64,000 nt of DNA, taken from NCBI RefSeq assembly GCF_900167025.1, contig NZ_FUXC01000002.1, positions 124,001 through 188,000 on the forward strand. The letters run 5' to 3'. Position numbers and translations under genes: made by a program. The stretch comes from Treponema berlinense (GTDB taxonomy: Bacteria > Spirochaetota > Spirochaetia > Treponematales > Treponemataceae). Positions 1 to 64,000 of the stretch are shown one piece after another (position 1 is the first letter of the stretch; each line of letters starts with the position of its first letter). The notes beneath the pieces are model-generated. The model was not told the DNA's origin and searched no databases. It saw only the letters and a list, made by a program, of their open reading frames with translations.

Positions 1-1580
1 AAATCTGGTTGTGCTGAAAAGGTGCTTGCTGAATAATTTTTGTCAAAAAGAAACTTTTGCTGCTGGTAAACCATGCCGAGCGTGTGATTTACAAAAATTA
101 TTACCGTAACGGCAAGATTGTTTTCTGCCAGAGTTGCAAGTTCCTGAACGTTCATCAAGATTGAACCGTCGCCGCTTATGCAGATAACTCTTTTTTGCGG
201 ATTTTGAAGCGACGCTCCGATTGCCGCCGGAAGTCCAAAACCCATTGTTCCGAGGCTTCCTGAGGTTAAAAATGTCCGCGGCTCGTTTACAGGATAGTAT
301 TGGGCGGCAAACATTTGGTGCTGTCCAACGTCTGTCGTAACGAGTATGTCTTTTTCGTTGAGTCCGGCTTTTTGTGCAAGAGATGGAAGCTCTGAAATGA
401 ATTTTCTCGGGTTTGCAGAATCTTCAAATCCCTCTCTTTTTTGATTTTTGTCCGGGGAACCGCAGTTGAGGGAAAAATTTTCTTTTGAAAGGTTTGCAAT
501 TTTTTCTGCCCAAAGCCCGCGTTCCTGTGCAAATTCTTTGCTGTCCTGATTTTTTAAAATATTTTTGAGCGAATCTGTAATGAGAGGAACTGCAGTTTCT
601 GCTTTGCAGACAAGGCTGAGTGTTGTCGGGAGAATTTTGTTTATTTCCGCAGCATCAATGTCGATATGAAGAATTTTTGCAGAAGGACAGAATTTTTTTA
701 CGATTCCTGTTGCGCGGTCGTCAAAGCGCACTCCTGCCGCAAAAACCAGATCGCTTTCGTACATTGCAACATTTGCCGGGTAAGAGCCGTGCATGCCGAC
801 CATTCCGGCATTGTCCGAATCTGTTTTTGGAATTGCTCCCAAGGCCATGAGCGAAGTTACAACGGGCAAGCGGTAATTTTTTTTGAATTCCCTCAATGCT
901 TTTGCTGCTGCCGGAGAATTGCAGCCACCGCCAATGTACAAAACCGGTTTTTTTGCTTGTGCAAGCTCTAATGCCATTTTTTCTACGATATTTTGAATTT
1001 CTTCTTTTTTTGTGTGGAAGCGCACATTTTCTTCTTTGACGCAAAAATCTTCGTAATCTGGAAAATTTTCTACTTCGCACTGTGCGAGCTGAACGTCTCG
1101 TGGAATGTCAATTAAAACAGGACCCGGACGGCCTTCCTGGGCAATTGCAAAGGCCTGGGGAATTGCCGTCAAAAGTTCTTCCGGCTTTTTTACTGCAATC
1201 GAATGTTTTGTGATTGGGAACGAAAGACCGAAAGTGTCGGCTTCCTGAAACGCATCTGTTCCGATAAGATATGTGTTTACCTGACCGGTTATGGCAACCA
1301 GAGGAATCGAGTCGCTTCTTGCGTCTGCAATTGCCGTCAAAAGGTTCATTGCTCCTGGACCGCTTGTTGCCAGACAGACTGCCGCTTTTCCGGATGTGCG
1401 TGCCATTCCTTGTGCTATAAAGCCTGCCGCCTGTTCCTGACGCACAAGAATATGACGGATTGAACTTTTATTGAGTTCATCGTACAAAGGCAGAATTGAA
1501 CCCCCGGGGATTCCCGAAACAGTTTTAATGCCCTGTTTTTCGAGCATTTTTACAACGATTTGTGCACCAGTCAACTTCAT
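1..1580 (-). CDS. ilvB: Acetolactate synthase large subunit, 3' end outside window
   Basis: Thiamine-diphosphate enzyme that condenses pyruvate (or pyruvate plus 2-oxobutyrate), the first common step of valine, leucine and isoleucine synthesis. Read on the minus strand from ATG at 1580, preceded by GGAG seven bases upstream. About 526 codons are inside the window; the family is usually 550-600 residues, so only the C-terminal tail is missing. Visible landmarks are an N-terminal GIPGGS turn, the VRQEQAA segment carrying the ThDP-activating glutamate, the RPGPVLIDIP segment, and the C-terminal ThDP/Mg block with GDGS followed by NHTLGMVYQQQ. It lies directly behind a leader peptide and a terminator hairpin, so expression is probably set by attenuation in response to branched-chain aminoacyl-tRNA. 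A small regulatory subunit (ilvN) would be expected beyond the left edge. Confidence 0.95.
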   Translation of the reverse strand, partial: MKLTGAQIVVKMLEKQGIKTVSGIPGGSILPLYDELNKSSIRHILVRQEQAAGFIAQGMARTSGKAAVCLATSGPGAMNLLTAIADARSDSIPLVAITGQVNTYLIGTDAFQEADTFGLSFPITKHSIAVKKPEELLTAIPQAFAIAQEGRPGPVLIDIPRDVQLAQCEVENFPDYEDFCVKEENVRFHTKKEEIQNIVEKMALELAQAKKPVLYIGGGCNSPAAAKALREFKKNYRLPVVTSLMALGAIPKTDSDNAGMVGMHGSYPANVAMYESDLVFAAGVRFDDRATGIVKKFCPSAKILHIDIDAAEINKILPTTLSLVCKAETAVPLITDSLKNILKNQDSKEFAQERGLWAEKIANLSKENFSLNCGSPDKNQKREGFEDSANPRKFISELPSLAQKAGLNEKDILVTTDVGQHQMFAAQYYPVNEPRTFLTSGSLGTMGFGLPAAIGASLQNPQKRVICISGDGSILMNVQELATLAENNLAVTVIIFVNHTLGMVYQQQKFLFDKNYSASTFSAQPD

Positions 1581-1590
1581 ATTATTCTCC

Positions 1591-1631
1591 AAAAAATAAA
1601 AAGGCTCTCAGGAAACTAGTTCCGGAGAGCC
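1591..1631 (-). terminator. Intrinsic terminator/attenuator in the ilvB leader
   Basis: On the minus strand GGCTCTC (1625-1631) pairs with GAGAGCC (1603-1609). The stem extends inward through TTCC/GGAA and is followed by a T-rich tract (1591-1602). It sits between the leader peptide and the ilvB Shine-Dalgarno, the usual place for an attenuator. A CCGGAAA run just after the leader stop can pair either with TTTCC inside the leader codons or with TCCGG/TTTCC in the terminator, giving the alternative pairings attenuation needs. Confidence 0.8.
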
Positions 1632-1684
1632 TGTAATTTACGCTTTAAATTTATCAAACAAAAATAAAAGCAACGACTTTCCGG

Positions 1685-1741
1685 CTAGATGGAAACCACC
1701 ACGAGAAGGACGCTGACTTTTACAAGGTTTGAATTAAACAT
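1685..1741 (-). CDS. Branched-chain leader peptide (attenuation) upstream of ilvB
   Basis: An 18-residue ORF on the minus strand, MFNSNLVKVSVLLVVVSI followed by TAG. Ten of the 18 residues are Val, Leu or Ile, including a VLLVVV run. This matches ilv leader peptides, whose translation senses charged branched-chain tRNAs. The ORF ends about 53 nt before the terminator hairpin that precedes ilvB. Its ATG begins 8 nt after the -10 hexamer and has no Shine-Dalgarno, so the transcript probably begins at or within a base or two of the start codon. Coding is inferred from composition and position; peptide synthesis is not shown by sequence alone. Confidence 0.75.
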   Translation of the reverse strand: MFNSNLVKVSVLLVVVSI

Positions 1742-1748
1742 ATTTTAA

Positions 1749-1777
1749 ATTATGTAACCACAAAAACGTTTTGTCAA
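1749..1777 (-). promoter_or_regulatory. Promoter of ilv leader-ilvB
   Basis: On the minus strand TTGACA (1772-1777), a 17-bp spacer, then CATAAT (1749-1754): a perfect -35 and a five-of-six -10. The leader ATG at 1741 is 8 nt beyond the -10, where transcription should start. Confidence 0.8.
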
Positions 1778-1849
1778 GAATATAATTTGTAAGAAAAATA
1801 TGTTTTTAAGAAAAAAACTGTCAAAAATAAACTTTTGAGGACAATTTAT

Positions 1850-1881
1850 AAAAAAAAGCCCGGCTAAAAACCTAGCCGGGC
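1850..1881 (-). terminator. Terminator of the lipoprotein gene at 1899-3845
   Basis: On the minus strand GCCCGGCTA (1873-1881) and TAGCCGGGC (1858-1866) form a perfect 9-bp stem with a 6-nt loop, followed by eight T's. Confidence 0.9.
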
Positions 1882-1898
1882 CGGAATAAACTAAAATC

Positions 1899-3845
1899 CT
1901 ATCTTGTAATATTTGCTGCTATTGGATAAGAAACATAAATGTTTGTTGAATAGCTAGCGCTAACAGTAACCAGATAAGTTCCAATATTGAGTTTTGAAAG
2001 CGGAATTACAAAATCCGTTCCGGCAGTTCCAACATCATATACTGTTTTAGACCAATATGTCTGAGCGCCTTTTGTAAGGGCAATTGTTACAGAATCATAT
2101 TTGAACTCGGCTGTGATTTTATTGCCGTCAGCAACTGGCTTGAAGTTCCATTTGGAAGAAGTTTTTTTAGAAGCGTCAATGCTCAGGGCATTTTGTCTGT
2201 CTGTAAACGCTTTTTCGTCAACAGTAAGCCAAGTGCCTTTGATAAAGTAATCTTCTTTCTTCAGGAATTCCACATCCTGTGTGCCGCTTGAGTATTTTGC
2301 GAAAAGCTCAAGGTTTGCAGAACCTGTGTACGCAGTTTCGGTAAACTTAGTGCCGTCGCCGGTTACCCACTCGCCCCAGGCGGCAGAGTTCGCGTCAGCT
2401 GTGGCATTCAGAAGTCCGTCGGCTCCCTTTCCATCCGGCTGCAATATCGCATTGCCGCCTGTTGTTTTTTCACAGAAATATTCCACGATATTTACAGCTG
2501 AGCCGGTTTTTGAAGTGTCTCCGTCTGAATAATAAACACCGCCGTTAAGATTATATGTGATTCTGTAGCGGCTGATTACCGCGCTTGTGAACGCAGTTCC
2601 CTTTGTTCCGTCTACAGTAACGTACGCCCAGACTGATTTTCCGGCATCATTTACAGCGCGAAGTCTTGCGGCATAGCGCACGCCAAGCTCAAGATAAGCG
2701 GCGGCGGCAGTGTTTCCTGTCAAAAGAGAACCTGAGCTATAAAAATCGGATGAAGAGAATTTCGCATCAAAAGGAAGGGCTTTAGTTCCAGTAGCCGCAG
2801 TATTCCATTCATCATCGCTTGATGGAAGAGTTGTAGCGGCCGCAAGAGGGAGAACTTCAAGCTCGTAAGAAAGCTCGTTGTTAGAGCCGCGGCTCCATTC
2901 AAAATCAACTGTATAATAACCGATTCTTTCATCTTCACTGCCCGCTTCATAGCTTGCCTTGAAAACTGTCGGAACAGAAGGCTTTTCGCCGATTACATTT
3001 GGAATTGCAATTGAGCTGTCAACGGTCTTTCCCGGAAGAACGATAAGAGTGTCGCTCCAGACAAAGCTTTTCTTTGTGGCATCGCTTGTGTAGATTACCT
3101 TGAAAAGATAAGTTCCTGGAGTCATCGAAGGAAGTGTATAGTTTGCAGTCGCAGGTTCTGAAGTATCAAGAGAGGCAAAGTCTTTGGCAGTCGCGTCTCC
3201 GCTTCCGTCGCCTTTTGTTGTAGCGTCAGCTCCGTCGGTAAGCTTGTAAATGCCGGCCGTTATTTTGTAGCCGTCTGGAGTTGTCCAGCCGTCATTATAA
3301 AGCTTCATTGCGATTTGTGCTTCTTTTGTAAGGCCGTCAGGAGAAAGCGTGAATTTTGCGGTGTCGCCGTAAGTCATATCAAGTGAAGCGTAGCCTATGA
3401 GAACCGCCTTTGTTTTCATTTCATCAGGTGTTGCCGGCACATCGCCCTTTGCTACTGCGGCAAGGGTAAATTCCCAGACTTCAGCCTCAGCGTCTATCTT
3501 GATTTTTCCGACAGTCTTTGAAGTATTGACTCCTGCAGCATCTGTATTTCCCTCAAATTCCACTTTCACAGGAGCAGTAAACTTATCGCCGGTTGTAGCC
3601 ACACCGTAGATATAAAGGTCTACTCCGTCAGAATCAAAAGAATCCGGGATAATTGTACGGCTTGCGCGGTTTGCGCTTTTAGAAGCCTGAGTTACGACTT
3701 CGTCGTAGTTTGTTACTTCAATGTTCAGAGTGTTTTTGTCTTCTGAACTTGAACTTACGTTTGCATCGGTGAGATTTGAGCACGAGGCAAAAATCATTGC
3801 GGCAGTGATTGCAAAGAATGCAAAAATGCTTTTTCTGTTTTTCAT
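1899..3845 (-). CDS. Large lipoprotein with fibronectin-III-like and InlB-type repeat regions
   Basis: 648 residues. The N-terminal signal ends in the lipobox FASC (Cys about 22), so it should be lipid-anchored. It is followed by a Ser-rich tether and several beta-rich modules. Residues about 290-420 look like a fibronectin type III domain (YTVDFEWSR, then YAARLRAVNDAGKS). Residues about 430-520 resemble one Listeria-Bacteroides/InlB B-repeat, beginning YRITYNLNGGVY and ending LELFAKYSSG. No enzymatic motif is visible. The start is supported by AGGAGG five bases before ATG. A role in surface adhesion or polysaccharide contact would fit the domains but is inference. It has its own terminator, and a GC-rich intergenic element lies upstream. 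Confidence 0.8.
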   Translation of the reverse strand: MKNRKSIFAFFAITAAMIFASCSNLTDANVSSSSEDKNTLNIEVTNYDEVVTQASKSANRASRTIIPDSFDSDGVDLYIYGVATTGDKFTAPVKVEFEGNTDAAGVNTSKTVGKIKIDAEAEVWEFTLAAVAKGDVPATPDEMKTKAVLIGYASLDMTYGDTAKFTLSPDGLTKEAQIAMKLYNDGWTTPDGYKITAGIYKLTDGADATTKGDGSGDATAKDFASLDTSEPATANYTLPSMTPGTYLFKVIYTSDATKKSFVWSDTLIVLPGKTVDSSIAIPNVIGEKPSVPTVFKASYEAGSEDERIGYYTVDFEWSRGSNNELSYELEVLPLAAATTLPSSDDEWNTAATGTKALPFDAKFSSSDFYSSGSLLTGNTAAAAYLELGVRYAARLRAVNDAGKSVWAYVTVDGTKGTAFTSAVISRYRITYNLNGGVYYSDGDTSKTGSAVNIVEYFCEKTTGGNAILQPDGKGADGLLNATADANSAAWGEWVTGDGTKFTETAYTGSANLELFAKYSSGTQDVEFLKKEDYFIKGTWLTVDEKAFTDRQNALSIDASKKTSSKWNFKPVADGNKITAEFKYDSVTIALTKGAQTYWSKTVYDVGTAGTDFVIPLSKLNIGTYLVTVSASYSTNIYVSYPIAANITR

Positions 3846-3889
3846 AACATCCTCCTATAAAAGAACAGTTAATTTTTTTAGTTTTAATT

Positions 3890-3990
3890 GTGCGCAAGGC
3901 GCACAAACCGCCTGTCTTGCGGCAGGGGTAGTAGGGGCGGCGGAGCCGTTCGCTTGCGAATGAAACCCCGGATAACCCGGTTTTTGCCAT
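3890..3990. repeat. GC-rich intergenic element (copy A)
   Basis: GC-rich block between two minus-strand genes. It starts with hairpin GTGCGC-AAG-GCGCAC (3890-3904) and, read on the minus strand, contains CAAAAACCGGGTTATCCGGG, nearly identical to the block at 8418-8440. The rest of the 3846-4031 gap shows no gene. Confidence 0.5.
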
Positions 3991-4031
3991 GCAAAAAGCC
4001 GCCCGATAAACTTTGCTCCGTTTTCTGGGGG

Positions 4032-4595
4032 CTAGTTCATAAAGTAAATGATCACTATGCAGTCGTCTGTGTAGCTGTTTCCCTCCTTGTCTGTTACTGT
4101 AAGCGCAAGTTTATAAGTGCCGGTCTTTAAGCCCGAAGACGGCACATACAGCGAAAAAGCCCGCGTTGCCATTGATGAGCCGTTCGCAAGATTGCAGATT
4201 ATGTTTTTTTCAATGGTTGTCTTTACGACTGTTCCCATCTGGCCTGTTGTCGTCACTTCCTCGACTTTTGTGATTTTCCATTGATACGAGGCGCATCTCG
4301 GCGGCGCATAAAGGCTTAGTGTTCCGTCGCAGCGCAGAAAATATTTTGGAGAAAGCATATTTTTTTCGTTAAAACCCGGTTCTCCCGGCGCGATTCCTGA
4401 TTTTTTTTCTGAAGGTGAATCCGTGCTTGTAAAATTTGTGTTGTAATTGTCTACAACGTCGTCAATCGAAGTTTTGCAGCTGTTTAAAACGCCCAGCAAA
4501 AAAATTGTAACAAAGGTGAATAAAATTTTTTTGAGAAAATCAAATTGTTCAGAAAAGGCAGAATGTGTCTTTAAGACAGGATTTTTCCGGTTCAT
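4032..4595 (-). CDS. Lipoprotein with C-terminal Ig/PKD-like domain
   Basis: 187 residues. A long, positively charged N-terminus precedes a hydrophobic stretch ending in the lipobox VLNSC (about residue 40). The first 20 residues may be non-coding if a later start is used. Residues about 85-187 are beta-rich (GTLSLYAPPRCASYQWKI, then SGLKTGTYKLALTVTDKEGN), typical of PKD/cadherin-like folds. The ATG overlaps the stop of the upstream WD40-type gene by four bases (ATGA), so the two are translationally coupled and probably act together. No specific family is recognised. Confidence 0.7.
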   Translation of the reverse strand: MNRKNPVLKTHSAFSEQFDFLKKILFTFVTIFLLGVLNSCKTSIDDVVDNYNTNFTSTDSPSEKKSGIAPGEPGFNEKNMLSPKYFLRCDGTLSLYAPPRCASYQWKITKVEEVTTTGQMGTVVKTTIEKNIICNLANGSSMATRAFSLYVPSSGLKTGTYKLALTVTDKEGNSYTDDCIVIIYFMN

Positions 4596-6214
4596 TTTTT
4601 TTCTCCGATTTTAAAATTTGCGCCAAGTTCTGTGCTTATCATAATTTTTTGGACAGAATTCCATTGAGCCGCGACATTTAGCAAAAAATATTTCCAGTTT
4701 ATTCCGAGCTTTGTTCCAAAATTGAACGAAATGAACGGTTTTGAGGCTGCGGATTCCGCGCCAAAATTTCTGTTCCAAAGAAGGCAGACTCCTGTTCCTG
4801 CGAAAATCTCCGCGCTAAATCCAATCTCGTTGTTTACAAAAGGCATTATAAAAATTCCGAACGGCGCGCACAAATCAAGCCCTGCAAGAAGAGGTGTTTC
4901 CAGGCTGGTGCTGTTCTTTGTGTATTTGTAAGGATAGTTTGATTCTGGAAAACCGATGTACGGGCTTACGCAAATTCCTGTGTAAAAAGGCGGCAAAAGG
5001 TCGTATGTTAAAAATTCTGTCGAAAATCCCGCTGACAGATTGTATGGAGAAGGCGCGGAACGCAGGTTTAAAGAAATGCAAAGATATTTTCCGTGGCGGG
5101 TTTTAAAAGTGCCGTTTGTAATTCCCCAGCCGCGTGAAGAAGAGCCGGTTCCGCCCTTGGAGTTTAATTCGCCGTAATTTTCCGCGCTTCTAAACTTTTT
5201 TGGAGGTTTTTGTCCTGGAGATAAAAGCACGTCTTTTACAAAAAATTCAAAAATAGAGCCGCTTTCGTAGCCGATAAGAATCCGTGAATTGTCCGGATTA
5301 AATTCAAAATCTGTAAGTGGCGAAAAATCGTAGGAAGGAATGTAGCCGAGCCATTTTTCTTTTGACAGATCATAGAGTTCTATTTCGTCATTTTCTGTCA
5401 CGATTGCAATTTTGTTTTCTTTGTTGAGAGGTTTTATTCCTTTTATTTTGTGGAGAGTGTCGATTGAAAGGAGCTTTTCTCCTTCGAGGTTGTAAATGCA
5501 AAAACTTGTTTCGTTTTCCGGTGCGATTATTGAACTGTTGTCTGCCAAAAATTGAACTGGAATTTCTGTCTGCGTGTAAATTTCGCTCAATTTTAGAATT
5601 TCCGACAGGGAATTGCAGTTCCAGATTATCGCCGTTCCGTCCTTTGCTGTGCTTGCAAGAAAATTTTCGTTTTTGCTAAAATTCAGGCTGTAGATTTCTG
5701 AATCGTGGCCTTTTAGTTCCTTAAAAATAGCGTCTTTTGTAAAACGCAGCTTAAAAAACAGCTTGATTGAATTGTCGTCGGACGCAACCGCCACATAGTC
5801 CGAATTTTTGCTGAATGTGACGGCTTTAATTTCGCTTTCGTTTTTGCAATCAAGCTTAAAATAAGGCTCTTTATTGAATTTGAGAAATCCGTCTTCGGCA
5901 CTGTCTATATTCCAGACAGAAAAATAGCCGTCTTTTGTAATTGCCAGAAGAATTTGGTGTTTTCCCTCAGTCGAAAACATTATTTTGTCGATATTTTTAA
6001 TGCCTAGGGTGTCAGAAAGTTCGTAGTTTGAGCAGCTGCGCAAAAAAACGGTATTTTCTTCGGTAAAGGCGAAAAATTCATCGTTCTTGCTCCAGGCAAG
6101 GTTTGTTACCGGGAAAGGAGTCTTTACGACTTGAGAAAAAACTGGAAATGTAAAAAACAACAAAAATAACAGAAATAAAACGTTAATTTTTGCTAAAGAA
6201 TGTAACTCTCTCAA
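4592..6214 (-). CDS. WD40-repeat envelope protein with C-terminal beta-rich domain
   Basis: 540 residues. A hydrophobic signal (about 9-28) ends FPVFSQ, predicting export. Residues about 30-340 contain repeated WD40-like blades, for example VTFSKNSDYVAVASDDNSIK and SKNENFLASTAKDGTAIIWN, so a beta-propeller is likely. A Gly/Ser linker (about 350-370) is followed by about 170 residues of alternating hydrophobic strands resembling an outer-membrane barrel or plug. The start is TTG at 6214, with GGGAG about 10 bases upstream; no ATG exists between it and the signal peptide. It is coupled to the lipoprotein at 4032-4595. The propeller suggests protein-protein contacts; the function is unknown. Confidence 0.75.
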   Translation of the reverse strand: MRELHSLAKINVLFLLFLLFFTFPVFSQVVKTPFPVTNLAWSKNDEFFAFTEENTVFLRSCSNYELSDTLGIKNIDKIMFSTEGKHQILLAITKDGYFSVWNIDSAEDGFLKFNKEPYFKLDCKNESEIKAVTFSKNSDYVAVASDDNSIKLFFKLRFTKDAIFKELKGHDSEIYSLNFSKNENFLASTAKDGTAIIWNCNSLSEILKLSEIYTQTEIPVQFLADNSSIIAPENETSFCIYNLEGEKLLSIDTLHKIKGIKPLNKENKIAIVTENDEIELYDLSKEKWLGYIPSYDFSPLTDFEFNPDNSRILIGYESGSIFEFFVKDVLLSPGQKPPKKFRSAENYGELNSKGGTGSSSRGWGITNGTFKTRHGKYLCISLNLRSAPSPYNLSAGFSTEFLTYDLLPPFYTGICVSPYIGFPESNYPYKYTKNSTSLETPLLAGLDLCAPFGIFIMPFVNNEIGFSAEIFAGTGVCLLWNRNFGAESAASKPFISFNFGTKLGINWKYFLLNVAAQWNSVQKIMISTELGANFKIGEKK

Positions 6215-6369
6215 AAAAAAACTACTCCCGCCATCTGCCTCCGATGTTGTTTTTTTTAAATTTCGGGGGAGGGGGTGGACTATTCCTTAAATTCAGTTTC
6301 GGCAGGTTTTGCAAAAAACTTTAATATTTTTTTGTTCTTTTTTGTCTGTCAAACAAATTTTATTTATGG

Positions 6370-6375
6370 TATATT
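6370..6375 (+). promoter_or_regulatory. -10 element of purN
   Basis: TATATT lies six bases before the purN ATG in a T-rich, Shine-Dalgarno-free upstream. No good -35 was found. Consistent with a leaderless transcript. Confidence 0.45.
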
Positions 6376-6381
6376 TTTTTT

Positions 6382-7020
6382 ATGAAAGAAAAAATAAAAA
6401 TTGCAGTTCTTGTAAGCGGAGGCGGAACAAACCTTCAGGCTTTGATTGATTACGAAAAAAACACAGAAAATTGTCCTTATCAGATTGAAATTGTAATTGC
6501 GGACACAAAAAAAGCTTATGCGCTCGAAAGGGCTCAGAACGCAGGAATAAAGACAAAAATCGTTTCTCCATTTGCTGTTTTGGGTGAGCAAAAGGCAAAA
6601 AACGTAAGCAAGGAAGAAAAACGCATTGCTGTTTCTGACGCCGCGCTAAATGCCGCAAAAGAGTCTGGTTGCGACGCCATCGTTCTTGCAGGCTGGCTCA
6701 CAGTTTTGAGCGGAAAAATTATTCAGGAATATTCAGGAAAAATAGTGAACTTGCATCCGGCTCTTCTTCCAAAATTTGGCGGAGTAGGAATGTGGGGACA
6801 CAACGTCCACGAAGCGGTTCTTGCCGCTGGCGAAAAAGAATCCGGCTGTACTGTGCATCTCGTAGACAGCGGTTGCGATACTGGAAAAATCCTTGTTCAG
6901 AAAAAAGTGCCTGTCATGCCAGGCGACACTCCGGAAACACTTTACGCGCGCATTGCCCCTCAGGAGCACAAGGCAATGGTCGAAGGCGTTTGTCAGCTGG
7001 CAAAAATGCTTTCAAAATAG
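6382..7020 (+). CDS. purN: Phosphoribosylglycinamide formyltransferase
   Basis: Third step of purine synthesis: transfers formyl from 10-formyltetrahydrofolate to GAR in the cytoplasm. 212 residues, normal for PurN. The N-terminal VLVSGGGTNLQ loop binds the phosphate. The catalytic segment NLHPALLP (His about 125) and CTVHLVDSGCDTGKIL with the conserved Asp follow, and the C-terminal QEHKAMVEG is also standard. No Shine-Dalgarno precedes the ATG and a TATATT -10 ends six bases upstream, so the mRNA may be leaderless. It stands alone, with convergent ompA-like and divergent WD40-type neighbours; other pur genes are not in the window. Confidence 0.95.
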   Translation: MKEKIKIAVLVSGGGTNLQALIDYEKNTENCPYQIEIVIADTKKAYALERAQNAGIKTKIVSPFAVLGEQKAKNVSKEEKRIAVSDAALNAAKESGCDAIVLAGWLTVLSGKIIQEYSGKIVNLHPALLPKFGGVGMWGHNVHEAVLAAGEKESGCTVHLVDSGCDTGKILVQKKVPVMPGDTPETLYARIAPQEHKAMVEGVCQLAKMLSK

Positions 7021-7040
7021 AGCGCCTTGCCCGGCGAATT

Positions 7041-8366
7041 TTAATTTCGCTGGATATAAGTTGCTTTTGGCCTTGCAGTAATTATTACGCGGCGGTTTTG
7101 CGCCCTGCCTTCTGCGGTTTCGTTTGAAGCGACAGGCTGAGTGCCGCCGTATCCTCTGTAAGAGAAAATTGAACGGTCCAGACCGTTTTTTACGAGTTCG
7201 TCGATTATGGTCTGGGTTCGTTCAATGCTCAGTTTCATCTGACCCTGCGGCTTGTTTACGTCGGCAGTGTGTCCTTCAATCAAAATTGTGTAGGCGTTAT
7301 CAGAATTCAATTTTTTAAGGCTTTCGGCAAGTTTCTTAACTTTCTGCACTTCGCCGTCCAGAAGTTTTGGACTGTCGGCGACAAATTTCAAATCATAAAG
7401 AATCTGAATTCCTCGCGCTGTGTCCTGAATTACATCCGTTTCTTCTTCGTTAAACAGGCGCTGTTTAATTTCGCGGAGGTCGGCATAGTATTGTTCAGTT
7501 TTTTGCGGAACCGCAATGTCTGTAACAAGATTTTTTTTGTCCAAAAGAATTACGATTTTTCCCTGCTTTAAAAGTTCAACATTTTCCGGAATACAAAGAA
7601 TTTTTAAGGCGTCCCTTTTAGAAATAACAGGATCCGTGCGGAATCTTCCAAAAACTTTTCTTGCATTTATGTAAAGCGGATCAAGCCCAATTCTCTGGGC
7701 GTAGACAGATTCGTTTTCCGTCCAGTCGTAGTGAACAAGTCCTTCTTTTTTTCCAATTTCCGGATCTTGAGTGTTGCGCTCATAAATCAAGTTCATATCC
7801 TCGTCCCAAATTTTAGGGAAAAAACACGGCATAATTTCGTCTTTCGTAAATTCACCCTGAACGTCCAGTTCACCGCGGGCGTCGATTATAATTCCCGTAT
7901 AAACCCGGCTTGGAATATTTTGCAATGGAGGCAGCGGTTTGTAGGCGGTTTTGTGCCGGATTAAAAGCGAGGAAATGTCGAGAGTGCTCAGGCTGCTGTC
8001 AATTTTTAAAACCGAGGCAGAATTTACAAAAATGCCCGGACTTTTTTTAGAACCGCCTACAATATTTCCAACTTGTTCGAGAGTAATTGTGTTGTCAAAA
8101 ATAAGGTCTGCAAGCTGGGTTTCGTTGTCGACCAAAAGCGAAAGAAGCGGATCTTTTACCAAATCCGGCAGTTCTGTTTTTATCCTGTTTACCGCGCTCA
8201 TTTTTCCGGAAGGCATTGCAATATTGCTTTTTTCCAAATCAAGATAAACCGAAGAACTAAAATTGTTTTTTGTCCAGTCAATTCTGCTTTTGCTTTCGAG
8301 GTCGCCGTTTTGTGCAAAAATCATGCAGGCGCTAAAAAAAAACGTGAATAAAAAAACTTTTTTCAA
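7041..8366 (-). CDS. OmpA-family peptidoglycan-associated envelope protein
   Basis: 441 residues. The C-terminal about 120 residues form an OmpA/MotB peptidoglycan-binding domain: ILIEGHTADVN, LSIERTQTIIDELVKNG, YRGYGGTQPVA, and AQNRRVIITA with the paired arginines that bind meso-diaminopimelate or, in treponemes, ornithine-type stems. The N-terminal part is treponeme-specific and unrecognised. I choose the TTG start at 8366, which has GGAG six bases upstream and gives a clean signal peptide (KKVFLFTFFFSACMIFAQ). An in-frame ATG at 8408 would add 14 charged residues and would cover the Shine-Dalgarno. The protein probably links the outer membrane or periplasm to the cell wall. Confidence 0.85.
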   Translation of the reverse strand: MKKVFLFTFFFSACMIFAQNGDLESKSRIDWTKNNFSSSVYLDLEKSNIAMPSGKMSAVNRIKTELPDLVKDPLLSLLVDNETQLADLIFDNTITLEQVGNIVGGSKKSPGIFVNSASVLKIDSSLSTLDISSLLIRHKTAYKPLPPLQNIPSRVYTGIIIDARGELDVQGEFTKDEIMPCFFPKIWDEDMNLIYERNTQDPEIGKKEGLVHYDWTENESVYAQRIGLDPLYINARKVFGRFRTDPVISKRDALKILCIPENVELLKQGKIVILLDKKNLVTDIAVPQKTEQYYADLREIKQRLFNEEETDVIQDTARGIQILYDLKFVADSPKLLDGEVQKVKKLAESLKKLNSDNAYTILIEGHTADVNKPQGQMKLSIERTQTIIDELVKNGLDRSIFSYRGYGGTQPVASNETAEGRAQNRRVIITARPKATYIQRN

Positions 8367-8399
8367 TTTAATCTCCAAAAGACTGTCCTTTTTTTTGTA

Positions 8400-8520
8400 C
8401 GGGGCCATTTTTGCTTCGCAAAAACCGGGCTATCCAGGGCTACGGCATTCGCCTCCGACCAAACGCAGGCGTTTGTTTTCGCTGCGCTCACCCTTACTAT
8501 CCCTTGTCCTCATTTTCGGC
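8400..8520. repeat. GC-rich intergenic element (copy B)
   Basis: Between two minus-strand envelope genes. It begins with hairpin TTTTTGC-TTC-GCAAAAA (8408-8424), then CAAAAACCGGGCTATCCAGG, matching copy A at 3890-3990. It ends in a C-rich block, CCCTTACTATCCC, also similar to copy A. Confidence 0.5.
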
Positions 8521-8526
8521 ATTTTT

Positions 8527-9663
8527 TTATCTTATATAAAGAATTTTACCTTCAGAAAGAATATCTCCGTCTTTTAATCCGTTTATTTTCTGGAGAGTTA
8601 AAACGCTCGTTCCGTATTTTTTAGAAATAGACCAGAGAGTTTCTCCTTTTTTTACAATATGCCTTGTCGGATAATTGTTTTCGTTATTTTCCGCAAAGAT
8701 TTCATTCAAGGCGATTTTTGCGCTTTCTTTCATTCCTGCAGGAAGCCGAAGCTGATATTTCTGGTCTGGCGGAGTGCAGTTTTGGAGAAGGGCAGGATTC
8801 AGTTTTTTTAAAATCGAAGGTTCCATCTTTAATTCGGAAGAAAGCCTGTCCAGATTTATCTGTTTTTCTGTGGTTAAAAAGTCAAATTCTGCGTATCGTT
8901 TAGAAGCTGTAATTTCCGGCAAAGACATTCCGTATTTTTTTTCGTTTGTCGCAAGAATGCAGATTGCAAGGAGTTTTGGCACATATTGAACGCTTTGGTC
9001 GCGCAGAAGCCCTTTTTCCGAAATATACCAGAAATCTTTTTTTTCGCTTTTGCTCAAAATTTTCTTCATTGCGCCGGCTCCGCAGTTGTAAGCGGCAATT
9101 GCAAGCGGCCAGTCCTTAAACTGCCTGTAATTTTCTTCGAGTTTTTTTAAGGCGGCGTCTGTGCTCAGCCAAGGGTCGTAACGCTCGTCAATGTATTCAT
9201 TTTTTTTTAAAAGTCCTGCAATCGAGTTGTCCATAAACTGCCAGAGCCCGCGTGCTCCGCTTTTGCTCACGGCAAGAGGTTTGTATTCGCTTTCTACAAC
9301 CGGAAGATATTCCAGGGCAGCAGGCAGGTTCTTTTTTTTTAGTTCCTGACGCACGTAAAGACGGTAAAGTTCACCGTTGTCTAAAATCTCAGAAAGCTGT
9401 CGTTTTCCAAAAGGTCTTGTGTATTGCTCAATGTATTTTTTTATCTGTTTTTTTGCATAAGGCGAATCAGGAATTTGTATTCCGCCGGCCTGTTTTTCGT
9501 CAAATAAAAATTCCTCTGGCTCTTGTGTCTTTAAAATCTCTAAAAATTCTTCTGGAGTAATTTTTTCAAGAAAATCACCGGCCTTTACAGAATTTTGGGT
9601 TTTTAAAAAGACAAAAAAAGGCAGGATTGCAAAAATGAGTTTTATTCTACAGTTTTTCACCAT
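8527..9663 (-). CDS. MltD-like lytic transglycosylase with LysM domain
   Basis: 378 residues, exported by an N-terminal signal (about 8-28). Residues about 105-250 are an SLT domain: the catalytic glutamate is E124 in VVESEYKPLA, then SGARGLWQFM, IAAYNCGAGAM and VPKLLAICILA follow. It should cleave the MurNAc-GlcNAc bond to 1,6-anhydro products. The C-terminal 45 residues are one LysM module (HIVKKGETLWSISKKYG ... LKDGDILSEG) that binds glycan strands. Its first 17 bases overlap the end of the upstream lipoprotein gene, so the pair is an operon. Confidence 0.92.
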   Translation of the reverse strand: MVKNCRIKLIFAILPFFVFLKTQNSVKAGDFLEKITPEEFLEILKTQEPEEFLFDEKQAGGIQIPDSPYAKKQIKKYIEQYTRPFGKRQLSEILDNGELYRLYVRQELKKKNLPAALEYLPVVESEYKPLAVSKSGARGLWQFMDNSIAGLLKKNEYIDERYDPWLSTDAALKKLEENYRQFKDWPLAIAAYNCGAGAMKKILSKSEKKDFWYISEKGLLRDQSVQYVPKLLAICILATNEKKYGMSLPEITASKRYAEFDFLTTEKQINLDRLSSELKMEPSILKKLNPALLQNCTPPDQKYQLRLPAGMKESAKIALNEIFAENNENNYPTRHIVKKGETLWSISKKYGTSVLTLQKINGLKDGDILSEGKILYIR

Positions 9664-10684
9664 AGTAAATTCCGGCCCATTCCCATCGTCCGTGAATTTC
9701 CGGGTCTACAGGAAAATTCACCTTTCTAAAATACAGGTACCAGACAGGCATGTAAGGGCTCCAGCCTGTTGTTCTCAAATAAGCTTCGTTTGGATTTGAA
9801 GATTCGTCGAGTTTTTCGTTGTAGCGGATTCTTTGTCCGACCATAAAACCTTTCATAGAGAAGTTTTCAAGAGCGTTTGCATCTGTTTCGCTTGATTTCC
9901 AGGACATTGCAAAGAAATTTACTTTTGAGCGGTATTTGTCGAGAGAACGCCAGTCGTAGCGTCTTATTGCAGTTTTTACAGCTTTTTCCAGAGCATCGAG
10001 GGATTCAAATGTCCAGTCCTTTGTCGAATTGGAAAAATCGACCATTTTTCTGGCATTTGAATAAGCATCCGGAATTCCCGGAATCTGGATTGTCGAGGCG
10101 TCAGGCTGTTTTAAAAAAAGCGAGTAGGATTTTAGCGCCTGGTTGTATTCGCCTTCTTTTTCGTATTCGAGTGCAAGGCGGACGTACATTTCTGTAATGC
10201 TCACAAGCGAAGGAAAACGGTTTACGAGCTGGTTAAAATACGAAATTTTATTTGTGGAATCTGTGCTGATTTGAATTAAATGCTGAAGGCAGATAAAGTG
10301 AACCGACTTTCCCTGAACGAGAAGATCCGGATAATTTTTAAGTATCCGGTTAAAGTAATATTCTGCGACAGGTTCTGCTCCGTTTTCAAGGTAGCTTGAA
10401 GCAACCATCAAAAGCCAGTACGCGTTGTAAATGTCTTTCGGATTTTTTTCTACCCAGTCCGTCAAAAACAGAATCATTTCACTTGAATTTTTTGAAGAAT
10501 AAAGCGAATTTGCAATTCTGTTTATTACCGCATATCTGGTTTGCGCCGAAAGATTTTTTTCGTTTAGAAGAAGGTTTAGCTGGACAAGATTTTCATTATT
10601 TTTTTTAGCTGAACATGAAAAATTAGAAAAAAGCAAAGGTGCTGTAAGACACAAAAAAGCAAAAAATCTCAAATTTATCTTCAT
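9647..10684 (-). CDS. TPR-like periplasmic lipoprotein
   Basis: 345 residues with a lipobox-like SNFSC (Cys about 24). The middle (about 60-200) is helical with TPR-like repeats (AVAEYYFNRILKNYP-type and YNQALKSYSLFLKQ). A C-terminal 60-residue segment rich in Trp/Tyr (GWSPYMPVWYLYF, RWEWAGIYYG) is unrecognised. It overlaps the lytic transglycosylase gene by 17 bases and could be its partner or scaffold (inference). The ATG is six bases from a good -10 with no Shine-Dalgarno, suggesting leaderless translation. Confidence 0.75.
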   Translation of the reverse strand: MKINLRFFAFLCLTAPLLFSNFSCSAKKNNENLVQLNLLLNEKNLSAQTRYAVINRIANSLYSSKNSSEMILFLTDWVEKNPKDIYNAYWLLMVASSYLENGAEPVAEYYFNRILKNYPDLLVQGKSVHFICLQHLIQISTDSTNKISYFNQLVNRFPSLVSITEMYVRLALEYEKEGEYNQALKSYSLFLKQPDASTIQIPGIPDAYSNARKMVDFSNSTKDWTFESLDALEKAVKTAIRRYDWRSLDKYRSKVNFFAMSWKSSETDANALENFSMKGFMVGQRIRYNEKLDESSNPNEAYLRTTGWSPYMPVWYLYFRKVNFPVDPEIHGRWEWAGIYYGEKL

Positions 10685-10690
10685 ATTTAA

Positions 10691-10719
10691 AGATTAACAA
10701 AGTGCTTTCTTATTGGCAA
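10691..10719 (-). promoter_or_regulatory. Promoter of the lipoprotein-transglycosylase operon
   Basis: On the minus strand TTGCCA (10714-10719), a 17-bp spacer, TAATCT (10691-10696), then six bases to the ATG at 10684. Confidence 0.65.
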
Positions 10720-10777
10720 GAGGGCGAAACTTGTTGTATTCTATTAGTTAGAGTTAATATCTGAATTTGAGGCAAAA

Positions 10778-11374
10778 ATGAAAAAACTGGCAGCGACAAC
10801 ATTGAATATTATTCTGGCTCTCGGCGTTGTTTGTATTTTGGCAGGAATTCTTCTGTTTCCGCGTCTTGCGAGTCATTTTAACGCTCATGTCGAAACCTGG
10901 ACTGTTATTCTTACGGTTGTCGGAGCGCTCGTTTTTTATTTTTCTCTCGTAAAATATAGTTCTGCCTTAGTTTTTTTTCTTGGCCTTTACGCTCTTCTTA
11001 CTGGTTTTCTGTTTATGATTATTGGTTCTGGACTTGTTCCGTTTGGAATCGAAGGTCTTTGGCCAGTTTCAATTATTCTTGCAGGTTTTAGCGTTCTTTT
11101 TACAGGAATTACAAAAGACCGGCGCATTCGTGTTTCTTACCTTTTTCCGTCTGTTTTTTTAATCGGAATGGGTTTTTACTTTTTGCTTTTTTCTCTCAAT
11201 TTGATTTCGATGGGTTTTAGAAAGTGGATTTCGATTTTCTGGCCGCTGTTTCCGGTTTTACTTGGAATCTGCCTCATAATTCTGTTTTTAATTCAACAGA
11301 ATCCGGCCGCGCACTTTCCTTACGACAAAAGCGAAAGCCTTGAAAATGATTTTGAAGAGGATGCAAGGGAATGA
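10778..11374 (+). CDS. Multi-pass membrane protein
   Basis: 198 residues with about six hydrophobic helices (about 7-27, 40-58, 62-83, 90-110, 119-142, 148-170) and an acidic C-terminal tail (SESLENDFEEDARE). The pattern is like DUF5668/LiaF-N-type small membrane proteins, but no firm family can be named. GAGG lies seven bases before ATG. Its stop overlaps the start of the TPR lipoprotein gene (ATGA), indicating co-translation. Confidence 0.7.
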   Translation: MKKLAATTLNIILALGVVCILAGILLFPRLASHFNAHVETWTVILTVVGALVFYFSLVKYSSALVFFLGLYALLTGFLFMIIGSGLVPFGIEGLWPVSIILAGFSVLFTGITKDRRIRVSYLFPSVFLIGMGFYFLLFSLNLISMGFRKWISIFWPLFPVLLGICLIILFLIQQNPAAHFPYDKSESLENDFEEDARE

Positions 11375-13113
11375 AGCCGGTTTTTTACGTAACCTTTGCT
11401 TTTTCTTTTTCTCTTGTATTTTTTTCCTGCGGTTCAACTCCAAAAAGTGAATTGCAGGCGGAAAGTCATTTGGAAGGACAGTACAGCGCACAGCCCTCGG
11501 AAGCAGTTTCGATAGCGCTTCCTCCAAAAAAAGAGAAAAATTTTTTTTCAGGAATTCCAGAAGAAGCGGTCAATGCCGTTGAGAACGGCTCTCCAGAATC
11601 TATAAACCTTGCGTATTCGATTTTGCGGAAAAATGCAGAATTCTATACCGAAAACGAAAAAATTCTCTTAAATACAGCATATTCTTTTATGACGATTTTG
11701 TGGCAGCAGGAAAAAGTGAGCTTTCAGTCGTTTGAAGGCTTGCCGCCAAATCCTTATACAGGCGCAATTGAATCTGCAAAGCGCGGAATTTACGACGAAA
11801 GCACTGGAAGTTCCGATTTTTTAACCCTCGTCCTTCCTTCCTTGGTTCTTGTAACTTCAGAAACCAGAAAAGATTATTATGCTCTTGCACAGGAATCTCT
11901 TTCTTTGGCATTAAAAACAAATCCGGAAAGCGTCGTCGCCAATTTTTTGCAGGGCGTGCTTTTGCGTAGACAGAACGATTTTGAAAACGCCTTGCCTTTT
12001 TTTAAGAAAGCCTTTGATTCTTCTCCACAGACCGTAGAAACTTGCTATACTCTGGCAGACTGCAACTTTAAGTTAAAGAATTATTCAAAATCTTACGAAC
12101 TTGCAAAATCAATTCTCGAAAAAAATCAGTTTTATTCTCCGGCCTTAAAACTTTGCGCAGAAAATGCATTTGCTCTTGGCGCCCTTGAAGAAAGCGAGCT
12201 TTATGTTGGAAGGGTTTTGCAGCAGGAGCCGGAAAATTCTTATTTTGTTTTGTTCAGGGCAAAAATTCTTGCGGAAAAAGGTGATTATATTCGCTCTGCT
12301 TCCTTGCTTGACGTCTATGCGCTTACAAATTCCGACAGCCGTGAATATCTTGTTTTGCGCACAAAAGTTCAAAAAGACTGGAATAAAAATATGACGGCGG
12401 CCTGCGCTACAATTGAAAAGGCTCTTTCCCTTTATCCTGACGACACAGAAATTCTTCTTACTGCGGCAAGCCTTGCCGGGGAGACTGGTTCAAAAATAAA
12501 TGGAAAAACCGCCGGCGAACTTGCAGAAAAGGTTCTTTTGACGGACAGCACGAACGTCGAGGCTATGAAAATTCAGGTGAATGATTTTGTAAGCCGGAAA
12601 AAATGGAGCGAAGCTTACAAGGCAAGTTCTGCTCTTGTAAAGATTAAAGATATTCCTGCAGAATGTATTTTTACTCACATCGATGTTTGTCTTGCGTCTG
12701 GCAAAAACAGCGAAGCGTGGGATATTGTTTCTTCACTTTACGAAAAAAATCCAAAAAACGAAGCGGTTTTGCAAAATTATATAAAAGTTCTTGTTGCTAC
12801 CGACAGACGTTCCGAGGCTTCCCAGCTTATTGAACAGAATCTTTCCGGGGCATCTTCAAAAATGAAAAGTTTCTTCTATTATGAGCGAAGTTTTTTGCAG
12901 AAAAACGAAAATGCGGTTATGGTGGATTTACGTTCGAGTCTTACAGCAAACCCTCGCAACAAGGATGCTCTTTTTCGCCTGTATCAAATTTATTTTAATA
13001 AAAAAGAATATCGCAAGGCTCAGTATTATTTAAAACAGGTAGTTGCGATTTCTCCGGCAGATGAGAGCCTTTTGCTGCTAAATGCTGAGCTAGAAACGCT
13101 TCTGTCCAAATAG
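11371..13113 (+). CDS. TPR-repeat lipoprotein
   Basis: 580 residues. The signal ends in VFFSCGS (Cys about 20), so it is a lipoprotein. Most of the protein is tandem TPR helices, for example VANFLQGVLLRRQNDFENAL, TVETCYTLADCNFKLKNYSK and a C-terminal repeat KDALFRLYQIYFNKKEYRKA. Such proteins scaffold envelope complexes. The start overlaps the stop of the membrane protein gene by four bases, implying a functional pair. The specific partner is unknown. Confidence 0.8.
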   Translation: MKPVFYVTFAFSFSLVFFSCGSTPKSELQAESHLEGQYSAQPSEAVSIALPPKKEKNFFSGIPEEAVNAVENGSPESINLAYSILRKNAEFYTENEKILLNTAYSFMTILWQQEKVSFQSFEGLPPNPYTGAIESAKRGIYDESTGSSDFLTLVLPSLVLVTSETRKDYYALAQESLSLALKTNPESVVANFLQGVLLRRQNDFENALPFFKKAFDSSPQTVETCYTLADCNFKLKNYSKSYELAKSILEKNQFYSPALKLCAENAFALGALEESELYVGRVLQQEPENSYFVLFRAKILAEKGDYIRSASLLDVYALTNSDSREYLVLRTKVQKDWNKNMTAACATIEKALSLYPDDTEILLTAASLAGETGSKINGKTAGELAEKVLLTDSTNVEAMKIQVNDFVSRKKWSEAYKASSALVKIKDIPAECIFTHIDVCLASGKNSEAWDIVSSLYEKNPKNEAVLQNYIKVLVATDRRSEASQLIEQNLSGASSKMKSFFYYERSFLQKNENAVMVDLRSSLTANPRNKDALFRLYQIYFNKKEYRKAQYYLKQVVAISPADESLLLLNAELETLLSK

Positions 13114-13130
13114 ACATCTTTATTCTTGCC

Positions 13131-13159
13131 TTGCCACAATATTATCAAAATGTTATTCT
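13131..13159 (+). promoter_or_regulatory. Promoter of yajC-secD-secF
   Basis: TTGCCA (13131-13136), a 17-bp spacer, TATTCT (13154-13159). About 38 nt of leader contains GGAAGGG before yajC. Confidence 0.7.
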
Positions 13160-13197
13160 TTTAAGGCTAAAAATTCAATAAAAAAGGAAGGGAAAAA

Positions 13198-13641
13198 ATG
13201 TCTTTTATACCTTTATTGCAGAATGGTGCTCAGGGACAGGGCAACATGCTTATGTCTGTAGTTCCGTTTATCTTAATCATTGCAATTTTCTATTTCTTCA
13301 TTATTCGTCCGCAGAATAAAAAGCAGAAAGAAACTGAAAAAATGATTAACGCCCTTAAAAAAGGCGACAAAGTTGTTACAATCGGTGGAATCCACGGAAC
13401 TGTAAGCTCTACAAAAGAAAAATCAGTTGTTGTAAAAGTTGATTCAAACACTCAGATTGAATTTTCTCGCTCTGCAATTTCTGCAGTTGTTACAGAAAAA
13501 CCTGTTGCAAAAGCTTCTTCTAAAAAAGCAAAGAAAGCTGAAGAAGTAAAAGCAGAAGAGCCAACTGTTGAAGTAAAAGCAGAAGCTCCTGCAGAAGAAA
13601 AAACAGCAGAAGAAAAAACAGCAGAAGAAGAAAATAAATAG
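13198..13641 (+). CDS. yajC: Preprotein translocase accessory subunit YajC
   Basis: 147 residues. One transmembrane helix (about 20-39) is followed by IIRPQNKKQKETEKMINALK and the KGDKVVTIGGIHGTV core typical of YajC, the small partner of SecDF in the inner membrane. The last about 45 residues form a Lys/Ala/Glu-rich tail beyond the usual about 110-residue length. In the DNA this includes an exact 15-bp tandem repeat (13591-13620). It heads the yajC-secD-secF operon. Confidence 0.95.
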   Translation: MSFIPLLQNGAQGQGNMLMSVVPFILIIAIFYFFIIRPQNKKQKETEKMINALKKGDKVVTIGGIHGTVSSTKEKSVVVKVDSNTQIEFSRSAISAVVTEKPVAKASSKKAKKAEEVKAEEPTVEVKAEAPAEEKTAEEKTAEEENK

Positions 13642-13662
13642 TTTTCAGGGTGGAATTATTAA

Positions 13663-15411
13663 ATGAATAAACGCAGTCGTTTTATTCTTATTCTGGTTGT
13701 ACTTGCCGTTTGCGCTCTTTTTTTAAGACCGTCGGTAAAATGGTATTTTGGCACACCAGATGAGATTCAGAAAGTAGCTTTGAGTTCACTTGAAAAAATC
13801 AAGGATGAATCAGAGAAAAAAGCAAGAGAAGAAGTTGCCCTTGTTAAAGAAATGGCAAACAAAGATGCAAATGCTTCTTTGGATAAATCTTACTCTTACG
13901 TTGTAAAAGCAGCAAAAAAAGCATATAAAGCTGCTAAAAAAGATGTTCCTTCGGACATGAACCTTGCGGCAGTTCTCTCTGCATTTTCAAGTTCATCGGA
14001 ATTGCAGTCGGTATTTGAAAATTATTACCGCTCGCTCTATTTAAAAGCAAAACACAATTACAATTCGTCTGTAAAACTTGGTCTTGACCTTTCTGGCGGT
14101 ATGAACATTATCGTAAAGGCGGATTTGGATGCGGCGCTTGCTAAACAGAAAGAAAATTCTGAAGTTGCAAATCCAGATGCTTTTAAAGAACAGGCAATGA
14201 CACAGGCTTTGGAGACTCTTACATCTTCAATCGATAAATTCGGTCTTACTTCTCCGGTTATCCGTCAGCAGGGTGAAGACAGAATTTACATCGAAATTCC
14301 AGGCCAGGCAGATGGTGAAAGTGTAAATTCTATTATTCAGGGTAAAGGAAGCTTGAATTTCCGCCTTGTTGACGAAAACGCAACAAACGCCTTTGCCGCT
14401 TACTATGCTTCTGTTGGACCTGATGCATTCAAGGCAGACGGCTCTCTTGCAGACCCATCGGTAATTTCTCCAGACACTGAGGTTTTCGGTTATTATACAA
14501 AAGATTCTTATGGTCTTGACCAGAGAATTGGATATATTGCAGTTAAAAAACAGGTTGCCCTCGATGGAAACCACGTAAAATCAGCTCAGGTAAGCCGCGA
14601 CCAGACAACAGGACAGACAGAAGTAAACTTCTCTCTCGATTCTGCTGGAGCGACAATTTTTGCTGATTTTACAGGCGCTCACGTAGGCGAACGTCTTGCA
14701 ATCGTAAACGACAACAAAGTAAAATCTGCTGCTACAATTCGCCAGGCTATTACTGGTGGAAACGTAAGCCTTTCTGGTGGTTTTAGTGTAGAAGAAGCCC
14801 AGAATATTCAGAAAGTTCTCCAGACTTCTTATCTTGAAGTTCCGTTAAAGATTGAAAGCCAGCAGGTTGTCGGCGCATCTCTCGGAAAACAGGCGATTCA
14901 TCAGGGAATGATGGCTTTGGCTCTCGGTCTTGGCCTTGTATTCATCTTTATGATTGCTTATTACATTGGTGCTGGTTTTTATGCAGTTATTGCACAGATT
15001 CTCAACATGTACATCATGTTCTCTGTGCTTTCGGCATTCAACCTTACGCTTACACTTTCTTCTGTTGCCGGTATGATTCTTACAGTTGGTATGTCTGTTG
15101 ACGCCAACGTAATTATTTTTGAACGCATTAAAGAAGAGCTTGCGCTTGGAAAGAGCCGTGCAGCCGCAATTGCTTCCGGTTTTGACAACGCATTCTGGGC
15201 GATTATGGACTCTAACATTACTACATTTATCGCCGCCCTGTTCTTGAGCCAGCTTGGTACAGGTTCAATCCAGGGATTTGCAGTTTCTCTTGCAATCGGT
15301 GTATGTTCATCAGTATTTACAGCACTGGTAATTTCCCGCCTTATGTTTGACTTTAACACAGATGTAATCGGACAGAAAAAAATCAGTATCGGCTGGGGAG
15401 TTAAACAGTAA
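13663..15411 (+). CDS. secD: Protein translocase subunit SecD
   Basis: Inner-membrane RND-type component that uses proton motive force to pull proteins through SecYEG. 582 residues: TM1 at about 7-24; a charged helical insertion (about 35-120, KAAKKAYKAAKK); the P1 domain starting LGLDLSGGMNIIVKA; then five TM helices (about 420-570) with GMSVDANVIIFERIKEE, the conserved D/ER motif of SecD. Twenty-one bases after yajC, and its stop overlaps the secF start (TAATG). Confidence 0.97.
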   Translation: MNKRSRFILILVVLAVCALFLRPSVKWYFGTPDEIQKVALSSLEKIKDESEKKAREEVALVKEMANKDANASLDKSYSYVVKAAKKAYKAAKKDVPSDMNLAAVLSAFSSSSELQSVFENYYRSLYLKAKHNYNSSVKLGLDLSGGMNIIVKADLDAALAKQKENSEVANPDAFKEQAMTQALETLTSSIDKFGLTSPVIRQQGEDRIYIEIPGQADGESVNSIIQGKGSLNFRLVDENATNAFAAYYASVGPDAFKADGSLADPSVISPDTEVFGYYTKDSYGLDQRIGYIAVKKQVALDGNHVKSAQVSRDQTTGQTEVNFSLDSAGATIFADFTGAHVGERLAIVNDNKVKSAATIRQAITGGNVSLSGGFSVEEAQNIQKVLQTSYLEVPLKIESQQVVGASLGKQAIHQGMMALALGLGLVFIFMIAYYIGAGFYAVIAQILNMYIMFSVLSAFNLTLTLSSVAGMILTVGMSVDANVIIFERIKEELALGKSRAAAIASGFDNAFWAIMDSNITTFIAALFLSQLGTGSIQGFAVSLAIGVCSSVFTALVISRLMFDFNTDVIGQKKISIGWGVKQ

Positions 15412-16322
15412 TGAAAAAAGTAATTCATTTTAGTAAATTTTTCCCTGCAGCAGTTGTTTTGAGCGCAGTTCTTATCGTTTCTGGAATCGTAAGCCTTTGT
15501 GTTCGCGGAATGAACTGGGGTCTTGAATTTAAACCTGGCCAGAACATTCAGGTTAGTGTTGCGGCAGAAACAGATTCTGACAAAATCGCAGAACTTCTTA
15601 CTTCTAATAAAATCAACGCTTCTGTAAAGTCTGCCGGAGATGAAAATACTTATCAGGTTCGCACTGAATCTGGCGAAAGTGTAGAAAATGCAGTTAAGTC
15701 TGTTCTTGCAGAAAAATATGGCAACGAAAATGTTGTGATTGAACAGAGCCAGTCAATCAGCGCACAGTTTTCAAAATCTTTGATTCGTGATTCTATCGTC
15801 CTGGTTTTGGCAACTTTGGTTTTGATTTTTGCATACACATTGTTCCGCTTTAAGTGGGATGCAGCCCTTGGTTCTGTAATTGCCGTTATCCACGACGCTT
15901 TGATTATGATTTCATTCTTTACCTGGTCACAGCTTGAATTTACAACAACTTCAATCGCTGCAATCCTTACGATTATCGGTTACTCAATTAACGCAACAGT
16001 CGTAATTCTTGACCGTGTTCGTTCTGATATGAAGATTGTGGAAGCAAAATCTTTCAAAGATATTCTTGACAGTTCTCTTACTGCAACTTTGAGCCGTTCT
16101 GTAATTACGACAATAACAACACTTTTTGCTGTTCTTGCCCTCGTTGTATTTACAACTGGCGACATCAAGAATTTTGCAATTGCGCTCGTAGTTGGTCTTA
16201 TTTCCGGATGTTATTCATCATTGTTTATTGCAGGCGCATTCATCGCAACTGTAAGAAAACATTGGAAGCCAGTTGCAGTTTTGCCAAAAGCGAATGTTCG
16301 TTCAGAAGAAGAAAGCGAATAG
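15411..16322 (+). CDS. secF: Protein translocase subunit SecF
   Basis: Partner of SecD, 303 residues with TM1 (about 10-30) and five C-terminal helices. The SecF signature ATVVILDRVRSD is present near residue 200. The usual periplasmic GIDFTGG motif reads GLEFKPGQ here, so the glycine pair is lost. One-base overlap with secD and a terminator at 16347-16377 close the operon. Confidence 0.95.
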   Translation: MKKVIHFSKFFPAAVVLSAVLIVSGIVSLCVRGMNWGLEFKPGQNIQVSVAAETDSDKIAELLTSNKINASVKSAGDENTYQVRTESGESVENAVKSVLAEKYGNENVVIEQSQSISAQFSKSLIRDSIVLVLATLVLIFAYTLFRFKWDAALGSVIAVIHDALIMISFFTWSQLEFTTTSIAAILTIIGYSINATVVILDRVRSDMKIVEAKSFKDILDSSLTATLSRSVITTITTLFAVLALVVFTTGDIKNFAIALVVGLISGCYSSLFIAGAFIATVRKHWKPVAVLPKANVRSEEESE

Positions 16323-16346
16323 TTTTTGACTTTTAATGAATGATTA

Positions 16347-16377
16347 AGCCGTGGATTTTTATCTGCGGCTTTTTTTT
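16347..16377 (+). terminator. Terminator after secF
   Basis: AGCCG (16347-16351) pairs with CGGCT (16366-16370), helped by inner GGA/TCT-type pairing, followed by eight T's. Confidence 0.75.
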
Positions 16378-16389
16378 ATGCTCTTTTGC

Positions 16390-16418
16390 TTGTAATGAAT
16401 TTTATAAAATGCGATATT
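16390..16418 (+). promoter_or_regulatory. Promoter of ispH
   Basis: TTGTAA (16390-16395), a 17-bp spacer, GATATT (16413-16418). The ispH ATG follows after eight bases. Confidence 0.55.
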
Positions 16419-16426
16419 TAAATTCT

Positions 16427-17320
16427 ATGAAAATTATTCGTGCAGAAAAAATGGGGTTTTGCGCCGGTGTGCGGCATGCCGTAAAAACTGCGGACAATGC
16501 CCTTGAAGAAAATAAAAACGGACAGGTTTATTCATTTGGACCTCTTATTCACAATCCTTTGGCCCTAAAAACTTTTGAAAACCGCGGACTGAAAATTCTT
16601 GATGAAGAAAAAATTTCCTGTGTAAAAAAAGAAGATACGGTTGTAATTCGGGCGCATGGAGTTCCTCCGGAAATAAAAGAAGAACTCGAAAAAACCGGTG
16701 CTAAAGTTTTGGATGGAACTTGCCCAATCGTTCAGGCCAACCAAAAAAAATGCGCGGATTTTGCAAAAAACGGCTGGATTATTTTTTTTACGGGAGATGC
16801 AAATCACGGAGAGGTGATTGGAATTGAAGGCGCGGCCAGGCGTGGTGCGGAAGATGCCGGAAAAAAACTGGATTTTGTTCTTGTAAAATCTGTCGAAGAA
16901 GCTGTTTTTGAATATAAAAAACTTTTTTCAGAAAATGTACCGGAAAACTGTGTCTTGATAAGCCAGACGACTTTTAGTGTAAAACTGTTTGATGAAATTG
17001 CCGCTGTTTTAAAAGAAAAAATTCCTGAGTTAAAGGTTTTGCGCACTATTTGCCCTGCAACCTACGACCGGCAGGACAGTTTGACAGATTTGTGCAAAAA
17101 AGTAGATGGAGTTCTTGTAATCGGCGGAAAAAACAGCGCGAATACAAACCGGCTTTACGGAAAAGCAAAGTCGCTTTGCAATCACGCCGCCCTGATTGAA
17201 AAAGCGGATGAAATTCCCGAAAAATTTTTCTCTCTTGAAAAAGTCGGGCTTACGGCAGGAGCAAGCACTCCGGACGATGTTATTGATGAAGTTGAGAAAA
17301 CTCTGACAAAAAGTTTTTAG
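16427..17320 (+). CDS. ispH: 4-hydroxy-3-methylbut-2-enyl diphosphate reductase
   Basis: Last step of the MEP isoprenoid pathway: a 4Fe-4S enzyme that reduces HMBPP to IPP and DMAPP. 297 residues from the ATG at 16427; an upstream in-frame ATG at 16340 would run through the secF terminator and add 29 hydrophobic residues foreign to the family. The cluster ligands are C12 (GFCAGV), C99 (GTCPIV) and C209 (ICPAT). His residues in FGPLIHNP and IRAHGVPP bind the diphosphate. No Shine-Dalgarno; a promoter ends eight bases before ATG. Confidence 0.95.
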   Translation: MKIIRAEKMGFCAGVRHAVKTADNALEENKNGQVYSFGPLIHNPLALKTFENRGLKILDEEKISCVKKEDTVVIRAHGVPPEIKEELEKTGAKVLDGTCPIVQANQKKCADFAKNGWIIFFTGDANHGEVIGIEGAARRGAEDAGKKLDFVLVKSVEEAVFEYKKLFSENVPENCVLISQTTFSVKLFDEIAAVLKEKIPELKVLRTICPATYDRQDSLTDLCKKVDGVLVIGGKNSANTNRLYGKAKSLCNHAALIEKADEIPEKFFSLEKVGLTAGASTPDDVIDEVEKTLTKSF

Positions 17321-17329
17321 TTTTTTTTT
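17297..17329 (+). terminator. Possible terminator of ispH
   Basis: AAAACT (17297-17302) and AGTTTT (17312-17317) flank a 9-nt loop at the end of the ispH coding sequence, followed by TAG and nine T's. Confidence 0.4.
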
Positions 17330-17410
17330 AGATTTTACAACTATCATACTCTATAATATTTCTAAGAAATTAAAAAAGTTTTGAAAATTATTCACGATTG
17401 TGAGCTTAAA

Positions 17411-18904
17411 ATGAAAAAAATTATCAAAGTTTTTATACTTTTGTTGGCATGTTTTTTTGTTTCATGTTCTTCCTCAAATATTGAAGATTCAGAATCAGAG
17501 AATATTGTTGCGACTGAAAAAAAACAGCGCTCTAAAAAAATAAAGCCGATTAAATACAACGAAGAAGAGTATGAAAAAGCCTACAATCAGCGAAATTATT
17601 CTACTTGTCTTGGAATGATGCTGTACAAGACAAGAAAAAAAGCGGATATAAGGGACAATCTTGACCTTGCCATGCTTTATTTTATTACCGGCGAATATGC
17701 CCAGGCTTCAGCTGTCTTTGAGAAGACCGACGCGCAGATGTTCGATGCGCTTACAAAAAGCATTACGAAATCGATCGGAAAAGCGATTGTCAACGAAAAT
17801 TTAAAAGAATATACTGGCAATGTTTACGAGTATCTTCTTGTAAACACGATGAATTCCCTTTGTTATTATTTGCAGGGAGATTTAAATAGCGCTGTAAACC
17901 AGCTCACAAAACTTTCTGACGTAAAACTTCCTGAATACAGACGTCTTTACGGTGAGGTTTCGGTAAAAAACGGTCTGGATCCTTCTGCACGCGAAAAACT
18001 TGATGAGGACGCAAAATCTCTGAGCGCTTACAATATTGACTCTTCTGTTTTTACGGCCGATTTGCCTAAAAAGCCGACCGAAAAAGACGTTTATAAAGAA
18101 TCTTCTCTTGCCAGATATTTAAGTTTAATTTTAAGACAGGCAGATGGCGATAAAAGCCAGATTGATTCTGATTCTATTGTCTTAAAGTCGCTCGTAAAAG
18201 ATTTTGATTCTGTTGATTCTGCAATTCCTTCCGGTAAAGGCCGCGTTAACGTTCTTGCTCTTGCAGGTCTTATTGGAAAACAGACTGCAAAAGAGGTTTA
18301 TTTTCCTTCAAAGTCTACATATTTTTATGTTCCGACTGGAAATTCTTCTTATCGACTTCTTCCTGTTCAGTTTAAATTTGTCTATCCGTCTTATGCAGGA
18401 AAATCTACTGTAAGCGGAGTTGACGTTGTGCTGAATAATGTGGGAACCAAAAGCGCCGTTATAATAGAAAATTTTAATGCAAATCTGGAAAAATCTGTTA
18501 AACTTAGAGCTAGAAAAGAATACGCTGCAAGCATGAACCGCAGTATTACAAAAAAAGTCAGTGGAATTGTGGCTGGAATTGCAAGTATAAACGCCAGTTA
18601 CGAAGGCTTAAAAATGCTTTCGGGAAGAAGTATTGCTTATACTTTGGCTTCGATTGCTTTTGACGCGCTTTGTTCTTCAACGGCAGCAGGACTTTCGGCT
18701 ATCGATTTGACAGAAACCGCTGATATTCGTCAGGGCGAATTTTTCCCAGAAACCGTAAATGCCGCAGGTTTTACTGTTCCAGCCGGCTTGTACAAGGGAA
18801 AGGTGGTTTATCGCTTTTCAGACGGAAGTGTAGTCGAAAAACCGTTTGAAACGGAAGTAAAAGAAGGAAAGCCTTCATTGGTTGTTTCTTCTTGCATAAA
18901 ATAG
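17411..18904 (+). CDS. COG3014-like lipoprotein of the LpoB cassette
   Basis: 497 residues from ATG 17411, which gives a clean lipoprotein signal (KKIIKVFILLLACFFVSC, Cys 19). An ATG at 17381 would only add ten residues. Helical TPR-like part (about 50-180: YEKAYNQRNYSTCLGMM, YFITGEYAQASAVFEKT), then a beta-rich part with a Gly-rich hydrophobic stretch (VSGIVAGIASINASYEGL). The domain order and the lpoB neighbour match COG3014 lipoproteins of Gram-negative bacteria (from memory, no search). A TATAAT -10 is at 17352-17357. It heads a run of five same-strand envelope genes. Confidence 0.65.
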   Translation: MKKIIKVFILLLACFFVSCSSSNIEDSESENIVATEKKQRSKKIKPIKYNEEEYEKAYNQRNYSTCLGMMLYKTRKKADIRDNLDLAMLYFITGEYAQASAVFEKTDAQMFDALTKSITKSIGKAIVNENLKEYTGNVYEYLLVNTMNSLCYYLQGDLNSAVNQLTKLSDVKLPEYRRLYGEVSVKNGLDPSAREKLDEDAKSLSAYNIDSSVFTADLPKKPTEKDVYKESSLARYLSLILRQADGDKSQIDSDSIVLKSLVKDFDSVDSAIPSGKGRVNVLALAGLIGKQTAKEVYFPSKSTYFYVPTGNSSYRLLPVQFKFVYPSYAGKSTVSGVDVVLNNVGTKSAVIIENFNANLEKSVKLRARKEYAASMNRSITKKVSGIVAGIASINASYEGLKMLSGRSIAYTLASIAFDALCSSTAAGLSAIDLTETADIRQGEFFPETVNAAGFTVPAGLYKGKVVYRFSDGSVVEKPFETEVKEGKPSLVVSSCIK

Positions 18905-18926
18905 ATTTATTATTGAGAGGTAATTT

Positions 18927-19535
18927 ATGAAAGTAAAAGTAGTATTGGCAAATTTATTGGTTGTTTCTTCATTGTTTTTCTTTTCTTGCGGATCAACTTC
19001 TGTAAAAAGATATGGCGCGGAAGAAAGCGTAAAAGATTTGAGCGGATATTGGAACGATAACGATGTTAATCAGGTTTGCACAACTTTGATTGATTCGTGT
19101 ATAAAGTCAAAACGTGTTGCAAATTTTAAGAGCACAAAAGGAAGAACTCCTGTTGTAATTATTGGAACTATCAAAAACAAGAGCGTTGAACACATTGACA
19201 CTTCAATTCTTTCAAAAAGATTTCAGAACGTAATTATCAATGACGGAACTTTGGAATTTGTTGCAGATGCAAATCAGAGAGAAGAGCTCCGTGCAGAAAA
19301 ATATGATCAGGCGGAAAATGCTTACGAAACTGCAAAATCTATCGGAAACGAAACTGCCGCAGACTTTATGCTTCAGGGAACTGTTACAACAATTGTAGAT
19401 ACTGACGGAAGACAGCAGGTAAGAACTTATCAGGTTGATATGCAGTTGATTGATTTGGAAACAAACAGAATTATTTGGTCTGATCAGAACAACGATATTA
19501 AAAAATACATAAAAAAATCTGCTGTAAAATTCTAA
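18927..19535 (+). CDS. lpoB: LpoB-like penicillin-binding-protein activator lipoprotein
   Basis: 202 residues, lipobox FFFSC (Cys about 21). The body shows the LpoB family pattern: DLSGYWNDNDVNQV, PVVIIGTIKNKSVEHIDTSI, LRAEKYDQAENA, GNETAADFMLQGTV, then RTYQVDMQLIDLETNRIIW and KKYIKKS. In enterobacteria LpoB reaches from the outer membrane to stimulate PBP1b; in a spirochaete the anchor could be the inner or outer membrane. GAGAGG precedes the ATG. It lies between a COG3014-like and an LPP20-like gene. Confidence 0.88.
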   Translation: MKVKVVLANLLVVSSLFFFSCGSTSVKRYGAEESVKDLSGYWNDNDVNQVCTTLIDSCIKSKRVANFKSTKGRTPVVIIGTIKNKSVEHIDTSILSKRFQNVIINDGTLEFVADANQREELRAEKYDQAENAYETAKSIGNETAADFMLQGTVTTIVDTDGRQQVRTYQVDMQLIDLETNRIIWSDQNNDIKKYIKKSAVKF

Positions 19536-19578
19536 CAATTTACAAAACTTGATAACGTAAGAAAGATTAAGGATTTTT

Positions 19579-20604
19579 ATGAAAAAAAGTATTTTTGTTT
19601 TTTCCTTTATATTCTCTGCCTGTTTGATTTTTGGCGCAAAAAAGAAGATGCCAGAATGGATAACTCTTCCGGCAAGTGTTTATCCTTCGGAAACTTATAT
19701 GAACGGAACTGGCTCTGGAGAAAATCGGGAAAGTGCAGAACTTGAAGCTGTAAAAAACCTTTCTTCTATTTTTGGGCAGACAGTAAAGTCGAACAGTCTC
19801 GCATCAAAAAAAATGGAGCAGGCGCTTTCTGACGGAAAAGTTTCTTTTTCTTCGTCTGGAAATTTGCAGCAGAATATAACAAGCCAAATCGAAGCAGAAA
19901 ATCTGATTGGAATCGAAATTGCAGAATATTTTTACAATTCGTCCGAAAAAAAATGGTATGCAATTGCAATTCTCGACAGAAAAAAGACGGCCGCTGTTTA
20001 TCTGGATCTTATACAGAAAAACGATGCTGTTGTCAGACAGTCTGTAGCAGAGTCTGAAAAAAATCCGCATTCTTTTTACGGTTATAGTGAAATTTGTTTT
20101 GCAACTGACATTGCTTCCGAAAACGACAGGCTGCTTAAAAACCTTACAGTGATTGATTTTGAGCAGGGAAATGCGATCAGTAAAGAAATTGTTTCGCTTC
20201 AAAGCATGCAGGCTGCTCAAAAAAAGTTTGCAGAAGGAATTACGATTTATATAAGGATTGGTGGCGACAGGGAAAATAAGATAAAATCTGCTTTTCAAAA
20301 CATTTTTTCAAAATACGGATTTAAAACATCTTCGTCTAAAAAAGAAAAATATGGGCTTGAAGGCAGTTATTCTTCCGAAATTTCAAAAAGAGGAAAAATC
20401 ACCTACTGCGTTTATACATTGAACTTGGATTTTTCTGATAATTTGAAGTCGGAGTCGCTGTTTGCAATAAATTTAAAAGGAAGAGAAGGCGCTCCTTCAG
20501 AATCCGATGCAAAAAACAGAACTTACCGGGTTTTGGAAAAAAACATTGGAACAGAATTCAGTAAAAATTTTGATTCTTATATGAATAATCTTTCTTTTAA
20601 GTAA
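19579..20604 (+). CDS. LPP20-family envelope protein
   Basis: 341 residues. The signal is MKKSIFVFSFIFSACLIFGA; FSAC may act as a relaxed spirochaetal lipobox, otherwise cleavage is after FGA. Residues about 28-150 show the LPP20 pattern: MPEWITLP, METYMNGTGSG-like Gly motif, alternating AELEAVKNLSSIFGQTV, and an AIAILDRKKTA strand. The C-terminal half (about 200-341) is unrecognised. AAGGA lies before ATG. Same operon as lpoB. Confidence 0.7.
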   Translation: MKKSIFVFSFIFSACLIFGAKKKMPEWITLPASVYPSETYMNGTGSGENRESAELEAVKNLSSIFGQTVKSNSLASKKMEQALSDGKVSFSSSGNLQQNITSQIEAENLIGIEIAEYFYNSSEKKWYAIAILDRKKTAAVYLDLIQKNDAVVRQSVAESEKNPHSFYGYSEICFATDIASENDRLLKNLTVIDFEQGNAISKEIVSLQSMQAAQKKFAEGITIYIRIGGDRENKIKSAFQNIFSKYGFKTSSSKKEKYGLEGSYSSEISKRGKITYCVYTLNLDFSDNLKSESLFAINLKGREGAPSESDAKNRTYRVLEKNIGTEFSKNFDSYMNNLSFK

Positions 20605-20652
20605 CTTTTTGTTTAGGATTAGTCCGTCTTTTTGGCGGTTTGTTAAAAAATA

Positions 20653-20671
20653 AAATTTGCTCTGCAAATTT
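20653..20671 (+). repeat. Small intergenic hairpin AAATTTGC-TCT-GCAAATTT
   Basis: Perfect 8-bp stem with a 3-nt loop, 15 bases before the next ATG and directly before its Shine-Dalgarno. It shares the GC-NNN-GC tip with several other intergenic hairpins in the window. Confidence 0.7.
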
Positions 20672-20686
20672 AGTAGGAGAAATAAA

Positions 20687-21442
20687 ATGAAAAAGAGTAT
20701 TTTTATTCTTTCTGTTGTAGCTGCTGCTCTGTTCAGTAGCTGTGGAACTACAAAGGTTTCTGGTTCTGGAATCAAAGGCAATGCCGCTAAAGTTCAGAAG
20801 AATTACGTAACAATTCTTGACTATCAGGGAGCATCGTTTGGTTCAGAAATTCCTCAGTGGGTTGTTGAAATTGGAAACGGAAATTATTCTGCAGAATATC
20901 TTTCTCCAATCATGCCAGGAATTGCCGGCAAAAAACCATTTGTTGTAGTTTCTCGTGGTGACAACCTTGAATTTACAAAGCAGTGGGCTGACTTGGTTGA
21001 TGTAGAAGTTCAGGTTGGCGATGAAATGCAGAGAATTGTTGGAAAAGCTGTTTCTGCTGCTCAGAAAGGACGCTCAAAACAGTCTGGCGATGTAAAAGAT
21101 CCAACTACTTTGGAACAGGAATTGAATATGTACAAGCAGGCTGTTTCTGCCGTTGAGCTTAACGGTCTTGAAAAAATTGCTTCATATTGGATTCAGAAAG
21201 AAGTAAAGCCTTCAAAAAAAGCAAAGGAATCAAAAGTTTATTATGAATACTATGCTGTTTGGGGCATGACTAAAAAACTTTACGATGCTCAGATTCAGAG
21301 CGCTATGAGTTCTATCGAAGACAATACTGACGAAGGAAAGGCATTGAAAGAAGCTCTTTCTCTTAAACTTCAGAATATGATGATTACTTCAAACAACGAA
21401 GAAGTCAATACTGAAGCTGAAGAGACACTCGAGGCTAAATAA
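20687..21442 (+). CDS. LPP20-like lipoprotein
   Basis: 251 residues from ATG 20687, which has AGGAGA upstream. An earlier ATG at 20657 falls in the hairpin and lacks a signal. Lipobox LFSSC (Cys 18). The body contains EIPQWVVEIGNGN, KPFVVVSRGDNLEF and YYEYYAVWGMTKKLYDAQ, the PxWV start and closing strand typical of LPP20-like proteins. An acidic tail ends the protein. It probably works with the preceding lpoB-type genes; a strong terminator follows. Confidence 0.7.
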   Translation: MKKSIFILSVVAAALFSSCGTTKVSGSGIKGNAAKVQKNYVTILDYQGASFGSEIPQWVVEIGNGNYSAEYLSPIMPGIAGKKPFVVVSRGDNLEFTKQWADLVDVEVQVGDEMQRIVGKAVSAAQKGRSKQSGDVKDPTTLEQELNMYKQAVSAVELNGLEKIASYWIQKEVKPSKKAKESKVYYEYYAVWGMTKKLYDAQIQSAMSSIEDNTDEGKALKEALSLKLQNMMITSNNEEVNTEAEETLEAK

Positions 21443-21491
21443 TTTAACGTAAGATTGAATTATTTAGTTTATGTGATTTGATTTTCTGATA

Positions 21492-21531
21492 AAAACTTTG
21501 TCTCTTTTGCAGGCAAAGTTTTTATTTTTTT
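21492..21531 (+). terminator. Terminator after the LPP20-like lipoprotein
   Basis: AAAACTTTG (21492-21500) pairs perfectly with CAAAGTTTT (21514-21522), followed by a T-rich tail. Confidence 0.85.
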
Positions 21532-21576
21532 AGAAGAAAATCCGATGAATTCGATTTTTTTGTTCAGGCTGGTTAT

Positions 21577-22644
21577 ATGAAAAATTTTCAAAGAAAAGCA
21601 TTTGTTTTAAGTTTAGTTCTTTTTGTCTTATCTTTTGCAGTTTATGCGGCAGATAACAAGGGCGATGATATTTTTGAAAGCCAAAAAGTTGAAGAGGGCG
21701 ATTTTTATAAAATTGTCGTTGAACCTTCAAAAAAAGAAATAGAAACTGAAAATTCTAAATTTTTTGAAAGCGTAAAGCAAAAAAAACTCGATATTCTAAA
21801 AAAAATTGAAAATGAACGCCAGAAAGTTGCTTCTTCAAAAAGCCAGATTTCTTCGGCAAAAGAGAGGGCAAGGGCGGAACTTGAAAAAAACAAGGCGAAT
21901 TTGAAAAATAAGCCTGCAAAAAATACAGCGAAGACAAAAACTGAAAATAATTCAACAGCTTCTACGGCGCAGGCAAAAAAAGAAGATGTTTCTGTAAGCC
22001 AGACACCAAGGACAGATCCTAAGAAAAAAACTGCCGAAAAAGAAATTTTTGAAAAACAAAACAAAACTGCAAAAAAGCCGGAGTCAGATTCAAAAAGAAA
22101 AACTTCGGTAAATAAGCCTGGTATAAAAGAGAATGAACAGAAAAAACTGCGGGAACAGCAGAATGAAAATAATAAAACTATGACGATTGAAGAATCCGAG
22201 CAAAAAATGGATTCTGTTATAGATATGCGTAAAAAATTTATTGATTTTGGAATGGGATATAAAGGCATAAACTATGTTTGGGGCGGAAAAACTCCAAGAC
22301 CGGGTTTTGACTGTTCCGGACTTGTATCTTATACGGCAAAACAGAGCCTTGGTATAGATGTAAGGGGAAACGCCCAGGATATTTACAATCAGACATCTCC
22401 TGTTTCGTTGGGAGAGGCTCTTCCAGGCGATTTAATCTTTTTTAAGGGCGCTTCTGATTCAAGAATTACGCATGTTGGTATTTATTTAGGAAAAAATCCT
22501 GGACAAAATGACTTTGGAAAACAGAACTTGTTTTTAAATGCGGCAAGCGGCGGTCCAAGAACTGGTGTGATTATCAGCGGTTTGAATGAAAATTACTGGA
22601 AAAAAACATTTTATGGTTGTGGAAGGCTTATTCCTGAAATTTAA
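21577..22644 (+). CDS. Secreted NlpC/P60 peptidoglycan endopeptidase
   Basis: 355 residues. Signal peptide (about 6-24, AVYAA). A Lys/Glu/Asn/Thr-rich disordered linker fills about 60-215. The NlpC/P60 domain (about 220-355) has the nucleophile C246 in FDCSGL and His H299 in THVGIYLG. The position of the usual third His is Asn (N321, FLNAASGG), which some members tolerate. It should cut peptide stems in the wall. Its Shine-Dalgarno is weak. Position beside the lpoB-type cassette fits a cell-wall remodelling set. Confidence 0.88.
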   Translation: MKNFQRKAFVLSLVLFVLSFAVYAADNKGDDIFESQKVEEGDFYKIVVEPSKKEIETENSKFFESVKQKKLDILKKIENERQKVASSKSQISSAKERARAELEKNKANLKNKPAKNTAKTKTENNSTASTAQAKKEDVSVSQTPRTDPKKKTAEKEIFEKQNKTAKKPESDSKRKTSVNKPGIKENEQKKLREQQNENNKTMTIEESEQKMDSVIDMRKKFIDFGMGYKGINYVWGGKTPRPGFDCSGLVSYTAKQSLGIDVRGNAQDIYNQTSPVSLGEALPGDLIFFKGASDSRITHVGIYLGKNPGQNDFGKQNLFLNAASGGPRTGVIISGLNENYWKKTFYGCGRLIPEI

Positions 22645-22663
22645 TGAATAATTGTAAATGCGT

Positions 22664-22790
22664 TACGGATTGTAAGGGCGCCGGAGGTGTTGTTTTCTGG
22701 AATGTAATGGAAGAAAACAATGAAACCCTGAAAAGCCGGACGGCAACTTGTTGCCGGAACGCCCATAATCAGAAAATCGCGTGTAATTGC
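22664..22790. repeat. Palindromic GC-rich intergenic element (copy C)
   Basis: Two stems: TTGTTTTCT/AGAAAACAA (22690-22698 with 22712-22720), and CGGCAAC-TT-GTTGCCG (22741-22756). It fills the gap before the gpsA promoter; no gene is visible in it. Confidence 0.5.
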
Positions 22791-22815
22791 CCCTATTAAA
22801 ATTAGTTGCTATAAT
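22787..22815 (+). promoter_or_regulatory. Promoter of gpsA
   Basis: TTGCCC (22787-22792), a 17-bp spacer, TATAAT (22810-22815) with TG extension (TGCTATAAT). The leader is about 50 nt, with GAGG before ATG. Confidence 0.75.
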
Positions 22816-22873
22816 TAAAATACTATCTCTGTGGTTTATTGGCTTTATTAGAGAAAAAATTACGAGGTCTTAA

Positions 22874-23935
22874 ATGGTATCTAAAAGTGTTGGTGTTATT
22901 GGTGCTGGTGCGTGGGGCTCTGGTCTTGCACAGGCAATTGCCCGTGGTGGACACAAGGTTCAGATGTGGGCGCGCGAACAGGATGTTGTTGACGGCATAA
23001 ATAACAATCATGAAAATAAGCGCTATCTTCCGGGTTATCCGCTTTCTGAAAATATGACTGCTTCTTCTGATATAAAAGAAGTTGCCAGCGGAAAAGAATT
23101 TTTGATTCTTGCTTCTCCTTCGCTTTATCTTGCTTCTACTGCTAAGCAGCTGCTTGAAGTTGATGATATTAAACAGGGAAATGTTACTATCGGCGTAATT
23201 ACAAAGGGATTTATTTCTTCTGCCGAAGGACCAAAACTTGTCCTTGAAACTTTGGAAAACGTTTTGCCTCCATGCTATAAAGGCCAGCTTGTTTATATTG
23301 CAGGACCTTCTCATGCGGAGGAAGTTGCAATGGGAAAACTTACAGGTTTGATTGCCGCTTCTGAAAATGCAAAAAATTCTATCCGTTTCCGCGAGCTTAT
23401 GCATGTTCCTGGACTTATGGTTTATTCTTCGCTTGATGTTATTGGTGTTCAGATTTGTGCTGCCGCTAAGAACGTAATTGCGATTGTTTTTGGCGCATTG
23501 GATGCTATTGCTGAGCATTCGGATCAGTTTGGCGATAATACAGAATCTTTGCTTCTTGCTGCCGGACTTAACGAAATTCAGACTCTCGGCATGGCTATGG
23601 GAGCAACTCATCCAGAAACATTTACTTCTATTGCCGGTGTAGGCGACCTTGATGTAACTTGCCGCTCAAAATATGGACGCAACCGCCGCTTTGGTCAGGA
23701 TATGATTAAAACAGACATGCTTGAAAAATTCAAAAATCTTGATGACCTTATTGCGCGCATTGGCGAAATCGGCTATTTGTCGGAAGGTGCTGTTGCCTGC
23801 AAATATGTGCACGAAATTGCTGCTAAGCTTGGCATTAAACTTTTGATTTGTGAGGGTCTTTATAAAATCCTCAATAAAGAAATTAAACCTGCTGACTTGA
23901 TTAACAACCTTTTGACAACAGGAAAAATTGACTAA
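22874..23935 (+). CDS. gpsA: NAD(P)H-dependent glycerol-3-phosphate dehydrogenase
   Basis: Makes sn-glycerol-3-phosphate from dihydroxyacetone phosphate for phospholipids. 353 residues, slightly longer than the usual 330-340. N-terminal Rossmann motif GAGAWGSGLA; FILASPSLYL; IAGPSHAEEVAMG with the substrate-binding segment; the catalytic lysine in CAAAKNVIAI; GDLDVTCRSKYGRNRRFG near the C-terminus. GAGG precedes the ATG. ffh follows after 37 bases, probably in the same transcript. Confidence 0.96.
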   Translation: MVSKSVGVIGAGAWGSGLAQAIARGGHKVQMWAREQDVVDGINNNHENKRYLPGYPLSENMTASSDIKEVASGKEFLILASPSLYLASTAKQLLEVDDIKQGNVTIGVITKGFISSAEGPKLVLETLENVLPPCYKGQLVYIAGPSHAEEVAMGKLTGLIAASENAKNSIRFRELMHVPGLMVYSSLDVIGVQICAAAKNVIAIVFGALDAIAEHSDQFGDNTESLLLAAGLNEIQTLGMAMGATHPETFTSIAGVGDLDVTCRSKYGRNRRFGQDMIKTDMLEKFKNLDDLIARIGEIGYLSEGAVACKYVHEIAAKLGIKLLICEGLYKILNKEIKPADLINNLLTTGKID

Positions 23936-23972
23936 AATTTAAAAATTAGCAGATTGTTTACGGGAATAAAAA

Positions 23973-25346
23973 ATGCTTGAAAAAATTACAAACACTTTCA
24001 GTAATATTGTCCGCACTGTGAGCGGAAAATCTACAATTACAGAAAAAAACATTGAAGACACAGTTGAACAGATTAAGATGGCTCTTCTTGAAGCCGATGT
24101 GAATCTTCGTGTTGTGCGTCGCTTTGTTAATGCAACGATTGAAGAGGCTAAAGGCGAAAAAGTTCTGCGCGCTGTAGATCCTGGACAGCAGTTTGTAAAA
24201 ATTATATATGACCGCATTGTAAAAATGCTTGGCGACCAGAAAGTTGACTTGCAGTTAAAAGGTCCTGATACACAGTCTGTAATTCTTTTGCTTGGTCTTC
24301 AGGGTGCTGGTAAAACGACTGCGGCCCATAAACTTGCAGCCAGGCTTTTAAAAGAAGGCAGAAAGCCTGTTCTTGTAGCCTGTGACCTTGTTCGTCCTGC
24401 TGCTGTTGAACAGTTAAAGACTCTTGGCGAAAAGATTGGCGTAAGTGTTTATTTTGAGGATGGCGAAAAAAATGCCGTAAAAGTTGCAAAAAACGGTCTT
24501 TCGTTTGCAAAAAAGAATGGTTTTGATACGGTGATTGTCGATACTGCCGGTCGTCTTCAGATTGACGAAAGCATGATGGAGGAACTTGTTTCTGTAAAAA
24601 AAGCAGTTGACCCTCAGGAAGTGCTTTTGGTTGCAGATGCAATGACCGGTCAGAACGCAGTTGACATTGCCAAGAGTTTTGATGAGCAGCTTGGACTTAC
24701 AGGCGTAATTCTTACAAAATTTGATTCCGACGCCCGTGGTGGTGCGGCTCTTTCTTTAAAAACAATCACTGGAAAACCGATTTTGTTTATCGGTACAGGC
24801 GAAAAAACTGATGATTTTGAACCTTTCCATCCGGACAGAATTGCAAGCCGTATTCTTGGCATGGGCGACATTGTAAGTCTGGTTGAAAAAGCCCAACAGA
24901 CGGTTGATGAAGAGGAAGCAAAAAAACTTCAGGCAAAGCTTGCCCGCAATGAATTTACTTTGAATGATATGCTTGCCCAGTTTGAAAATGTCGGAAAAAT
25001 GGGAAGCGTAAGTTCTCTGCTCGATATGATTCCTGGACTTGCTGGACAAATTGATGAAAGCAAGATTGATCTTTCTGGAATGAAAAAACAGAAGGCGATT
25101 ATTCAGGCGATGACTCAAAAAGAGCGCAATAATCATTTGATTATTGGTCCGAGCCGCCGCAAGAGAATTGCTAAAGGAAGCGGAACAAGCGTGGCCGAAG
25201 TAAACAAACTCATAAAGCAGTTTGAAAAAACTAAGCTTACAATGAAAAAACTTACAAAAAACCGCGGAATGCAGGCAAAACTTATGCAGGGAATGGCTGG
25301 AATGGGCGGCGGTTTTCCTGGCGGATTTCCGGGATTTGGCCGTTAA
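23973..25346 (+). CDS. ffh: Signal recognition particle protein Ffh
   Basis: GTPase that binds signal sequences with 4.5S RNA and targets proteins to the membrane. 457 residues: N domain (1-95), G domain with GLQGAGKTT, DTAGR, TKFD and GTGEK (about 98-295), and a Met-rich M domain (about 325-440: MIPGLAGQ, RKRIAKGSG, MQAKLMQGMAGM). It ends in the usual Gly/Phe-rich tail. GGGA lies upstream of the ATG. No 4.5S RNA gene is seen nearby. Confidence 0.97.
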   Translation: MLEKITNTFSNIVRTVSGKSTITEKNIEDTVEQIKMALLEADVNLRVVRRFVNATIEEAKGEKVLRAVDPGQQFVKIIYDRIVKMLGDQKVDLQLKGPDTQSVILLLGLQGAGKTTAAHKLAARLLKEGRKPVLVACDLVRPAAVEQLKTLGEKIGVSVYFEDGEKNAVKVAKNGLSFAKKNGFDTVIVDTAGRLQIDESMMEELVSVKKAVDPQEVLLVADAMTGQNAVDIAKSFDEQLGLTGVILTKFDSDARGGAALSLKTITGKPILFIGTGEKTDDFEPFHPDRIASRILGMGDIVSLVEKAQQTVDEEEAKKLQAKLARNEFTLNDMLAQFENVGKMGSVSSLLDMIPGLAGQIDESKIDLSGMKKQKAIIQAMTQKERNNHLIIGPSRRKRIAKGSGTSVAEVNKLIKQFEKTKLTMKKLTKNRGMQAKLMQGMAGMGGGFPGGFPGFGR

Positions 25347-25490
25347 CCGGTGACTGAATATTCTGGGATAAATCCTAGCCTGGATTGAAGCCCCGAAGTT
25401 GCATTCTAGCGATTGAGCTTTGCGAAATTGCCGGAATGCAATGGAGCGAAGGCGGAAGGGCGGAAAGCCACTCGACTGTAAAAGTTTGCT
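25346..25490. repeat. GC-rich intergenic element (copy D)
   Basis: Contains AGCCCCGAAGTTGC (25388-25401) and GCAATGGAGCG (25438-25448), then GGCGGAAGGGCGGAAAGCC. This is the same order as copy G (57277-57345), with an extra block of about 35 bp inserted between the two halves. Confidence 0.55.
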
Positions 25491-25510
25491 CCATTTGTTT
25501 ATTAAAATTT

Positions 25511-26335
25511 ATGATTTTTATAATTTTTGTTTTAATTTCTGCCTTGTCTTTTTTTTATTTTGTTGCAATGCAGATTGCGTCTCCTGGAACTTTTTTGGGA
25601 ACTTTTTTTAGTTTTTCTGTTGTCTGGCTTTTGTGCGCCGTTTTTTTTGCAGTTCTTGCTGTTTTGCAGAAAAAAAAGCTTTTAAGAACGATTTTTTTTA
25701 AGATAAAACGCAGCATAAAAATATTTTTGGGCATTTTTGTTTTTTTATGCGCCGTAATTTGCGGTGTAAACTTGTTTTTTATCTGTAATCCGAGGCTTTC
25801 TGATGGAAAAGAAAAAGTTCAGTACGTGATTTTGCTTGGCGGCGGAATTACAAAAGACGCAGAATTGACATTGTCCGTTCAAAACCGTGTGCGTGTGGCA
25901 GGTGAATACTTAAAAACCCAGCCTCAGGCGATTTCTGTTGTGACAGGCGGAAAAGGAAGATTTGCTCCCTGTCCGGAATCTGACGTTTTAAAACCTGCGC
26001 TTGAATCTTATGGAATTGAAGGAAAAAGGGTTCTGGCGGAAAATATGGCAAAAGATACGATTGAAAATTTTTTGTTTAGCGTAAAAATTCTTTCAGAACA
26101 TGAAAATAAAACTGTTCAGGAAATTTTAAATGCGCCGGTTGCTGTTGTGACGAGCGATTTTCACCTTGCGAGGGCGGAACGGCTTGCAAAGAGAATCGGT
26201 TTTACGGATGTTTACGGAGTTGCTTCAAAGACGCCGGCACTTTTTGTTTTGAATTCTTATTCGCGTGAAATTTGTTCTTACATAAAATTGAATTTGCGGA
26301 TTTTGTTTACAGGAAAACCTTCGCTTTTAAAATAA
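25511..26335 (+). CDS. YdcF/ElyC-type (DUF218) membrane protein
   Basis: 274 residues from ATG 25511. The open frame extends back to 25385 but runs through a GC-rich repeat, so I reject that start. Three hydrophobic helices (about 2-20, 35-55, 72-95) precede a DUF218 domain: YVILLGGG, NRVRVAGEYL, VTGGKG, ESDVLKPALESYGI, ENMAKDTIENF and VTSDFHLARAERLA, the latter with the conserved His. Members (SanA, ElyC, YdcF) affect envelope integrity and undecaprenyl-phosphate metabolism; the exact reaction here is unknown. No clear Shine-Dalgarno. Confidence 0.85.
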   Translation: MIFIIFVLISALSFFYFVAMQIASPGTFLGTFFSFSVVWLLCAVFFAVLAVLQKKKLLRTIFFKIKRSIKIFLGIFVFLCAVICGVNLFFICNPRLSDGKEKVQYVILLGGGITKDAELTLSVQNRVRVAGEYLKTQPQAISVVTGGKGRFAPCPESDVLKPALESYGIEGKRVLAENMAKDTIENFLFSVKILSEHENKTVQEILNAPVAVVTSDFHLARAERLAKRIGFTDVYGVASKTPALFVLNSYSREICSYIKLNLRILFTGKPSLLK

Positions 26336-26366
26336 AATTCTGAAATATTTAAAATATAAAATATAT

Positions 26367-27422
26367 ATGGAAGATTTTGCTTTAAAATACCATAAAATCC
26401 TCTGCAAAGAGTTTCCTTCCTGGCTTTGTGGCTATGTTTGCCTACCGGTTTTGCAAAGACTAAAAGGCATTGGACTTTTGTGCGGAACTGACTGGACTGC
26501 GCTTTACAGAAATAGATTTTTTTACAGCCGTTTTGATCACAGTGTCGGAACAGCCCTTGTTGCCTGGAATTTTTCGCAGGATAAGAAGCAGACACTTGCG
26601 GCTCTTTTTCATGACATTGCGACAGGCGTTTTTAGCCACGTAAACGATTTTAGGAAGGGCGACGCCTTAAAACAGGAATTGAGTGAAAACGAAACTTTTA
26701 ATATTCTTGCTGGCGACGAAAAACTTGCCGGGCTTTTAAAAAAAGACAGGATTGAACTTGAGGAAATTGCCGATTATCACATTTATCCTTTGTGCGACAA
26801 CGAAATTCCGCGTTTGAGCGCAGACAGACTGGAGTATATGTTTCCTAGCAATATGGCCCTCGCGTTTTTGAACAACGGACACGTCTGGACTTTTGAAGAA
26901 ACTGAAGAAATTTATAAAAATATCTGTGTGTTAAAAAACGAGAGCGGAAAAGATGAACTTGGATTTTCGGATTTAAAACTTGCGGAACTTTACACCGAAG
27001 GTTTTTGCGACTGCTCTTTGATTTTGCAGCACAACGAAAATAAGCTCGCGCTAAATATGCTTGGAAAAATCGTAAATCTTGCGATTGAAAAAAAACTGAT
27101 AACTGAAAAAGATTGCATGTCTTTGAGCGAAAAAAAAGTGATTGAAATTTTTGATGAATATGCGGTTTTGAACGACGATTATCTTTCTTCGCTTATAAAA
27201 AAATGGCGGACAATGACGCAGATTGAACGGTTTTGTCAGGAGCCTGGACAAAATTATTACAGCGTAAATCTTGAAGTAAAAAAAAGATATATAGACCCTC
27301 TTGTAAAGCAATTTTCTGGAAAGGTTGAGCGGGTTTCGGAGGCAAGTTTTAGGGCGCAGAAAATGATTCAAAGCCTCTTGTGTTTTAAGGATAGCGAATA
27401 CGGCGCTGTAAAACTGCTGTAA
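26367..27422 (+). CDS. HD-domain phosphohydrolase
   Basis: 351 residues. The HD metal motif is visible as FDHSVGTALVAW, LAALFHDIATGVFSH and a later conserved Asp in LSADRLEYMF, as in dGTPase-like YwfO/SAMHD1 relatives. It may hydrolyse nucleotides such as dNTPs; the substrate cannot be fixed from sequence. A TATAAA -10 ends six bases before ATG and no Shine-Dalgarno is present, suggesting a leaderless transcript. Confidence 0.8.
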   Translation: MEDFALKYHKILCKEFPSWLCGYVCLPVLQRLKGIGLLCGTDWTALYRNRFFYSRFDHSVGTALVAWNFSQDKKQTLAALFHDIATGVFSHVNDFRKGDALKQELSENETFNILAGDEKLAGLLKKDRIELEEIADYHIYPLCDNEIPRLSADRLEYMFPSNMALAFLNNGHVWTFEETEEIYKNICVLKNESGKDELGFSDLKLAELYTEGFCDCSLILQHNENKLALNMLGKIVNLAIEKKLITEKDCMSLSEKKVIEIFDEYAVLNDDYLSSLIKKWRTMTQIERFCQEPGQNYYSVNLEVKKRYIDPLVKQFSGKVERVSEASFRAQKMIQSLLCFKDSEYGAVKLL

Positions 27423-27457
27423 ACGCAAGTCTACCGGCACAAGTGGTGATACTTGTG

Positions 27458-27486
27458 TTGAGGAGTTTGAAAATTTCCGCTAAACT
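27458..27486 (+). promoter_or_regulatory. Promoter of parE-parC
   Basis: TTGAGG (27458-27463), a 17-bp spacer, TAAACT (27481-27486). ATG follows after seven bases. Confidence 0.5.
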
Positions 27487-27493
27487 AAAATGT

Positions 27494-29632
27494 ATGGGTG
27501 GAAAAACTGAAACTTCTAAAATTGCAGAAAAAAAAGAAAAAAAAGAAAAAACTTCTGCTGTAGACAAAAAAACAGAAAAAACGACGGCTGTAAAGAAAAC
27601 AGCTGCAAAAACTTCTGTAAAAGCAAAAAAGCCTGTTGCCGGAATTGACGAAAACGGAACTTTCAGAGCGTGGGACAACGCAAAAACAAAGGCTAAGCCT
27701 AAAAAAACTGAAGAAAAAACTCCTGCAAAACGTGGAATTAGTGCAGAACAGACAGCAAAAGCCCTTGCCGCTGCAAAGGCAATCGATCCGTCTTTAAAAA
27801 CTAAAGGAAAAAAACTCGCGGCTTACGACGATTCGCAGATTAAGCACCTTGATGCTCTGGAGCATATTCGCCTGCGTTCAGGAATGTATATTGGACGGCT
27901 TGGCGATGGTTCAAACCAGAATGACGGAATTTACGTTCTCTTAAAAGAAGTTATCGATAACTCAATTGATGAATTTATTGTCGGTTTTGGAAATAGAATC
28001 GATATTCAAATTGTTGAAAACCGCGTAAAAGTCCGGGATTACGGACGTGGAATTCCTCTTGGAAAGGTTGTTGAATGTGTAAGCCAGATAAATACCGGTG
28101 CAAAGTACAATGACGATGTTTTTCAGTTTTCTGTCGGAATGAACGGCGTCGGCACAAAGGCTGTAAACGCTCTTTCTTCGTATTTTAAGGTAATTGCAAT
28201 TCGCGACGGTTATGCTACAGAAGCTGTTTTTGAGCGCGGAAAGCTTGTTGCAGAAAAAAATACTGTAAAACTTTCAAAACCTGCAAAAAACGGAACTTAT
28301 TTTGAATTTGTTCCAGATGAAGAAATTTTCGGCAAGTACAGCTTTAATATGGAATTTGTCGAAAAACGGCTCTGGAATTACGCTTATTTAAATACCGGTC
28401 TTACAATCAACTTTAATGGACAGGTTTTTACAAGCCAAAACGGACTTTTGGACCTTTTGCAGAAAGAACTCGAAGCCGATACGATTTATCCAATTGGTTC
28501 GTATACTGGCGCCCACCTTCAGTTTGCATTTACCCACACAAATGCTTATGGAGAAAATTATTTTTCTTTTGTAAACGGACAGTTTACGAGCGACGGTGGA
28601 ACCCATCTGAGTGCATTTAAGGAAGGCTTTATAAAAGGAGTGAATGAGTTTTTCCAGGAAAATTACAAGTCTGAAGACATTCGCGAAGGAATTACGGCCG
28701 CCGTTCTTGTAAAAGTAAAGGATCCGATTTTTGAAAGTCAGACAAAAAATAAACTCGGAAATACTGACATAAGACAGTGGATTGTGAGCGAAGTTCAGTC
28801 TGGACTTGATGACTGGCTTCATAAAAATCCAAAGGCTGCGGAAATGCTTCAGAAAAAAATTGAAGCGAACGAAAAACTTCGTACAGAATTGAGCGCTGTA
28901 AAAAAAGAAGCGAAGGAAGCTGCCAAAAAGGTGAGCATTCGAATTCCTAAACTTGATGACTGCCGTTTTCATCTTGAAGATGGAACAAAAGGCGAAAATT
29001 CGATGATTTTTATTACCGAAGGAAATTCTGCTTCCGGCGTCATGACGCACAGCCGCGATGCAAATTCTCAGGCGATTTTTTCCCTGCGCGGAAAACCAGA
29101 AAATATGTACGGCAAAAAGCAGACTGATATTTACAAAAATGATGAGCTTTTTCAGCTTATGCGCGCTCTTGGAATCGAAAATTCTGTTGAAGATCTCCGT
29201 TATTCAAAAATCGTAATTGCAACCGATGCCGATAACGACGGATTTCATATCAGAAACCTTGTCCTTACTTTTTTCCTTGGTTATTTTGAAGAACTCGTTA
29301 CAAGCGGCAGAGTTTGGATTTTGGAAACTCCTCTTTTCCGTGTCCGCACAAAAAAAGAAAATATTTATTGCTATAGCGAAGATGAACGCGACAAGGCTCA
29401 GAAAAAGCTTGGAAAAAATTGCGAAACCAGCCGTTTTAAGGGATTGGGAGAAATCAACCCGAGCGAATTCAGGCAGTTTATTGACCCTCAGACAATGCAT
29501 TTGACGCCGGTCGAAGTTAGCCAGCTTAAGGTAATTCCTCAGTTGCTTGCTTTTTACATGGGCAAAAACACTCCCGAGCGCCGTTCTTTTATTGAACAGC
29601 ACTTGCTTAGCAACGCCGAAATTGATGTATAG
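27494..29632 (+). CDS. parE: DNA topoisomerase IV subunit B (GyrB/ParE type)
   Basis: ATPase subunit of a type IIA topoisomerase. 712 residues from ATG 27494; an upstream GTG at 27443 would overlap the promoter. Residues 1-110 are an unusual Lys/Ala/Thr/Glu-rich tail (TAAKTSVKAKKP) resembling histone-H1-like segments. Then the GHKL ATPase: HIRLRSGMYIG, EVIDNSIDEF, VRDYGRGIPLG and GMNGVGTKAVNALS. The TOPRIM domain carries IFITEGNSASG and VIATDADNDGFHIR; the end has RFKGLGEINPSEF. parC follows nine bases downstream. Confidence 0.93.
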   Translation: MGGKTETSKIAEKKEKKEKTSAVDKKTEKTTAVKKTAAKTSVKAKKPVAGIDENGTFRAWDNAKTKAKPKKTEEKTPAKRGISAEQTAKALAAAKAIDPSLKTKGKKLAAYDDSQIKHLDALEHIRLRSGMYIGRLGDGSNQNDGIYVLLKEVIDNSIDEFIVGFGNRIDIQIVENRVKVRDYGRGIPLGKVVECVSQINTGAKYNDDVFQFSVGMNGVGTKAVNALSSYFKVIAIRDGYATEAVFERGKLVAEKNTVKLSKPAKNGTYFEFVPDEEIFGKYSFNMEFVEKRLWNYAYLNTGLTINFNGQVFTSQNGLLDLLQKELEADTIYPIGSYTGAHLQFAFTHTNAYGENYFSFVNGQFTSDGGTHLSAFKEGFIKGVNEFFQENYKSEDIREGITAAVLVKVKDPIFESQTKNKLGNTDIRQWIVSEVQSGLDDWLHKNPKAAEMLQKKIEANEKLRTELSAVKKEAKEAAKKVSIRIPKLDDCRFHLEDGTKGENSMIFITEGNSASGVMTHSRDANSQAIFSLRGKPENMYGKKQTDIYKNDELFQLMRALGIENSVEDLRYSKIVIATDADNDGFHIRNLVLTFFLGYFEELVTSGRVWILETPLFRVRTKKENIYCYSEDERDKAQKKLGKNCETSRFKGLGEINPSEFRQFIDPQTMHLTPVEVSQLKVIPQLLAFYMGKNTPERRSFIEQHLLSNAEIDV

Positions 29633-29640
29633 GAAAGAAA

Positions 29641-31581
29641 ATGGCATTTGTAAAAAATCTATTCGACAAAAATTTTATTGAATATGCTTCGTATGTAATC
29701 CGTGACCGCGCGATTCCTGACCTTGAGGACGGATTAAAGCCTGTTCAGCGCAGAATTATGCACACTCTTTTTGAAGTTGATGACGGATATTTTCAAAAAG
29801 TAAGTTTTGTTGTTGGGCGAACGATGAAATATCATCCTCATGGCGATGCTTCAATTTACGGAGCGCTTGTAAATCTTGCAAATAAAGAAATTTTCATAGA
29901 AAAACAGGGAAACTTCGGAAATAAATTTACTGGCGACGGACCTTCTGCCGGCCGTTACATTGAATGCCGGATTCATCCTCTTGCAAAAGATTTTTTAGTC
30001 ACAAACCCAAAAATTACTCACTATGTTCCAAATTACGATGGCCGCGACACCGAGCCGGAAGTTTATCGGGCAAAAATCCCTCTTACGCTGATAATGGGAG
30101 CGGAGGGAATTGCGGTCGGAATGAGCACAAAAATTCTGCCTTACAACCTGAAAGAAGTTTTAGATGCAGAAATTAAATGCTTAAAAGGTGAAAAATTCAA
30201 GATTTATCCAGACGCCGCAACAGGCGGTTTAATCGATGTTTCAAATTACAACGACGGAAACGGAAAAATTGTTACTCGTGCAAAGTTTGATACTAGCGAT
30301 GACAAAAAAATCGTAATTACAGAGCTTCCAGTTGATACAAATGCAAAGGATTTGCTCCAGTCGATTGATAATGCATATCGTGCCGGAAAAATAAAAATCA
30401 GTTCGGTTGACAATTTTACGACCGACCATTGCTGTATTGAAATAAAACTTCCGCGTGGCGTTTATACAAAAGATGTAATCGACAGTCTTTACGCCTATAC
30501 CGATTGCGAAAAAACAATTGCCTGTCAAATGCTCGTCATAAAGGACAACATGCCGGTTGCAATGACGGCAACACAGATAATTGAGTTTTATTCACAAAAA
30601 CTTACGGGAATTATAAAGGACGAGCTTGAATTTGAACGCGGAACTTTAATGGACAAACTCCATATCCGCACTTTGGAGAGAATCTTTATTGAAGAAAGAA
30701 TTTATAAAGCGATTGAAACAAAAAAAACTCAGGAAGATGTCGTAAAAGCGGTTTATAAAGGTTTTGAGCCGTTTAAGGCTGAGCTTGTGCGCGAAATCAG
30801 CGATGAGGATGTTGAACATTTGCTTCAAATTCCAATCAGAAGAATTTCGCTCTACGATATAAACAAAAACCGCGAAGAAGTTGCCGCAATCAATGCAAGG
30901 CTTAAAGAAATTGCAAAACTCTTAAAAAATCTTGTTGGCTGCGCAATCGATTATCTTGGTTCAATGCTTGAAAAGTTTAAAAAGCTTTCTCCTCAGATGT
31001 TGCACCGCAAAACGACAGTCACGAGTTTTTCTGCTGTTGACGTTAAGTCTGTCGCAAAGTCTGACCAGAGCTTGCGCTATGACGAAAAAGGCTATCTTGG
31101 AATCAATGTTTCCGGTGGCCAGGAAATTAAAAAAGTCTCGCCTTATGACCGAATTCTTGTAATGCGTAAAACAGGAATGTATTCGGTTTGCGACGTTCCT
31201 CAAAAAATGTTTGTTGACAGGGGAATGTGGTTTTGCGAAATTGCGGAAAAAGAAATCATAAACAAGGTTCTTTTTACGGTAATTTTCCGTGATCCAAAGA
31301 CAAAATACTGTTTTATAAAAAGAACGAGAATTCCAAGCTGGATTTTAAACCGCGATTATTTTATCGCACCTGACGGAATGGAAGTTTTGCATGTTGATAC
31401 CCGCGAAAAATTTACTTTTACACTGCATTACGAAAAAAAACCGCGTGTAAAAGTTTTGGAAGAAAGTTTTAAGGCACAAAATTTTGAAGAAAAAGGACTC
31501 AAAACCCTTGGCATTCGATTGTGTACAAAAGAAGTTGAATCCGTTAAAGTTGACGGTACGCAGATGGAGCTGTTTAAATAA
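29641..31581 (+). CDS. parC: DNA topoisomerase IV subunit A (GyrA/ParC type)
   Basis: DNA-breaking subunit. 646 residues, shorter than gyrase A (about 800), with a reduced C-terminal domain. DGLKPVQRRIMH, YHPHGDASIYG (65-74) and the active-site Tyr Y106 in AGRYIECR are clear. At the two residues that set quinolone sensitivity in GyrA (Ser83 and Asp87) this protein has Ala70 and Gly74. AGGAAAG precedes the ATG. The pairing with parE and the short tail favour topoisomerase IV over gyrase. Confidence 0.92.
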   Translation: MAFVKNLFDKNFIEYASYVIRDRAIPDLEDGLKPVQRRIMHTLFEVDDGYFQKVSFVVGRTMKYHPHGDASIYGALVNLANKEIFIEKQGNFGNKFTGDGPSAGRYIECRIHPLAKDFLVTNPKITHYVPNYDGRDTEPEVYRAKIPLTLIMGAEGIAVGMSTKILPYNLKEVLDAEIKCLKGEKFKIYPDAATGGLIDVSNYNDGNGKIVTRAKFDTSDDKKIVITELPVDTNAKDLLQSIDNAYRAGKIKISSVDNFTTDHCCIEIKLPRGVYTKDVIDSLYAYTDCEKTIACQMLVIKDNMPVAMTATQIIEFYSQKLTGIIKDELEFERGTLMDKLHIRTLERIFIEERIYKAIETKKTQEDVVKAVYKGFEPFKAELVREISDEDVEHLLQIPIRRISLYDINKNREEVAAINARLKEIAKLLKNLVGCAIDYLGSMLEKFKKLSPQMLHRKTTVTSFSAVDVKSVAKSDQSLRYDEKGYLGINVSGGQEIKKVSPYDRILVMRKTGMYSVCDVPQKMFVDRGMWFCEIAEKEIINKVLFTVIFRDPKTKYCFIKRTRIPSWILNRDYFIAPDGMEVLHVDTREKFTFTLHYEKKPRVKVLEESFKAQNFEEKGLKTLGIRLCTKEVESVKVDGTQMELFK

Positions 31582-32490
31582 TTGAAAAACAAAGAACTTA
31601 TTGTAAAATTCGCACCTGTTGCAAGAAAAAATTTAAATAAGACATTTTTTACGCTTTTTATAATCGTAATTCTCGAATCCTTGTGTTCGGCGCTTTTTGT
31701 CGGAACTTCGCTCCTGTTAAATTCAATGCAGAACTCCTTTGCCGTAACTTTTTTTAGTTACGCGCTTATGTTTTGCGGAGTTTTTTTCTGGTTTTTGATT
31801 TTAAGTGGTTTTGCCACAATGCTTCTGCGCATGGCAAGAGATGAATTTGTGACAATCGGTTTTTTGTTTTACGGATTCAGGCGATTTAAGCAGTTTGCTC
31901 CAGCAGCGTTTTTATATACTCTGCTTACGGGAATTTCTGCGGCTGTCGTTGCCGGAACTATGTATTTTATAACAAAGTCAAATCCAGATTTTATAGTAAA
32001 TTTGCAGTCAAAATTTGGAGAAAACGCTTTTCTCTATCTTCTGATAGTTTTTTCATTTATATTGGTTTTTCTGTTGATCTTTCCTCAGGTTTTTCTTTTT
32101 TTCTTAAAATATGATAATCCGAACCGTTCTGTTTTTTCGCTCGCTTTTTTGAGTTCAAAACTTCTGTTTAAAAATATTTTTAAGTTTATCGGTTTTGTCT
32201 TTATTGCAGGCGGAAGAAATTTGATTCTTGCGGCATTTTATTTTGGAATAACCTTGTCTTTTTCCGCGGCACAGAAGGGCGGTGTAATTCAGTTTTTTTC
32301 ACTGATTTTTGATTTTTTGTATTTTATAAATTTTTATAAGGCGCTTTCCTTAATGAGCCTTGCTGTTCCGTTTTTTTACGAAAATTTGCGTCAGCCGGCT
32401 GTGGAAATTCTTGTAAGCCTTAAAAAAAATGATGATGAAATTTTGCTGGAAAATAAAAATCCTGACAAAAATAATCCGGACGGCCAATAA
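31582..32490 (+). CDS. Multi-pass membrane protein downstream of parC
   Basis: 302 residues, about six helices (about 23-45, 55-80, 106-130, 152-180, 205-230, 245-270) separated by short polar loops; the C-terminus is Asn/Lys-rich. No family recognised. The start is TTG immediately after the parC stop, so translation depends on coupling. The next gene begins in the same way. Confidence 0.65.
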   Translation: MKNKELIVKFAPVARKNLNKTFFTLFIIVILESLCSALFVGTSLLLNSMQNSFAVTFFSYALMFCGVFFWFLILSGFATMLLRMARDEFVTIGFLFYGFRRFKQFAPAAFLYTLLTGISAAVVAGTMYFITKSNPDFIVNLQSKFGENAFLYLLIVFSFILVFLLIFPQVFLFFLKYDNPNRSVFSLAFLSSKLLFKNIFKFIGFVFIAGGRNLILAAFYFGITLSFSAAQKGGVIQFFSLIFDFLYFINFYKALSLMSLAVPFFYENLRQPAVEILVSLKKNDDEILLENKNPDKNNPDGQ

Positions 32491-33084
32491 TTGAAAATTC
32501 CTGTAAAAACTTCGTCTGCCCAGCTTTTGATAAAAGGTTCCCGTTTTTTAGGAGAGACTTTTATTCTTGAAGAGCAGGGACAGGTTCGTTCAATTTTAAA
32601 ATCTCAAAAACAAAAATATTCGGATTCGACACACGTTTGTCATGCTTTTGTTTTTGGAAAAAATGCGGAAATTATGGGAATGAGCGATGACGGAGAACCT
32701 GGAGGAACTGCCGGAAGACCTATGCTCGATGTTTTAAAAGGCAGCGGCTCGACAAATATTTTGGTAACTGTAACCAGATGGTTTGGCGGAACTTTGCTTG
32801 GAACGGGCGGTCTTGTTCATGCCTACAAAGATTGCACAAAGGCGGCTCTTGAAACTACTGTTTTTGAAGAACTTATTGAAAAGTCTGAATTTAGTTTTAG
32901 CGCGGATTATCAGTCTTATCAGGTTGTTAAGAAAATTCTGGAAGAATGGACTCTTTTTGATGTTGAAGAAAAGTTTGCAGAAGGCGTATCTGTAAATGGA
33001 AAAATTTCAAAAGCTGACGCAGAAAAACTAAAAAACAAACTTTTTGATGCAACAAACGGAAAAGTAAACGTGATTATTGTTTGA
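32491..33084 (+). CDS. YigZ/IMPACT-family protein
   Basis: 197 residues. The IMPACT core is clear: KSQKQKYSDSTHVCHAFVFG, MSDDGEPGGTAGRPML and VTRWFGGTLLGTGGLVHAYKDC. A C-terminal about 60-residue domain (YQVVKKILEEW) is the usual YigZ ferredoxin-like part. The YigZ fold resembles ribosome-factor domains; its biochemical role is not established. The TTG start abuts the preceding stop codon. Confidence 0.9.
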   Translation: MKIPVKTSSAQLLIKGSRFLGETFILEEQGQVRSILKSQKQKYSDSTHVCHAFVFGKNAEIMGMSDDGEPGGTAGRPMLDVLKGSGSTNILVTVTRWFGGTLLGTGGLVHAYKDCTKAALETTVFEELIEKSEFSFSADYQSYQVVKKILEEWTLFDVEEKFAEGVSVNGKISKADAEKLKNKLFDATNGKVNVIIV

Positions 33085-33109
33085 CGCAATGCCGTTACAA
33101 TTTTATAAT
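33081..33109 (+). promoter_or_regulatory. Strong promoter of the COG2984-type binding-protein gene
   Basis: TTGACG (33081-33086), a 17-bp spacer, TATAAT (33104-33109): nearly consensus. The -35 overlaps the stop codon of the YigZ gene. Confidence 0.85.
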
Positions 33110-33126
33110 AAGCGTTATATTTTTTT

Positions 33127-33141
33127 GTTTGCATTGCAAAC
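33127..33141 (+). repeat. Leader hairpin GTTTGC-ATT-GCAAAC
   Basis: Perfect 6-bp stem with a 3-nt loop, followed by five T's, in the short leader just before the AGGAG of the binding-protein gene. Terminator-like, but weak. Confidence 0.6.
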
Positions 33142-33163
33142 TTTTTAAAAGGAGTGAAAAAAA

Positions 33164-34120
33164 ATGAAAAAAGTTGCTTGTATAATGGCTGCAATTGCTG
33201 TTGCAGGACTTGCACTTACAGGTTGTTCAAAGAAGGCTGATTCTTCGGACAAGGTTATTAAAATCGGTATTATTCAGTTGGTTGAGCATCCTGCTCTCGA
33301 CAAAGCATGCAAAGGTTTTGTTGATGCCCTTGCCGAAGCCGGATATGTAGATGGAAAAAACATTTCTATTGATATGCACAACGCACAGGGCGATCAGGGA
33401 AACTGCGTAACAATTGCAAATAAACTTGTAAACGATAAAGATGATTTGATTTTTGCAATTGCAACTCCAGCAGCTCAGGCTGTTGCTAATCTTACAAAAA
33501 ATATTCCAATCCTTATTTCTGCTGTAACAGATCCAGAATCTGCTAAACTTGTAAAATCTAACGAAAAACCTGAAACAAACGTAACAGGTACTTCTGACCT
33601 TACACCAGTTGCTCAGCAGATTAAACTTCTTAAAAAAATTGTTCCGTCTGCAAAAAAAGTTGGACTTATGTACTGTTCAAGCGAGCAGAATTCAATTTTC
33701 CAGATTAACCTTGCAAAAGAAGCTTGCAAAGCTGAAGGACTTGAATTTGTTGAAGGTTCTGTTTCTAACTCGAACGAAATTCAGCAGGTTACACAGAGCC
33801 TTGTTGGAAAAGTTGATGCAATCTACGTTCCGACAGACAATATGCTTGCCGCAGGTATGGCAAACGTTGTAATGGTGGCAAATCAGGCAAAAATTCCGAC
33901 AATCGTTGGAGAGGACGGAATGGTTCAGTCTGGCGGACTTTGTACTTACGGTGTAAACTACTACGAACTTGGAAAGCAGACTGGCGCAATGGCTGTTGAA
34001 ATTCTTAAGAACGGCGCAAATCCTGCCGACATGCCAATTCAGTACCTTGAAAAATGCGACTTTTCTAAAAACGCAAATACTGAAAAAGCACTTGGACTTA
34101 CTCTTCCAGAAAATCTGTAA
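33164..34120 (+). CDS. ABC transporter substrate-binding lipoprotein (COG2984, TrpX-like)
   Basis: 318 residues, signal ending in the lipobox ALTGC (Cys about 21). The periplasmic-binding fold is typical of COG2984: KIGIIQLVEHPALDKACKGF, the AIATPAAQAVANLT segment, ISAVTDPESAKLV, VPTDNMLAAGMA and GLCTYGVNYYELGKQTG. Related systems (TrpXYZ) are predicted to import tryptophan or other amino acids; no direct evidence of the ligand is seen. The matching permease and ATPase lie 3.7 kb downstream. AGGAG precedes ATG, and the promoter is strong. Confidence 0.88.
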   Translation: MKKVACIMAAIAVAGLALTGCSKKADSSDKVIKIGIIQLVEHPALDKACKGFVDALAEAGYVDGKNISIDMHNAQGDQGNCVTIANKLVNDKDDLIFAIATPAAQAVANLTKNIPILISAVTDPESAKLVKSNEKPETNVTGTSDLTPVAQQIKLLKKIVPSAKKVGLMYCSSEQNSIFQINLAKEACKAEGLEFVEGSVSNSNEIQQVTQSLVGKVDAIYVPTDNMLAAGMANVVMVANQAKIPTIVGEDGMVQSGGLCTYGVNYYELGKQTGAMAVEILKNGANPADMPIQYLEKCDFSKNANTEKALGLTLPENL

Positions 34121-34124
34121 AATA

Positions 34125-34240
34125 TAGTTCCGGAATTGTTGTTTTTGGGCAATTCCCGGAAAACTTACGCCGGACACGCCGGGCTTTAGTCGTCTGCCTT
34201 GCAGACGATGAGCGCATAGCGAACCCAGAGTGGCCGGTTT
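34125..34240. repeat. GC-rich intergenic element (copy E)
   Basis: In the convergent gap between the binding-protein and histidine kinase genes. It holds an inverted repeat TTCCGGAATTG/CAATTCCCGGAA (34129-34161) and hairpin CGTCTGC-CTT-GCAGACG (34191-34207). No gene visible. Confidence 0.5.
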
Positions 34241-34245
34241 TTACG

Positions 34246-35613
34246 TTATGTAAAATTTTTTAGAGTGATTGTAATCAATGCTCCGCCGTTCTTGCCGTTC
34301 GAGGCTATGATTTTTCCATTTAAACTTTTTATAATTGCCTGAGCAATGCTCAGTCCTAAGCCGCTTCCTCCTGCAGACCGGTTGTGGCTCGAATCTCCGC
34401 GGTAAAAGCGTTCAAACACGTGGGGAAGTACGTTTTCTTCAAAACCCGGGCCGTTGTCAAGAATCCCGATTGTTGTTTGATTTTCGGTTTGTGTGCATTT
34501 TAGTTCAATTAGCGGATTTTGCTTTATGAATTTATTGCTGTTTGAAATTATTGCGACAAAAACCTGATGTAAAAGCTCGCTGTCAGTGTATATTTCTTGA
34601 AGAGGTTTTTCTTCAAATTGAATTGTCATATCTTTGTTTATAGCCTTGAATTCTTCTTTTAAACGAAGAAACATTTTTTGAATGCTGACTTTTTCGGTTG
34701 CAGGTATAATTTTTCCGCTTTCAATCCTGCTCAGCTGCAAAAGATTTGAAATTATAGAATCCATTGAATGGGTTTCCTGAAGAATCGTGTTTAGGCTTTT
34801 TTCAAGCTGTTCGCTGTCGTTTTTTCCCCAGCGTCTTAGAAGATTTGCCTGTCCTAAAATTACGGCGACTGGAGTTTTTAGTTCGTGGCTTACGTTGCTT
34901 GTAAAACTGCGTTCGCGGTCAAAATCCGCCTTTAGCCGTTCAAAAAGGCTGTTGAATGTTTTTGCGAGGTTGTCGAGCTCATCTTTTTTTCCTGTTTCTG
35001 GAAGCCGCTGATTTAAATTTGTTGAACTGATTGTCGCCGCGGTTTTTGTTATTTTTACAACCGGATGCATTGTCTGCCGTATAAAAAATCTTGAAATGAA
35101 GAACGAGATTATTAAAAGCGGAATTGTTGCAACTGCGATTAAAGAAAACATTTCCCGGAAAAACCTGTGTCCTGCGCCGCCGTTTGTTTTTTGCGCGATT
35201 TGAACGGTAAATGTCGGACCGCCGGAAAATTTATATCTGGTTGTCATATAGATTATGCTTATCGGTTCAAAACCGGCCGCTTTTTTTGTTGAAAAACGTA
35301 CGGGTTTTCCTTTTGTTTCCGGGAGTTTTCCGAAGATGCTGTTTTTTTGACGGAAAATTTCTCCTGATTCTGTGTCGTAAATCATGTATGAAACAAAAAA
35401 TGGCAGTTCAGAAAGCTTGTGGTCTAAAAATTTAAAATTTCCGGTCGAAAGTGCCTGAACTATGTTTTCGCTCGTTCTCGTAAAACCTTTGTATTCTTGC
35501 TGGTGCGAAAACTGCCTTAAAAGCATAAAGAACAATAAAATTATTATAAAGACGGTTGCCGTTAAAATTGCAGAGAATTTAAGCGAGAGCCGGAAAACAA
35601 CGGAATTTTTCAT
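34246..35613 (-). CDS. Membrane sensor histidine kinase
   Basis: 455 residues. TM1 (about 13-33), a periplasmic sensor (about 35-160), TM2 (about 163-185), HAMP (FIRQTMHPVVKITKTA), then HisKA with the phospho-acceptor H243 in NVSHELKTPVAVI. The HATPase_c domain has N (SNSNKFI), G1 (DNGPGF) and G2 (GSGLGLSIAQAI). It lies directly after the response regulator gene (three-base gap), so the pair is a complete two-component system. The signal is unknown; its position beside a transporter may be informative. Confidence 0.93.
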   Translation of the reverse strand: MKNSVVFRLSLKFSAILTATVFIIILLFFMLLRQFSHQQEYKGFTRTSENIVQALSTGNFKFLDHKLSELPFFVSYMIYDTESGEIFRQKNSIFGKLPETKGKPVRFSTKKAAGFEPISIIYMTTRYKFSGGPTFTVQIAQKTNGGAGHRFFREMFSLIAVATIPLLIISFFISRFFIRQTMHPVVKITKTAATISSTNLNQRLPETGKKDELDNLAKTFNSLFERLKADFDRERSFTSNVSHELKTPVAVILGQANLLRRWGKNDSEQLEKSLNTILQETHSMDSIISNLLQLSRIESGKIIPATEKVSIQKMFLRLKEEFKAINKDMTIQFEEKPLQEIYTDSELLHQVFVAIISNSNKFIKQNPLIELKCTQTENQTTIGILDNGPGFEENVLPHVFERFYRGDSSHNRSAGGSGLGLSIAQAIIKSLNGKIIASNGKNGGALITITLKNFT

Positions 35614-35616
35614 TTT

Positions 35617-36297
35617 TTATTCCACTTTGAGCATTTTATAGCCAATTCCGCGTATTGTTTTTATGTATTCTGCGCCGGCTGTCTGGTCGATTTTTGAGCG
35701 GAGATAGCCCACGTAAACATCGACTGTATTTTCGTCAATAAAATGTCCTTCGCCCCAAACCGAATCAAGAATTTGAGGGCGGGTCAGAACTTTTTCCTGA
35801 TTTTCCATAAAAAATTTGAGCATTAAATATTCGGTTTTTGAAAGATTTAAGTCTGTGTCCGAAAGAGTTACTTTCATGCTGTCAGGAACGAGAATTAGCT
35901 TTCCGTTTTTTAGCTTGGAATTTTTTGAATTTGGAGCAATTGAACGGCGTAAAACCGCACTCATTCTTGCAAGAAGCTCTTCAATTTCAAAAGGCTTTGC
36001 AATGTAGTCGTCGGCTCCTGCGTTTAGACCGTTTACTTTGTCGTAAGTTTCTCCGCGGGCTGTTAAAATTATGACTGGAATGTTTGAACTTTTTCTGATT
36101 CGCCTTAAAACTTCAAGTCCGCTCAATTGAGGAAGCATAATGTCTAAAAGAATAAGATCCGGTTTTTCTTTTTCAAAATTTTCGAGTGCTGTGCGTCCGT
36201 CAAGTGCTGTGCAGGTAGTGTAACCTTCGTGTTTGAGCTCTGCGTTTACAAAGTCAGAAATCCCTGCATCATCTTCTACGATTAGAATTTTTTCCAT
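35617..36297 (-). CDS. OmpR/PhoB-family response regulator
   Basis: 226 residues. Receiver domain with the acidic pair ED (8-9), phosphoacceptor D52 in LILLDIMLP, T in ILTARG and Lys in IAKPFE. The C-terminal winged helix (about 130-226: LNLSKTEYLMLKFFMENQ, VDVYVGYLRSKID, IRGIGYKM) binds DNA. Cognate of the kinase just downstream. No Shine-Dalgarno is obvious. Confidence 0.95.
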   Translation of the reverse strand: MEKILIVEDDAGISDFVNAELKHEGYTTCTALDGRTALENFEKEKPDLILLDIMLPQLSGLEVLRRIRKSSNIPVIILTARGETYDKVNGLNAGADDYIAKPFEIEELLARMSAVLRRSIAPNSKNSKLKNGKLILVPDSMKVTLSDTDLNLSKTEYLMLKFFMENQEKVLTRPQILDSVWGEGHFIDENTVDVYVGYLRSKIDQTAGAEYIKTIRGIGYKMLKVE

Positions 36298-36330
36298 AAT
36301 TAAAAAAATAACCCTTTTTTTAGAAAACCG

Positions 36331-37683
36331 TTACAACTTTTCTTTTGAATGTGCAAGCCTTTTATCTTTGTACATATGTTTGTCTGCAATTTTTACGACT
36401 TCTTCATAGTCGCTGCTGTCTTGAGGACATCTTGCAAAACCTAAGCTTGCCGTAACCTGCATTCTTGCTGTTTCCAGGACAGTTTCGCGCTTTATGGATT
36501 CTTTCAGGCGCTCTATAACTGTTTTTACAAAATTTTCATCATGTTCGCCTGGCAAAATAATTGTAAACTCATCGCCTCCGAGCCTGAACGCGAGGTCGCC
36601 TTCTCGAATACAGTTTGAAATTTTTCGTGCGACGATTGTAAGAATTTTGTCTCCAGTGTCGTGTCCCAAATTGTCGTTTATCATCTTAAAATTGTTTAAA
36701 TCAAGGTAGATAATCGTGTATGGCAATGCCAATTTTTGATATTGCTTTAAAAGTAAAGTAAATTTGCGGGCATTGTAGAGATCTGTAAGAGGATCCATAA
36801 ATGTCAGTTTTTCAAGGTTTTCGTTTCTGTCTTTTGTTGTGACTAAGAATCCAATTAAAATCGAAATGATTACGCAGGTAAAAAAGAGTATTATGCTGAT
36901 TATAAAGAGTCTTGAATGTGAATACCATCCGTTTTTTGGAACTACATAAAGCGCCCAGGAAGATTCTTTTACGTTGAATCTTGTTATTACAGGTTCGATT
37001 AACTCTTCGTCTGTGTTTGAAGAAAGTAAAACTTCTTTATCGTCATAAGGATCAAATTTGTAGAGTTTATAGCTGCAAGGCGGACTTGAATAGTTTAAGT
37101 AATTTAGCGTGTCCTGATCAAACAGGTCGTTTATTTTTATGTAAGCTGTACAAAAACCCCAGAATTCTCCCTGGATTTTTTTTGTTCTAAGAAAGACTGG
37201 ATCTTGAAGAATGAGAATGGGTTCGTTCTTGTCGAAAAAGTAAGGCCCTGACAAATAGGATTTTCGGTTAATTTCTGCAAAATAGGAAAATTTTTTTGTG
37301 TACGGAGAATTGTATAAATCAGGAATAATCTTGTCTTCTGGCATTTGCGGAAAAAACTGGCTTTGTTTTCCTTTTGGCGCCAGTTGAATGCATATTATAG
37401 AAGGGGTTTGAGGAATAAAGGCTGGAATAATATTTTCAAAACCGTTTACGTCTCCGTTGGTTGCCATTATCATTCCTTCGATATTTTCGTTTATGGGAAG
37501 AGCCTTGTCCAGTGAGAAAGTGAATAATGTCGCGGCGGTTTTACTTATTAGTTCACACTGCTGGTGCAGGTGAGTGATTTTTGTATTATGAGCGTATGAA
37601 ACTATAAAAAATGCAGAAACCACTAAGAGAGTAAATGTTACTTTTACCGGAAAAATTATTTTTCCTTCCTTAATCAGAAACAT
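36331..37683 (-). CDS. Membrane-bound diguanylate cyclase
   Basis: 450 residues: TM1 (about 10-30), an extracytoplasmic sensor of about 240 residues (CHASE-like, unassigned), TM2 (about 265-290), then a GGDEF domain. The active-site GGDEF (369-373) is intact, and RxxD (REGD, about 360-363) forms a product-inhibition I-site. It should make c-di-GMP. A TAAAAT -10 lies eight bases before the ATG with no Shine-Dalgarno. It adjoins a two-component system, but the start-to-stop gap (33 bases) leaves open whether they share a transcript. Confidence 0.9.
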   Translation of the reverse strand: MFLIKEGKIIFPVKVTFTLLVVSAFFIVSYAHNTKITHLHQQCELISKTAATLFTFSLDKALPINENIEGMIMATNGDVNGFENIIPAFIPQTPSIICIQLAPKGKQSQFFPQMPEDKIIPDLYNSPYTKKFSYFAEINRKSYLSGPYFFDKNEPILILQDPVFLRTKKIQGEFWGFCTAYIKINDLFDQDTLNYLNYSSPPCSYKLYKFDPYDDKEVLLSSNTDEELIEPVITRFNVKESSWALYVVPKNGWYSHSRLFIISIILFFTCVIISILIGFLVTTKDRNENLEKLTFMDPLTDLYNARKFTLLLKQYQKLALPYTIIYLDLNNFKMINDNLGHDTGDKILTIVARKISNCIREGDLAFRLGGDEFTIILPGEHDENFVKTVIERLKESIKRETVLETARMQVTASLGFARCPQDSSDYEEVVKIADKHMYKDKRLAHSKEKL

Positions 37684-37746
37684 ACAATGTTATTTTAAAA
37701 CGAAAATGGTGTTTTTTCCATTGTTTTTACTAAAATTATTGTTTTT

Positions 37747-37757
37747 TTGCCTTGCAA
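37747..37757 (+). repeat. Small hairpin TTGC-CTT-GCAA near the ABC permease promoter
   Basis: Four-bp stem with a 3-nt loop in the divergent region upstream of the permease. It overlaps the proposed -35 and belongs to the GC-NNN-GC hairpin type. Confidence 0.4.
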
Positions 37758-37779
37758 GGCTTTGTTTAAAAGTTATAAT
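37752..37779 (+). promoter_or_regulatory. Promoter of the ABC permease-ATPase pair
   Basis: TTGCAA (37752-37757), a 16-bp spacer, perfect TATAAT (37774-37779). ATG follows after eight bases. Confidence 0.65.
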
Positions 37780-37787
37780 GAATAATT

Positions 37788-38720
37788 ATGAATATTATAA
37801 GCATCTTTATGGCTATGCAGGGTGCCGTTGCCCAGGGCGTTTTATGGGGCGTTATGACTTTGGGTGTTTACCTTACTTTTAGGGTTTTAAACATTGCAGA
37901 TATGACATGTGATGGTACTTTTGCTCTTGGCGGTTCAGTATGTGCCGTTATGGTAATGAATAATTTTAATCCGTATTTTGCACTTTTGGTCGCATTTTTT
38001 CTTGGACTTTTGGCTGGCGGTATAACAGGTTTTCTTCACACAAAATTGAAAATCCAGGAACTCCTTGCAGGAATTCTCTCAATGACAGCTTTGTATTCTG
38101 TTAATATCAGAATTATGGGACGTTCAAATACACCTTTGCTCGGCGCAGAAACTGTAATGAGCCGTATTCAAAATTTCTTTAACGGAATGACGCCAAATAT
38201 GGCTTCTCTTCTTTCTGGTCTTTTGTTCTGTACTGTACTGATTCTTGTTCTTTACTGGTTCTGTGGAACGGAAATAGGTTCTGCTCTTCGTGCTACCGGA
38301 AATAACGGCAACATGGTTCGTGCCATGGGCGTTGATACCGACAAGATGAAGATTTTGGGACTTATGCTTTCTAACGGACTTATTGCCTTGAGCGGCGGTC
38401 TTGTTGCCCAGTCTCAGGGGTACGGTGATGTTGGAATGGGAACAGGAACTTTGGTTATCGGTCTTGCTTCTATCGTCCTTGGAGAAGCGATTTTTGGCTG
38501 GTTTTCTAAAAAATTGCCGTTCTGGTTTACTCTTATCTCTGTAGTTTTGGGTTCAATTGTCTACAGAATTGTAATTGCTGTTGTTCTTCAGCTTGGATTA
38601 AAATCGAGCGATTTAAAACTTTTGACTTCCATCATCATCACGATTGCGCTTGCAATTCCAATCATAAAGCAGCAGAGTGTAAAATTTTCTGGAAGATTGC
38701 ATAACAGGCAGGGAGCATAA
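37788..38720 (+). CDS. ABC transporter permease (COG4120, TrpY-like)
   Basis: 310 residues with about eight or nine helices, of the branched-chain permease type: GVLWGVMTLGVYLTFRVLN, DMTCDGTFALGGSVCA, LKIQELLAGILSMTALYSVN, GNNGNMVRAMGVDTDKMK (cytoplasmic coupling loop). Partner of the binding protein at 33164 and the ATPase that begins one base after its stop. No Shine-Dalgarno; the start is eight bases from a TATAAT, so it may be leaderless. Confidence 0.9.
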   Translation: MNIISIFMAMQGAVAQGVLWGVMTLGVYLTFRVLNIADMTCDGTFALGGSVCAVMVMNNFNPYFALLVAFFLGLLAGGITGFLHTKLKIQELLAGILSMTALYSVNIRIMGRSNTPLLGAETVMSRIQNFFNGMTPNMASLLSGLLFCTVLILVLYWFCGTEIGSALRATGNNGNMVRAMGVDTDKMKILGLMLSNGLIALSGGLVAQSQGYGDVGMGTGTLVIGLASIVLGEAIFGWFSKKLPFWFTLISVVLGSIVYRIVIAVVLQLGLKSSDLKLLTSIIITIALAIPIIKQQSVKFSGRLHNRQGA

Positions 38721-38721
38721 A

Positions 38722-39519
38722 ATGCTTAAAATTACAAATGTAACAAAAACTTTTAACCCGGGCACAATTACAGAAAAAAAAGCTCTTCTGGGAATTGACC
38801 TTACGCTTGAAGACGGCGATTTTGTGACTGTAATCGGTGGAAATGGAGCAGGAAAATCAACTCTCTTAAACCTGATTGCCGGAGTTCATTCTTGCGATAC
38901 AGGAAAGATCGAACTGAATGGAATTAACATGACAAATATGCCTGAATACCGCCGCGCAAAATATCTGGGACGCGTTTTTCAGGATCCGATGCTTGGCACT
39001 GCCGCAAATATGGAAATTGAAGAAAACCTTGCAATGGCTTTTAGACGTGGAAAGACACGTTCTCTTGCATGGGGAATTAAAAATTCTGAACGCAACCTTT
39101 ATTACGAAAAACTTGAGCTTTTAGGACTTGGTCTTGAAAAACGTATGCACAGCAAGGTCGGCCTTCTTTCCGGCGGTCAAAGACAGGCTCTTACTCTCTT
39201 GATGTCAACTTTGCAAAAGCCGGATTTGCTCCTTTTGGACGAGCATACTGCTGCTCTTGATCCAAAAACTGCTTCCCGCGTTCTTGAACTGACTAAAAAA
39301 TTTATCGAAGAAGATCATTTGACTGCGTTTATGGTTACACACAACATGATGCATGCGATTGAATACGGAAACCGCCTCATTATGATGATGAACGGAAAAA
39401 TTGTTTACGACGTTCGTGGTGAAGAAAAAAAGAACCTTAAGGTTGACGACCTGCTTGCAAAATTCGGTGCTGCCGGAGAAATGAACGACAGGATGATGCT
39501 TGAAAGCAAAGCCTTCTAA
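38722..39519 (+). CDS. ABC transporter ATPase (COG1101, TrpZ-like)
   Basis: 265 residues. Walker A GGNGAGKST, Q-loop RVFQDPMLGT, signature LSGGQRQALTL, Walker B LLLLDEHTAALDPKTA (with the DEHTAALD form seen in this family) and switch His in VTHNMMHA. Energises the importer with the permease it abuts. A strong terminator follows. Confidence 0.94.
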   Translation: MLKITNVTKTFNPGTITEKKALLGIDLTLEDGDFVTVIGGNGAGKSTLLNLIAGVHSCDTGKIELNGINMTNMPEYRRAKYLGRVFQDPMLGTAANMEIEENLAMAFRRGKTRSLAWGIKNSERNLYYEKLELLGLGLEKRMHSKVGLLSGGQRQALTLLMSTLQKPDLLLLDEHTAALDPKTASRVLELTKKFIEEDHLTAFMVTHNMMHAIEYGNRLIMMMNGKIVYDVRGEEKKNLKVDDLLAKFGAAGEMNDRMMLESKAF

Positions 39520-39528
39520 AATTTAATG

Positions 39529-39577
39529 CGGACAAAATTGAAGTCAATTTTTGGCTGTCAATTCTGTCCGTTTTTTT
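39529..39577 (+). terminator. Terminator of the ABC permease-ATPase operon
   Basis: CGGACA (39529-39534) pairs with TGTCCG (39565-39570), with a second arm AATTGA/TCAATT. Nine T's follow. Confidence 0.85.
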
Positions 39578-40546
39578 TTATTTTACATTAGGTGTCGATA
39601 CATAAGTGTCGAGCCATTCAATTGAAATAGCCTGCCACTTTTTTGCCGTTCCTGACGCTCCCATAATTCCAAAACCATGTCCGCTCGCCGGAAATACGTG
39701 AAGTTCTGTGCGGACTCCTGCTTTGCGAAGAGCGGTCCAGTAAGGAATGATGTTGGTTTCTGGATTTACTGATTTATCGTTTATGGCACAGCAAAGCCAG
39801 GCAATAGGATTGTCCTTGCTGACGTTTTTTTCGCAGGAAGCCGCGTCTTTTTGAGCTTGAGTTGCCGATTCTCCAAGCAGATTTTTTTGACTTCCGGAAT
39901 GGGTAAGACCGTCCTGCATTGTAATTACCGGATACATAAGCATTTGAAATGCCGGTTTTGCATTTGTCCATGAACCGTCCGCCAGTTTATCTGCCTTGTC
40001 CTGCATTTTGTAAACTTCGTCGTTATAGCGTTCTGCCAGGCTTCCTGCGACGTGTCCGCCTGCTGAAGAGCCCATTACTCCGAGTTTGTCAGGATTTATG
40101 CCGAATTCTTGAGCACGGGAGCGGATTACGCGCATTGCTCTTTGTGCGTCGGCAAGTGAGACTGTGGAATTGTCTTTGTGCGGATCGTTTGGCGTGCGGT
40201 AGACAAGAACGAAACAAGTGTATCCAGCGTCGTTGTATGCTTTTACATAGTGAACGCCTTCTTTGTCGTAAACTACGCGCTGATACGAGCCTCCCGGAAT
40301 AATTAAAATCCCAGTTTTTTTGTTCTGAGAATCTTTTGACGGCTTGTAGACTTCAAAATAAGGCTGGGTTACGCCGGAAATTATTCTGTCGTGAGTATTT
40401 CCACCTCCGCGCTCTTCGACAGTTTGTTCGATTTTTAGTTTTTCTGAACCCGGGCCTGTTTTTTTAGGCCAAAGCCAGACTTTTTCCTGGGCAAAAATTG
40501 AACTGCAAAGAAAAATTGCAGTTACAGCAGCAAGTGTTTTTTTCAT
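39578..40546 (-). CDS. Secreted alpha/beta-hydrolase (acetylxylan-esterase-like)
   Basis: 322 residues from ATG 40546, which has GGAGG six bases upstream. The open frame begins four codons earlier with TTG inside that site. Signal peptide (about 1-19, AAVTAIFLCSSIFA). Oxyanion motif IIPGGSYQ, nucleophile S161 in GSSAGGH, and catalytic His in ASGHGFG. The WPKKTGPGSEK start resembles gut-bacterial carbohydrate esterases that deacetylate xylan. Activity on plant polymers fits a gut treponeme but is inference. Confidence 0.85.
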   Translation of the reverse strand: MKKTLAAVTAIFLCSSIFAQEKVWLWPKKTGPGSEKLKIEQTVEERGGGNTHDRIISGVTQPYFEVYKPSKDSQNKKTGILIIPGGSYQRVVYDKEGVHYVKAYNDAGYTCFVLVYRTPNDPHKDNSTVSLADAQRAMRVIRSRAQEFGINPDKLGVMGSSAGGHVAGSLAERYNDEVYKMQDKADKLADGSWTNAKPAFQMLMYPVITMQDGLTHSGSQKNLLGESATQAQKDAASCEKNVSKDNPIAWLCCAINDKSVNPETNIIPYWTALRKAGVRTELHVFPASGHGFGIMGASGTAKKWQAISIEWLDTYVSTPNVK

Positions 40547-40595
40547 TTGTTCCTCCAAGACAAATATTGTGTTATATTTATAATATAAGATTATA

Positions 40596-40680
40596 GCCCC
40601 GATTGGAATGGCGCCGCAGGCGTTCGGCTTTGCCGAATGAGCGTGAGCGCAACCATGAAAAGCGGGTTTGACCGAAATTT
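40596..40680. repeat. GC-rich intergenic element (copy F)
   Basis: AGCCCCGAT, then GGCGCCGCAGGCG and TTCGGCTTTGCCGAATGAGCG: a partial relative of copies D and G. The nested palindrome TTCGGC-TTT-GCCGAA (40623-40637) forms a hairpin. Confidence 0.45.
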
Positions 40681-40728
40681 ATGCTCCAAATTTGCATAAA
40701 TTTATCTTTTAAATTCGGGTGGATTTTT

Positions 40729-41289
40729 ATGACGGAAAAAATTCAGGATGCGATTTCGGCTTTTTCGGACAAATTAAAGAGAATTTCGGGCTTTTCGGAT
40801 GCCGTGCTAAAAAAAGATGTTTCGGAAGATGAGATTCTTGAAGAAAAAATCCGGCATAGTGCGCAGGCGTTGCGGTCGAACGTTGTAAATACTTATAGAA
40901 TTTATAAATCGCCTTTTGCAGCCCTCGGTAAAAATTCCAGCCGGGCGGCTTCGATTGAAGAGGACGAGCAGGCGCTTTTTGAAGCTTATTCGCTTTTTGC
41001 CGGCGCAATGGAACTCAATAAAAAAAACGAAGGAAAAAACGCCGCGACTTATATTTCGAGAGTTGAAATTGCTTCTCCTTTAGCCAAGAAAGCCTGTTAT
41101 ACGGTCGGCGGACAGTTTATCTGGCTTTTTTTGTGGTTGTATTTTGAGAAAAATTGCCGTGATTATTTTCCTTATTTTTGTGAACGGGAAAAAAGCTGGG
41201 AGCTGTGTTTTAAAAAGTCTGCTAATTTTTTGTTTGAAGGGCACGAAAAAGAAGTGTTTGAGATTGTAAAACGCGAATTTTATTCATAA
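40729..41289 (+). CDS. Hypothetical cytoplasmic protein
   Basis: 186 residues from ATG 40729; an in-frame ATG at 40681 is rejected because it lies beyond GGTGGA, the likely Shine-Dalgarno. Mostly helical, no signal or membrane segment, with an aromatic stretch (FIWLFLWLYFEKNCRDYFPYF) near 145. No family recognised. It precedes a MATE exporter by ten bases and may be co-transcribed, although that gene also has its own -10. Confidence 0.6.
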   Translation: MTEKIQDAISAFSDKLKRISGFSDAVLKKDVSEDEILEEKIRHSAQALRSNVVNTYRIYKSPFAALGKNSSRAASIEEDEQALFEAYSLFAGAMELNKKNEGKNAATYISRVEIASPLAKKACYTVGGQFIWLFLWLYFEKNCRDYFPYFCEREKSWELCFKKSANFLFEGHEKEVFEIVKREFYS

Positions 41290-41299
41290 TATTGCTGTT

Positions 41300-42646
41300 A
41301 TGACAAAGGATTTGACGGTTGGAAGACCGCTAAAAGTTATTTTTGATTTTGCGGTTCCTGTTTTTTTTGGATATTTGTTTCAGCAGTTTTATAACCTTGT
41401 AGATACGATTATTGTCGGTCAGTTTTTGGGAGTTTCGGCTCTGGCTGCTGTTGGTTCTACAGGTTCGCTCAATTTTATGATTATTGGTTTTTGCATGGGG
41501 CTTTGCTCGGGTTTTGCAATTCCTGTTGCCCAAAAGTTTGGTGCAAAAGATTTTTGCGGAATGAGGCAGTTTGTCTTTAATTCTGCCGTTTTGGGCGGAA
41601 TTTTTGCAATTGTCCTGACTGCGGTTACTGTGATTTTTTGCAGACCTCTTCTGTTGCTCTTAAAAACTCCTGCTGACGTTATTGATGGCGCTTATGACTA
41701 TTTTGTGGTTATTCTGGCTGGAATTCCCGTCGTAATTCTCTACGATCTTCTTTCCGGAATAATCCGCTCTGTTGGCGACAGCAAGACCCCTCTCTATTTT
41801 TTGATTTTTTCTGCGATTTTAAATATTATTCTCGATTTGATTTTTATTGCCTGCTTTGACTGGGGAATTCCCGGTGCTGCATATGCGACCGTAATAAGCC
41901 AGGGAGTTGCCGGAATAATCTGTTTTTTTTATATGCACAGAAAATTTGAAATTTTGAGATTAAATAAGGAAGACAGGATTTTTAGTTCAAAGAGGAGCCT
42001 TAGTCTTCTTGGAACTGGTGTTCCGATGGGGCTTCAATATTCAATTACTGCAATCGGCTCTGTAATTTTGCAGGCTGCTGTCAATGTTCTTGGATCGGTT
42101 TATGTTGCTTCGATTGCAACTGGAGCTAAAATAAATATTTTTTTTGCGACACCTTTTGACGCCTTGGGAACAACAATGGCCACTTATGGCGGACAGAATG
42201 TCGGGGCTGGAAGAACTGAGCGTTTGAATATCGGGCTTTTTAGCGCCTGCCTTATCGGTTTTATTTATTCTGCCTTTGCATTTGTCGTAATGTTTTTTGG
42301 AAGCGAGGCATTGACCAATCTTTTTATGAGCAAAAATGAAGCGCCTGAAGTTATTGCTCTTGTCTGCAAAAATGTGCGCTTGTTTTTGCTTGTAAACAGC
42401 GCCTGTTACGTTCTTTTGGTTCTTGTGAATGTCGTCAGGTTTATGATTCAAGGAATGGGATTTTCGACGGTTGCTGTATTTGCAGGAGCATTTGAGCTTG
42501 TTGGGCGGGGCGTAATTGGAATTGTTTTTATTCCTATGTTTGGTTTTGCCGCTGCCTGCGCTGCAAGTCCGTTGGCCTGGCTTTTGGCGGACAGTTTTTT
42601 GATTCCTGTTTTTTTCTGGTGCTGCAAAAAATTAAAGAAAAAGTAG
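41300..42646 (+). CDS. MATE-family efflux protein
   Basis: 448 residues and 12 predicted helices. Start TKDLTVGRPLKVIFDFAVPV and the FYNLVDTIIVGQFLGVSALAAVG motif are typical of the NorM/DinF MATE group, cation-coupled exporters of drugs or metabolites. GIPGAAYATVISQG in the middle is another family motif. The ATG lacks a Shine-Dalgarno, and CATAAT ends nine bases upstream. The substrate cannot be inferred. Confidence 0.92.
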   Translation: MTKDLTVGRPLKVIFDFAVPVFFGYLFQQFYNLVDTIIVGQFLGVSALAAVGSTGSLNFMIIGFCMGLCSGFAIPVAQKFGAKDFCGMRQFVFNSAVLGGIFAIVLTAVTVIFCRPLLLLLKTPADVIDGAYDYFVVILAGIPVVILYDLLSGIIRSVGDSKTPLYFLIFSAILNIILDLIFIACFDWGIPGAAYATVISQGVAGIICFFYMHRKFEILRLNKEDRIFSSKRSLSLLGTGVPMGLQYSITAIGSVILQAAVNVLGSVYVASIATGAKINIFFATPFDALGTTMATYGGQNVGAGRTERLNIGLFSACLIGFIYSAFAFVVMFFGSEALTNLFMSKNEAPEVIALVCKNVRLFLLVNSACYVLLVLVNVVRFMIQGMGFSTVAVFAGAFELVGRGVIGIVFIPMFGFAAACAASPLAWLLADSFLIPVFFWCCKKLKKK

Positions 42647-42661
42647 ATTTTTTTGTTGTGG

Positions 42662-42691
42662 TTGCCCAGAAGTTCTTATTTTCAGTATAAT
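42662..42691 (+). promoter_or_regulatory. Promoter of gltX
   Basis: TTGCCC (42662-42667), an 18-bp spacer, TATAAT (42686-42691). The leader is about 95 nt. Confidence 0.7.
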
Positions 42692-42718
42692 AGAAAGATA
42701 AAATTGTTTTTTTTAACA

Positions 42719-42753
42719 GCCTGAATGCTGGATTTTGAATTTGGAATTCAGGC
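42719..42753 (+). other. Leader hairpin upstream of gltX
   Basis: GCCTGAAT (42719-42726) and ATTCAGGC (42746-42753) form a perfect 8-bp stem with a 19-nt loop in the gltX 5' leader. No T-run, so not a terminator. No T-box features were found. Confidence 0.5.
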
Positions 42754-42791
42754 GATTATAAAATTCGTTTATTGAATTTAAGAGGAATAAC

Positions 42792-44372
42792 ATGGAAAAC
42801 ATTAAAGAAGTTCGTGTTCGCTACGCTCCGTCTCCGACTGGAATGCAGCATATCGGTGGTGTAAGGACTGCGCTGTTCAATTATCTTTTTGCACGTTCAA
42901 AGGGCGGAAAATTTATTTTGCGTCTTGAAGACACTGACCGCACACGTTACGACGAAAAATACGTAAAAAATCTTTATGATACTCTTGCCTGGCTTGGAAT
43001 TGACTGGGACGAAGGTGGCGATAAGGGCGGTGAATACGGTCCTTATGTTCAGAGCGAACGTTTTGAGCTTTACAAAAAATATGCAAATGAACTGATTGAA
43101 AAAGGCGAGGCTTATTATTGTTTCTGCGACGCTGAGCGCCTTGAAAGAATCCGCAAAATCCAGACTGAAAACAAAATGGCTCCTGGCTATGACAGAAACT
43201 GCCGCCATTTGACAGAAGAAGAAGTTAAAGAAAAACTTGCTTCTGGAGTTCCTCATGTAATCCGCTTAAAGGTTCCGATGGAAGGCGAGACAAAATTCCA
43301 CGACCATATTTTGGGCGACATTGTATGGAAGAACGAGGATATTTCTCCTGACCCGATTTTGCTCAAGTCAGACGGTTTTCCGACTTACCACCTTGCAAAT
43401 ATTGTCGATGACCATTTGATGCAGATTTCGCATGTAATGCGCGCACAGGAATGGATTCCTTCAACTCCTCTCCATGTTCAGATGTACAAGGCTTTTGGCT
43501 GGGAACACCCTGAATTTTGCCATCTTCCAATGGTAAACGGTTCTGACGGAAAAAAACTTTCTAAACGCCACGGTTCAACTTCTCTCAACGAATTCCGCGC
43601 ACGCGGTTATCTGCCTCAGGCAATTATAAACTACGTTGCGCTTTTGGGATGTTCTTACGAAGAAGGAAAAGAGTTTTACACTCTAAAAGAACTTGCGGAA
43701 AAATTTAGCCTTGAACACTTGAATAAGGCTCCTGCTGTTTTTGATTACAAAAAACTCGAATTCTACAATGCAAACTACATCCGCCAGCTTTCGACAGAAG
43801 ACCTTTACAAATGGACATTGCCGTTTATTACTGGAACAGGAGATGCAACTCTCGAAATCAATCCGGAAAATCCGCAGCCAAAACCTAATGTTGGTCCTCA
43901 ATTCTCTGGTGTTGCGCTTGGAGAAGACGGCGAGCCTTACTGCGTTGACAAGTCGATGAATATGACGAGCGCAGACGTAAAAGAAACCTTGATGGGACTT
44001 ATGCCGCTTATTCAGGAAAGATTGAAATTCTTGACCGAAGCTGCTGAAATGGTTCATTTTATGTTTACTGAACCGGCAGTTCCTCCAGCAGATCAGATTA
44101 TTCCAAAAAGAATCGATGCTGCAAAAACTAAGGAAGTTTTGGAAGCTGCTAAAGAATTTGTTGCGGCAGTTTTTGAAACAGACCACGAAGGCGCAGAAAA
44201 TTTTGCAAAGGCGAAGGCAGAAGAGCTTGGAATTAAACTTGGCGACTTTATGATGCCGATTCGTATGGCAGTTACAGGAAGCCGTGTTTCTCCGCCTCTT
44301 ATTGGTTCAATCCACGTTCTTGGAAAAGAGCGCAGCCTTAAGAGAATCGAAAGAACTATTGCAACGCTGTAG
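42792..44372 (+). CDS. gltX: Glutamyl-tRNA synthetase
   Basis: Charges tRNA-Glu. 526 residues, slightly longer than usual. Class I signatures: RYAPSPTGMQHIGG (HIGH equivalent), FILRLEDTDRTR, and KKLSKRHGS (KMSKS equivalent, about 255). Cys-containing YYCFCDAERLE sits in the middle of the catalytic domain. AGAGG precedes ATG. Paired terminators separate it from convergent adhE. Confidence 0.97.
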   Translation: MENIKEVRVRYAPSPTGMQHIGGVRTALFNYLFARSKGGKFILRLEDTDRTRYDEKYVKNLYDTLAWLGIDWDEGGDKGGEYGPYVQSERFELYKKYANELIEKGEAYYCFCDAERLERIRKIQTENKMAPGYDRNCRHLTEEEVKEKLASGVPHVIRLKVPMEGETKFHDHILGDIVWKNEDISPDPILLKSDGFPTYHLANIVDDHLMQISHVMRAQEWIPSTPLHVQMYKAFGWEHPEFCHLPMVNGSDGKKLSKRHGSTSLNEFRARGYLPQAIINYVALLGCSYEEGKEFYTLKELAEKFSLEHLNKAPAVFDYKKLEFYNANYIRQLSTEDLYKWTLPFITGTGDATLEINPENPQPKPNVGPQFSGVALGEDGEPYCVDKSMNMTSADVKETLMGLMPLIQERLKFLTEAAEMVHFMFTEPAVPPADQIIPKRIDAAKTKEVLEAAKEFVAAVFETDHEGAENFAKAKAEELGIKLGDFMMPIRMAVTGSRVSPPLIGSIHVLGKERSLKRIERTIATL

Positions 44373-44393
44373 TTTTTGAAAATATTCTAAAAC

Positions 44394-44443
44394 AAAAAAT
44401 GGTCATTAAATCTGGATAAACAACAGACAAATGGCCATTTTTT
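44394..44443 (+). terminator. First terminator after gltX
   Basis: AAAAATGGTCATT pairs (one G-T) with AATGGCCATTTTT around a 22-nt loop and ends in T's. Confidence 0.7.
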
Positions 44444-44460
44444 GGAAGAAAAAGAGTTTG

Positions 44461-44509
44461 AAAGAGGAAAAGAAACCTTTTGAAAAAAGGTGTCGTTTCC
44501 TCTTTTTTT
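44461..44509. terminator. Second, bidirectional terminator between gltX and adhE
   Basis: AAAGAGGAAA (44461-44470) and TTTCCTCTTT (44496-44505) with an inner ACCTTTT/AAAGGT stem, followed by T's. It is five bases from the adhE stop and may serve both convergent genes. Confidence 0.8.
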
Positions 44510-44514
44510 ATTTT

Positions 44515-47130
44515 TTATTTTTCCAGAAATTCTGTCGTAGAATATGCTTCTGTCAGAATTTTTTTCATATCTTCTACCATTGGAACGCGTGGATTTGCTG
44601 GTGAGCACTGGTCTTCGTAGGCAAGATAAGCGAGTTTTTCAACTGCGTTCATCCATTCTTTTTCGTCGATTCCCTGACTCTTGAAGTTCATCTGGATTCC
44701 GAGCTTCATTCCCAGTTCTCCGCAGGCTTTTGCGTAAGATTCTACGCCTTCTGCCGTTGTTTTTGCCGGAAGACCGAGCAGTCGGGCAAGTTCAGCATAG
44801 CGTTCTGCGGCCTTGTAGTAGTTGTATTTTGGCCAGGTTGAAAGTTTTTCTGGCTGAGTTCCATTGTAGCGGATTGTAAATGGAAGCAGGATTGCATTTG
44901 CGCGTCCGTGCGGAACATGGAATTCGCCTCCGACTTTGTGGGCCATTGAGTGGTTCATTCCGAGGAATGCGTTTGCAAAGGCCATTCCTGCAAGACATGA
45001 AGCGTTGTGCATTTTTTCTTTTGCTTCTACGTCGTCTGCGCCGTTTTTGTAAGAGCGTTCAAGGTACTGGAATACCATTTTGATTGCCTGGATACAAAGT
45101 CCGTCCGTAAAGTCGTTTGCAAGCGTAGAAACATAAGCTTCTGTTGCGTGCGTCAGAACGTCCATTCCTGTGTCTGCAACGATTTTTGGCGGAAGTCCGT
45201 AAGTGAATGTTGGATCGATGATTGCAACGTTCGGAGTCAAAGAATAGTCGGTAAGAGGGTATTTTTTGTGCTCTTCTTTGTCGGTGATTACGGCAAATGG
45301 AGTTACTTCCGAGCCTGTTCCTGAAGTTGTTGGAATACATACGAGAAGCGCTTTTTTTCCGAGTGCCGGATAACGGAAGGCGCGTTTTCGGATGTCCATA
45401 AATTTCTGTTTGAGGTCGTTAAAGTCGACGTCTGGATTTTCGTAGAAGAGCCACATTCCTTTTGCGCAGTCCATTGAAGAGCCGCCACCCAAAGCAATAA
45501 TCGTGTCTGGCTCAAACGAACGCATAAGCTCAACGCCCTTTCGAACTGTCTGGATTGAAGGATCCGGCTCAACATCGCAGAAAAGCTGATACTGAATTTC
45601 GTTGCGGTTAAGCTTGAGCTGGTCGGTGATTTTGTCAACATAGCCGAGCTGAACCATTGAGCGGTCAGTTACGATAATCGCCTTGTGAATCTCCTTCATC
45701 TGGTGGAGATATTCAATAGAGTCGCGTTCAAAGTATATTTTTGAAGGAATTTTAAACCATTGCATATTGTTTCTTCTCCGTCCAAGTTTTTTGATGTTCA
45801 AAAGGTTTACAGCGCTGATATTGTCGTCTGTAGAATTGTGTCCGTAAGAACCACAGCCCAAGGTCAAAGAAGGAATAAACGAGTTGTAAACGTTTCCGAT
45901 TCCGCCAAATGTAGAAGGTGAATTCCAGATTATGCGGATTGCAGGAACCACATCGCCAAAATGTTCGGCAATTTTTTTGTCGGTTGTATGAATTGCGGCA
46001 GAATGTCCAAGTCCATTGAACCTTACCGAATTTTCCGCCTTTTTAATGCCATCTTCTGTCGAGTTAGATTTTACGATTGCAAGAACAGGAGAAAGTTTTT
46101 CGCGGGTAAGGCATTCTGCAACACCGATGTCTTTACATTCTGCAAGGATTATGCTCGTTTCGGCAGGAATTTCAAATCCGGCATTTTTTGCAAGAACTTT
46201 TGGATTCATACCTACAATGTCCGGATTGAGTTTTGCAACGCTAGGATCGCCGTCAACTCCGAACATGTATTTTTCGAGTTTCTTTTTTTCGTCGGCAGAA
46301 CAAAGATAGGCCTTGTATTCCTTGAACAACTTGAGCGCATCTGAATAAATTTCTTTGTCGATGATTGCACTCTGCTCGGAAGCGCAAACCATTCCGTTGT
46401 CAAAAGCCTTTGACATTACAATATCGTTTACTGCCTGGCGAAGATTGCATGTTTTTTCAACATAAGCCGGAACGTTTCCTGCGCCAACGCCCAATGCCGG
46501 TTTTCCGCACGAATATGCAGCCTTAACCATTGCATTGCCACCGGTTGCAAGAATTGTTGCAACTCCAGGATGGTTCATTAAAAGCGAAGTTTTTTCCATT
46601 GAAGGCTCTTCAATCCACTGAATACAGTCTTTTGGAGCACCTGCGGCAACTGCTGCTTCGTAACAGATTTTTGCCGCTGCAATTGAACAGTTTATTGCGC
46701 TTGGATGAAACGAAAAAATAATTGGATTTCGTGTTTTAAGACAGATGAGCGACTTGAAAATCGCCGTAGAAGTAGGGTTTGTAACTGGTGTAAGACCTGC
46801 GACAACACCGACAGGCTCTGCGATTTTTACGATTCCTGTAACATCATCGTCTTCGACAATGCCGACTGTCTTCAGGTGACGCATATGGTTTACAACGTAT
46901 TCGCAGGCAAACAGGTTTTTTGTTGCCTTATCTTCAAAAACGCCGCGCTTTGTTTCTTCAACGGCAAGTTTTGCAAGAGTTCCGTGGTGGTCAAGAGCCG
47001 CAACTGAAGCTTTTGCCACAATATAGTCAATTTTTTCCTGGTCAAAGTTTGCGTATTCTTCCAACGCTTTTTGTGCCCGTTCGACAAGAGAGTTGATTTC
47101 TTTCTGAGAAGCATTTAATTCTTCACTCAT
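44515..47130 (-). CDS. adhE: Bifunctional acetaldehyde-CoA/alcohol dehydrogenase
   Basis: Reduces acetyl-CoA to acetaldehyde and then ethanol, recycling NADH in fermentation; forms spirosomes. 871 residues, full length. The N-terminal aldehyde dehydrogenase domain has the catalytic C249 in GMVCASEQS. The C-terminal iron alcohol dehydrogenase has GGGSSMDCAKG, then NHSMAHKVGGEFHVPHGRAN with the metal His ligands. AAGGAG precedes ATG at 47130. Three phased repeats lie 55-140 bp upstream of its -10, suggesting transcriptional control. Confidence 0.97.
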   Translation of the reverse strand: MSEELNASQKEINSLVERAQKALEEYANFDQEKIDYIVAKASVAALDHHGTLAKLAVEETKRGVFEDKATKNLFACEYVVNHMRHLKTVGIVEDDDVTGIVKIAEPVGVVAGLTPVTNPTSTAIFKSLICLKTRNPIIFSFHPSAINCSIAAAKICYEAAVAAGAPKDCIQWIEEPSMEKTSLLMNHPGVATILATGGNAMVKAAYSCGKPALGVGAGNVPAYVEKTCNLRQAVNDIVMSKAFDNGMVCASEQSAIIDKEIYSDALKLFKEYKAYLCSADEKKKLEKYMFGVDGDPSVAKLNPDIVGMNPKVLAKNAGFEIPAETSIILAECKDIGVAECLTREKLSPVLAIVKSNSTEDGIKKAENSVRFNGLGHSAAIHTTDKKIAEHFGDVVPAIRIIWNSPSTFGGIGNVYNSFIPSLTLGCGSYGHNSTDDNISAVNLLNIKKLGRRRNNMQWFKIPSKIYFERDSIEYLHQMKEIHKAIIVTDRSMVQLGYVDKITDQLKLNRNEIQYQLFCDVEPDPSIQTVRKGVELMRSFEPDTIIALGGGSSMDCAKGMWLFYENPDVDFNDLKQKFMDIRKRAFRYPALGKKALLVCIPTTSGTGSEVTPFAVITDKEEHKKYPLTDYSLTPNVAIIDPTFTYGLPPKIVADTGMDVLTHATEAYVSTLANDFTDGLCIQAIKMVFQYLERSYKNGADDVEAKEKMHNASCLAGMAFANAFLGMNHSMAHKVGGEFHVPHGRANAILLPFTIRYNGTQPEKLSTWPKYNYYKAAERYAELARLLGLPAKTTAEGVESYAKACGELGMKLGIQMNFKSQGIDEKEWMNAVEKLAYLAYEDQCSPANPRVPMVEDMKKILTEAYSTTEFLEK

Positions 47131-47175
47131 AAATTTTTCTCCTTTATTTTTTATTACAATCTAAAAATCTCTTTA

Positions 47176-47181
47176 ATTATA
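47176..47181 (-). promoter_or_regulatory. -10 element of adhE
   Basis: Minus-strand TATAAT, 45 bases before the adhE ATG. No good -35 at the usual distance, which would fit an activator-dependent promoter. Confidence 0.45.
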
Positions 47182-47235
47182 AATCATATTTTCTGTTTTA
47201 GATAAAAAATTTATAAAAAAAATGTTAATTCCCTG

Positions 47236-47313
47236 CTGTATAAAAAAGTGTACGGTTTTGAAAAACTGTATAAAAAAATGAACGATTGTTAAATTTTTTG
47301 TAAAAAAGTGGAC
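47236..47313. repeat. Three phased repeats upstream of adhE
   Basis: Plus-strand CTGTATAAAAAAGTGTAC (47236-47253), CTGTATAAAAAAATGAAC (47266-47283) and TTGTAAAAAAGTGGAC (47298-47313). Spacing is 30 and about 32 bp, close to three helical turns, so the copies lie on one DNA face. This 453-bp divergent gap (47131-47583) has no gene; it also carries the adhE -10 and the sigma-54 promoter. Confidence 0.6.
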
Positions 47314-47423
47314 ATTTCGATTTTTTGTGTTATAAGGGCAAAAAATAAAAAAAAACAAAATAATTACTTGTATTACAAATAAATATAAAAAACAGCTTTT
47401 GTTTTGAGAATTGGATTAAAAGT

Positions 47424-47438
47424 TGGCACGATTCTTGC
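47424..47438 (+). promoter_or_regulatory. Sigma-54 (-24/-12) promoter of the sigma-factor gene
   Basis: TGGCAC (47424-47429), five bases, TTGC (47435-47438), within TTGGCACGATTCTTGCAT: an exact match to the RpoN consensus with the GG and GC doublets 12 bp apart. Transcription should begin near 47450. This implies control by RpoN and an enhancer-binding protein. Confidence 0.85.
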
Positions 47439-47466
47439 ATTATATAAAATGACGACATTTGTTTTA

Positions 47467-47569
47467 AAAGTTTGCGTTGCAAACTTTCTTATCATCTGTT
47501 GTTTCTCACTTCGTTGCGGAACAACTTAAAAAGTCAATCCTAAAACTGAAGTTTTAATCTTGACTTTTT
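47467..47569 (+). other. Structured 5' leader of the sigma-factor gene
   Basis: Three hairpins in a row: AAAGTTTGC-GTT-GCAAACTTT (47467-47487); GTTGTTTC/GGAACAAC (47498-47525); and AAAAAGTCAA/TTGACTTTTT (47528-47569) with an inner AAAACT-GA-AGTTTT. The last stem ends 4 nt before the GGGAGG Shine-Dalgarno. It might set translation efficiency or, with its T-rich 3' arm, act in termination; this is inference. Confidence 0.6.
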
Positions 47570-47583
47570 ATGGGAGGCAAAAA

Positions 47584-48405
47584 ATGGAAATTCTTGAAAC
47601 ATATATAAAGCAGATAGGAAGATATCCTCTCTTAAATGCAGAGCAGGAGAAAAAACTTTCTGAACAGATTGAAAAAGGAAGTGCCCAGGCTGTAAATCAA
47701 CTTGTAAATTCAAATTTGAGGCTTGTTATAAGCATTGCCAGAAAATTTTTATGCACTTCAAAAAATTCGATAATGGATTTGATTCAGGAGGGAAATTTGG
47801 GGCTTATGGCGGCGGCTTCAAAGTATCATTATTCTTTTAATACTAGATTTTCGACTTACGCATACAGTTGGATTTTGCAGTATATGCTTCGCTATGTTTA
47901 CAACAAAACTTCAATGATTGCTCTTCCTCATCGAAAAGAAGAGCTTTTGCGTAAGATTGTTGCCGCAAAAAACGAATATAAGCAGAATTTGAACCGCGAG
48001 CTTTCTGTTCCAGAACTTGCCGAAATCTGCGGAACAACTCCTGAAGAGATAGAGTCAGTTCTTTCGTATTCTTATACAATTACAAGCATAGACATTGAAG
48101 CTTCTGAAGACGGAAATGTGACAATCGGAGATTTAATCGTGGACAACAGTTACAATCCTGAAATTGAATATCTGCGCGTTCATGAAAAAAATCAGATTAA
48201 AAAGATGGTTGATTCTCTTCCTGAGTTTGAACGCAAAGTTATTTATGGAAGATATAATTTTAAAAACGACCTGCATGTTCCGACTTTGCGCGAATTAAGC
48301 GCGGATTTGGGAGTGAGCGCGGAAACTGTCCGTCAGATGGAATTGAGGGCCATAAAGAAGATGAAAAAATATGCAGACTCGTTGAATGAATTCAGTTTTG
48401 CCTGA
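47584..48405 (+). CDS. Sigma-70-family alternative RNA polymerase sigma factor
   Basis: 273 residues from ATG 47584 (GGGAGG upstream); a TTG at 47560 would cover the Shine-Dalgarno. Region 1.2/2.1: TYIKQIGRYPLLNAEQEKKL and LVNSNLRLVISIARKF. Region 2.2-2.4: DLIQEGNLGLMAAASKYHYS and FSTYAYSWILQYMLR. Region 4: LPEFERKVIYGRYNF and LRELSADLGVSAETVRQME (helix-turn-helix). It lacks the long region 1.1 of the main sigma factor, so it is a group 2/3 factor; whether RpoS- or RpoH-like is unclear. The upstream sigma-54 promoter is its most telling context. Confidence 0.9.
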   Translation: MEILETYIKQIGRYPLLNAEQEKKLSEQIEKGSAQAVNQLVNSNLRLVISIARKFLCTSKNSIMDLIQEGNLGLMAAASKYHYSFNTRFSTYAYSWILQYMLRYVYNKTSMIALPHRKEELLRKIVAAKNEYKQNLNRELSVPELAEICGTTPEEIESVLSYSYTITSIDIEASEDGNVTIGDLIVDNSYNPEIEYLRVHEKNQIKKMVDSLPEFERKVIYGRYNFKNDLHVPTLRELSADLGVSAETVRQMELRAIKKMKKYADSLNEFSFA

Positions 48406-48468
48406 AGTATTCCATAAGACAGAAAAATTGCTTATTATGAACGAAGATATAAATTTATCCTTGTTCCA

Positions 48469-49710
48469 ATGAAAACTCAAAAAAACTCAAATTCGCCGTC
48501 AAAAAAAACAAAAAGAACTTCTATGCGCCGCAGAAAAGTTAAAAAAGTTAAACTCGACAAAAACAAAGTGACGGTTTTGTGCGGAATTATTTTTTTGATT
48601 TGCTGTGTTTGCATTGCTGTAAATGTTTTGTCTCAAAGCGCGAAGGCAAAAAATATTGCGGAAATTGCAAAAAGCGAAAAAAAAACAGAACAAAGACAGC
48701 AAAACTCAGGTGAATTAGGCAAAACTCAAAAAAAGAAGGAAGTTTCTGATTCAAAAGAGTTAAAAAAATCGGCAGATTCTGCTAAAAAAGACGAAAATTC
48801 TAAAAACGTAAATAAAACTTCTCAAAAACAAAATGCGGATTCTAAAAAAAATCCCGCAAAATCTATAGAAAATACAAATAAAATTCAAACGGAAAATAAA
48901 AATATTCAAAAAACGAAGCCTGAAATCGAAAATAAAAACAAGACTGTAGAAAATCTTGAAAAATCCAAAAAAAATGAGCAGATTCAAAACAAAGAAAAAA
49001 AACAGGATTTGCCGTTTTTAATTCCTCCGGCGCAAAACGGAGCGACTTTGGTTTTTGTAATTGACGATGCCGGAATGAACGCAGAATACACAAAAAGATA
49101 CGCTTCGCTGCCGTTTCCGCTTACAATTGCTGTTTTGCCGAAACTTTTGCATTCAAAAGATTGCGCATACATTGTCCGTTCTTCAGGAAAGGAACTTATT
49201 TTGCACCAGCCGATGCAGTCATTAAACCATAATCTTGACCCGGGACCTGGAAAAATCAGTGTTGATATGAGTTTTTCGCAAATCAGCTCAATTATAAATG
49301 AAAATCTTGCGGAAATCGGACCTGGCGTAAAAGGTTTGAATAACCACGAGGGAAGCGAAGTTACCGAAGATGTTTTGAGAATCGGGGCTGTTTTAGATGT
49401 TTGTCTTGAAAATAAAATTTATTTTTTGGACAGCAGAACGACTGCCAATACAAAGGCTCCTCAGGCTGCCATTGAGCGGGATATGACGATTTTTGAAAAA
49501 TCAGGGCCTTATATTGACAATATCGTTTCGCGCGAGGCTATGCTCAAAGAAATCTATAAATCTTTGGAAGCGGCAAACAAAAATGGAAGTGCGATTGTGA
49601 TTGCCCATGTTGATAAAAGCGCGGAAATTTTGCCAAAACTTCTTGAACAGATGTATCCTTATCTGCTTAAAGCAGGCTATAGGTTTGCAACTCCTTCAAC
49701 GCTTCGTTAA
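48469..49710 (+). CDS. Divergent polysaccharide deacetylase (YibQ family)
   Basis: 413 residues. A basic start, one TM helix (about 32-50), a Lys/Asn/Glu/Gln-rich disordered stretch (about 60-180), then a YibQ-type domain: ATLVFVIDDAGMNAE with the metal-binding DD, LPFPLTIAVLPKL, KELILHQPMQ, KGLNNHEGSEVTED and FLDSRTTANTKAP, plus IVIAHVDKSAE. Probably acts on periplasmic polysaccharide or peptidoglycan; the substrate is unknown. No clear Shine-Dalgarno. Confidence 0.88.
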   Translation: MKTQKNSNSPSKKTKRTSMRRRKVKKVKLDKNKVTVLCGIIFLICCVCIAVNVLSQSAKAKNIAEIAKSEKKTEQRQQNSGELGKTQKKKEVSDSKELKKSADSAKKDENSKNVNKTSQKQNADSKKNPAKSIENTNKIQTENKNIQKTKPEIENKNKTVENLEKSKKNEQIQNKEKKQDLPFLIPPAQNGATLVFVIDDAGMNAEYTKRYASLPFPLTIAVLPKLLHSKDCAYIVRSSGKELILHQPMQSLNHNLDPGPGKISVDMSFSQISSIINENLAEIGPGVKGLNNHEGSEVTEDVLRIGAVLDVCLENKIYFLDSRTTANTKAPQAAIERDMTIFEKSGPYIDNIVSREAMLKEIYKSLEAANKNGSAIVIAHVDKSAEILPKLLEQMYPYLLKAGYRFATPSTLR

Positions 49711-49755
49711 AATTAACGTGAAGAATTGGTATTTTGCTATTATTGGAGAAAATAA

Positions 49756-50796
49756 ATGAAGGTTCTTGGAATTGAAAGTTCTTGTGATGAAACAGCTTGT
49801 GCCGTCGTTGAAGACGGAAAAACAATCTTGAGCAACGTTGTGGCTACTCAGATTCCTTTTCACCAGATTTATAAGGGCGTTGTGCCAGAAATTGCAAGCC
49901 GCAAGCACGCAGAGTGGATTTTGCCAGTTGTAAAACAGGCTTTAAAAGAAGCGAATTTAACCTTGGACGAAATTGACGCAATTGCTTCGACAAATCGTCC
50001 TGGCCTTATGGGCGCTCTTTTGGTCGGTCTTACTTTTGGAAAAACTCTTGCCTGGGCAACAAATAAACCTTTTATTGCTATAAACCACATGCTCGGACAT
50101 ATGTATGCTGCTCATCTTGTAAACGATATTCCTTATCCTTATATTGGACTTTTGGTTAGCGGAGGACACTCTATTATTGCTAAAGTGAACGGTTTTGATG
50201 ACCTTGAGGTTTTGGGAACTACGATTGACGATTCGATTGGCGAAGCCTTTGACAAGGTTTCAAAATTTTATGGGCTTGGCTATCCTGGCGGTATGATTAT
50301 TGACCGTCTTGCACAGAACGGTGATCCTAAGGCGTTTAGTTTTCCTGTTCCAAAGCTCGACAAGGGCGACGACCACCGTTATGACGTTTCGTTTAGCGGA
50401 CTAAAGACAGCGGTAATTCATCAGGCGGATTTATTTTTAAAGCCGGGATATGAAAAAACAAACGAAAATATCTGCGCCGCTTTTCAGGAGACTGCCTGCA
50501 AGACGATTGTTTCGCGGCTTTTGCGTGCTGTTGACGACACCGGAATAAAAACTGTCGTTGCCGGAGGCGGAGTTGCCGCAAATTCAAGATTGCGCTCAAT
50601 GCTTGCAGAACGCACCGATTTAAACTGCATATTTCCACCGTTAAAACTTTGTGGCGACAACGGAGCGATGATTGCTGGAGTTGCGTATCATTTCTTAAAA
50701 CGCGGCGACACAAGCCCGATTGATACGACTGCGAGCGCCAGAATTCCACAATTTAAGCGCGGATTAAAGAACCTGGAATTTTTTGGAAGACGCTAG
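49756..50796 (+). CDS. tsaD: tRNA N6-adenosine threonylcarbamoyltransferase
   Basis: Final step of t6A37 modification in ANN-decoding tRNAs. 346 residues: GIESSCDETACAVVEDG, KGVVPEIASRKHAEWI with the HxxH-type metal site, INHMLGHMYAAHL, PYIGLLVSGGHS, DDSIGEAFDKVSK and VVAGGGVAANSRLR. GGAG seven bases before ATG. Followed by tyrA and apt in the same direction. Confidence 0.97.
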   Translation: MKVLGIESSCDETACAVVEDGKTILSNVVATQIPFHQIYKGVVPEIASRKHAEWILPVVKQALKEANLTLDEIDAIASTNRPGLMGALLVGLTFGKTLAWATNKPFIAINHMLGHMYAAHLVNDIPYPYIGLLVSGGHSIIAKVNGFDDLEVLGTTIDDSIGEAFDKVSKFYGLGYPGGMIIDRLAQNGDPKAFSFPVPKLDKGDDHRYDVSFSGLKTAVIHQADLFLKPGYEKTNENICAAFQETACKTIVSRLLRAVDDTGIKTVVAGGGVAANSRLRSMLAERTDLNCIFPPLKLCGDNGAMIAGVAYHFLKRGDTSPIDTTASARIPQFKRGLKNLEFFGRR

Positions 50797-50843
50797 CGGA
50801 ATAACGTTCAGCAAAACGAAACAAAAAACAAAAAGAGGAAAAA

Positions 50844-51743
50844 ATGCGGAATTTAAAAGATTTGACATACGGAATTGTCGGTTTGGGAATAATGGGCGGA
50901 TCAATCGCAAAAGCAATCCGTGAAAACATTTTGTGTCAAAGCGGTTCGACAGGAAAAATTTATGTTTGCAACAGAAGCACTTCCTGTCTTACTCAGGCTT
51001 TAAACGAAGGAATTGCCGATAAAGCGTTTACTTCAAACGAATACGAAAAAATGCTTCCTGAATGTGATTTTGTCTATGTCTGTCTTTATCCGCATGCGAC
51101 GATTGATTTTTTGGAACAAAACAAAAAATTTTTTAAGAGCGGGGCAATCGTTACTGATATTTCCGGTGTAAAAGGCATTTTTGAAAAATCACTTCCAGAA
51201 ATTTTGCGCCCTGACGTTGATTTTATAATCGGTCATCCGATGGCTGGCGGCGAAAAGGAAGGCTATGTCAATTCGACTGCAAAAATGTTTATAAACCACA
51301 ATTACATTTTGTGTCCGCTTCCTGAAAACAAGGCTGAGAATCTTGAAATAATGCGAAATTTCATTTCAGAAATCGGTTTTACCCGGATTACAGAAACAAC
51401 CTGTGATATTCACGATTACAAAATCGGTTTTACAAGCCAGCTTTGCCACGTAATTGCGTGTTCTCTTGTTGACAGCGCAAAAGATGAGCAAATTACAGCT
51501 TTTGGAGGAGGAAGTTTTGAAGATTTAACGAGAATTGCCATGATAAACGCTCCTCTTTGGACTGAACTTTTTATTTCAAATAAAGAAAAACTTGTCGGGC
51601 ATATTGAAAATTTTGAAAATCAAATAAACAAATTCAAGAATGCAATAAAAAATGAGGACAAAGACAGCCTTATGAAATTGATGGAAGAGAGCCGCGAAAA
51701 AAGAATAAAAATGGGTTCAATAAGAACCGTAGCAAAAAAATAG
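50844..51743 (+). CDS. tyrA: Prephenate/arogenate dehydrogenase
   Basis: Oxidative decarboxylation in tyrosine synthesis. 299 residues: Rossmann motif GIVGLGIMGGSIAKAI, DISGVKG, FIIGHPMAGGEKEGY with the catalytic His, and HDYKIGFTSQLCHVIA. No ACT or chorismate-mutase domain. AGAGG before ATG. Only 12 bases separate it from apt. Confidence 0.92.
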   Translation: MRNLKDLTYGIVGLGIMGGSIAKAIRENILCQSGSTGKIYVCNRSTSCLTQALNEGIADKAFTSNEYEKMLPECDFVYVCLYPHATIDFLEQNKKFFKSGAIVTDISGVKGIFEKSLPEILRPDVDFIIGHPMAGGEKEGYVNSTAKMFINHNYILCPLPENKAENLEIMRNFISEIGFTRITETTCDIHDYKIGFTSQLCHVIACSLVDSAKDEQITAFGGGSFEDLTRIAMINAPLWTELFISNKEKLVGHIENFENQINKFKNAIKNEDKDSLMKLMEESREKRIKMGSIRTVAKK

Positions 51744-51755
51744 AGGACTTTTTTT

Positions 51756-52301
51756 ATGAAAGACAATTCAGTTTTAGACCGTGCAATCCGTCGTGTTCCA
51801 GATTTTCCTAAACCTGGAATTCTTTTTTATGATGTGACAAGTATTTTTACAAATCCGCAGGCATTTAAGTTTTGCCTTGATTGTTTTGAAGAAAAATATC
51901 GTCCGCTTGTAGAAAAAGGCGAAATTACGGCTGTTGCAGGAGCAGAAAGCCGTGGATTTTTGTTCGCTGCTCCTCTTGCCGACAGACTTTCAATTCCGCT
52001 TATTTTAATTCGCAAAAAAGGAAAACTTCCAGGCGAAGTTTACAGTCAGTCTTATGAGCTTGAATACGGTTCTGCAGAAATCGAAATTCATAAAAGCGAT
52101 GTTAAGGCTTCTGACCGCATTCTTTTGATTGATGATTTGATTGCGACCGGTGGAACTTTAAATGCTTCTAAAAAACTTTTTGCAATGGCTGGAGCGGCAG
52201 TTGCGGAAATTGCAGGTGTAATCGGTCTTCCTGATTTGAATTATGAAAAAGTTTTGTCTCCGACTCCTGTAACAACACTCATAAATTATTACGGGGCATA
52301 A
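51756..52301 (+). CDS. apt: Adenine phosphoribosyltransferase
   Basis: Salvages adenine to AMP with PRPP. 181 residues: RRVPDFPKPGILFYDVTSI, AGAESRGFLFAAPLA, RKKGKLPGEVYSQSY, LEYGSAEIEIHKSD, and the PRPP loop LLIDDLIATGGTLNA. GAGG before ATG. Its stop is one base from the GNAT gene start. Confidence 0.95.
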   Translation: MKDNSVLDRAIRRVPDFPKPGILFYDVTSIFTNPQAFKFCLDCFEEKYRPLVEKGEITAVAGAESRGFLFAAPLADRLSIPLILIRKKGKLPGEVYSQSYELEYGSAEIEIHKSDVKASDRILLIDDLIATGGTLNASKKLFAMAGAAVAEIAGVIGLPDLNYEKVLSPTPVTTLINYYGA

Positions 52302-52302
52302 A

Positions 52303-52869
52303 ATGCAAAATCGGCAGATTGAATTTTATATCCGAAGTGCAGAATTGTCAGACTTGGATTCTATTCAAAAAATCTATCAGTCTGCACGGGATTTTATGAA
52401 GGCGAATGGAAATTCTACTCAGTGGGGAAATGACCGTCCCCACAAAGAAAATATTGAATCGAACATCAGTAAAAAAATTCAATTTATCTGCTGTTATAAA
52501 AACGAAAATGGAACAGAGGAAGTTGCAGGCACATTTTTGTTCATGCACGAAAAAGAACCTTCCTACAACGATTTAAAAGACGGAAAGTGGCCGGAAAACA
52601 CAGAAGATTATTGGTGCATTCACTCTGTCGCGTCCGGAATGAAGGTAAAAGGCGTCGCTTCGTTTATTTTTAGCTGGTGTGAAAATCAACCTGGCGTAAA
52701 ATGTATAAAAATTGATACTCATCGCAATAATCTTTCTATGCGGCATTTAGTCGAAAAAAACGGATATATTTACTGCGGACACTGCTATTACTATGAGGAT
52801 GTGGAAACTGACGATGGAATTGTGCAGGATTTTGAACGGATTGCTTTTTGCAAGGTGCTGAAAAAATAA
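52303..52869 (+). CDS. GNAT-family N-acetyltransferase
   Basis: 188 residues with the GNAT fold: FYIRSAELSDLDSIQKIY (strand 1-helix 1), VAGTFLFMHEK, IHSVASGMKVKGVASFIFSW (the acetyl-CoA loop is altered from the usual Q/RxxGxG/A) and KIDTHRNNLSMRHLVEKNGY. The acceptor is unknown. It ends the tsaD-tyrA-apt run and is closed by a strong terminator. Confidence 0.88.
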   Translation: MQNRQIEFYIRSAELSDLDSIQKIYQSARDFMKANGNSTQWGNDRPHKENIESNISKKIQFICCYKNENGTEEVAGTFLFMHEKEPSYNDLKDGKWPENTEDYWCIHSVASGMKVKGVASFIFSWCENQPGVKCIKIDTHRNNLSMRHLVEKNGYIYCGHCYYYEDVETDDGIVQDFERIAFCKVLKK

Positions 52870-52902
52870 AACCGCACAGATTTTGCTTTGTGCGGTTTTG
52901 TT
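52868..52902. terminator. Bidirectional terminator between the GNAT gene and uracil permease
   Basis: AAAACCGCACA (52868-52878) and TGTGCGGTTTT (52889-52899): a perfect 11-bp stem with T's on one side and A's on the other. Confidence 0.92.
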
Positions 52903-52910
52903 AAGACAAA

Positions 52911-54257
52911 TTAGTTTTCAGATTCTTCTTTTTTAGGTTTTGTATTTCCTCCGAGAAGAATGTTTGTTAAAATTCCTAAAATAAGGGCACAGGCAACCGT
53001 ACGGATTTCTACGGCTCCGATTTTTACGACCATTCCGCCGACACCTGTAATAAAGATTACCGAAGCTACAAAAAGATTTCTGTTTATGTTCAGGTCAACC
53101 TTTTGGAACATTTTAAATCCTGAAACTGCGATAAAACCGTAAAGTGCAACGCAGACGCCGCCCATTACGCAGTTTGGAATTGTTTCGAGGAATGCAACAA
53201 GCGGACTTATAAGAGAAAAAAGAATACACAAAATTGCGCAACCCCAGATAGAAACTGTCGAAGCGTTGCGGGTGATTGCAACACAGCCGATTGACTCGCC
53301 GTAAGTTGTGTTAGGACAGCCGCCAAATGCCGTAGAAACGATTGTTCCAATTCCATCTCCTAAAAGAGTGCGTGTAAGTCCAGGTGTTTTTAGAAGGTCT
53401 ACGCCAATTATTGCAGAAAGGTTTTTGTGGTCTGCAAGATGTTCTGCAAAGACTACAAATGCAACTGGAACGTAGGCTGCAAAAATTGTAAGAAGGTAGG
53501 TTGGAGTTATTCCCTTTAAGCCTTCGATTCCTCCTGCTAGAAAAGTAAATTTAGGAATTGCAAAAAAACTCTTTACACCAAGCAAAGCCTGATAATTTAT
53601 TACGATGAGTGCCGGGTTTGAGGTTGTATAGCCGATAAGTGCAAAAATTGATGCTGCAAGGTATCCTGCAAGAATTCCAATGATAAAAGGAATAAGACGG
53701 CCGATTTTTTTTCCGTAAGATGAACACATCATTGTAACGGCGAGGGTGATAAGTCCGCAGATGAGAGCAACGTATGTGCTTCCGCCTTCGACCGAAGTTT
53801 TCATAAGGTCGCTGACAGCATTTGCAGAAAGGCTTAGACCGATTATAGAAACTGTTGGACCGATGATTACCGGTGGCATAAGCCTGTCAATCCATTTTAC
53901 ACCGCAGCATTTTACGATTATTGCGATAATTACATAAACCAGACCTGCCATTACAGCACCGATGATAAGTCCCCAATAACCGACTGTAACAGAAGCAGCT
54001 CCGCCAAAAGCGCTGAACATTGAGCCGATAAAGGCAAACGAACTTCCTAAAAATACAGGACTTGAACTTTTTGTAAACAAAAGGTAAACAAAAGTTCCGA
54101 CTCCGGCGCCAAAAAGGGCTGCGGAGGCACTGAGTCCGTTTCCAACGATTGCAGGAACTGCGATTGTCGCCGCCATTATTGCAAGCAGCTGCTGAAGTGC
54201 AAAAAGAATTACTTTTCCTAAGCTTGGCTTGTCCTTGATTCCATAAATCAATTCCAT
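52911..54257 (-). CDS. uraA: Uracil permease (NCS2 family)
   Basis: 448 residues, about 14 helices. The UraA-type pattern is YGIKDKPSLGKVILFALQQLLA at the start, LGSSFAFIGSM, VFAEHLADHKNLSAIIG (substrate Glu), and NTTYGESIGCVAITR. Imports uracil with protons. GGAG before ATG 54257. An inverted repeat GTAAAACGTTTTTTTAC lies upstream (54292-54308), possibly an operator. With apt nearby, nucleobase salvage is locally concentrated, on opposite strands. Confidence 0.93.
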   Translation of the reverse strand: MELIYGIKDKPSLGKVILFALQQLLAIMAATIAVPAIVGNGLSASAALFGAGVGTFVYLLFTKSSSPVFLGSSFAFIGSMFSAFGGAASVTVGYWGLIIGAVMAGLVYVIIAIIVKCCGVKWIDRLMPPVIIGPTVSIIGLSLSANAVSDLMKTSVEGGSTYVALICGLITLAVTMMCSSYGKKIGRLIPFIIGILAGYLAASIFALIGYTTSNPALIVINYQALLGVKSFFAIPKFTFLAGGIEGLKGITPTYLLTIFAAYVPVAFVVFAEHLADHKNLSAIIGVDLLKTPGLTRTLLGDGIGTIVSTAFGGCPNTTYGESIGCVAITRNASTVSIWGCAILCILFSLISPLVAFLETIPNCVMGGVCVALYGFIAVSGFKMFQKVDLNINRNLFVASVIFITGVGGMVVKIGAVEIRTVACALILGILTNILLGGNTKPKKEESEN

Positions 54258-54331
54258 TTTTTTTCTCCAAAAAATTTTAAAATAAGGTTGATGTAAAACG
54301 TTTTTTTACAGCGCCCTCTAATTTTTTATGC

Positions 54332-54368
54332 AAAAAAAAAGACCAGGTTTAAATAAACCCGGTCTTTC
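54332..54368 (-). terminator. Terminator of the lipoprotein gene at 54389-54988
   Basis: Minus-strand AAAGACC-G-GGTTTA pairs with TAAACC-T-GGTCTTT, followed by T's. Confidence 0.85.
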
Positions 54369-54388
54369 GGTTAGTTTACATACTAAAC

Positions 54389-54988
54389 TTATTTAGCTTC
54401 AACTTTTACACCGTAGATACGTGTACCAGAAGCTTTGATTGTGTAAGCACCAGCTGTTGCAGCATCGAATACGAGTTCTGATTTTGCATCCTGACCGAGA
54501 TTGTCTACAGAAGCAATCATAGCACCGCTTGGATCAAATACACCAAATACACGAGCTGGAGTAGCATCGCCGTTTCCAGAGATTGTCAATGTAACTTTTG
54601 CAGGAGCTTTTACAACTACTTCGAATGCAGCTTGGAAAACATCTTTGATGTTGTCTTTGTTTGATGCAGCTTTGTTCTGAAGGTAGATAGCTGTTCCGAG
54701 GTCTTCAGTCTTGAATTTTGCTTTTCCTGCAACTGCGGCAAATTCTGCGTCACATGGGTTAGAAGCTGGATCAAGAATGAAACGATCATCGATTACTGTA
54801 TCGTTTGTACCAATATCTGAAAGTGGAACTGATTTCCATTCCCATACAGAAGCACTTCCTGAAGCTGCTGGTGCAGCAGCTGGAGCTGAAGCTTCTGAAG
54901 AAGCTCCAGATGTAGATCCACAAGATGCGAGCATTGCAACTGCTGCAAGTGCTGCGATAGCTGTTGTTACTTTTGTAACTAATTTCAT
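54389..54988 (-). CDS. Ala/Ser-rich lipoprotein
   Basis: 199 residues, lipobox MLASC (Cys about 23), then an Ala/Ser/Pro-rich tether (about 25-46) and a beta-rich domain (about 48-199) starting VWEWKSVPLSDI and ending AGAYTIKASGTRIYGVKV, resembling a carbohydrate-binding or jelly-roll fold. Very strong Shine-Dalgarno (AAGGAGGAG) and its own terminator suggest high expression. No known family can be named. Confidence 0.75.
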   Translation of the reverse strand: MKLVTKVTTAIAALAAVAMLASCGSTSGASSEASAPAAAPAASGSASVWEWKSVPLSDIGTNDTVIDDRFILDPASNPCDAEFAAVAGKAKFKTEDLGTAIYLQNKAASNKDNIKDVFQAAFEVVVKAPAKVTLTISGNGDATPARVFGVFDPSGAMIASVDNLGQDAKSELVFDAATAGAYTIKASGTRIYGVKVEAK

Positions 54989-55086
54989 TTTTATATCTCC
55001 TCCTTAATTGAGATATTTATATTCTAATCTTCCTTTAACAATTTTTCCTGTCTTTATTTTGTAAAATTACGATATTTTACCGTTTT

Positions 55087-57183
55087 TTAACGTTGCAGAT
55101 TGTTAAAGCCTGGTACAATCGGGGCAGAAAACCTTTTTTTCATTTGAGCGAAAAACTCATCGGCGGTTTTATCATCAACTGGCGCTGGAGGTTCATAGTA
55201 TTTTACAAGGCTTGAAGGAATTTCTTCAAGAAAACGGCTAGGTGTACATTCAACGACAGACTGCATATGCCTTCGTTTTAAGCATGATGAAATGTAAAGT
55301 TTGTCTCTCGCACGCGTAATTGCAACATAAAAAAGCCTTCTTTCTTCTTCGACGGCCGCATTTCCGCCTTCGTCAACTGCGCGTCCGTGGGGAATAAGCC
55401 CCTCTTCGCAACCGATTATAAAAACGACCGGAAATTCAAGTCCTTTTGAAGCGTGAATCGTCATAAGGTTGACTTTTCCGTGATCCTCTTCGTCGTCCAT
55501 GTCGTCGCGCGACAAAAGTGTGATTCTGTTTAAATAATTGTAAAGAGTCGGATCTTGAGTTTCTGGGTTGTTTTCCCACATTTCGATTGAATTGATTAAG
55601 GATTCGATATTTAGAAACTTGAATCTGGCTGCTTTTTCTGATTTTGGATTTTCTGAAATAAGATAGTCAAAATAGTGGATCTCTTCGACCATTTTGCGCA
55701 CTTTTTTTGAAAGTCCGTGTCCGCCTAGCATGCTTTTGTTTGAGTCTATAATATCTATAAAATCCTTGAGAGAATCTTTAGTTCCCTCAGAAAAATCAAG
55801 ACCATCGTCTATTCCGTATTTTGACGGAGAAGTTTGCATAAAAAGATCTGCTTCGTCTTCCGGAACTTCCAGAAGTGATTTTATGGCTTCGTAAAGCGAG
55901 CAGCTCAAATTTTTTGCAATTTGATTTAATTTTTCAATTGTCGCCCGTCCGATTCCCCGTCTTGGCGCATTTATAATCCTTAAAAGATTTACATCATCGT
56001 CGTGGTTGGAAATTACGCGGAGATACGAGATTATGTCTTTTATTTCTTTTCGTTGAAAGAATGAAGTTCCGCCGCTCATCGTATAAGGAATGTTTTCCTG
56101 CAAAAAGGCTTCTTCAATTGCACGCGACTGGGTGTTTGCCCTTAATAAGACGCAAAAATCGTCATATTTGCGCTTTTCTTCGACAGAAATCGCCTGAATT
56201 GTTTCTGCGACAAAGTCGGCTTCGGCGGTTTCGTTGTCCGGACTATAAACTTCAATTGGTTTTCCTTCTCCTTTTCCAGACCAGAGCTGCTTGTCCTTTC
56301 TGTTTGTGTTGTGCTTGATTACTCCGTTTGCCGCTGCAAGAATTGTTCCTGTCGAGCGGTAATTTTGCTCGAGGCGGATTTCTTTTACAGCAGGAAAGTC
56401 TTTTTCAAAATTGACTATGTTCTGGTAGTCTGCTCCGCGCCATGAATAAATGCTCTGGTCGTCATCTCCAACGACAGCAACGTTCTGGTCTGCAAGAAGA
56501 TGCATCATTTCGTACTGCTTGTGGCTCGTGTCCTGGAATTCATCTACCATTATGTATTTGTAGCGCTGTTTGTAGCTTGCAAGAATTTCTGGAAATTCCT
56601 TAAAAAGGCGGATTGGAAGGACAATCAAGTCGTCAAAATCAACGGCATTGTAAAGTTTTAGGCCTTCCTGGTAGCCTTCGTAGAGTTCGCGGTACATTTC
56701 GTTTTCCGCGTTCCACTGTTTGCGTCCGGTTTTTATGTCAGAAATCAAAATTCCGATTTTGTAAATGTCGAGAGCTTCGGGCGAATAGCGCAGTTCCCGG
56801 CCGGTTTCTTTTATGAGCGCATTGCGGTCTGTTTCGTCGTAAATTGAAAAATTTTCGCGCCAGCCGAGTTTTGCAATGTCCTGCCTTAAAACTTTTACTC
56901 CGAATGCGTGAAATGTCGAAATCGTAAGAAACGGAAGTTTTTTTCCTGTAAGTTCCTTGATACGTTCAACCATTTCTTTTGCGGCCTTGTTTGTAAAGGT
57001 GAGCGCAAGAATCTGGCTTTGAGGGACTCCGGAATCGAGCATGTGGGCAATTCTAAATGTGATTACGCGGGTTTTTCCTGAACCTGCTCCGGCAATAATC
57101 AAAATTGGACCGTTTATAGTCATTACGGCTTCGTATTGTTCCGGGTTTAATTCGTTTTTGAGGTCTGATAAATCTGTAGCCAT
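55087..57183 (-). CDS. pcrA: UvrD/PcrA-type ATP-dependent DNA helicase
   Basis: Superfamily 1A 3'-5' helicase for repair and replication. 698 residues: LNPEQYEAV (Q motif), IIAGAGSGKT (Walker A), LTFTNKAAKEM (Ia), FHAFGVK, VDEFQDT (II), VGDDDQSIYSWRGA (III), EQNYRSTGTIL (IV), LMTIHASKGLEFP (V) and EERRLFYVAITRA (VI). It lacks the long C-terminal tail of some PcrA. A Shine-Dalgarno is not obvious. Confidence 0.95.
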   Translation of the reverse strand: MATDLSDLKNELNPEQYEAVMTINGPILIIAGAGSGKTRVITFRIAHMLDSGVPQSQILALTFTNKAAKEMVERIKELTGKKLPFLTISTFHAFGVKVLRQDIAKLGWRENFSIYDETDRNALIKETGRELRYSPEALDIYKIGILISDIKTGRKQWNAENEMYRELYEGYQEGLKLYNAVDFDDLIVLPIRLFKEFPEILASYKQRYKYIMVDEFQDTSHKQYEMMHLLADQNVAVVGDDDQSIYSWRGADYQNIVNFEKDFPAVKEIRLEQNYRSTGTILAAANGVIKHNTNRKDKQLWSGKGEGKPIEVYSPDNETAEADFVAETIQAISVEEKRKYDDFCVLLRANTQSRAIEEAFLQENIPYTMSGGTSFFQRKEIKDIISYLRVISNHDDDVNLLRIINAPRRGIGRATIEKLNQIAKNLSCSLYEAIKSLLEVPEDEADLFMQTSPSKYGIDDGLDFSEGTKDSLKDFIDIIDSNKSMLGGHGLSKKVRKMVEEIHYFDYLISENPKSEKAARFKFLNIESLINSIEMWENNPETQDPTLYNYLNRITLLSRDDMDDEEDHGKVNLMTIHASKGLEFPVVFIIGCEEGLIPHGRAVDEGGNAAVEEERRLFYVAITRARDKLYISSCLKRRHMQSVVECTPSRFLEEIPSSLVKYYEPPAPVDDKTADEFFAQMKKRFSAPIVPGFNNLQR

Positions 57184-57276
57184 AGGAATATGAAGTTTAG
57201 TATTTTTTTTGATTTTTGGGTATTGCTTAAACTTTTTTATAAGACGGAAAGTTGAATTTTATTGACAAAAAAACTT

Positions 57277-57345
57277 AGCCCGGATATTAGCCCCGAAGTT
57301 GCGAAGCAATGGAGCGGTAGCGAAAGGGCGGTTAGCCGGATAAGA
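57277..57345. repeat. GC-rich intergenic element (copy G)
   Basis: AGCCCGGATATTAGCCCC, GAAGTTGC-GAA-GCAATGGAGCG and AAAGGGCGGTTAGCCGG: the compact form of copy D. Minihairpin TTGC-GAA-GCAA at 57299-57309. Confidence 0.55.
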
Positions 57346-57413
57346 TGGTGGCATGCGCTCCTTATTTTTTTTATTTTTGCCTTGAAATAAATAATGGTTA
57401 TTTTAAATCCATT

Positions 57414-57441
57414 TTGTAAAAAATTGTTTTGGGTTTATAAT
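57414..57441 (+). promoter_or_regulatory. Promoter of hexokinase
   Basis: TTGTAA (57414-57419), a 16-bp spacer, TATAAT (57436-57441). ATG follows after six bases. Confidence 0.6.
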
Positions 57442-57447
57442 TGGATT

Positions 57448-58737
57448 ATGTTCACTGATTTTAAATTAAAACTTTTTTTTAAAAGACATAATTTTGTGTC
57501 GAAGATGATTGTTGATGAGATTTTGACTGATATGAGGCGTCCAAAATCCGAAAACCGCGGAATGGATATGAGCCGGACATGGATGCTTCCGCCTTCGAAA
57601 AATCCAGAAAACGAGAAAGTTATTGTAATTGATGCCGGCGGAACGAATTTTAGAAGTTGTCTTGTCAGTTTTGACGGTTCTGGAAATGCGGAAATTTCGG
57701 ACTTTAAGAAAAGTTTTATGCCTGCGACTGAAAAAGAATATTCTAAGGATGAATTTTTTAGCGCGATTGCTGACAGAATTGAATATTTGAAAGGCAAGGC
57801 TGAGAAAATCGGTTTTTGTTTTTCGTATTCGCTTGATATGACTCCGGAGCACGACGCAATTCCAAATGCCTTTAGCAAAGAGTTTAAGGCGAGGAGCGTT
57901 CTTGGCTGTCCTGTCGGAAAATGCCTTAAAGATGAACTTGAAAAACGCGGCTGGAAAGTCGGCAAAATTTCTGTAATAAACGACACTGTCGGCGCTCTTC
58001 TTGCCGGAAAGGTAAAGGAAAAGGATGCTGGTTCTTACATCGGCTTTATTCTTGGAACCGGAATGAACGCGGCCTTTGTTGCTCCTGAAGGAAATATCTG
58101 GGACGAAAAAGGGCAGAATCAGATTATTGTCTGCGAAAGCGGAAAGTGCAACAGTTTTAAACTCAGCGATTTTGACGTTGATGCGGACAAAAGAACTGCG
58201 ATTCCGGTTCAGTTTCCTTTGGAAAAATGTTGCAGCGGCGCATATTTGGGAAACACCTGTCTTTCTTTTTTGAAATTTGCGGCAAACGAAAATCTTTTTT
58301 CTAAGAAAGCGGCTGAAAATTTTAAAAACCTGGCTTTGCTTTCTACAATTGACGCGGATAATTTTTTGAACGGCTTTGATAAAAATTTACAGGACAAAAA
58401 CGAAAATCCTGTCGAAAAATGCTGCTTTACCGAAAAGGACAGAAAAATTGCCTTTAAGCTTTTGGATTCCGCCGTGGACAGATGCGCGCATTATGCGGCT
58501 TCGATTTTAGCGGCAAACCTTATTGCAACAGAAAAAGGTAAAAGCGAAGGAAATTCTCCTGCAAAAGAAGTATGTATCGTCTGCAACGGAACAACTTTTT
58601 ACAAAACTCACAGACTTAAGGAGCGGACTGAAAAATATCTTTTTGATTATGCATACAAAAAATGCGGAATTTCTTACAAAACAGTTTGCGTTGAAAACGA
58701 TATTACTTTAGGAACTGCGGTCGCCGCTTTAATTTAA
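57448..58737 (+). CDS. Hexokinase (eukaryote-type family)
   Basis: 429 residues from ATG 57448; an ATG at 57394 lies before the promoter. Phosphorylates glucose at the entry to glycolysis. Residues about 62-72 IDAGGTNFRSCLVSF (phosphate-1), KIGFCFSYSLDMTPEHDA (sugar-binding region), VINDTVGALLAG (connect/phosphate-1 loop with catalytic Asp), GFILGTGMNAAFV (phosphate-2) and VCNGTTFYKT (adenosine). The pattern is that of eukaryote-like hexokinases, which treponemes carry instead of glucokinase. No Shine-Dalgarno, leaderless-type promoter. Confidence 0.92.
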   Translation: MFTDFKLKLFFKRHNFVSKMIVDEILTDMRRPKSENRGMDMSRTWMLPPSKNPENEKVIVIDAGGTNFRSCLVSFDGSGNAEISDFKKSFMPATEKEYSKDEFFSAIADRIEYLKGKAEKIGFCFSYSLDMTPEHDAIPNAFSKEFKARSVLGCPVGKCLKDELEKRGWKVGKISVINDTVGALLAGKVKEKDAGSYIGFILGTGMNAAFVAPEGNIWDEKGQNQIIVCESGKCNSFKLSDFDVDADKRTAIPVQFPLEKCCSGAYLGNTCLSFLKFAANENLFSKKAAENFKNLALLSTIDADNFLNGFDKNLQDKNENPVEKCCFTEKDRKIAFKLLDSAVDRCAHYAASILAANLIATEKGKSEGNSPAKEVCIVCNGTTFYKTHRLKERTEKYLFDYAYKKCGISYKTVCVENDITLGTAVAALI

Positions 58738-58759
58738 GGCTTTTCTGCAAAATCGAAAA

Positions 58760-61519
58760 ATGAAAAGACTTTTTTTTGCCTTAATCTGCGTTTTTGTTTT
58801 CGGTTTTTCTGTCTTTGCCCGGGGCGGAAGCATGAGCGGAACAAAAGGCAGTTTGAATGAAATCCAGACGCGGTATTTTGATATTATTTTTCCTGACAGT
58901 TGTATTCAGACTGCTCAAAAAATTGCCGCTGTCTGCGATTCATATTATGAAGAAATCGTTTCGGATTTTGGTTACGAGCCTTACCAGAGGTTTCCTGTTT
59001 CGATAACGGATCAGGTTGAATCGGTAAATGCATATTTTTCGATGGCGCCGTATAACCATATTGTTCTTTACGACACAGAAATGGATTACGAACTTGATAT
59101 GAACGAAAAAAGCGTGGAGGCAATGTTTTATCATGAATTGGTTCATGCAGTTTCGCTCAATTCCAAATCTCCGTTTTGGCGTGGAATGTCGGTTTTTGCG
59201 GATTTTTTTACTCCGGCAGGAATTTCACTTACTTCTTTTTGGTTTGAAGGAGCGGCAGTTGCTTTTGAAAGCCAGAAAAAAGGCGGAAGACTGAACGATC
59301 CGTTCTTTACTCAAAAGATTACTGCGGCAAAACTAAAATCTCTCTCGGGCAAAAAAAAATTTCCTTCGTGGCGCGATGTTAGCGGAGCAAGGGATATTTT
59401 TCCGTACGGAAACGATGCGTATATTTTTGGCTCTCATTTTGCCGGATATTTGATTCAAAAATACGGAAAAGAAAAATATGCGCAGTTTTGGAAAAACGCT
59501 GGAAGCAAAACCGATTTTTCTTTTTGCGCCGGCATTTTTTATAAAACTTTTGGAATAAAACTTGACGAAGCCTGGAACGATTTTTACGAAAAACTTTGGG
59601 TTCCAGAAATCGGCTTTGACGAATACAATGAATTTATCTCCGCGGAAAATTCAGTTTTTTTTAATAGCAAAAAAAAATCTCTTGTAAAAACGCTGGATTC
59701 TTTTTTTGACGGGCAGACTGGCGAATGGAAAACTGTCTGGTTCGATTTTTTTTCAAACACGGTTTATCTTGATTCAAAAAAGCTTTTTACTGCAAAAAAT
59801 GTTCAAAAATTGCGTTTTTCAGATGACGGAACGAAAATTTTTGTAAACAGGCTTGCCGGCCGTTCAAACATAAAAATAGAAGACTTTGAATACGATTTAA
59901 AATCCAAAAAAAAGCGGAAAATTGAACACAACCGCGAAAATTTTGAAAAAACGCACGGTCTGATTTCTGTAAAAAACGGTCTTTCCTGGAGTCTTTTGTA
60001 CGAGGATTCAAAAGGCAGAAAGGCGGAATGGACGTTCGGAGACAGAATTATTCACAACGTTCATTTTGAAAAAGAAGAAAACGGTGTCTTGAGTTTTGTC
60101 TTTGTCTGGGCAAAAATGGAAAGCCAGAGCCTTGCACGGCTTGGAAAAATTTTTATTGATAAAAATACATTGAATGCAAAAATTGAGTTGCTTTCAAAAG
60201 ACAGCGTTGCGTTTTTTATCGAGGCCGTGCCCTGCAACGACGGTTTTTTTGTCATAAACGAAGAATACGATTCAAATCCGCTGCGCCTTGTAAAAGTTGA
60301 CGAGAATGACTGGCAGGAATTTGTTCCACTTGAGAGTAAAATACTTCCTGAGCAAAACATTTTTTTTGAAAAGTCGGATTTTTCTGGAAAAACAGAAGCT
60401 TTTGAACTGGAAAGCCGTGAAAATTTTGTGGCAGAAAAAAAATTCAAAAAAACAAAATACAGTCCGGCAAAATATTTTTTTAACGGCGCTTTTCTTCCTG
60501 TTGGAACGGCAAAAACTTATAATCACGATTTTGAAATTGACGATGAATTTATTTGGGGCGCAACTTTTATAACTTCGACTCCGTGGACAGATAAAATTAC
60601 TGTTTTATCGGCAGGTTTTGATTTGCTTTTGCAGCATTTTGCCCTTGAAGGTTCAATTTCCGGAGGAAACGACTGTTTTAATTATGCTTTTTGCGGAGAT
60701 GTTTGTTTCGATTCTTTTGGATTTAAGAATTCGTATTTAAATTCTGCTGTCACAAAGGTTTTTTGGCAGGGATTTTATTCAATTTTTTCGTCTGGACTTA
60801 GTTTTACCTGGGTTTCTGGAACTGAAAAAGCAGCTTCCAAAGAAAAAATTCTGGTTGACGGAAAAATAGAAACAGATGAATATCGCCGCACTGGAAATTC
60901 AATTGACGGAAAAATATTCCTGAATTTTTCGACTGTCCGAAGTTTTGGAGCTAAGCATTCTCAAAAAACTGGATTTTATTTTAAGCCCTTTGTCGATTTT
61001 GAAAAAACTGCAATTTCGTATGATTTTGATTCTTTTGGAAAAATTTACGATGAAAATGAAAAATATTTGAATTGCGGGGCGGAAACTCAAATTTTTGTTC
61101 CGTTTTTTCTTCCTGTTAAGCTGAAGGCTTCAATTTTTCCTTCTAAAAAATATTTTGCTTCTGGAGACGCCAGCATTGAGCTTTTTTCGCATGAAATTCA
61201 AAAAGGAATTCCGGCGGTTTCGGTTTATGTCCAGCATTTTGCCTTAAAAATGTCATATTCCGCAAATGTAAAATATGAACCGGAAGAGTTTTTTGCTGTA
61301 AAACGCACCTTTAAAATTGCAGAAAACCTAAAATACGAAGATTTTTCGGACAGTCTGGGTTTTTCCGGAGAAATTACTTTTGCTCCAAATACGAGTTATT
61401 TTGCTTCATCTTCAAGTAATTTTACTCTCGGCGCTTACTTAAATTATTTATTGAGAACAGATAAAAATTCAAAATGGAAAGCCGGTTTTTATGCGGTTTT
61501 TTCAAATATTGCGTGGTAA
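58760..61519 (+). CDS. Large exported HExxH metallopeptidase-like protein
   Basis: 919 residues. Signal peptide (about 1-20, GFSVFA). Residues about 30-290 resemble a peptidase-MA-type gluzincin domain: HELVH at 125-129 gives two zinc ligands and the base, and E163 in WFEGAAVAFE fits the third ligand; YPYGNDAYIFGSHFAGYLIQKYG-like text follows the fold. Residues about 300-560 are beta-rich, perhaps a propeller. The C-terminal about 340 residues alternate hydrophobic strands ending FYAVFSNIAW, with a terminal aromatic, as in outer-membrane barrels. Likely an outer-membrane-anchored protease; the substrate is unknown. Confidence 0.75.
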   Translation: MKRLFFALICVFVFGFSVFARGGSMSGTKGSLNEIQTRYFDIIFPDSCIQTAQKIAAVCDSYYEEIVSDFGYEPYQRFPVSITDQVESVNAYFSMAPYNHIVLYDTEMDYELDMNEKSVEAMFYHELVHAVSLNSKSPFWRGMSVFADFFTPAGISLTSFWFEGAAVAFESQKKGGRLNDPFFTQKITAAKLKSLSGKKKFPSWRDVSGARDIFPYGNDAYIFGSHFAGYLIQKYGKEKYAQFWKNAGSKTDFSFCAGIFYKTFGIKLDEAWNDFYEKLWVPEIGFDEYNEFISAENSVFFNSKKKSLVKTLDSFFDGQTGEWKTVWFDFFSNTVYLDSKKLFTAKNVQKLRFSDDGTKIFVNRLAGRSNIKIEDFEYDLKSKKKRKIEHNRENFEKTHGLISVKNGLSWSLLYEDSKGRKAEWTFGDRIIHNVHFEKEENGVLSFVFVWAKMESQSLARLGKIFIDKNTLNAKIELLSKDSVAFFIEAVPCNDGFFVINEEYDSNPLRLVKVDENDWQEFVPLESKILPEQNIFFEKSDFSGKTEAFELESRENFVAEKKFKKTKYSPAKYFFNGAFLPVGTAKTYNHDFEIDDEFIWGATFITSTPWTDKITVLSAGFDLLLQHFALEGSISGGNDCFNYAFCGDVCFDSFGFKNSYLNSAVTKVFWQGFYSIFSSGLSFTWVSGTEKAASKEKILVDGKIETDEYRRTGNSIDGKIFLNFSTVRSFGAKHSQKTGFYFKPFVDFEKTAISYDFDSFGKIYDENEKYLNCGAETQIFVPFFLPVKLKASIFPSKKYFASGDASIELFSHEIQKGIPAVSVYVQHFALKMSYSANVKYEPEEFFAVKRTFKIAENLKYEDFSDSLGFSGEITFAPNTSYFASSSSNFTLGAYLNYLLRTDKNSKWKAGFYAVFSNIAW

Positions 61520-61551
61520 TAAAAAATAAGTTAAACTTAAAACATTGGATT

Positions 61552-61575
61552 TGCTGTCTAGGAAGCAGCATTTTT
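61552..61575 (+). terminator. Terminator before flbB
   Basis: TGCTG (61552-61556) and CAGCA (61566-61570) stem followed by five T's; it ends the metallopeptidase transcript. Confidence 0.65.
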
Positions 61576-61627
61576 ATATTTTAAAAAGAATTAAAAAATC
61601 AAAAATAAGTGATTTTGGGCGGGAAAA

Positions 61628-62257
61628 ATGGCAAGAAGTCGTGGAATCGGAAAGTCAATAGCATTGCTTTTTTTAATTTTGGCAATTATTCTTGGCGGAC
61701 TTTTGTGGTTTGATTATCTTGGAATAATCAAGGCAAAGTCGATTTTTGCTCCGGTTTACAAGCTTTTTGGACTTCAGCCCCAAACTTCTGTTTCTGCAAC
61801 TTCATCAAAGCCATTGCAGGCAAATCTGGAAGACGACAGGCTTGCAAAACGGCTCGAAGCCCTCGAAATCCGCAGTCAGGAACTCGACAAGAGGGAATCG
61901 GACATTGCGCGCTCAGAAAATGCGAATGAGGCGATTGCGCGCGAATTGGAAGACAGACAAAAATCTCAGGAAGAAAGAGAAAAAACATTCAACAATGAGG
62001 TCAAAAAGTACGATGATAGAAGTACAAACATCGAACAAATTTCGACCTATTTGCAGAATATGCCGCCAAAAACGGCAGTTGAGCAGCTTCTCGGAATGGA
62101 CGATCAGGATATAATCGACATTTTCCGAAAAACCGATGCCCAGGCTTTGGCTTCAAACACCGCCTCTATGACTTCTGTATGGCTTATGAATATGCCTTCG
62201 GAAAGAGCTGCGGTAATTCAGCGAAAAATGGCGAGCAAGCCGGAAAAACTCGACTGA
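61628..62257 (+). CDS. flbB: Periplasmic flagellar collar protein FlbB
   Basis: 209 residues: N-terminal TM helix (about 9-31), a coiled coil (about 68-130: LAKRLEALEIRSQELDKRES), and a helical C-terminal domain with PPKTAVEQLLGMDDQDIIDIFRK and MPSERAAVIQRKM, related to MotE/MgtE-N. In Borrelia FlbB forms the base of the spirochaete-specific collar around the motor. It leads flbB-fliK-flgD, the same order as in Borrelia. GGGCGGG lies before the ATG. Confidence 0.85.
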   Translation: MARSRGIGKSIALLFLILAIILGGLLWFDYLGIIKAKSIFAPVYKLFGLQPQTSVSATSSKPLQANLEDDRLAKRLEALEIRSQELDKRESDIARSENANEAIARELEDRQKSQEEREKTFNNEVKKYDDRSTNIEQISTYLQNMPPKTAVEQLLGMDDQDIIDIFRKTDAQALASNTASMTSVWLMNMPSERAAVIQRKMASKPEKLD

Positions 62258-62331
62258 GCCTGCCTTTTTAGCTAAAAATGCAAAAATCGGAACTTTTTTA
62301 GGTGTTTGATTTACGACCGGAGGTTCTGATT

Positions 62332-63702
62332 ATGCAGGGCGTTCAACTTGATTCTTTTGTGCCTCAAATTCAGACAAAGCAAATTTCTGCCCAAAAATTT
62401 TCTGGAGAAGGCGAATCGTTTTTAGAAATGGTTCATTCTCAGCAGAGTAAAATCGAAGAAACTTCAAAAGAAAAAAACTTAGGTTTGAAGGCGGATTCTG
62501 ATTCTGAAAAAGACGAAAAACTCGAAAAATCTGAAAAATCTCCGTCAGAAAACAAAAATGCAGAAAATGCAGTTCTGGCTTTGCTAAAAAACGGCCAGAT
62601 GGAAGAAATTCCTGCCGAAAAAATAGATTTAACTGACGAGCTAAAAAATCTTTCGCTTGAAGATTCTCTTGAATCTGAAAAAACTGGAAAAACTCAAATT
62701 TCTCAGGAGCAGTTAAAATGGCTAAAAACTCCTGTTGTAAAAAATATTTCAGAAACAGACGAAATTGAAGAAATGTCTTCCGAGGATTTTGCGGAACTTA
62801 TTGACAGTGCTATTGAATTTATTCCGGGACAAGCAAGCAACGAGGAACTTTTGGAAAAAGCTCAGAATCTTGCCTTAAAAGATCCTGAAATGTTTCTAAA
62901 AAACGCGGAAAATCTTTCAGAAACTCAGGGCGAAACTGTTGTTTTGAACGAAGAATTAAAATTCTCCAAAAATAATTCAAAACTTTCTGATGAAAACGAA
63001 GAAAAATTAAAACAGACAAAAAAATCTGCAAAAATTCAGGTGACTGATTTACGGACAGAAAAAATCGATTCAAAATCCGCTGAAATTCAGGTTGAAAAAA
63101 CAAAGGAACGCAAGGATTTTAATCTTGCTTATAAAAAACAGAACGAAAATACTGTTCAATTTACAATGGATTTTTCAAATTCTGTAAACCAGAACATAAC
63201 TGCTTCTGACACTCAGAGCGCCGCAGCAAACGGTTCGACTTTTCAGAATATGCTTTCAAATGCAATTCAGGCAAATGCGCCGGATTTTGTAAAGGCAGGA
63301 AATATAGTTTTGCGCGACAATAACACTGGAAGCATAAATCTTGTAATGCATCCGGAAAAACTCGGAAACGTAAAAATTGCCTTGAACCTTTCGGACAAAA
63401 CAGTTTCGGCTTCGATAACCGTTCACTCGCAGGAAGCGTATAATGCCGTAAAAGACAGCATTGCCGCTCTTAAAAATGCTTTTGCCGGCAGTGGTTTTGA
63501 AACAGGAGAATTCAACTTGAATTTTGCAAATCAGGGCGGTCAGTTTGCACAAAATCATGAACAAAATTCTCAAGACGGACAGTCGCAGTTTTTTGCAAAC
63601 CGGGTTTATTCAGAATATACAGCGGACGGAGGAGCACTTGCAGATGAAAAAGTTGCCCGCTATGTCGAGAATAACAGTTATGCTGTGAATATTGTTGCAT
63701 AA
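62332..63702 (+). CDS. fliK: Flagellar hook-length control protein FliK
   Basis: 456 residues from ATG 62332 with GGAGG nine bases upstream; a GTG at 62302 is rejected because it covers that site. Ser/Glu/Lys-rich, mostly disordered first 300 residues act as the ruler. The C-terminal hook-length domain is clear: GSINLVMHPEKLGNVKIALNL and ALKNAFAGSGFETGEFNLNF. It controls hook length and switches export from hook to filament substrates. Confidence 0.9.
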   Translation: MQGVQLDSFVPQIQTKQISAQKFSGEGESFLEMVHSQQSKIEETSKEKNLGLKADSDSEKDEKLEKSEKSPSENKNAENAVLALLKNGQMEEIPAEKIDLTDELKNLSLEDSLESEKTGKTQISQEQLKWLKTPVVKNISETDEIEEMSSEDFAELIDSAIEFIPGQASNEELLEKAQNLALKDPEMFLKNAENLSETQGETVVLNEELKFSKNNSKLSDENEEKLKQTKKSAKIQVTDLRTEKIDSKSAEIQVEKTKERKDFNLAYKKQNENTVQFTMDFSNSVNQNITASDTQSAAANGSTFQNMLSNAIQANAPDFVKAGNIVLRDNNTGSINLVMHPEKLGNVKIALNLSDKTVSASITVHSQEAYNAVKDSIAALKNAFAGSGFETGEFNLNFANQGGQFAQNHEQNSQDGQSQFFANRVYSEYTADGGALADEKVARYVENNSYAVNIVA

Positions 63703-63789
63703 TTGCTGCGGATTTTAACAAAAAACTAAACTGAAGAAAAATTTTGCCGAAAAATTTTATAAGTGCTTGCAGAAAGCTGGGAGAAAAAA

Positions 63790-64000
63790 ATGAGTTTTAC
63801 AACAACAATGAATGCGACAGAAAAGTTTCAGACTCAAAATGCAGTTGATTCATTTAACAAAACTTTGACTGTAAACGGTCGTAAAACCAGTAACGAATTA
63901 GGAAAAGATGATTTTTTGAAGATTCTGATTGCTCAGCTTTCAAATCAGGATCCGACAAATCCTCTTGAAAACACAGACTTCATTGCCCAGATGGCGCAGT
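63790..64000 (+). CDS. flgD: Flagellar hook assembly scaffold FlgD, 3' end outside window
   Basis: First 70 codons of flgD. The start is ATG 63790 with GGGAG six bases upstream. The hallmark N-terminal FlgD segment is present: [20 protein letters not shown], then [13 protein letters not shown]. FlgD caps the growing hook. It continues the flbB-fliK operon; flgE should follow. Confidence 0.95.

Follow-up and report, generated by a model that had tools for sequence, protein, structure and literature searches.

A conserved sigma-54-type promoter and predicted enhancer upstream of an RpoS-clade sigma factor gene in Treponema berlinense and other spirochaetes

In the 64,000-nucleotide stretch of the Treponema berlinense genome analysed here (hereafter the window), an alternative sigma factor gene of the sigma-70 family, designated sigma A, is preceded by a -24/-12 element that is almost certainly a real promoter and, farther upstream, by a conserved dyad, ACTGTATA-N6-TATACAGT, predicted to be an activator-binding site (Table 1). 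Taken together with a single rpoN gene and a GAF-AAA+-Fis activator gene elsewhere in the genome, and with the conservation and co-occurrence of these elements as read in spirochaetal genome sequences, this layout makes it probable that RpoN and the GAF-type activator together drive sigma A. A preliminary description of the locus had reported an exact TGGCAC-N5-TTGC match some 145 bp ahead of an alternative sigma factor gene devoid of region 1.1. The match was found again (TGGCACGATTCTTGC, 47424-47438, plus strand), the -12 element lies 145 bp from the ATG at 47584, and the protein consists of Pfam sigma-70 regions 1.2, 2, 3 and 4 only, with a Shine-Dalgarno sequence upstream of its start. The RpoN-to-sigma cascade proposed on that occasion, with RpoN dependence of the gene and a regulon for the second sigma factor of the chain, would build on these features.

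Table 1. Features of the sigma A locus (window coordinates) and candidate sigma-54 activator genes of the same genome
Feature	Position	Strand	Basis
Enhancer dyad 1, GCTGTATAAAAAAGTGTACGGT, predicted activator-binding site	47235..47256		20.0 bits (all-promoter profile); 18.3 bits (distant-spirochaete profile)
Enhancer dyad 2, ACTGTATAAAAAAATGAACGAT, 30 bp past dyad 1	47265..47286		11.3 bits; 30-bp direct repeat
Possible third dyad copy, weak and uncertain, 30 bp further	47295..47316		5.9 bits
Predicted sigma-54 promoter, TTGGCACGATTCTTGCA (-24 and -12 elements)	47423..47439	+	Genome's only perfect match; kept in 48/49 orthologues
TD-1-like structured leader, three hairpins, ending in the Shine-Dalgarno sequence	47463..47576	+	Dispersed copies; compensatory pairs; Rfam TD-1
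Shine-Dalgarno sequence, GGGAGG	47572..47577	+	Sequence
Sigma A (spirochaetal RpoS clade), 273 aa, regions 1.2-4, no region 1.1	47584..48405	+	Pfam; tree
PF04748 divergent polysaccharide deacetylase, conserved downstream neighbour, synteny marker	48469..49710	+	Pfam
GAF-AAA+-Fis activator, T. denticola TDE2079 family (L008)	Contig 29, ~69.3-70.9 kb		
REC-AAA+-Fis response regulator, NtrC/AtoC/Rrp2 type (L009)	Contig 13, 248.9 kb		
Short AAA+ activator without HTH (L010)	Contig 9		

The short motif was discarded as evidence by itself, its six genome copies equalling those of a reversed control pattern. The extended consensus TTGGCACG-N4-TTGCW is matched at all 13 defined positions by the window's site, which, as TTGGCACG-N4-TTGCA, is the sole perfect 17-bp sigma-54 site of the 2.52-Mb genome (33 contigs, the window covering 124001-188000 of contig 13), against approximately 0.09 perfect copies expected genome-wide from base composition. 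What sets the promoter above chance is its conservation before orthologues. A hand-made sigma-54 weight matrix was run over 49 spirochaetal orthologue loci (33-73% identity), and in 48 of them the 450 bp upstream of the gene contained a site scoring 12.9 bits or more, at a background of 0.0105 sites per 400 bp of the same loci; none of 30 non-spirochaete relatives (Bacillota, Patescibacteria and others) had an upstream site of at least 12.9 bits. In 31 of these loci the sigma gene is followed by PF04748 and/or tsaD, a synteny that agrees with their orthology. Loss of the motif from relatives keeping the gene had been named beforehand as grounds for abandoning the sigma-54 reading; since the motif was kept, this comparison came out in its favour. 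In the alignment of 49 sites (the 48 and that of the window), TGG at -24 and TG at -12 are invariant and the 10-bp spacing is fixed. With its GG/GC cores 10 bp apart, rpoN and activators in the genome and conservation before orthologues, the site is a predicted promoter of the sigma-54 class, from whose position transcription would be expected to start near 47450.

The predicted enhancer emerged from a profile-free count of dyads over the 200 bp preceding each of 48 sites, compared with local shuffles: GTAT-N8-ATAC occurred in 19 of the 48 upstream regions (0.55 expected), TGTA-N10-TACA in 14 (0.4 expected) and CTGT-N12-ACAG in nine (0.05 expected). The three nest and thus yield the combined dyad, a symmetrised profile of which reached at least 10 bits in 42 of 49 promoters, lying approximately 105-240 bp upstream of the promoter itself, as against 1% of shuffles. 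Because this profile was built from the promoters it scored, another was made with 20 distant spirochaetes as its sole training set; this recovered the dyad in 23 of the 28 Treponema promoters held out and in 1.8% of shuffles, and within the distant set the dyad began 107-118 bp before the -24 element in 17 of 19 cases. Of random AT-rich stretches drawn from these loci, which can overlap the promoters themselves, 7.5% reached 10 bits, and none of 3,000 local shuffles attained the score of 20 of dyad 1 in the window. A good dyad is absent from seven of the 49 promoters (L033 and L039-L041, for example), and a profile scan found none upstream of the second sigma gene described below (clade B), RpoD, Borrelia rpoS or hsp20. 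We note that in Treponema sp. RGIG6705 (L031) the -24/-12 site and the enhancer dyad have both been lost while the sigma gene and its neighbours are retained.

The best NCBIfam models for sigma A are of the RpoS and RpoD types, all scoring far under their cut-offs (181.5 bits for the curated RpoS model, against a cut-off of 378.7). A sigma factor tree with Borrelia RpoS and E. coli RpoH and RpoS, as the preliminary description had suggested, was built from 67 rows, including the RpoS proteins of two Borrelia-like genomes (0.9 Mb, one contig). Sigma A groups with Borrelia and apart from E. coli: the spirochaetal sigma A proteins and Borrelia-like RpoS lie on one side of a branch with 99/99 support, and E. 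coli RpoS, RpoD and RpoH, spirochaetal RpoD and Bacillota relatives on the other. Identification of sigma A as a proteobacterial RpoS was rejected on account of both the curated cut-off and this branch, as was a pairing of Borrelia RpoS with E. coli RpoS (AU p 0.005). The Borrelia-like branch is long, and Borrelia is placed within or beside the sigma A clade; an AU test with Borrelia outside the clade was set aside, since the topology permits a basal position. The Borrelia-like rpoS genes have a -24/-12 site as well, and an RpoN promoter before rpoS is known experimentally in B. burgdorferi (PMC3037356). The likeness to Borrelia, at first described as a parallel, is thus better read as common descent, given the shared clade and a layout found class-wide: judging from tree and promoters, sigma A and Borrelia RpoS are homologues under the same kind of promoter and no mere analogues.

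A search of the genome for rpoN and for an NtrC/Rrp2-like activator, both sought in view of the earlier proposal, returned one copy of the former and three clear sigma-54 activators (Table 1). All three are of the NtrC family, and the likely one, judged by phyletic pattern and by the dyad, is the GAF-AAA+-Fis protein and not the Rrp2-type response regulator. All nine genomes compared have the REC type, irrespective of sigma A; the GAF type occurs in each of the five that have sigma A and is missing from the four that do not. Extending the comparison to 297 genomes of the class, under presence cut-offs chosen post hoc on bimodal E-values (below 1e-84 for sigma A, below 1e-20 for the GAF activator), gave 143 genomes with both, 122 with neither, 16 with sigma A only and 16 with the GAF activator only. 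The association has a Fisher p of 2e-35 when Borrelia-like genomes, which score sigma-negative under the 1e-84 cut-off, are excluded, a value that overstates the case because the genomes are related. Incomplete MAGs account for many of the 32 discordant genomes, G275 and G234 being exceptions. Within the window's own family, the GAF activator accompanies sigma A in 26 of 26 genomes and is absent from seven of the nine without it. The presence of rpoN itself proved uninformative as a co-occurrence test, the gene being found in 287 of the 297 genomes, and in none of the orthologue loci examined does an activator gene adjoin the sigma gene. The GAF activator gene lies between cmk/rpsA and the gene of a TPR-like protein (names by similarity), an order that is conserved and corresponds to TDE2080-TDE2079-TDE2078 of T. 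denticola (PMC3914990).

Two peculiarities of these activators deserve mention. The sigma-54-contacting loop of the GAF-type proteins L008, L226, L230, L231 and L233 reads GAFTDA in place of the usual GAFTGA, and a short activator ATPase with no recognisable DNA-binding domain is present in eight of nine genomes (L010, L235, L236, L240, L241, L244, L246 and L247).

The window's genome encodes a further region-1.1-less sigma factor, of clade B (contig 25, L015), whose gene is preceded by a -24/-12 promoter sequence, TTGGCATAGTTCTTGCT, 347 bp before the ATG. Sites of 16-21 bits precede the clade B genes L187, L188, L190, L193, L194, L195 and L200, the last of these, which we take to correspond to TP1012 of the T. 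pallidum annotation, belonging to a T. pallidum-like 1.1-Mb genome without sigma A. Published primers for T. denticola TDE0937 match the clade B loci L191 and L192 with zero to two mismatches; TDE0937 is induced 2.8-fold by heat, 21.8-fold by oxygen and 14.0-fold by osmotic downshift, and an Hsp20 gene is induced like it by these stresses (PMC2965109). In the window's genome, a strong intergenic sigma-54 site, TTGGCACACTTTTTGCT, lies 55 nt upstream of an Hsp20 gene (contig 21, 1964-1980, L105). Other near-perfect sites were dismissed as members of a regulon, most being intragenic and the hsp20 site alone clearly intergenic and well placed. We also note that the approximately 480 bp upstream of the clade B gene in L015 apparently accommodate two different hairpin-rich leaders in tandem, each ending in TTTTATGGGAG, between the -24/-12 site and the ATG.

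Both sigma promoters of two T. denticola-like genomes carry TTAGCAY-N5-TTGCT where TTGGCAY is otherwise found, and the RpoN box of five genomes of the T. denticola-like genus reads AVRTVNKYR rather than the ARRTVAKYR or ARRTVNKYR seen elsewhere. The helix of the RpoN box reads the -24 element, and a joint change would be expected if RpoN reads both sigma promoters; the R to V replacement and the TTAGCAY element (L183, L184, L191, L192 and L250-L254) may possibly reflect a shift in sigma-54 specificity. Being confined to one lineage, the co-change counts as a single event.

The sigma-54 site begins 161 bp before the ATG in the window, compared with 30-100 bp in most orthologues, a longer leader that is due to a dispersed element at 47463-47576. 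The element occurs in approximately 25 copies of at least 50 bp in this genome and is missing from the nearest orthologue, L020. Eighteen of 20 copies examined (L130-L149) end 4-16 nt before start codons of varied genes, and in most of those examined the Shine-Dalgarno sequence lies inside the element itself. In many copies, a Shine-Dalgarno-like sequence is found in the 5' flank as well, as if the element inserted at ribosome-binding sites. An alignment fold of the copies gives three hairpins with 33 pairs, nine of which show compensatory change. Like the Rfam TD-1 RNA (RF03155), the element stands upstream of genes, and it aligns to that model across its full length; unlike accepted members, it scores 49 bits in the window and 50-60 bits in three other copies against a gathering score of 64.5, so that it would appear to be a diverged TD-1 relative rather than an accepted member of the family. 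When the window's leader is folded to minimum energy (z -3.1), the 3' arm of hairpin 1 is paired with the Shine-Dalgarno sequence instead, from which one might speculate that the leader acts as a translation switch. An element of this TD-1-like kind also precedes the second sigma gene of the genome.

In the mechanism that we favour, the predicted sigma-54 promoter would be the main promoter of sigma A, at which RNA polymerase bearing RpoN would be held in a closed complex. The GAF-AAA+-Fis protein, bound to the dyad repeats at 47235-47316, would loop onto the polymerase and open the promoter by ATP hydrolysis, the sigma A product would then redirect polymerase to a regulon of its own, and the TD-1-like leader, which holds the ribosome-binding site, may add translational control. 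We infer promoter occupancy, RpoN dependence, the acting activator and its signal, and the regulon of sigma A from the arrangement of the locus and its conservation. An activator of another kind is conceivable, namely the REC-AAA+-Fis protein of contig 13, with the dyad serving a different regulator. It is a response regulator, Rrp2, that activates rpoS in Borrelia (PMC3037356, PMC12655853), and the REC type is found in the window's genome as in every other genome of the nine; its equal presence in the four genomes devoid of sigma A, where the GAF type tracks sigma A, and the want of a dyad before Borrelia rpoS, on which Rrp2 is reported, in the title of a reference in PMC3037356, to act independently of an enhancer, make us regard this possibility as unlikely.

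The promoter itself might be of an ordinary sigma-70 kind, composed of TTGGCA (47423) and TAAAAT (47445-47450), its likeness to sigma-54 sites being incidental. A consensus scan does return TTGGCA-16-TAAAAT with 10 of 12 matches, yet such hits are equally common in shuffled sequence (7 vs 6.1), and the invariant TGG/TG core and fixed spacing run through all 49 aligned sites whereas a -10 hexamer at suitable spacing accompanies three, which leaves this reading scarcely credible. Somewhat less remote, though still highly improbable, is that an ancestral sigma-54 promoter has ceased to be the main control of the gene, the TD-1-like insert having added a promoter or decoupled expression. The leader's length, far in excess of that of most orthologues, and the similar element before the second sigma gene are in line with such a change; the perfect -24/-12 site and strong first dyad of the window speak against it, as does the content of the insert, namely a Shine-Dalgarno sequence and hairpins, with no plus-strand promoter listed within it by the consensus scan. 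Activation of sigma A by RpoN and the GAF-type protein, which would bind the dyad and act on the sigma A promoter, thus remains the preferred explanation.

Several spirochaetal systems invite comparison. Closest is Rrp2-RpoN-RpoS of B. burgdorferi, where a sigma gene of that clade, likewise devoid of region 1.1, follows directly on an RpoN promoter (PMC3037356, PMC12655853). The treponemal side differs in its conserved enhancer dyad and GAF-type candidate activator, as opposed to a response regulator reported to work with no enhancer, in having a second sigma gene under the same type of promoter, and in having no known BosR-type input. TDE0937 of T. denticola, a stress-induced sigma gene (PMC2965109), resembles sigma A in lacking region 1.1 and in having a -24/-12 site, here a variant one; unlike sigma A, it belongs to clade B and has no enhancer dyad. 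Leptospira EbpA-RpoN also pairs an activator with RpoN in a spirochaete, the reported targets being amtB and lipoprotein genes and no sigma gene (PMC12655853). RpoS has been reported as missing in Treponema (PMC2965109), and our search of the open literature (subscription journals lay outside it) found no description of an RpoN-to-sigma link in this genus.

Most of the spirochaete class appears to possess a switch from RpoN to a second sigma factor, and in treponemes a different activator seems to operate it through a conserved DNA site of its own. We would give even chances to the broader proposition that RpoN is a sigma-factor switch across most Spirochaetia, driving sigma A through the GAF activator and ACTGTATA-N6-TATACAGT and genes of the TP1012/TDE0937 type through another activator, and that Rrp2-RpoN-RpoS of Borrelia is a derived form that has shed both enhancer and GAF activator. 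RpoN-to-RpoS is a central virulence switch of Lyme Borrelia and, were it ancestral to the class, its origin would become traceable. Treponema would at the same time gain a candidate regulatory chain made of RpoN, a TDE2079-type activator, a defined enhancer and two sigma factors, of which the T. pallidum-like genome retains one arm only, the clade B sigma factor with its -24/-12 site.
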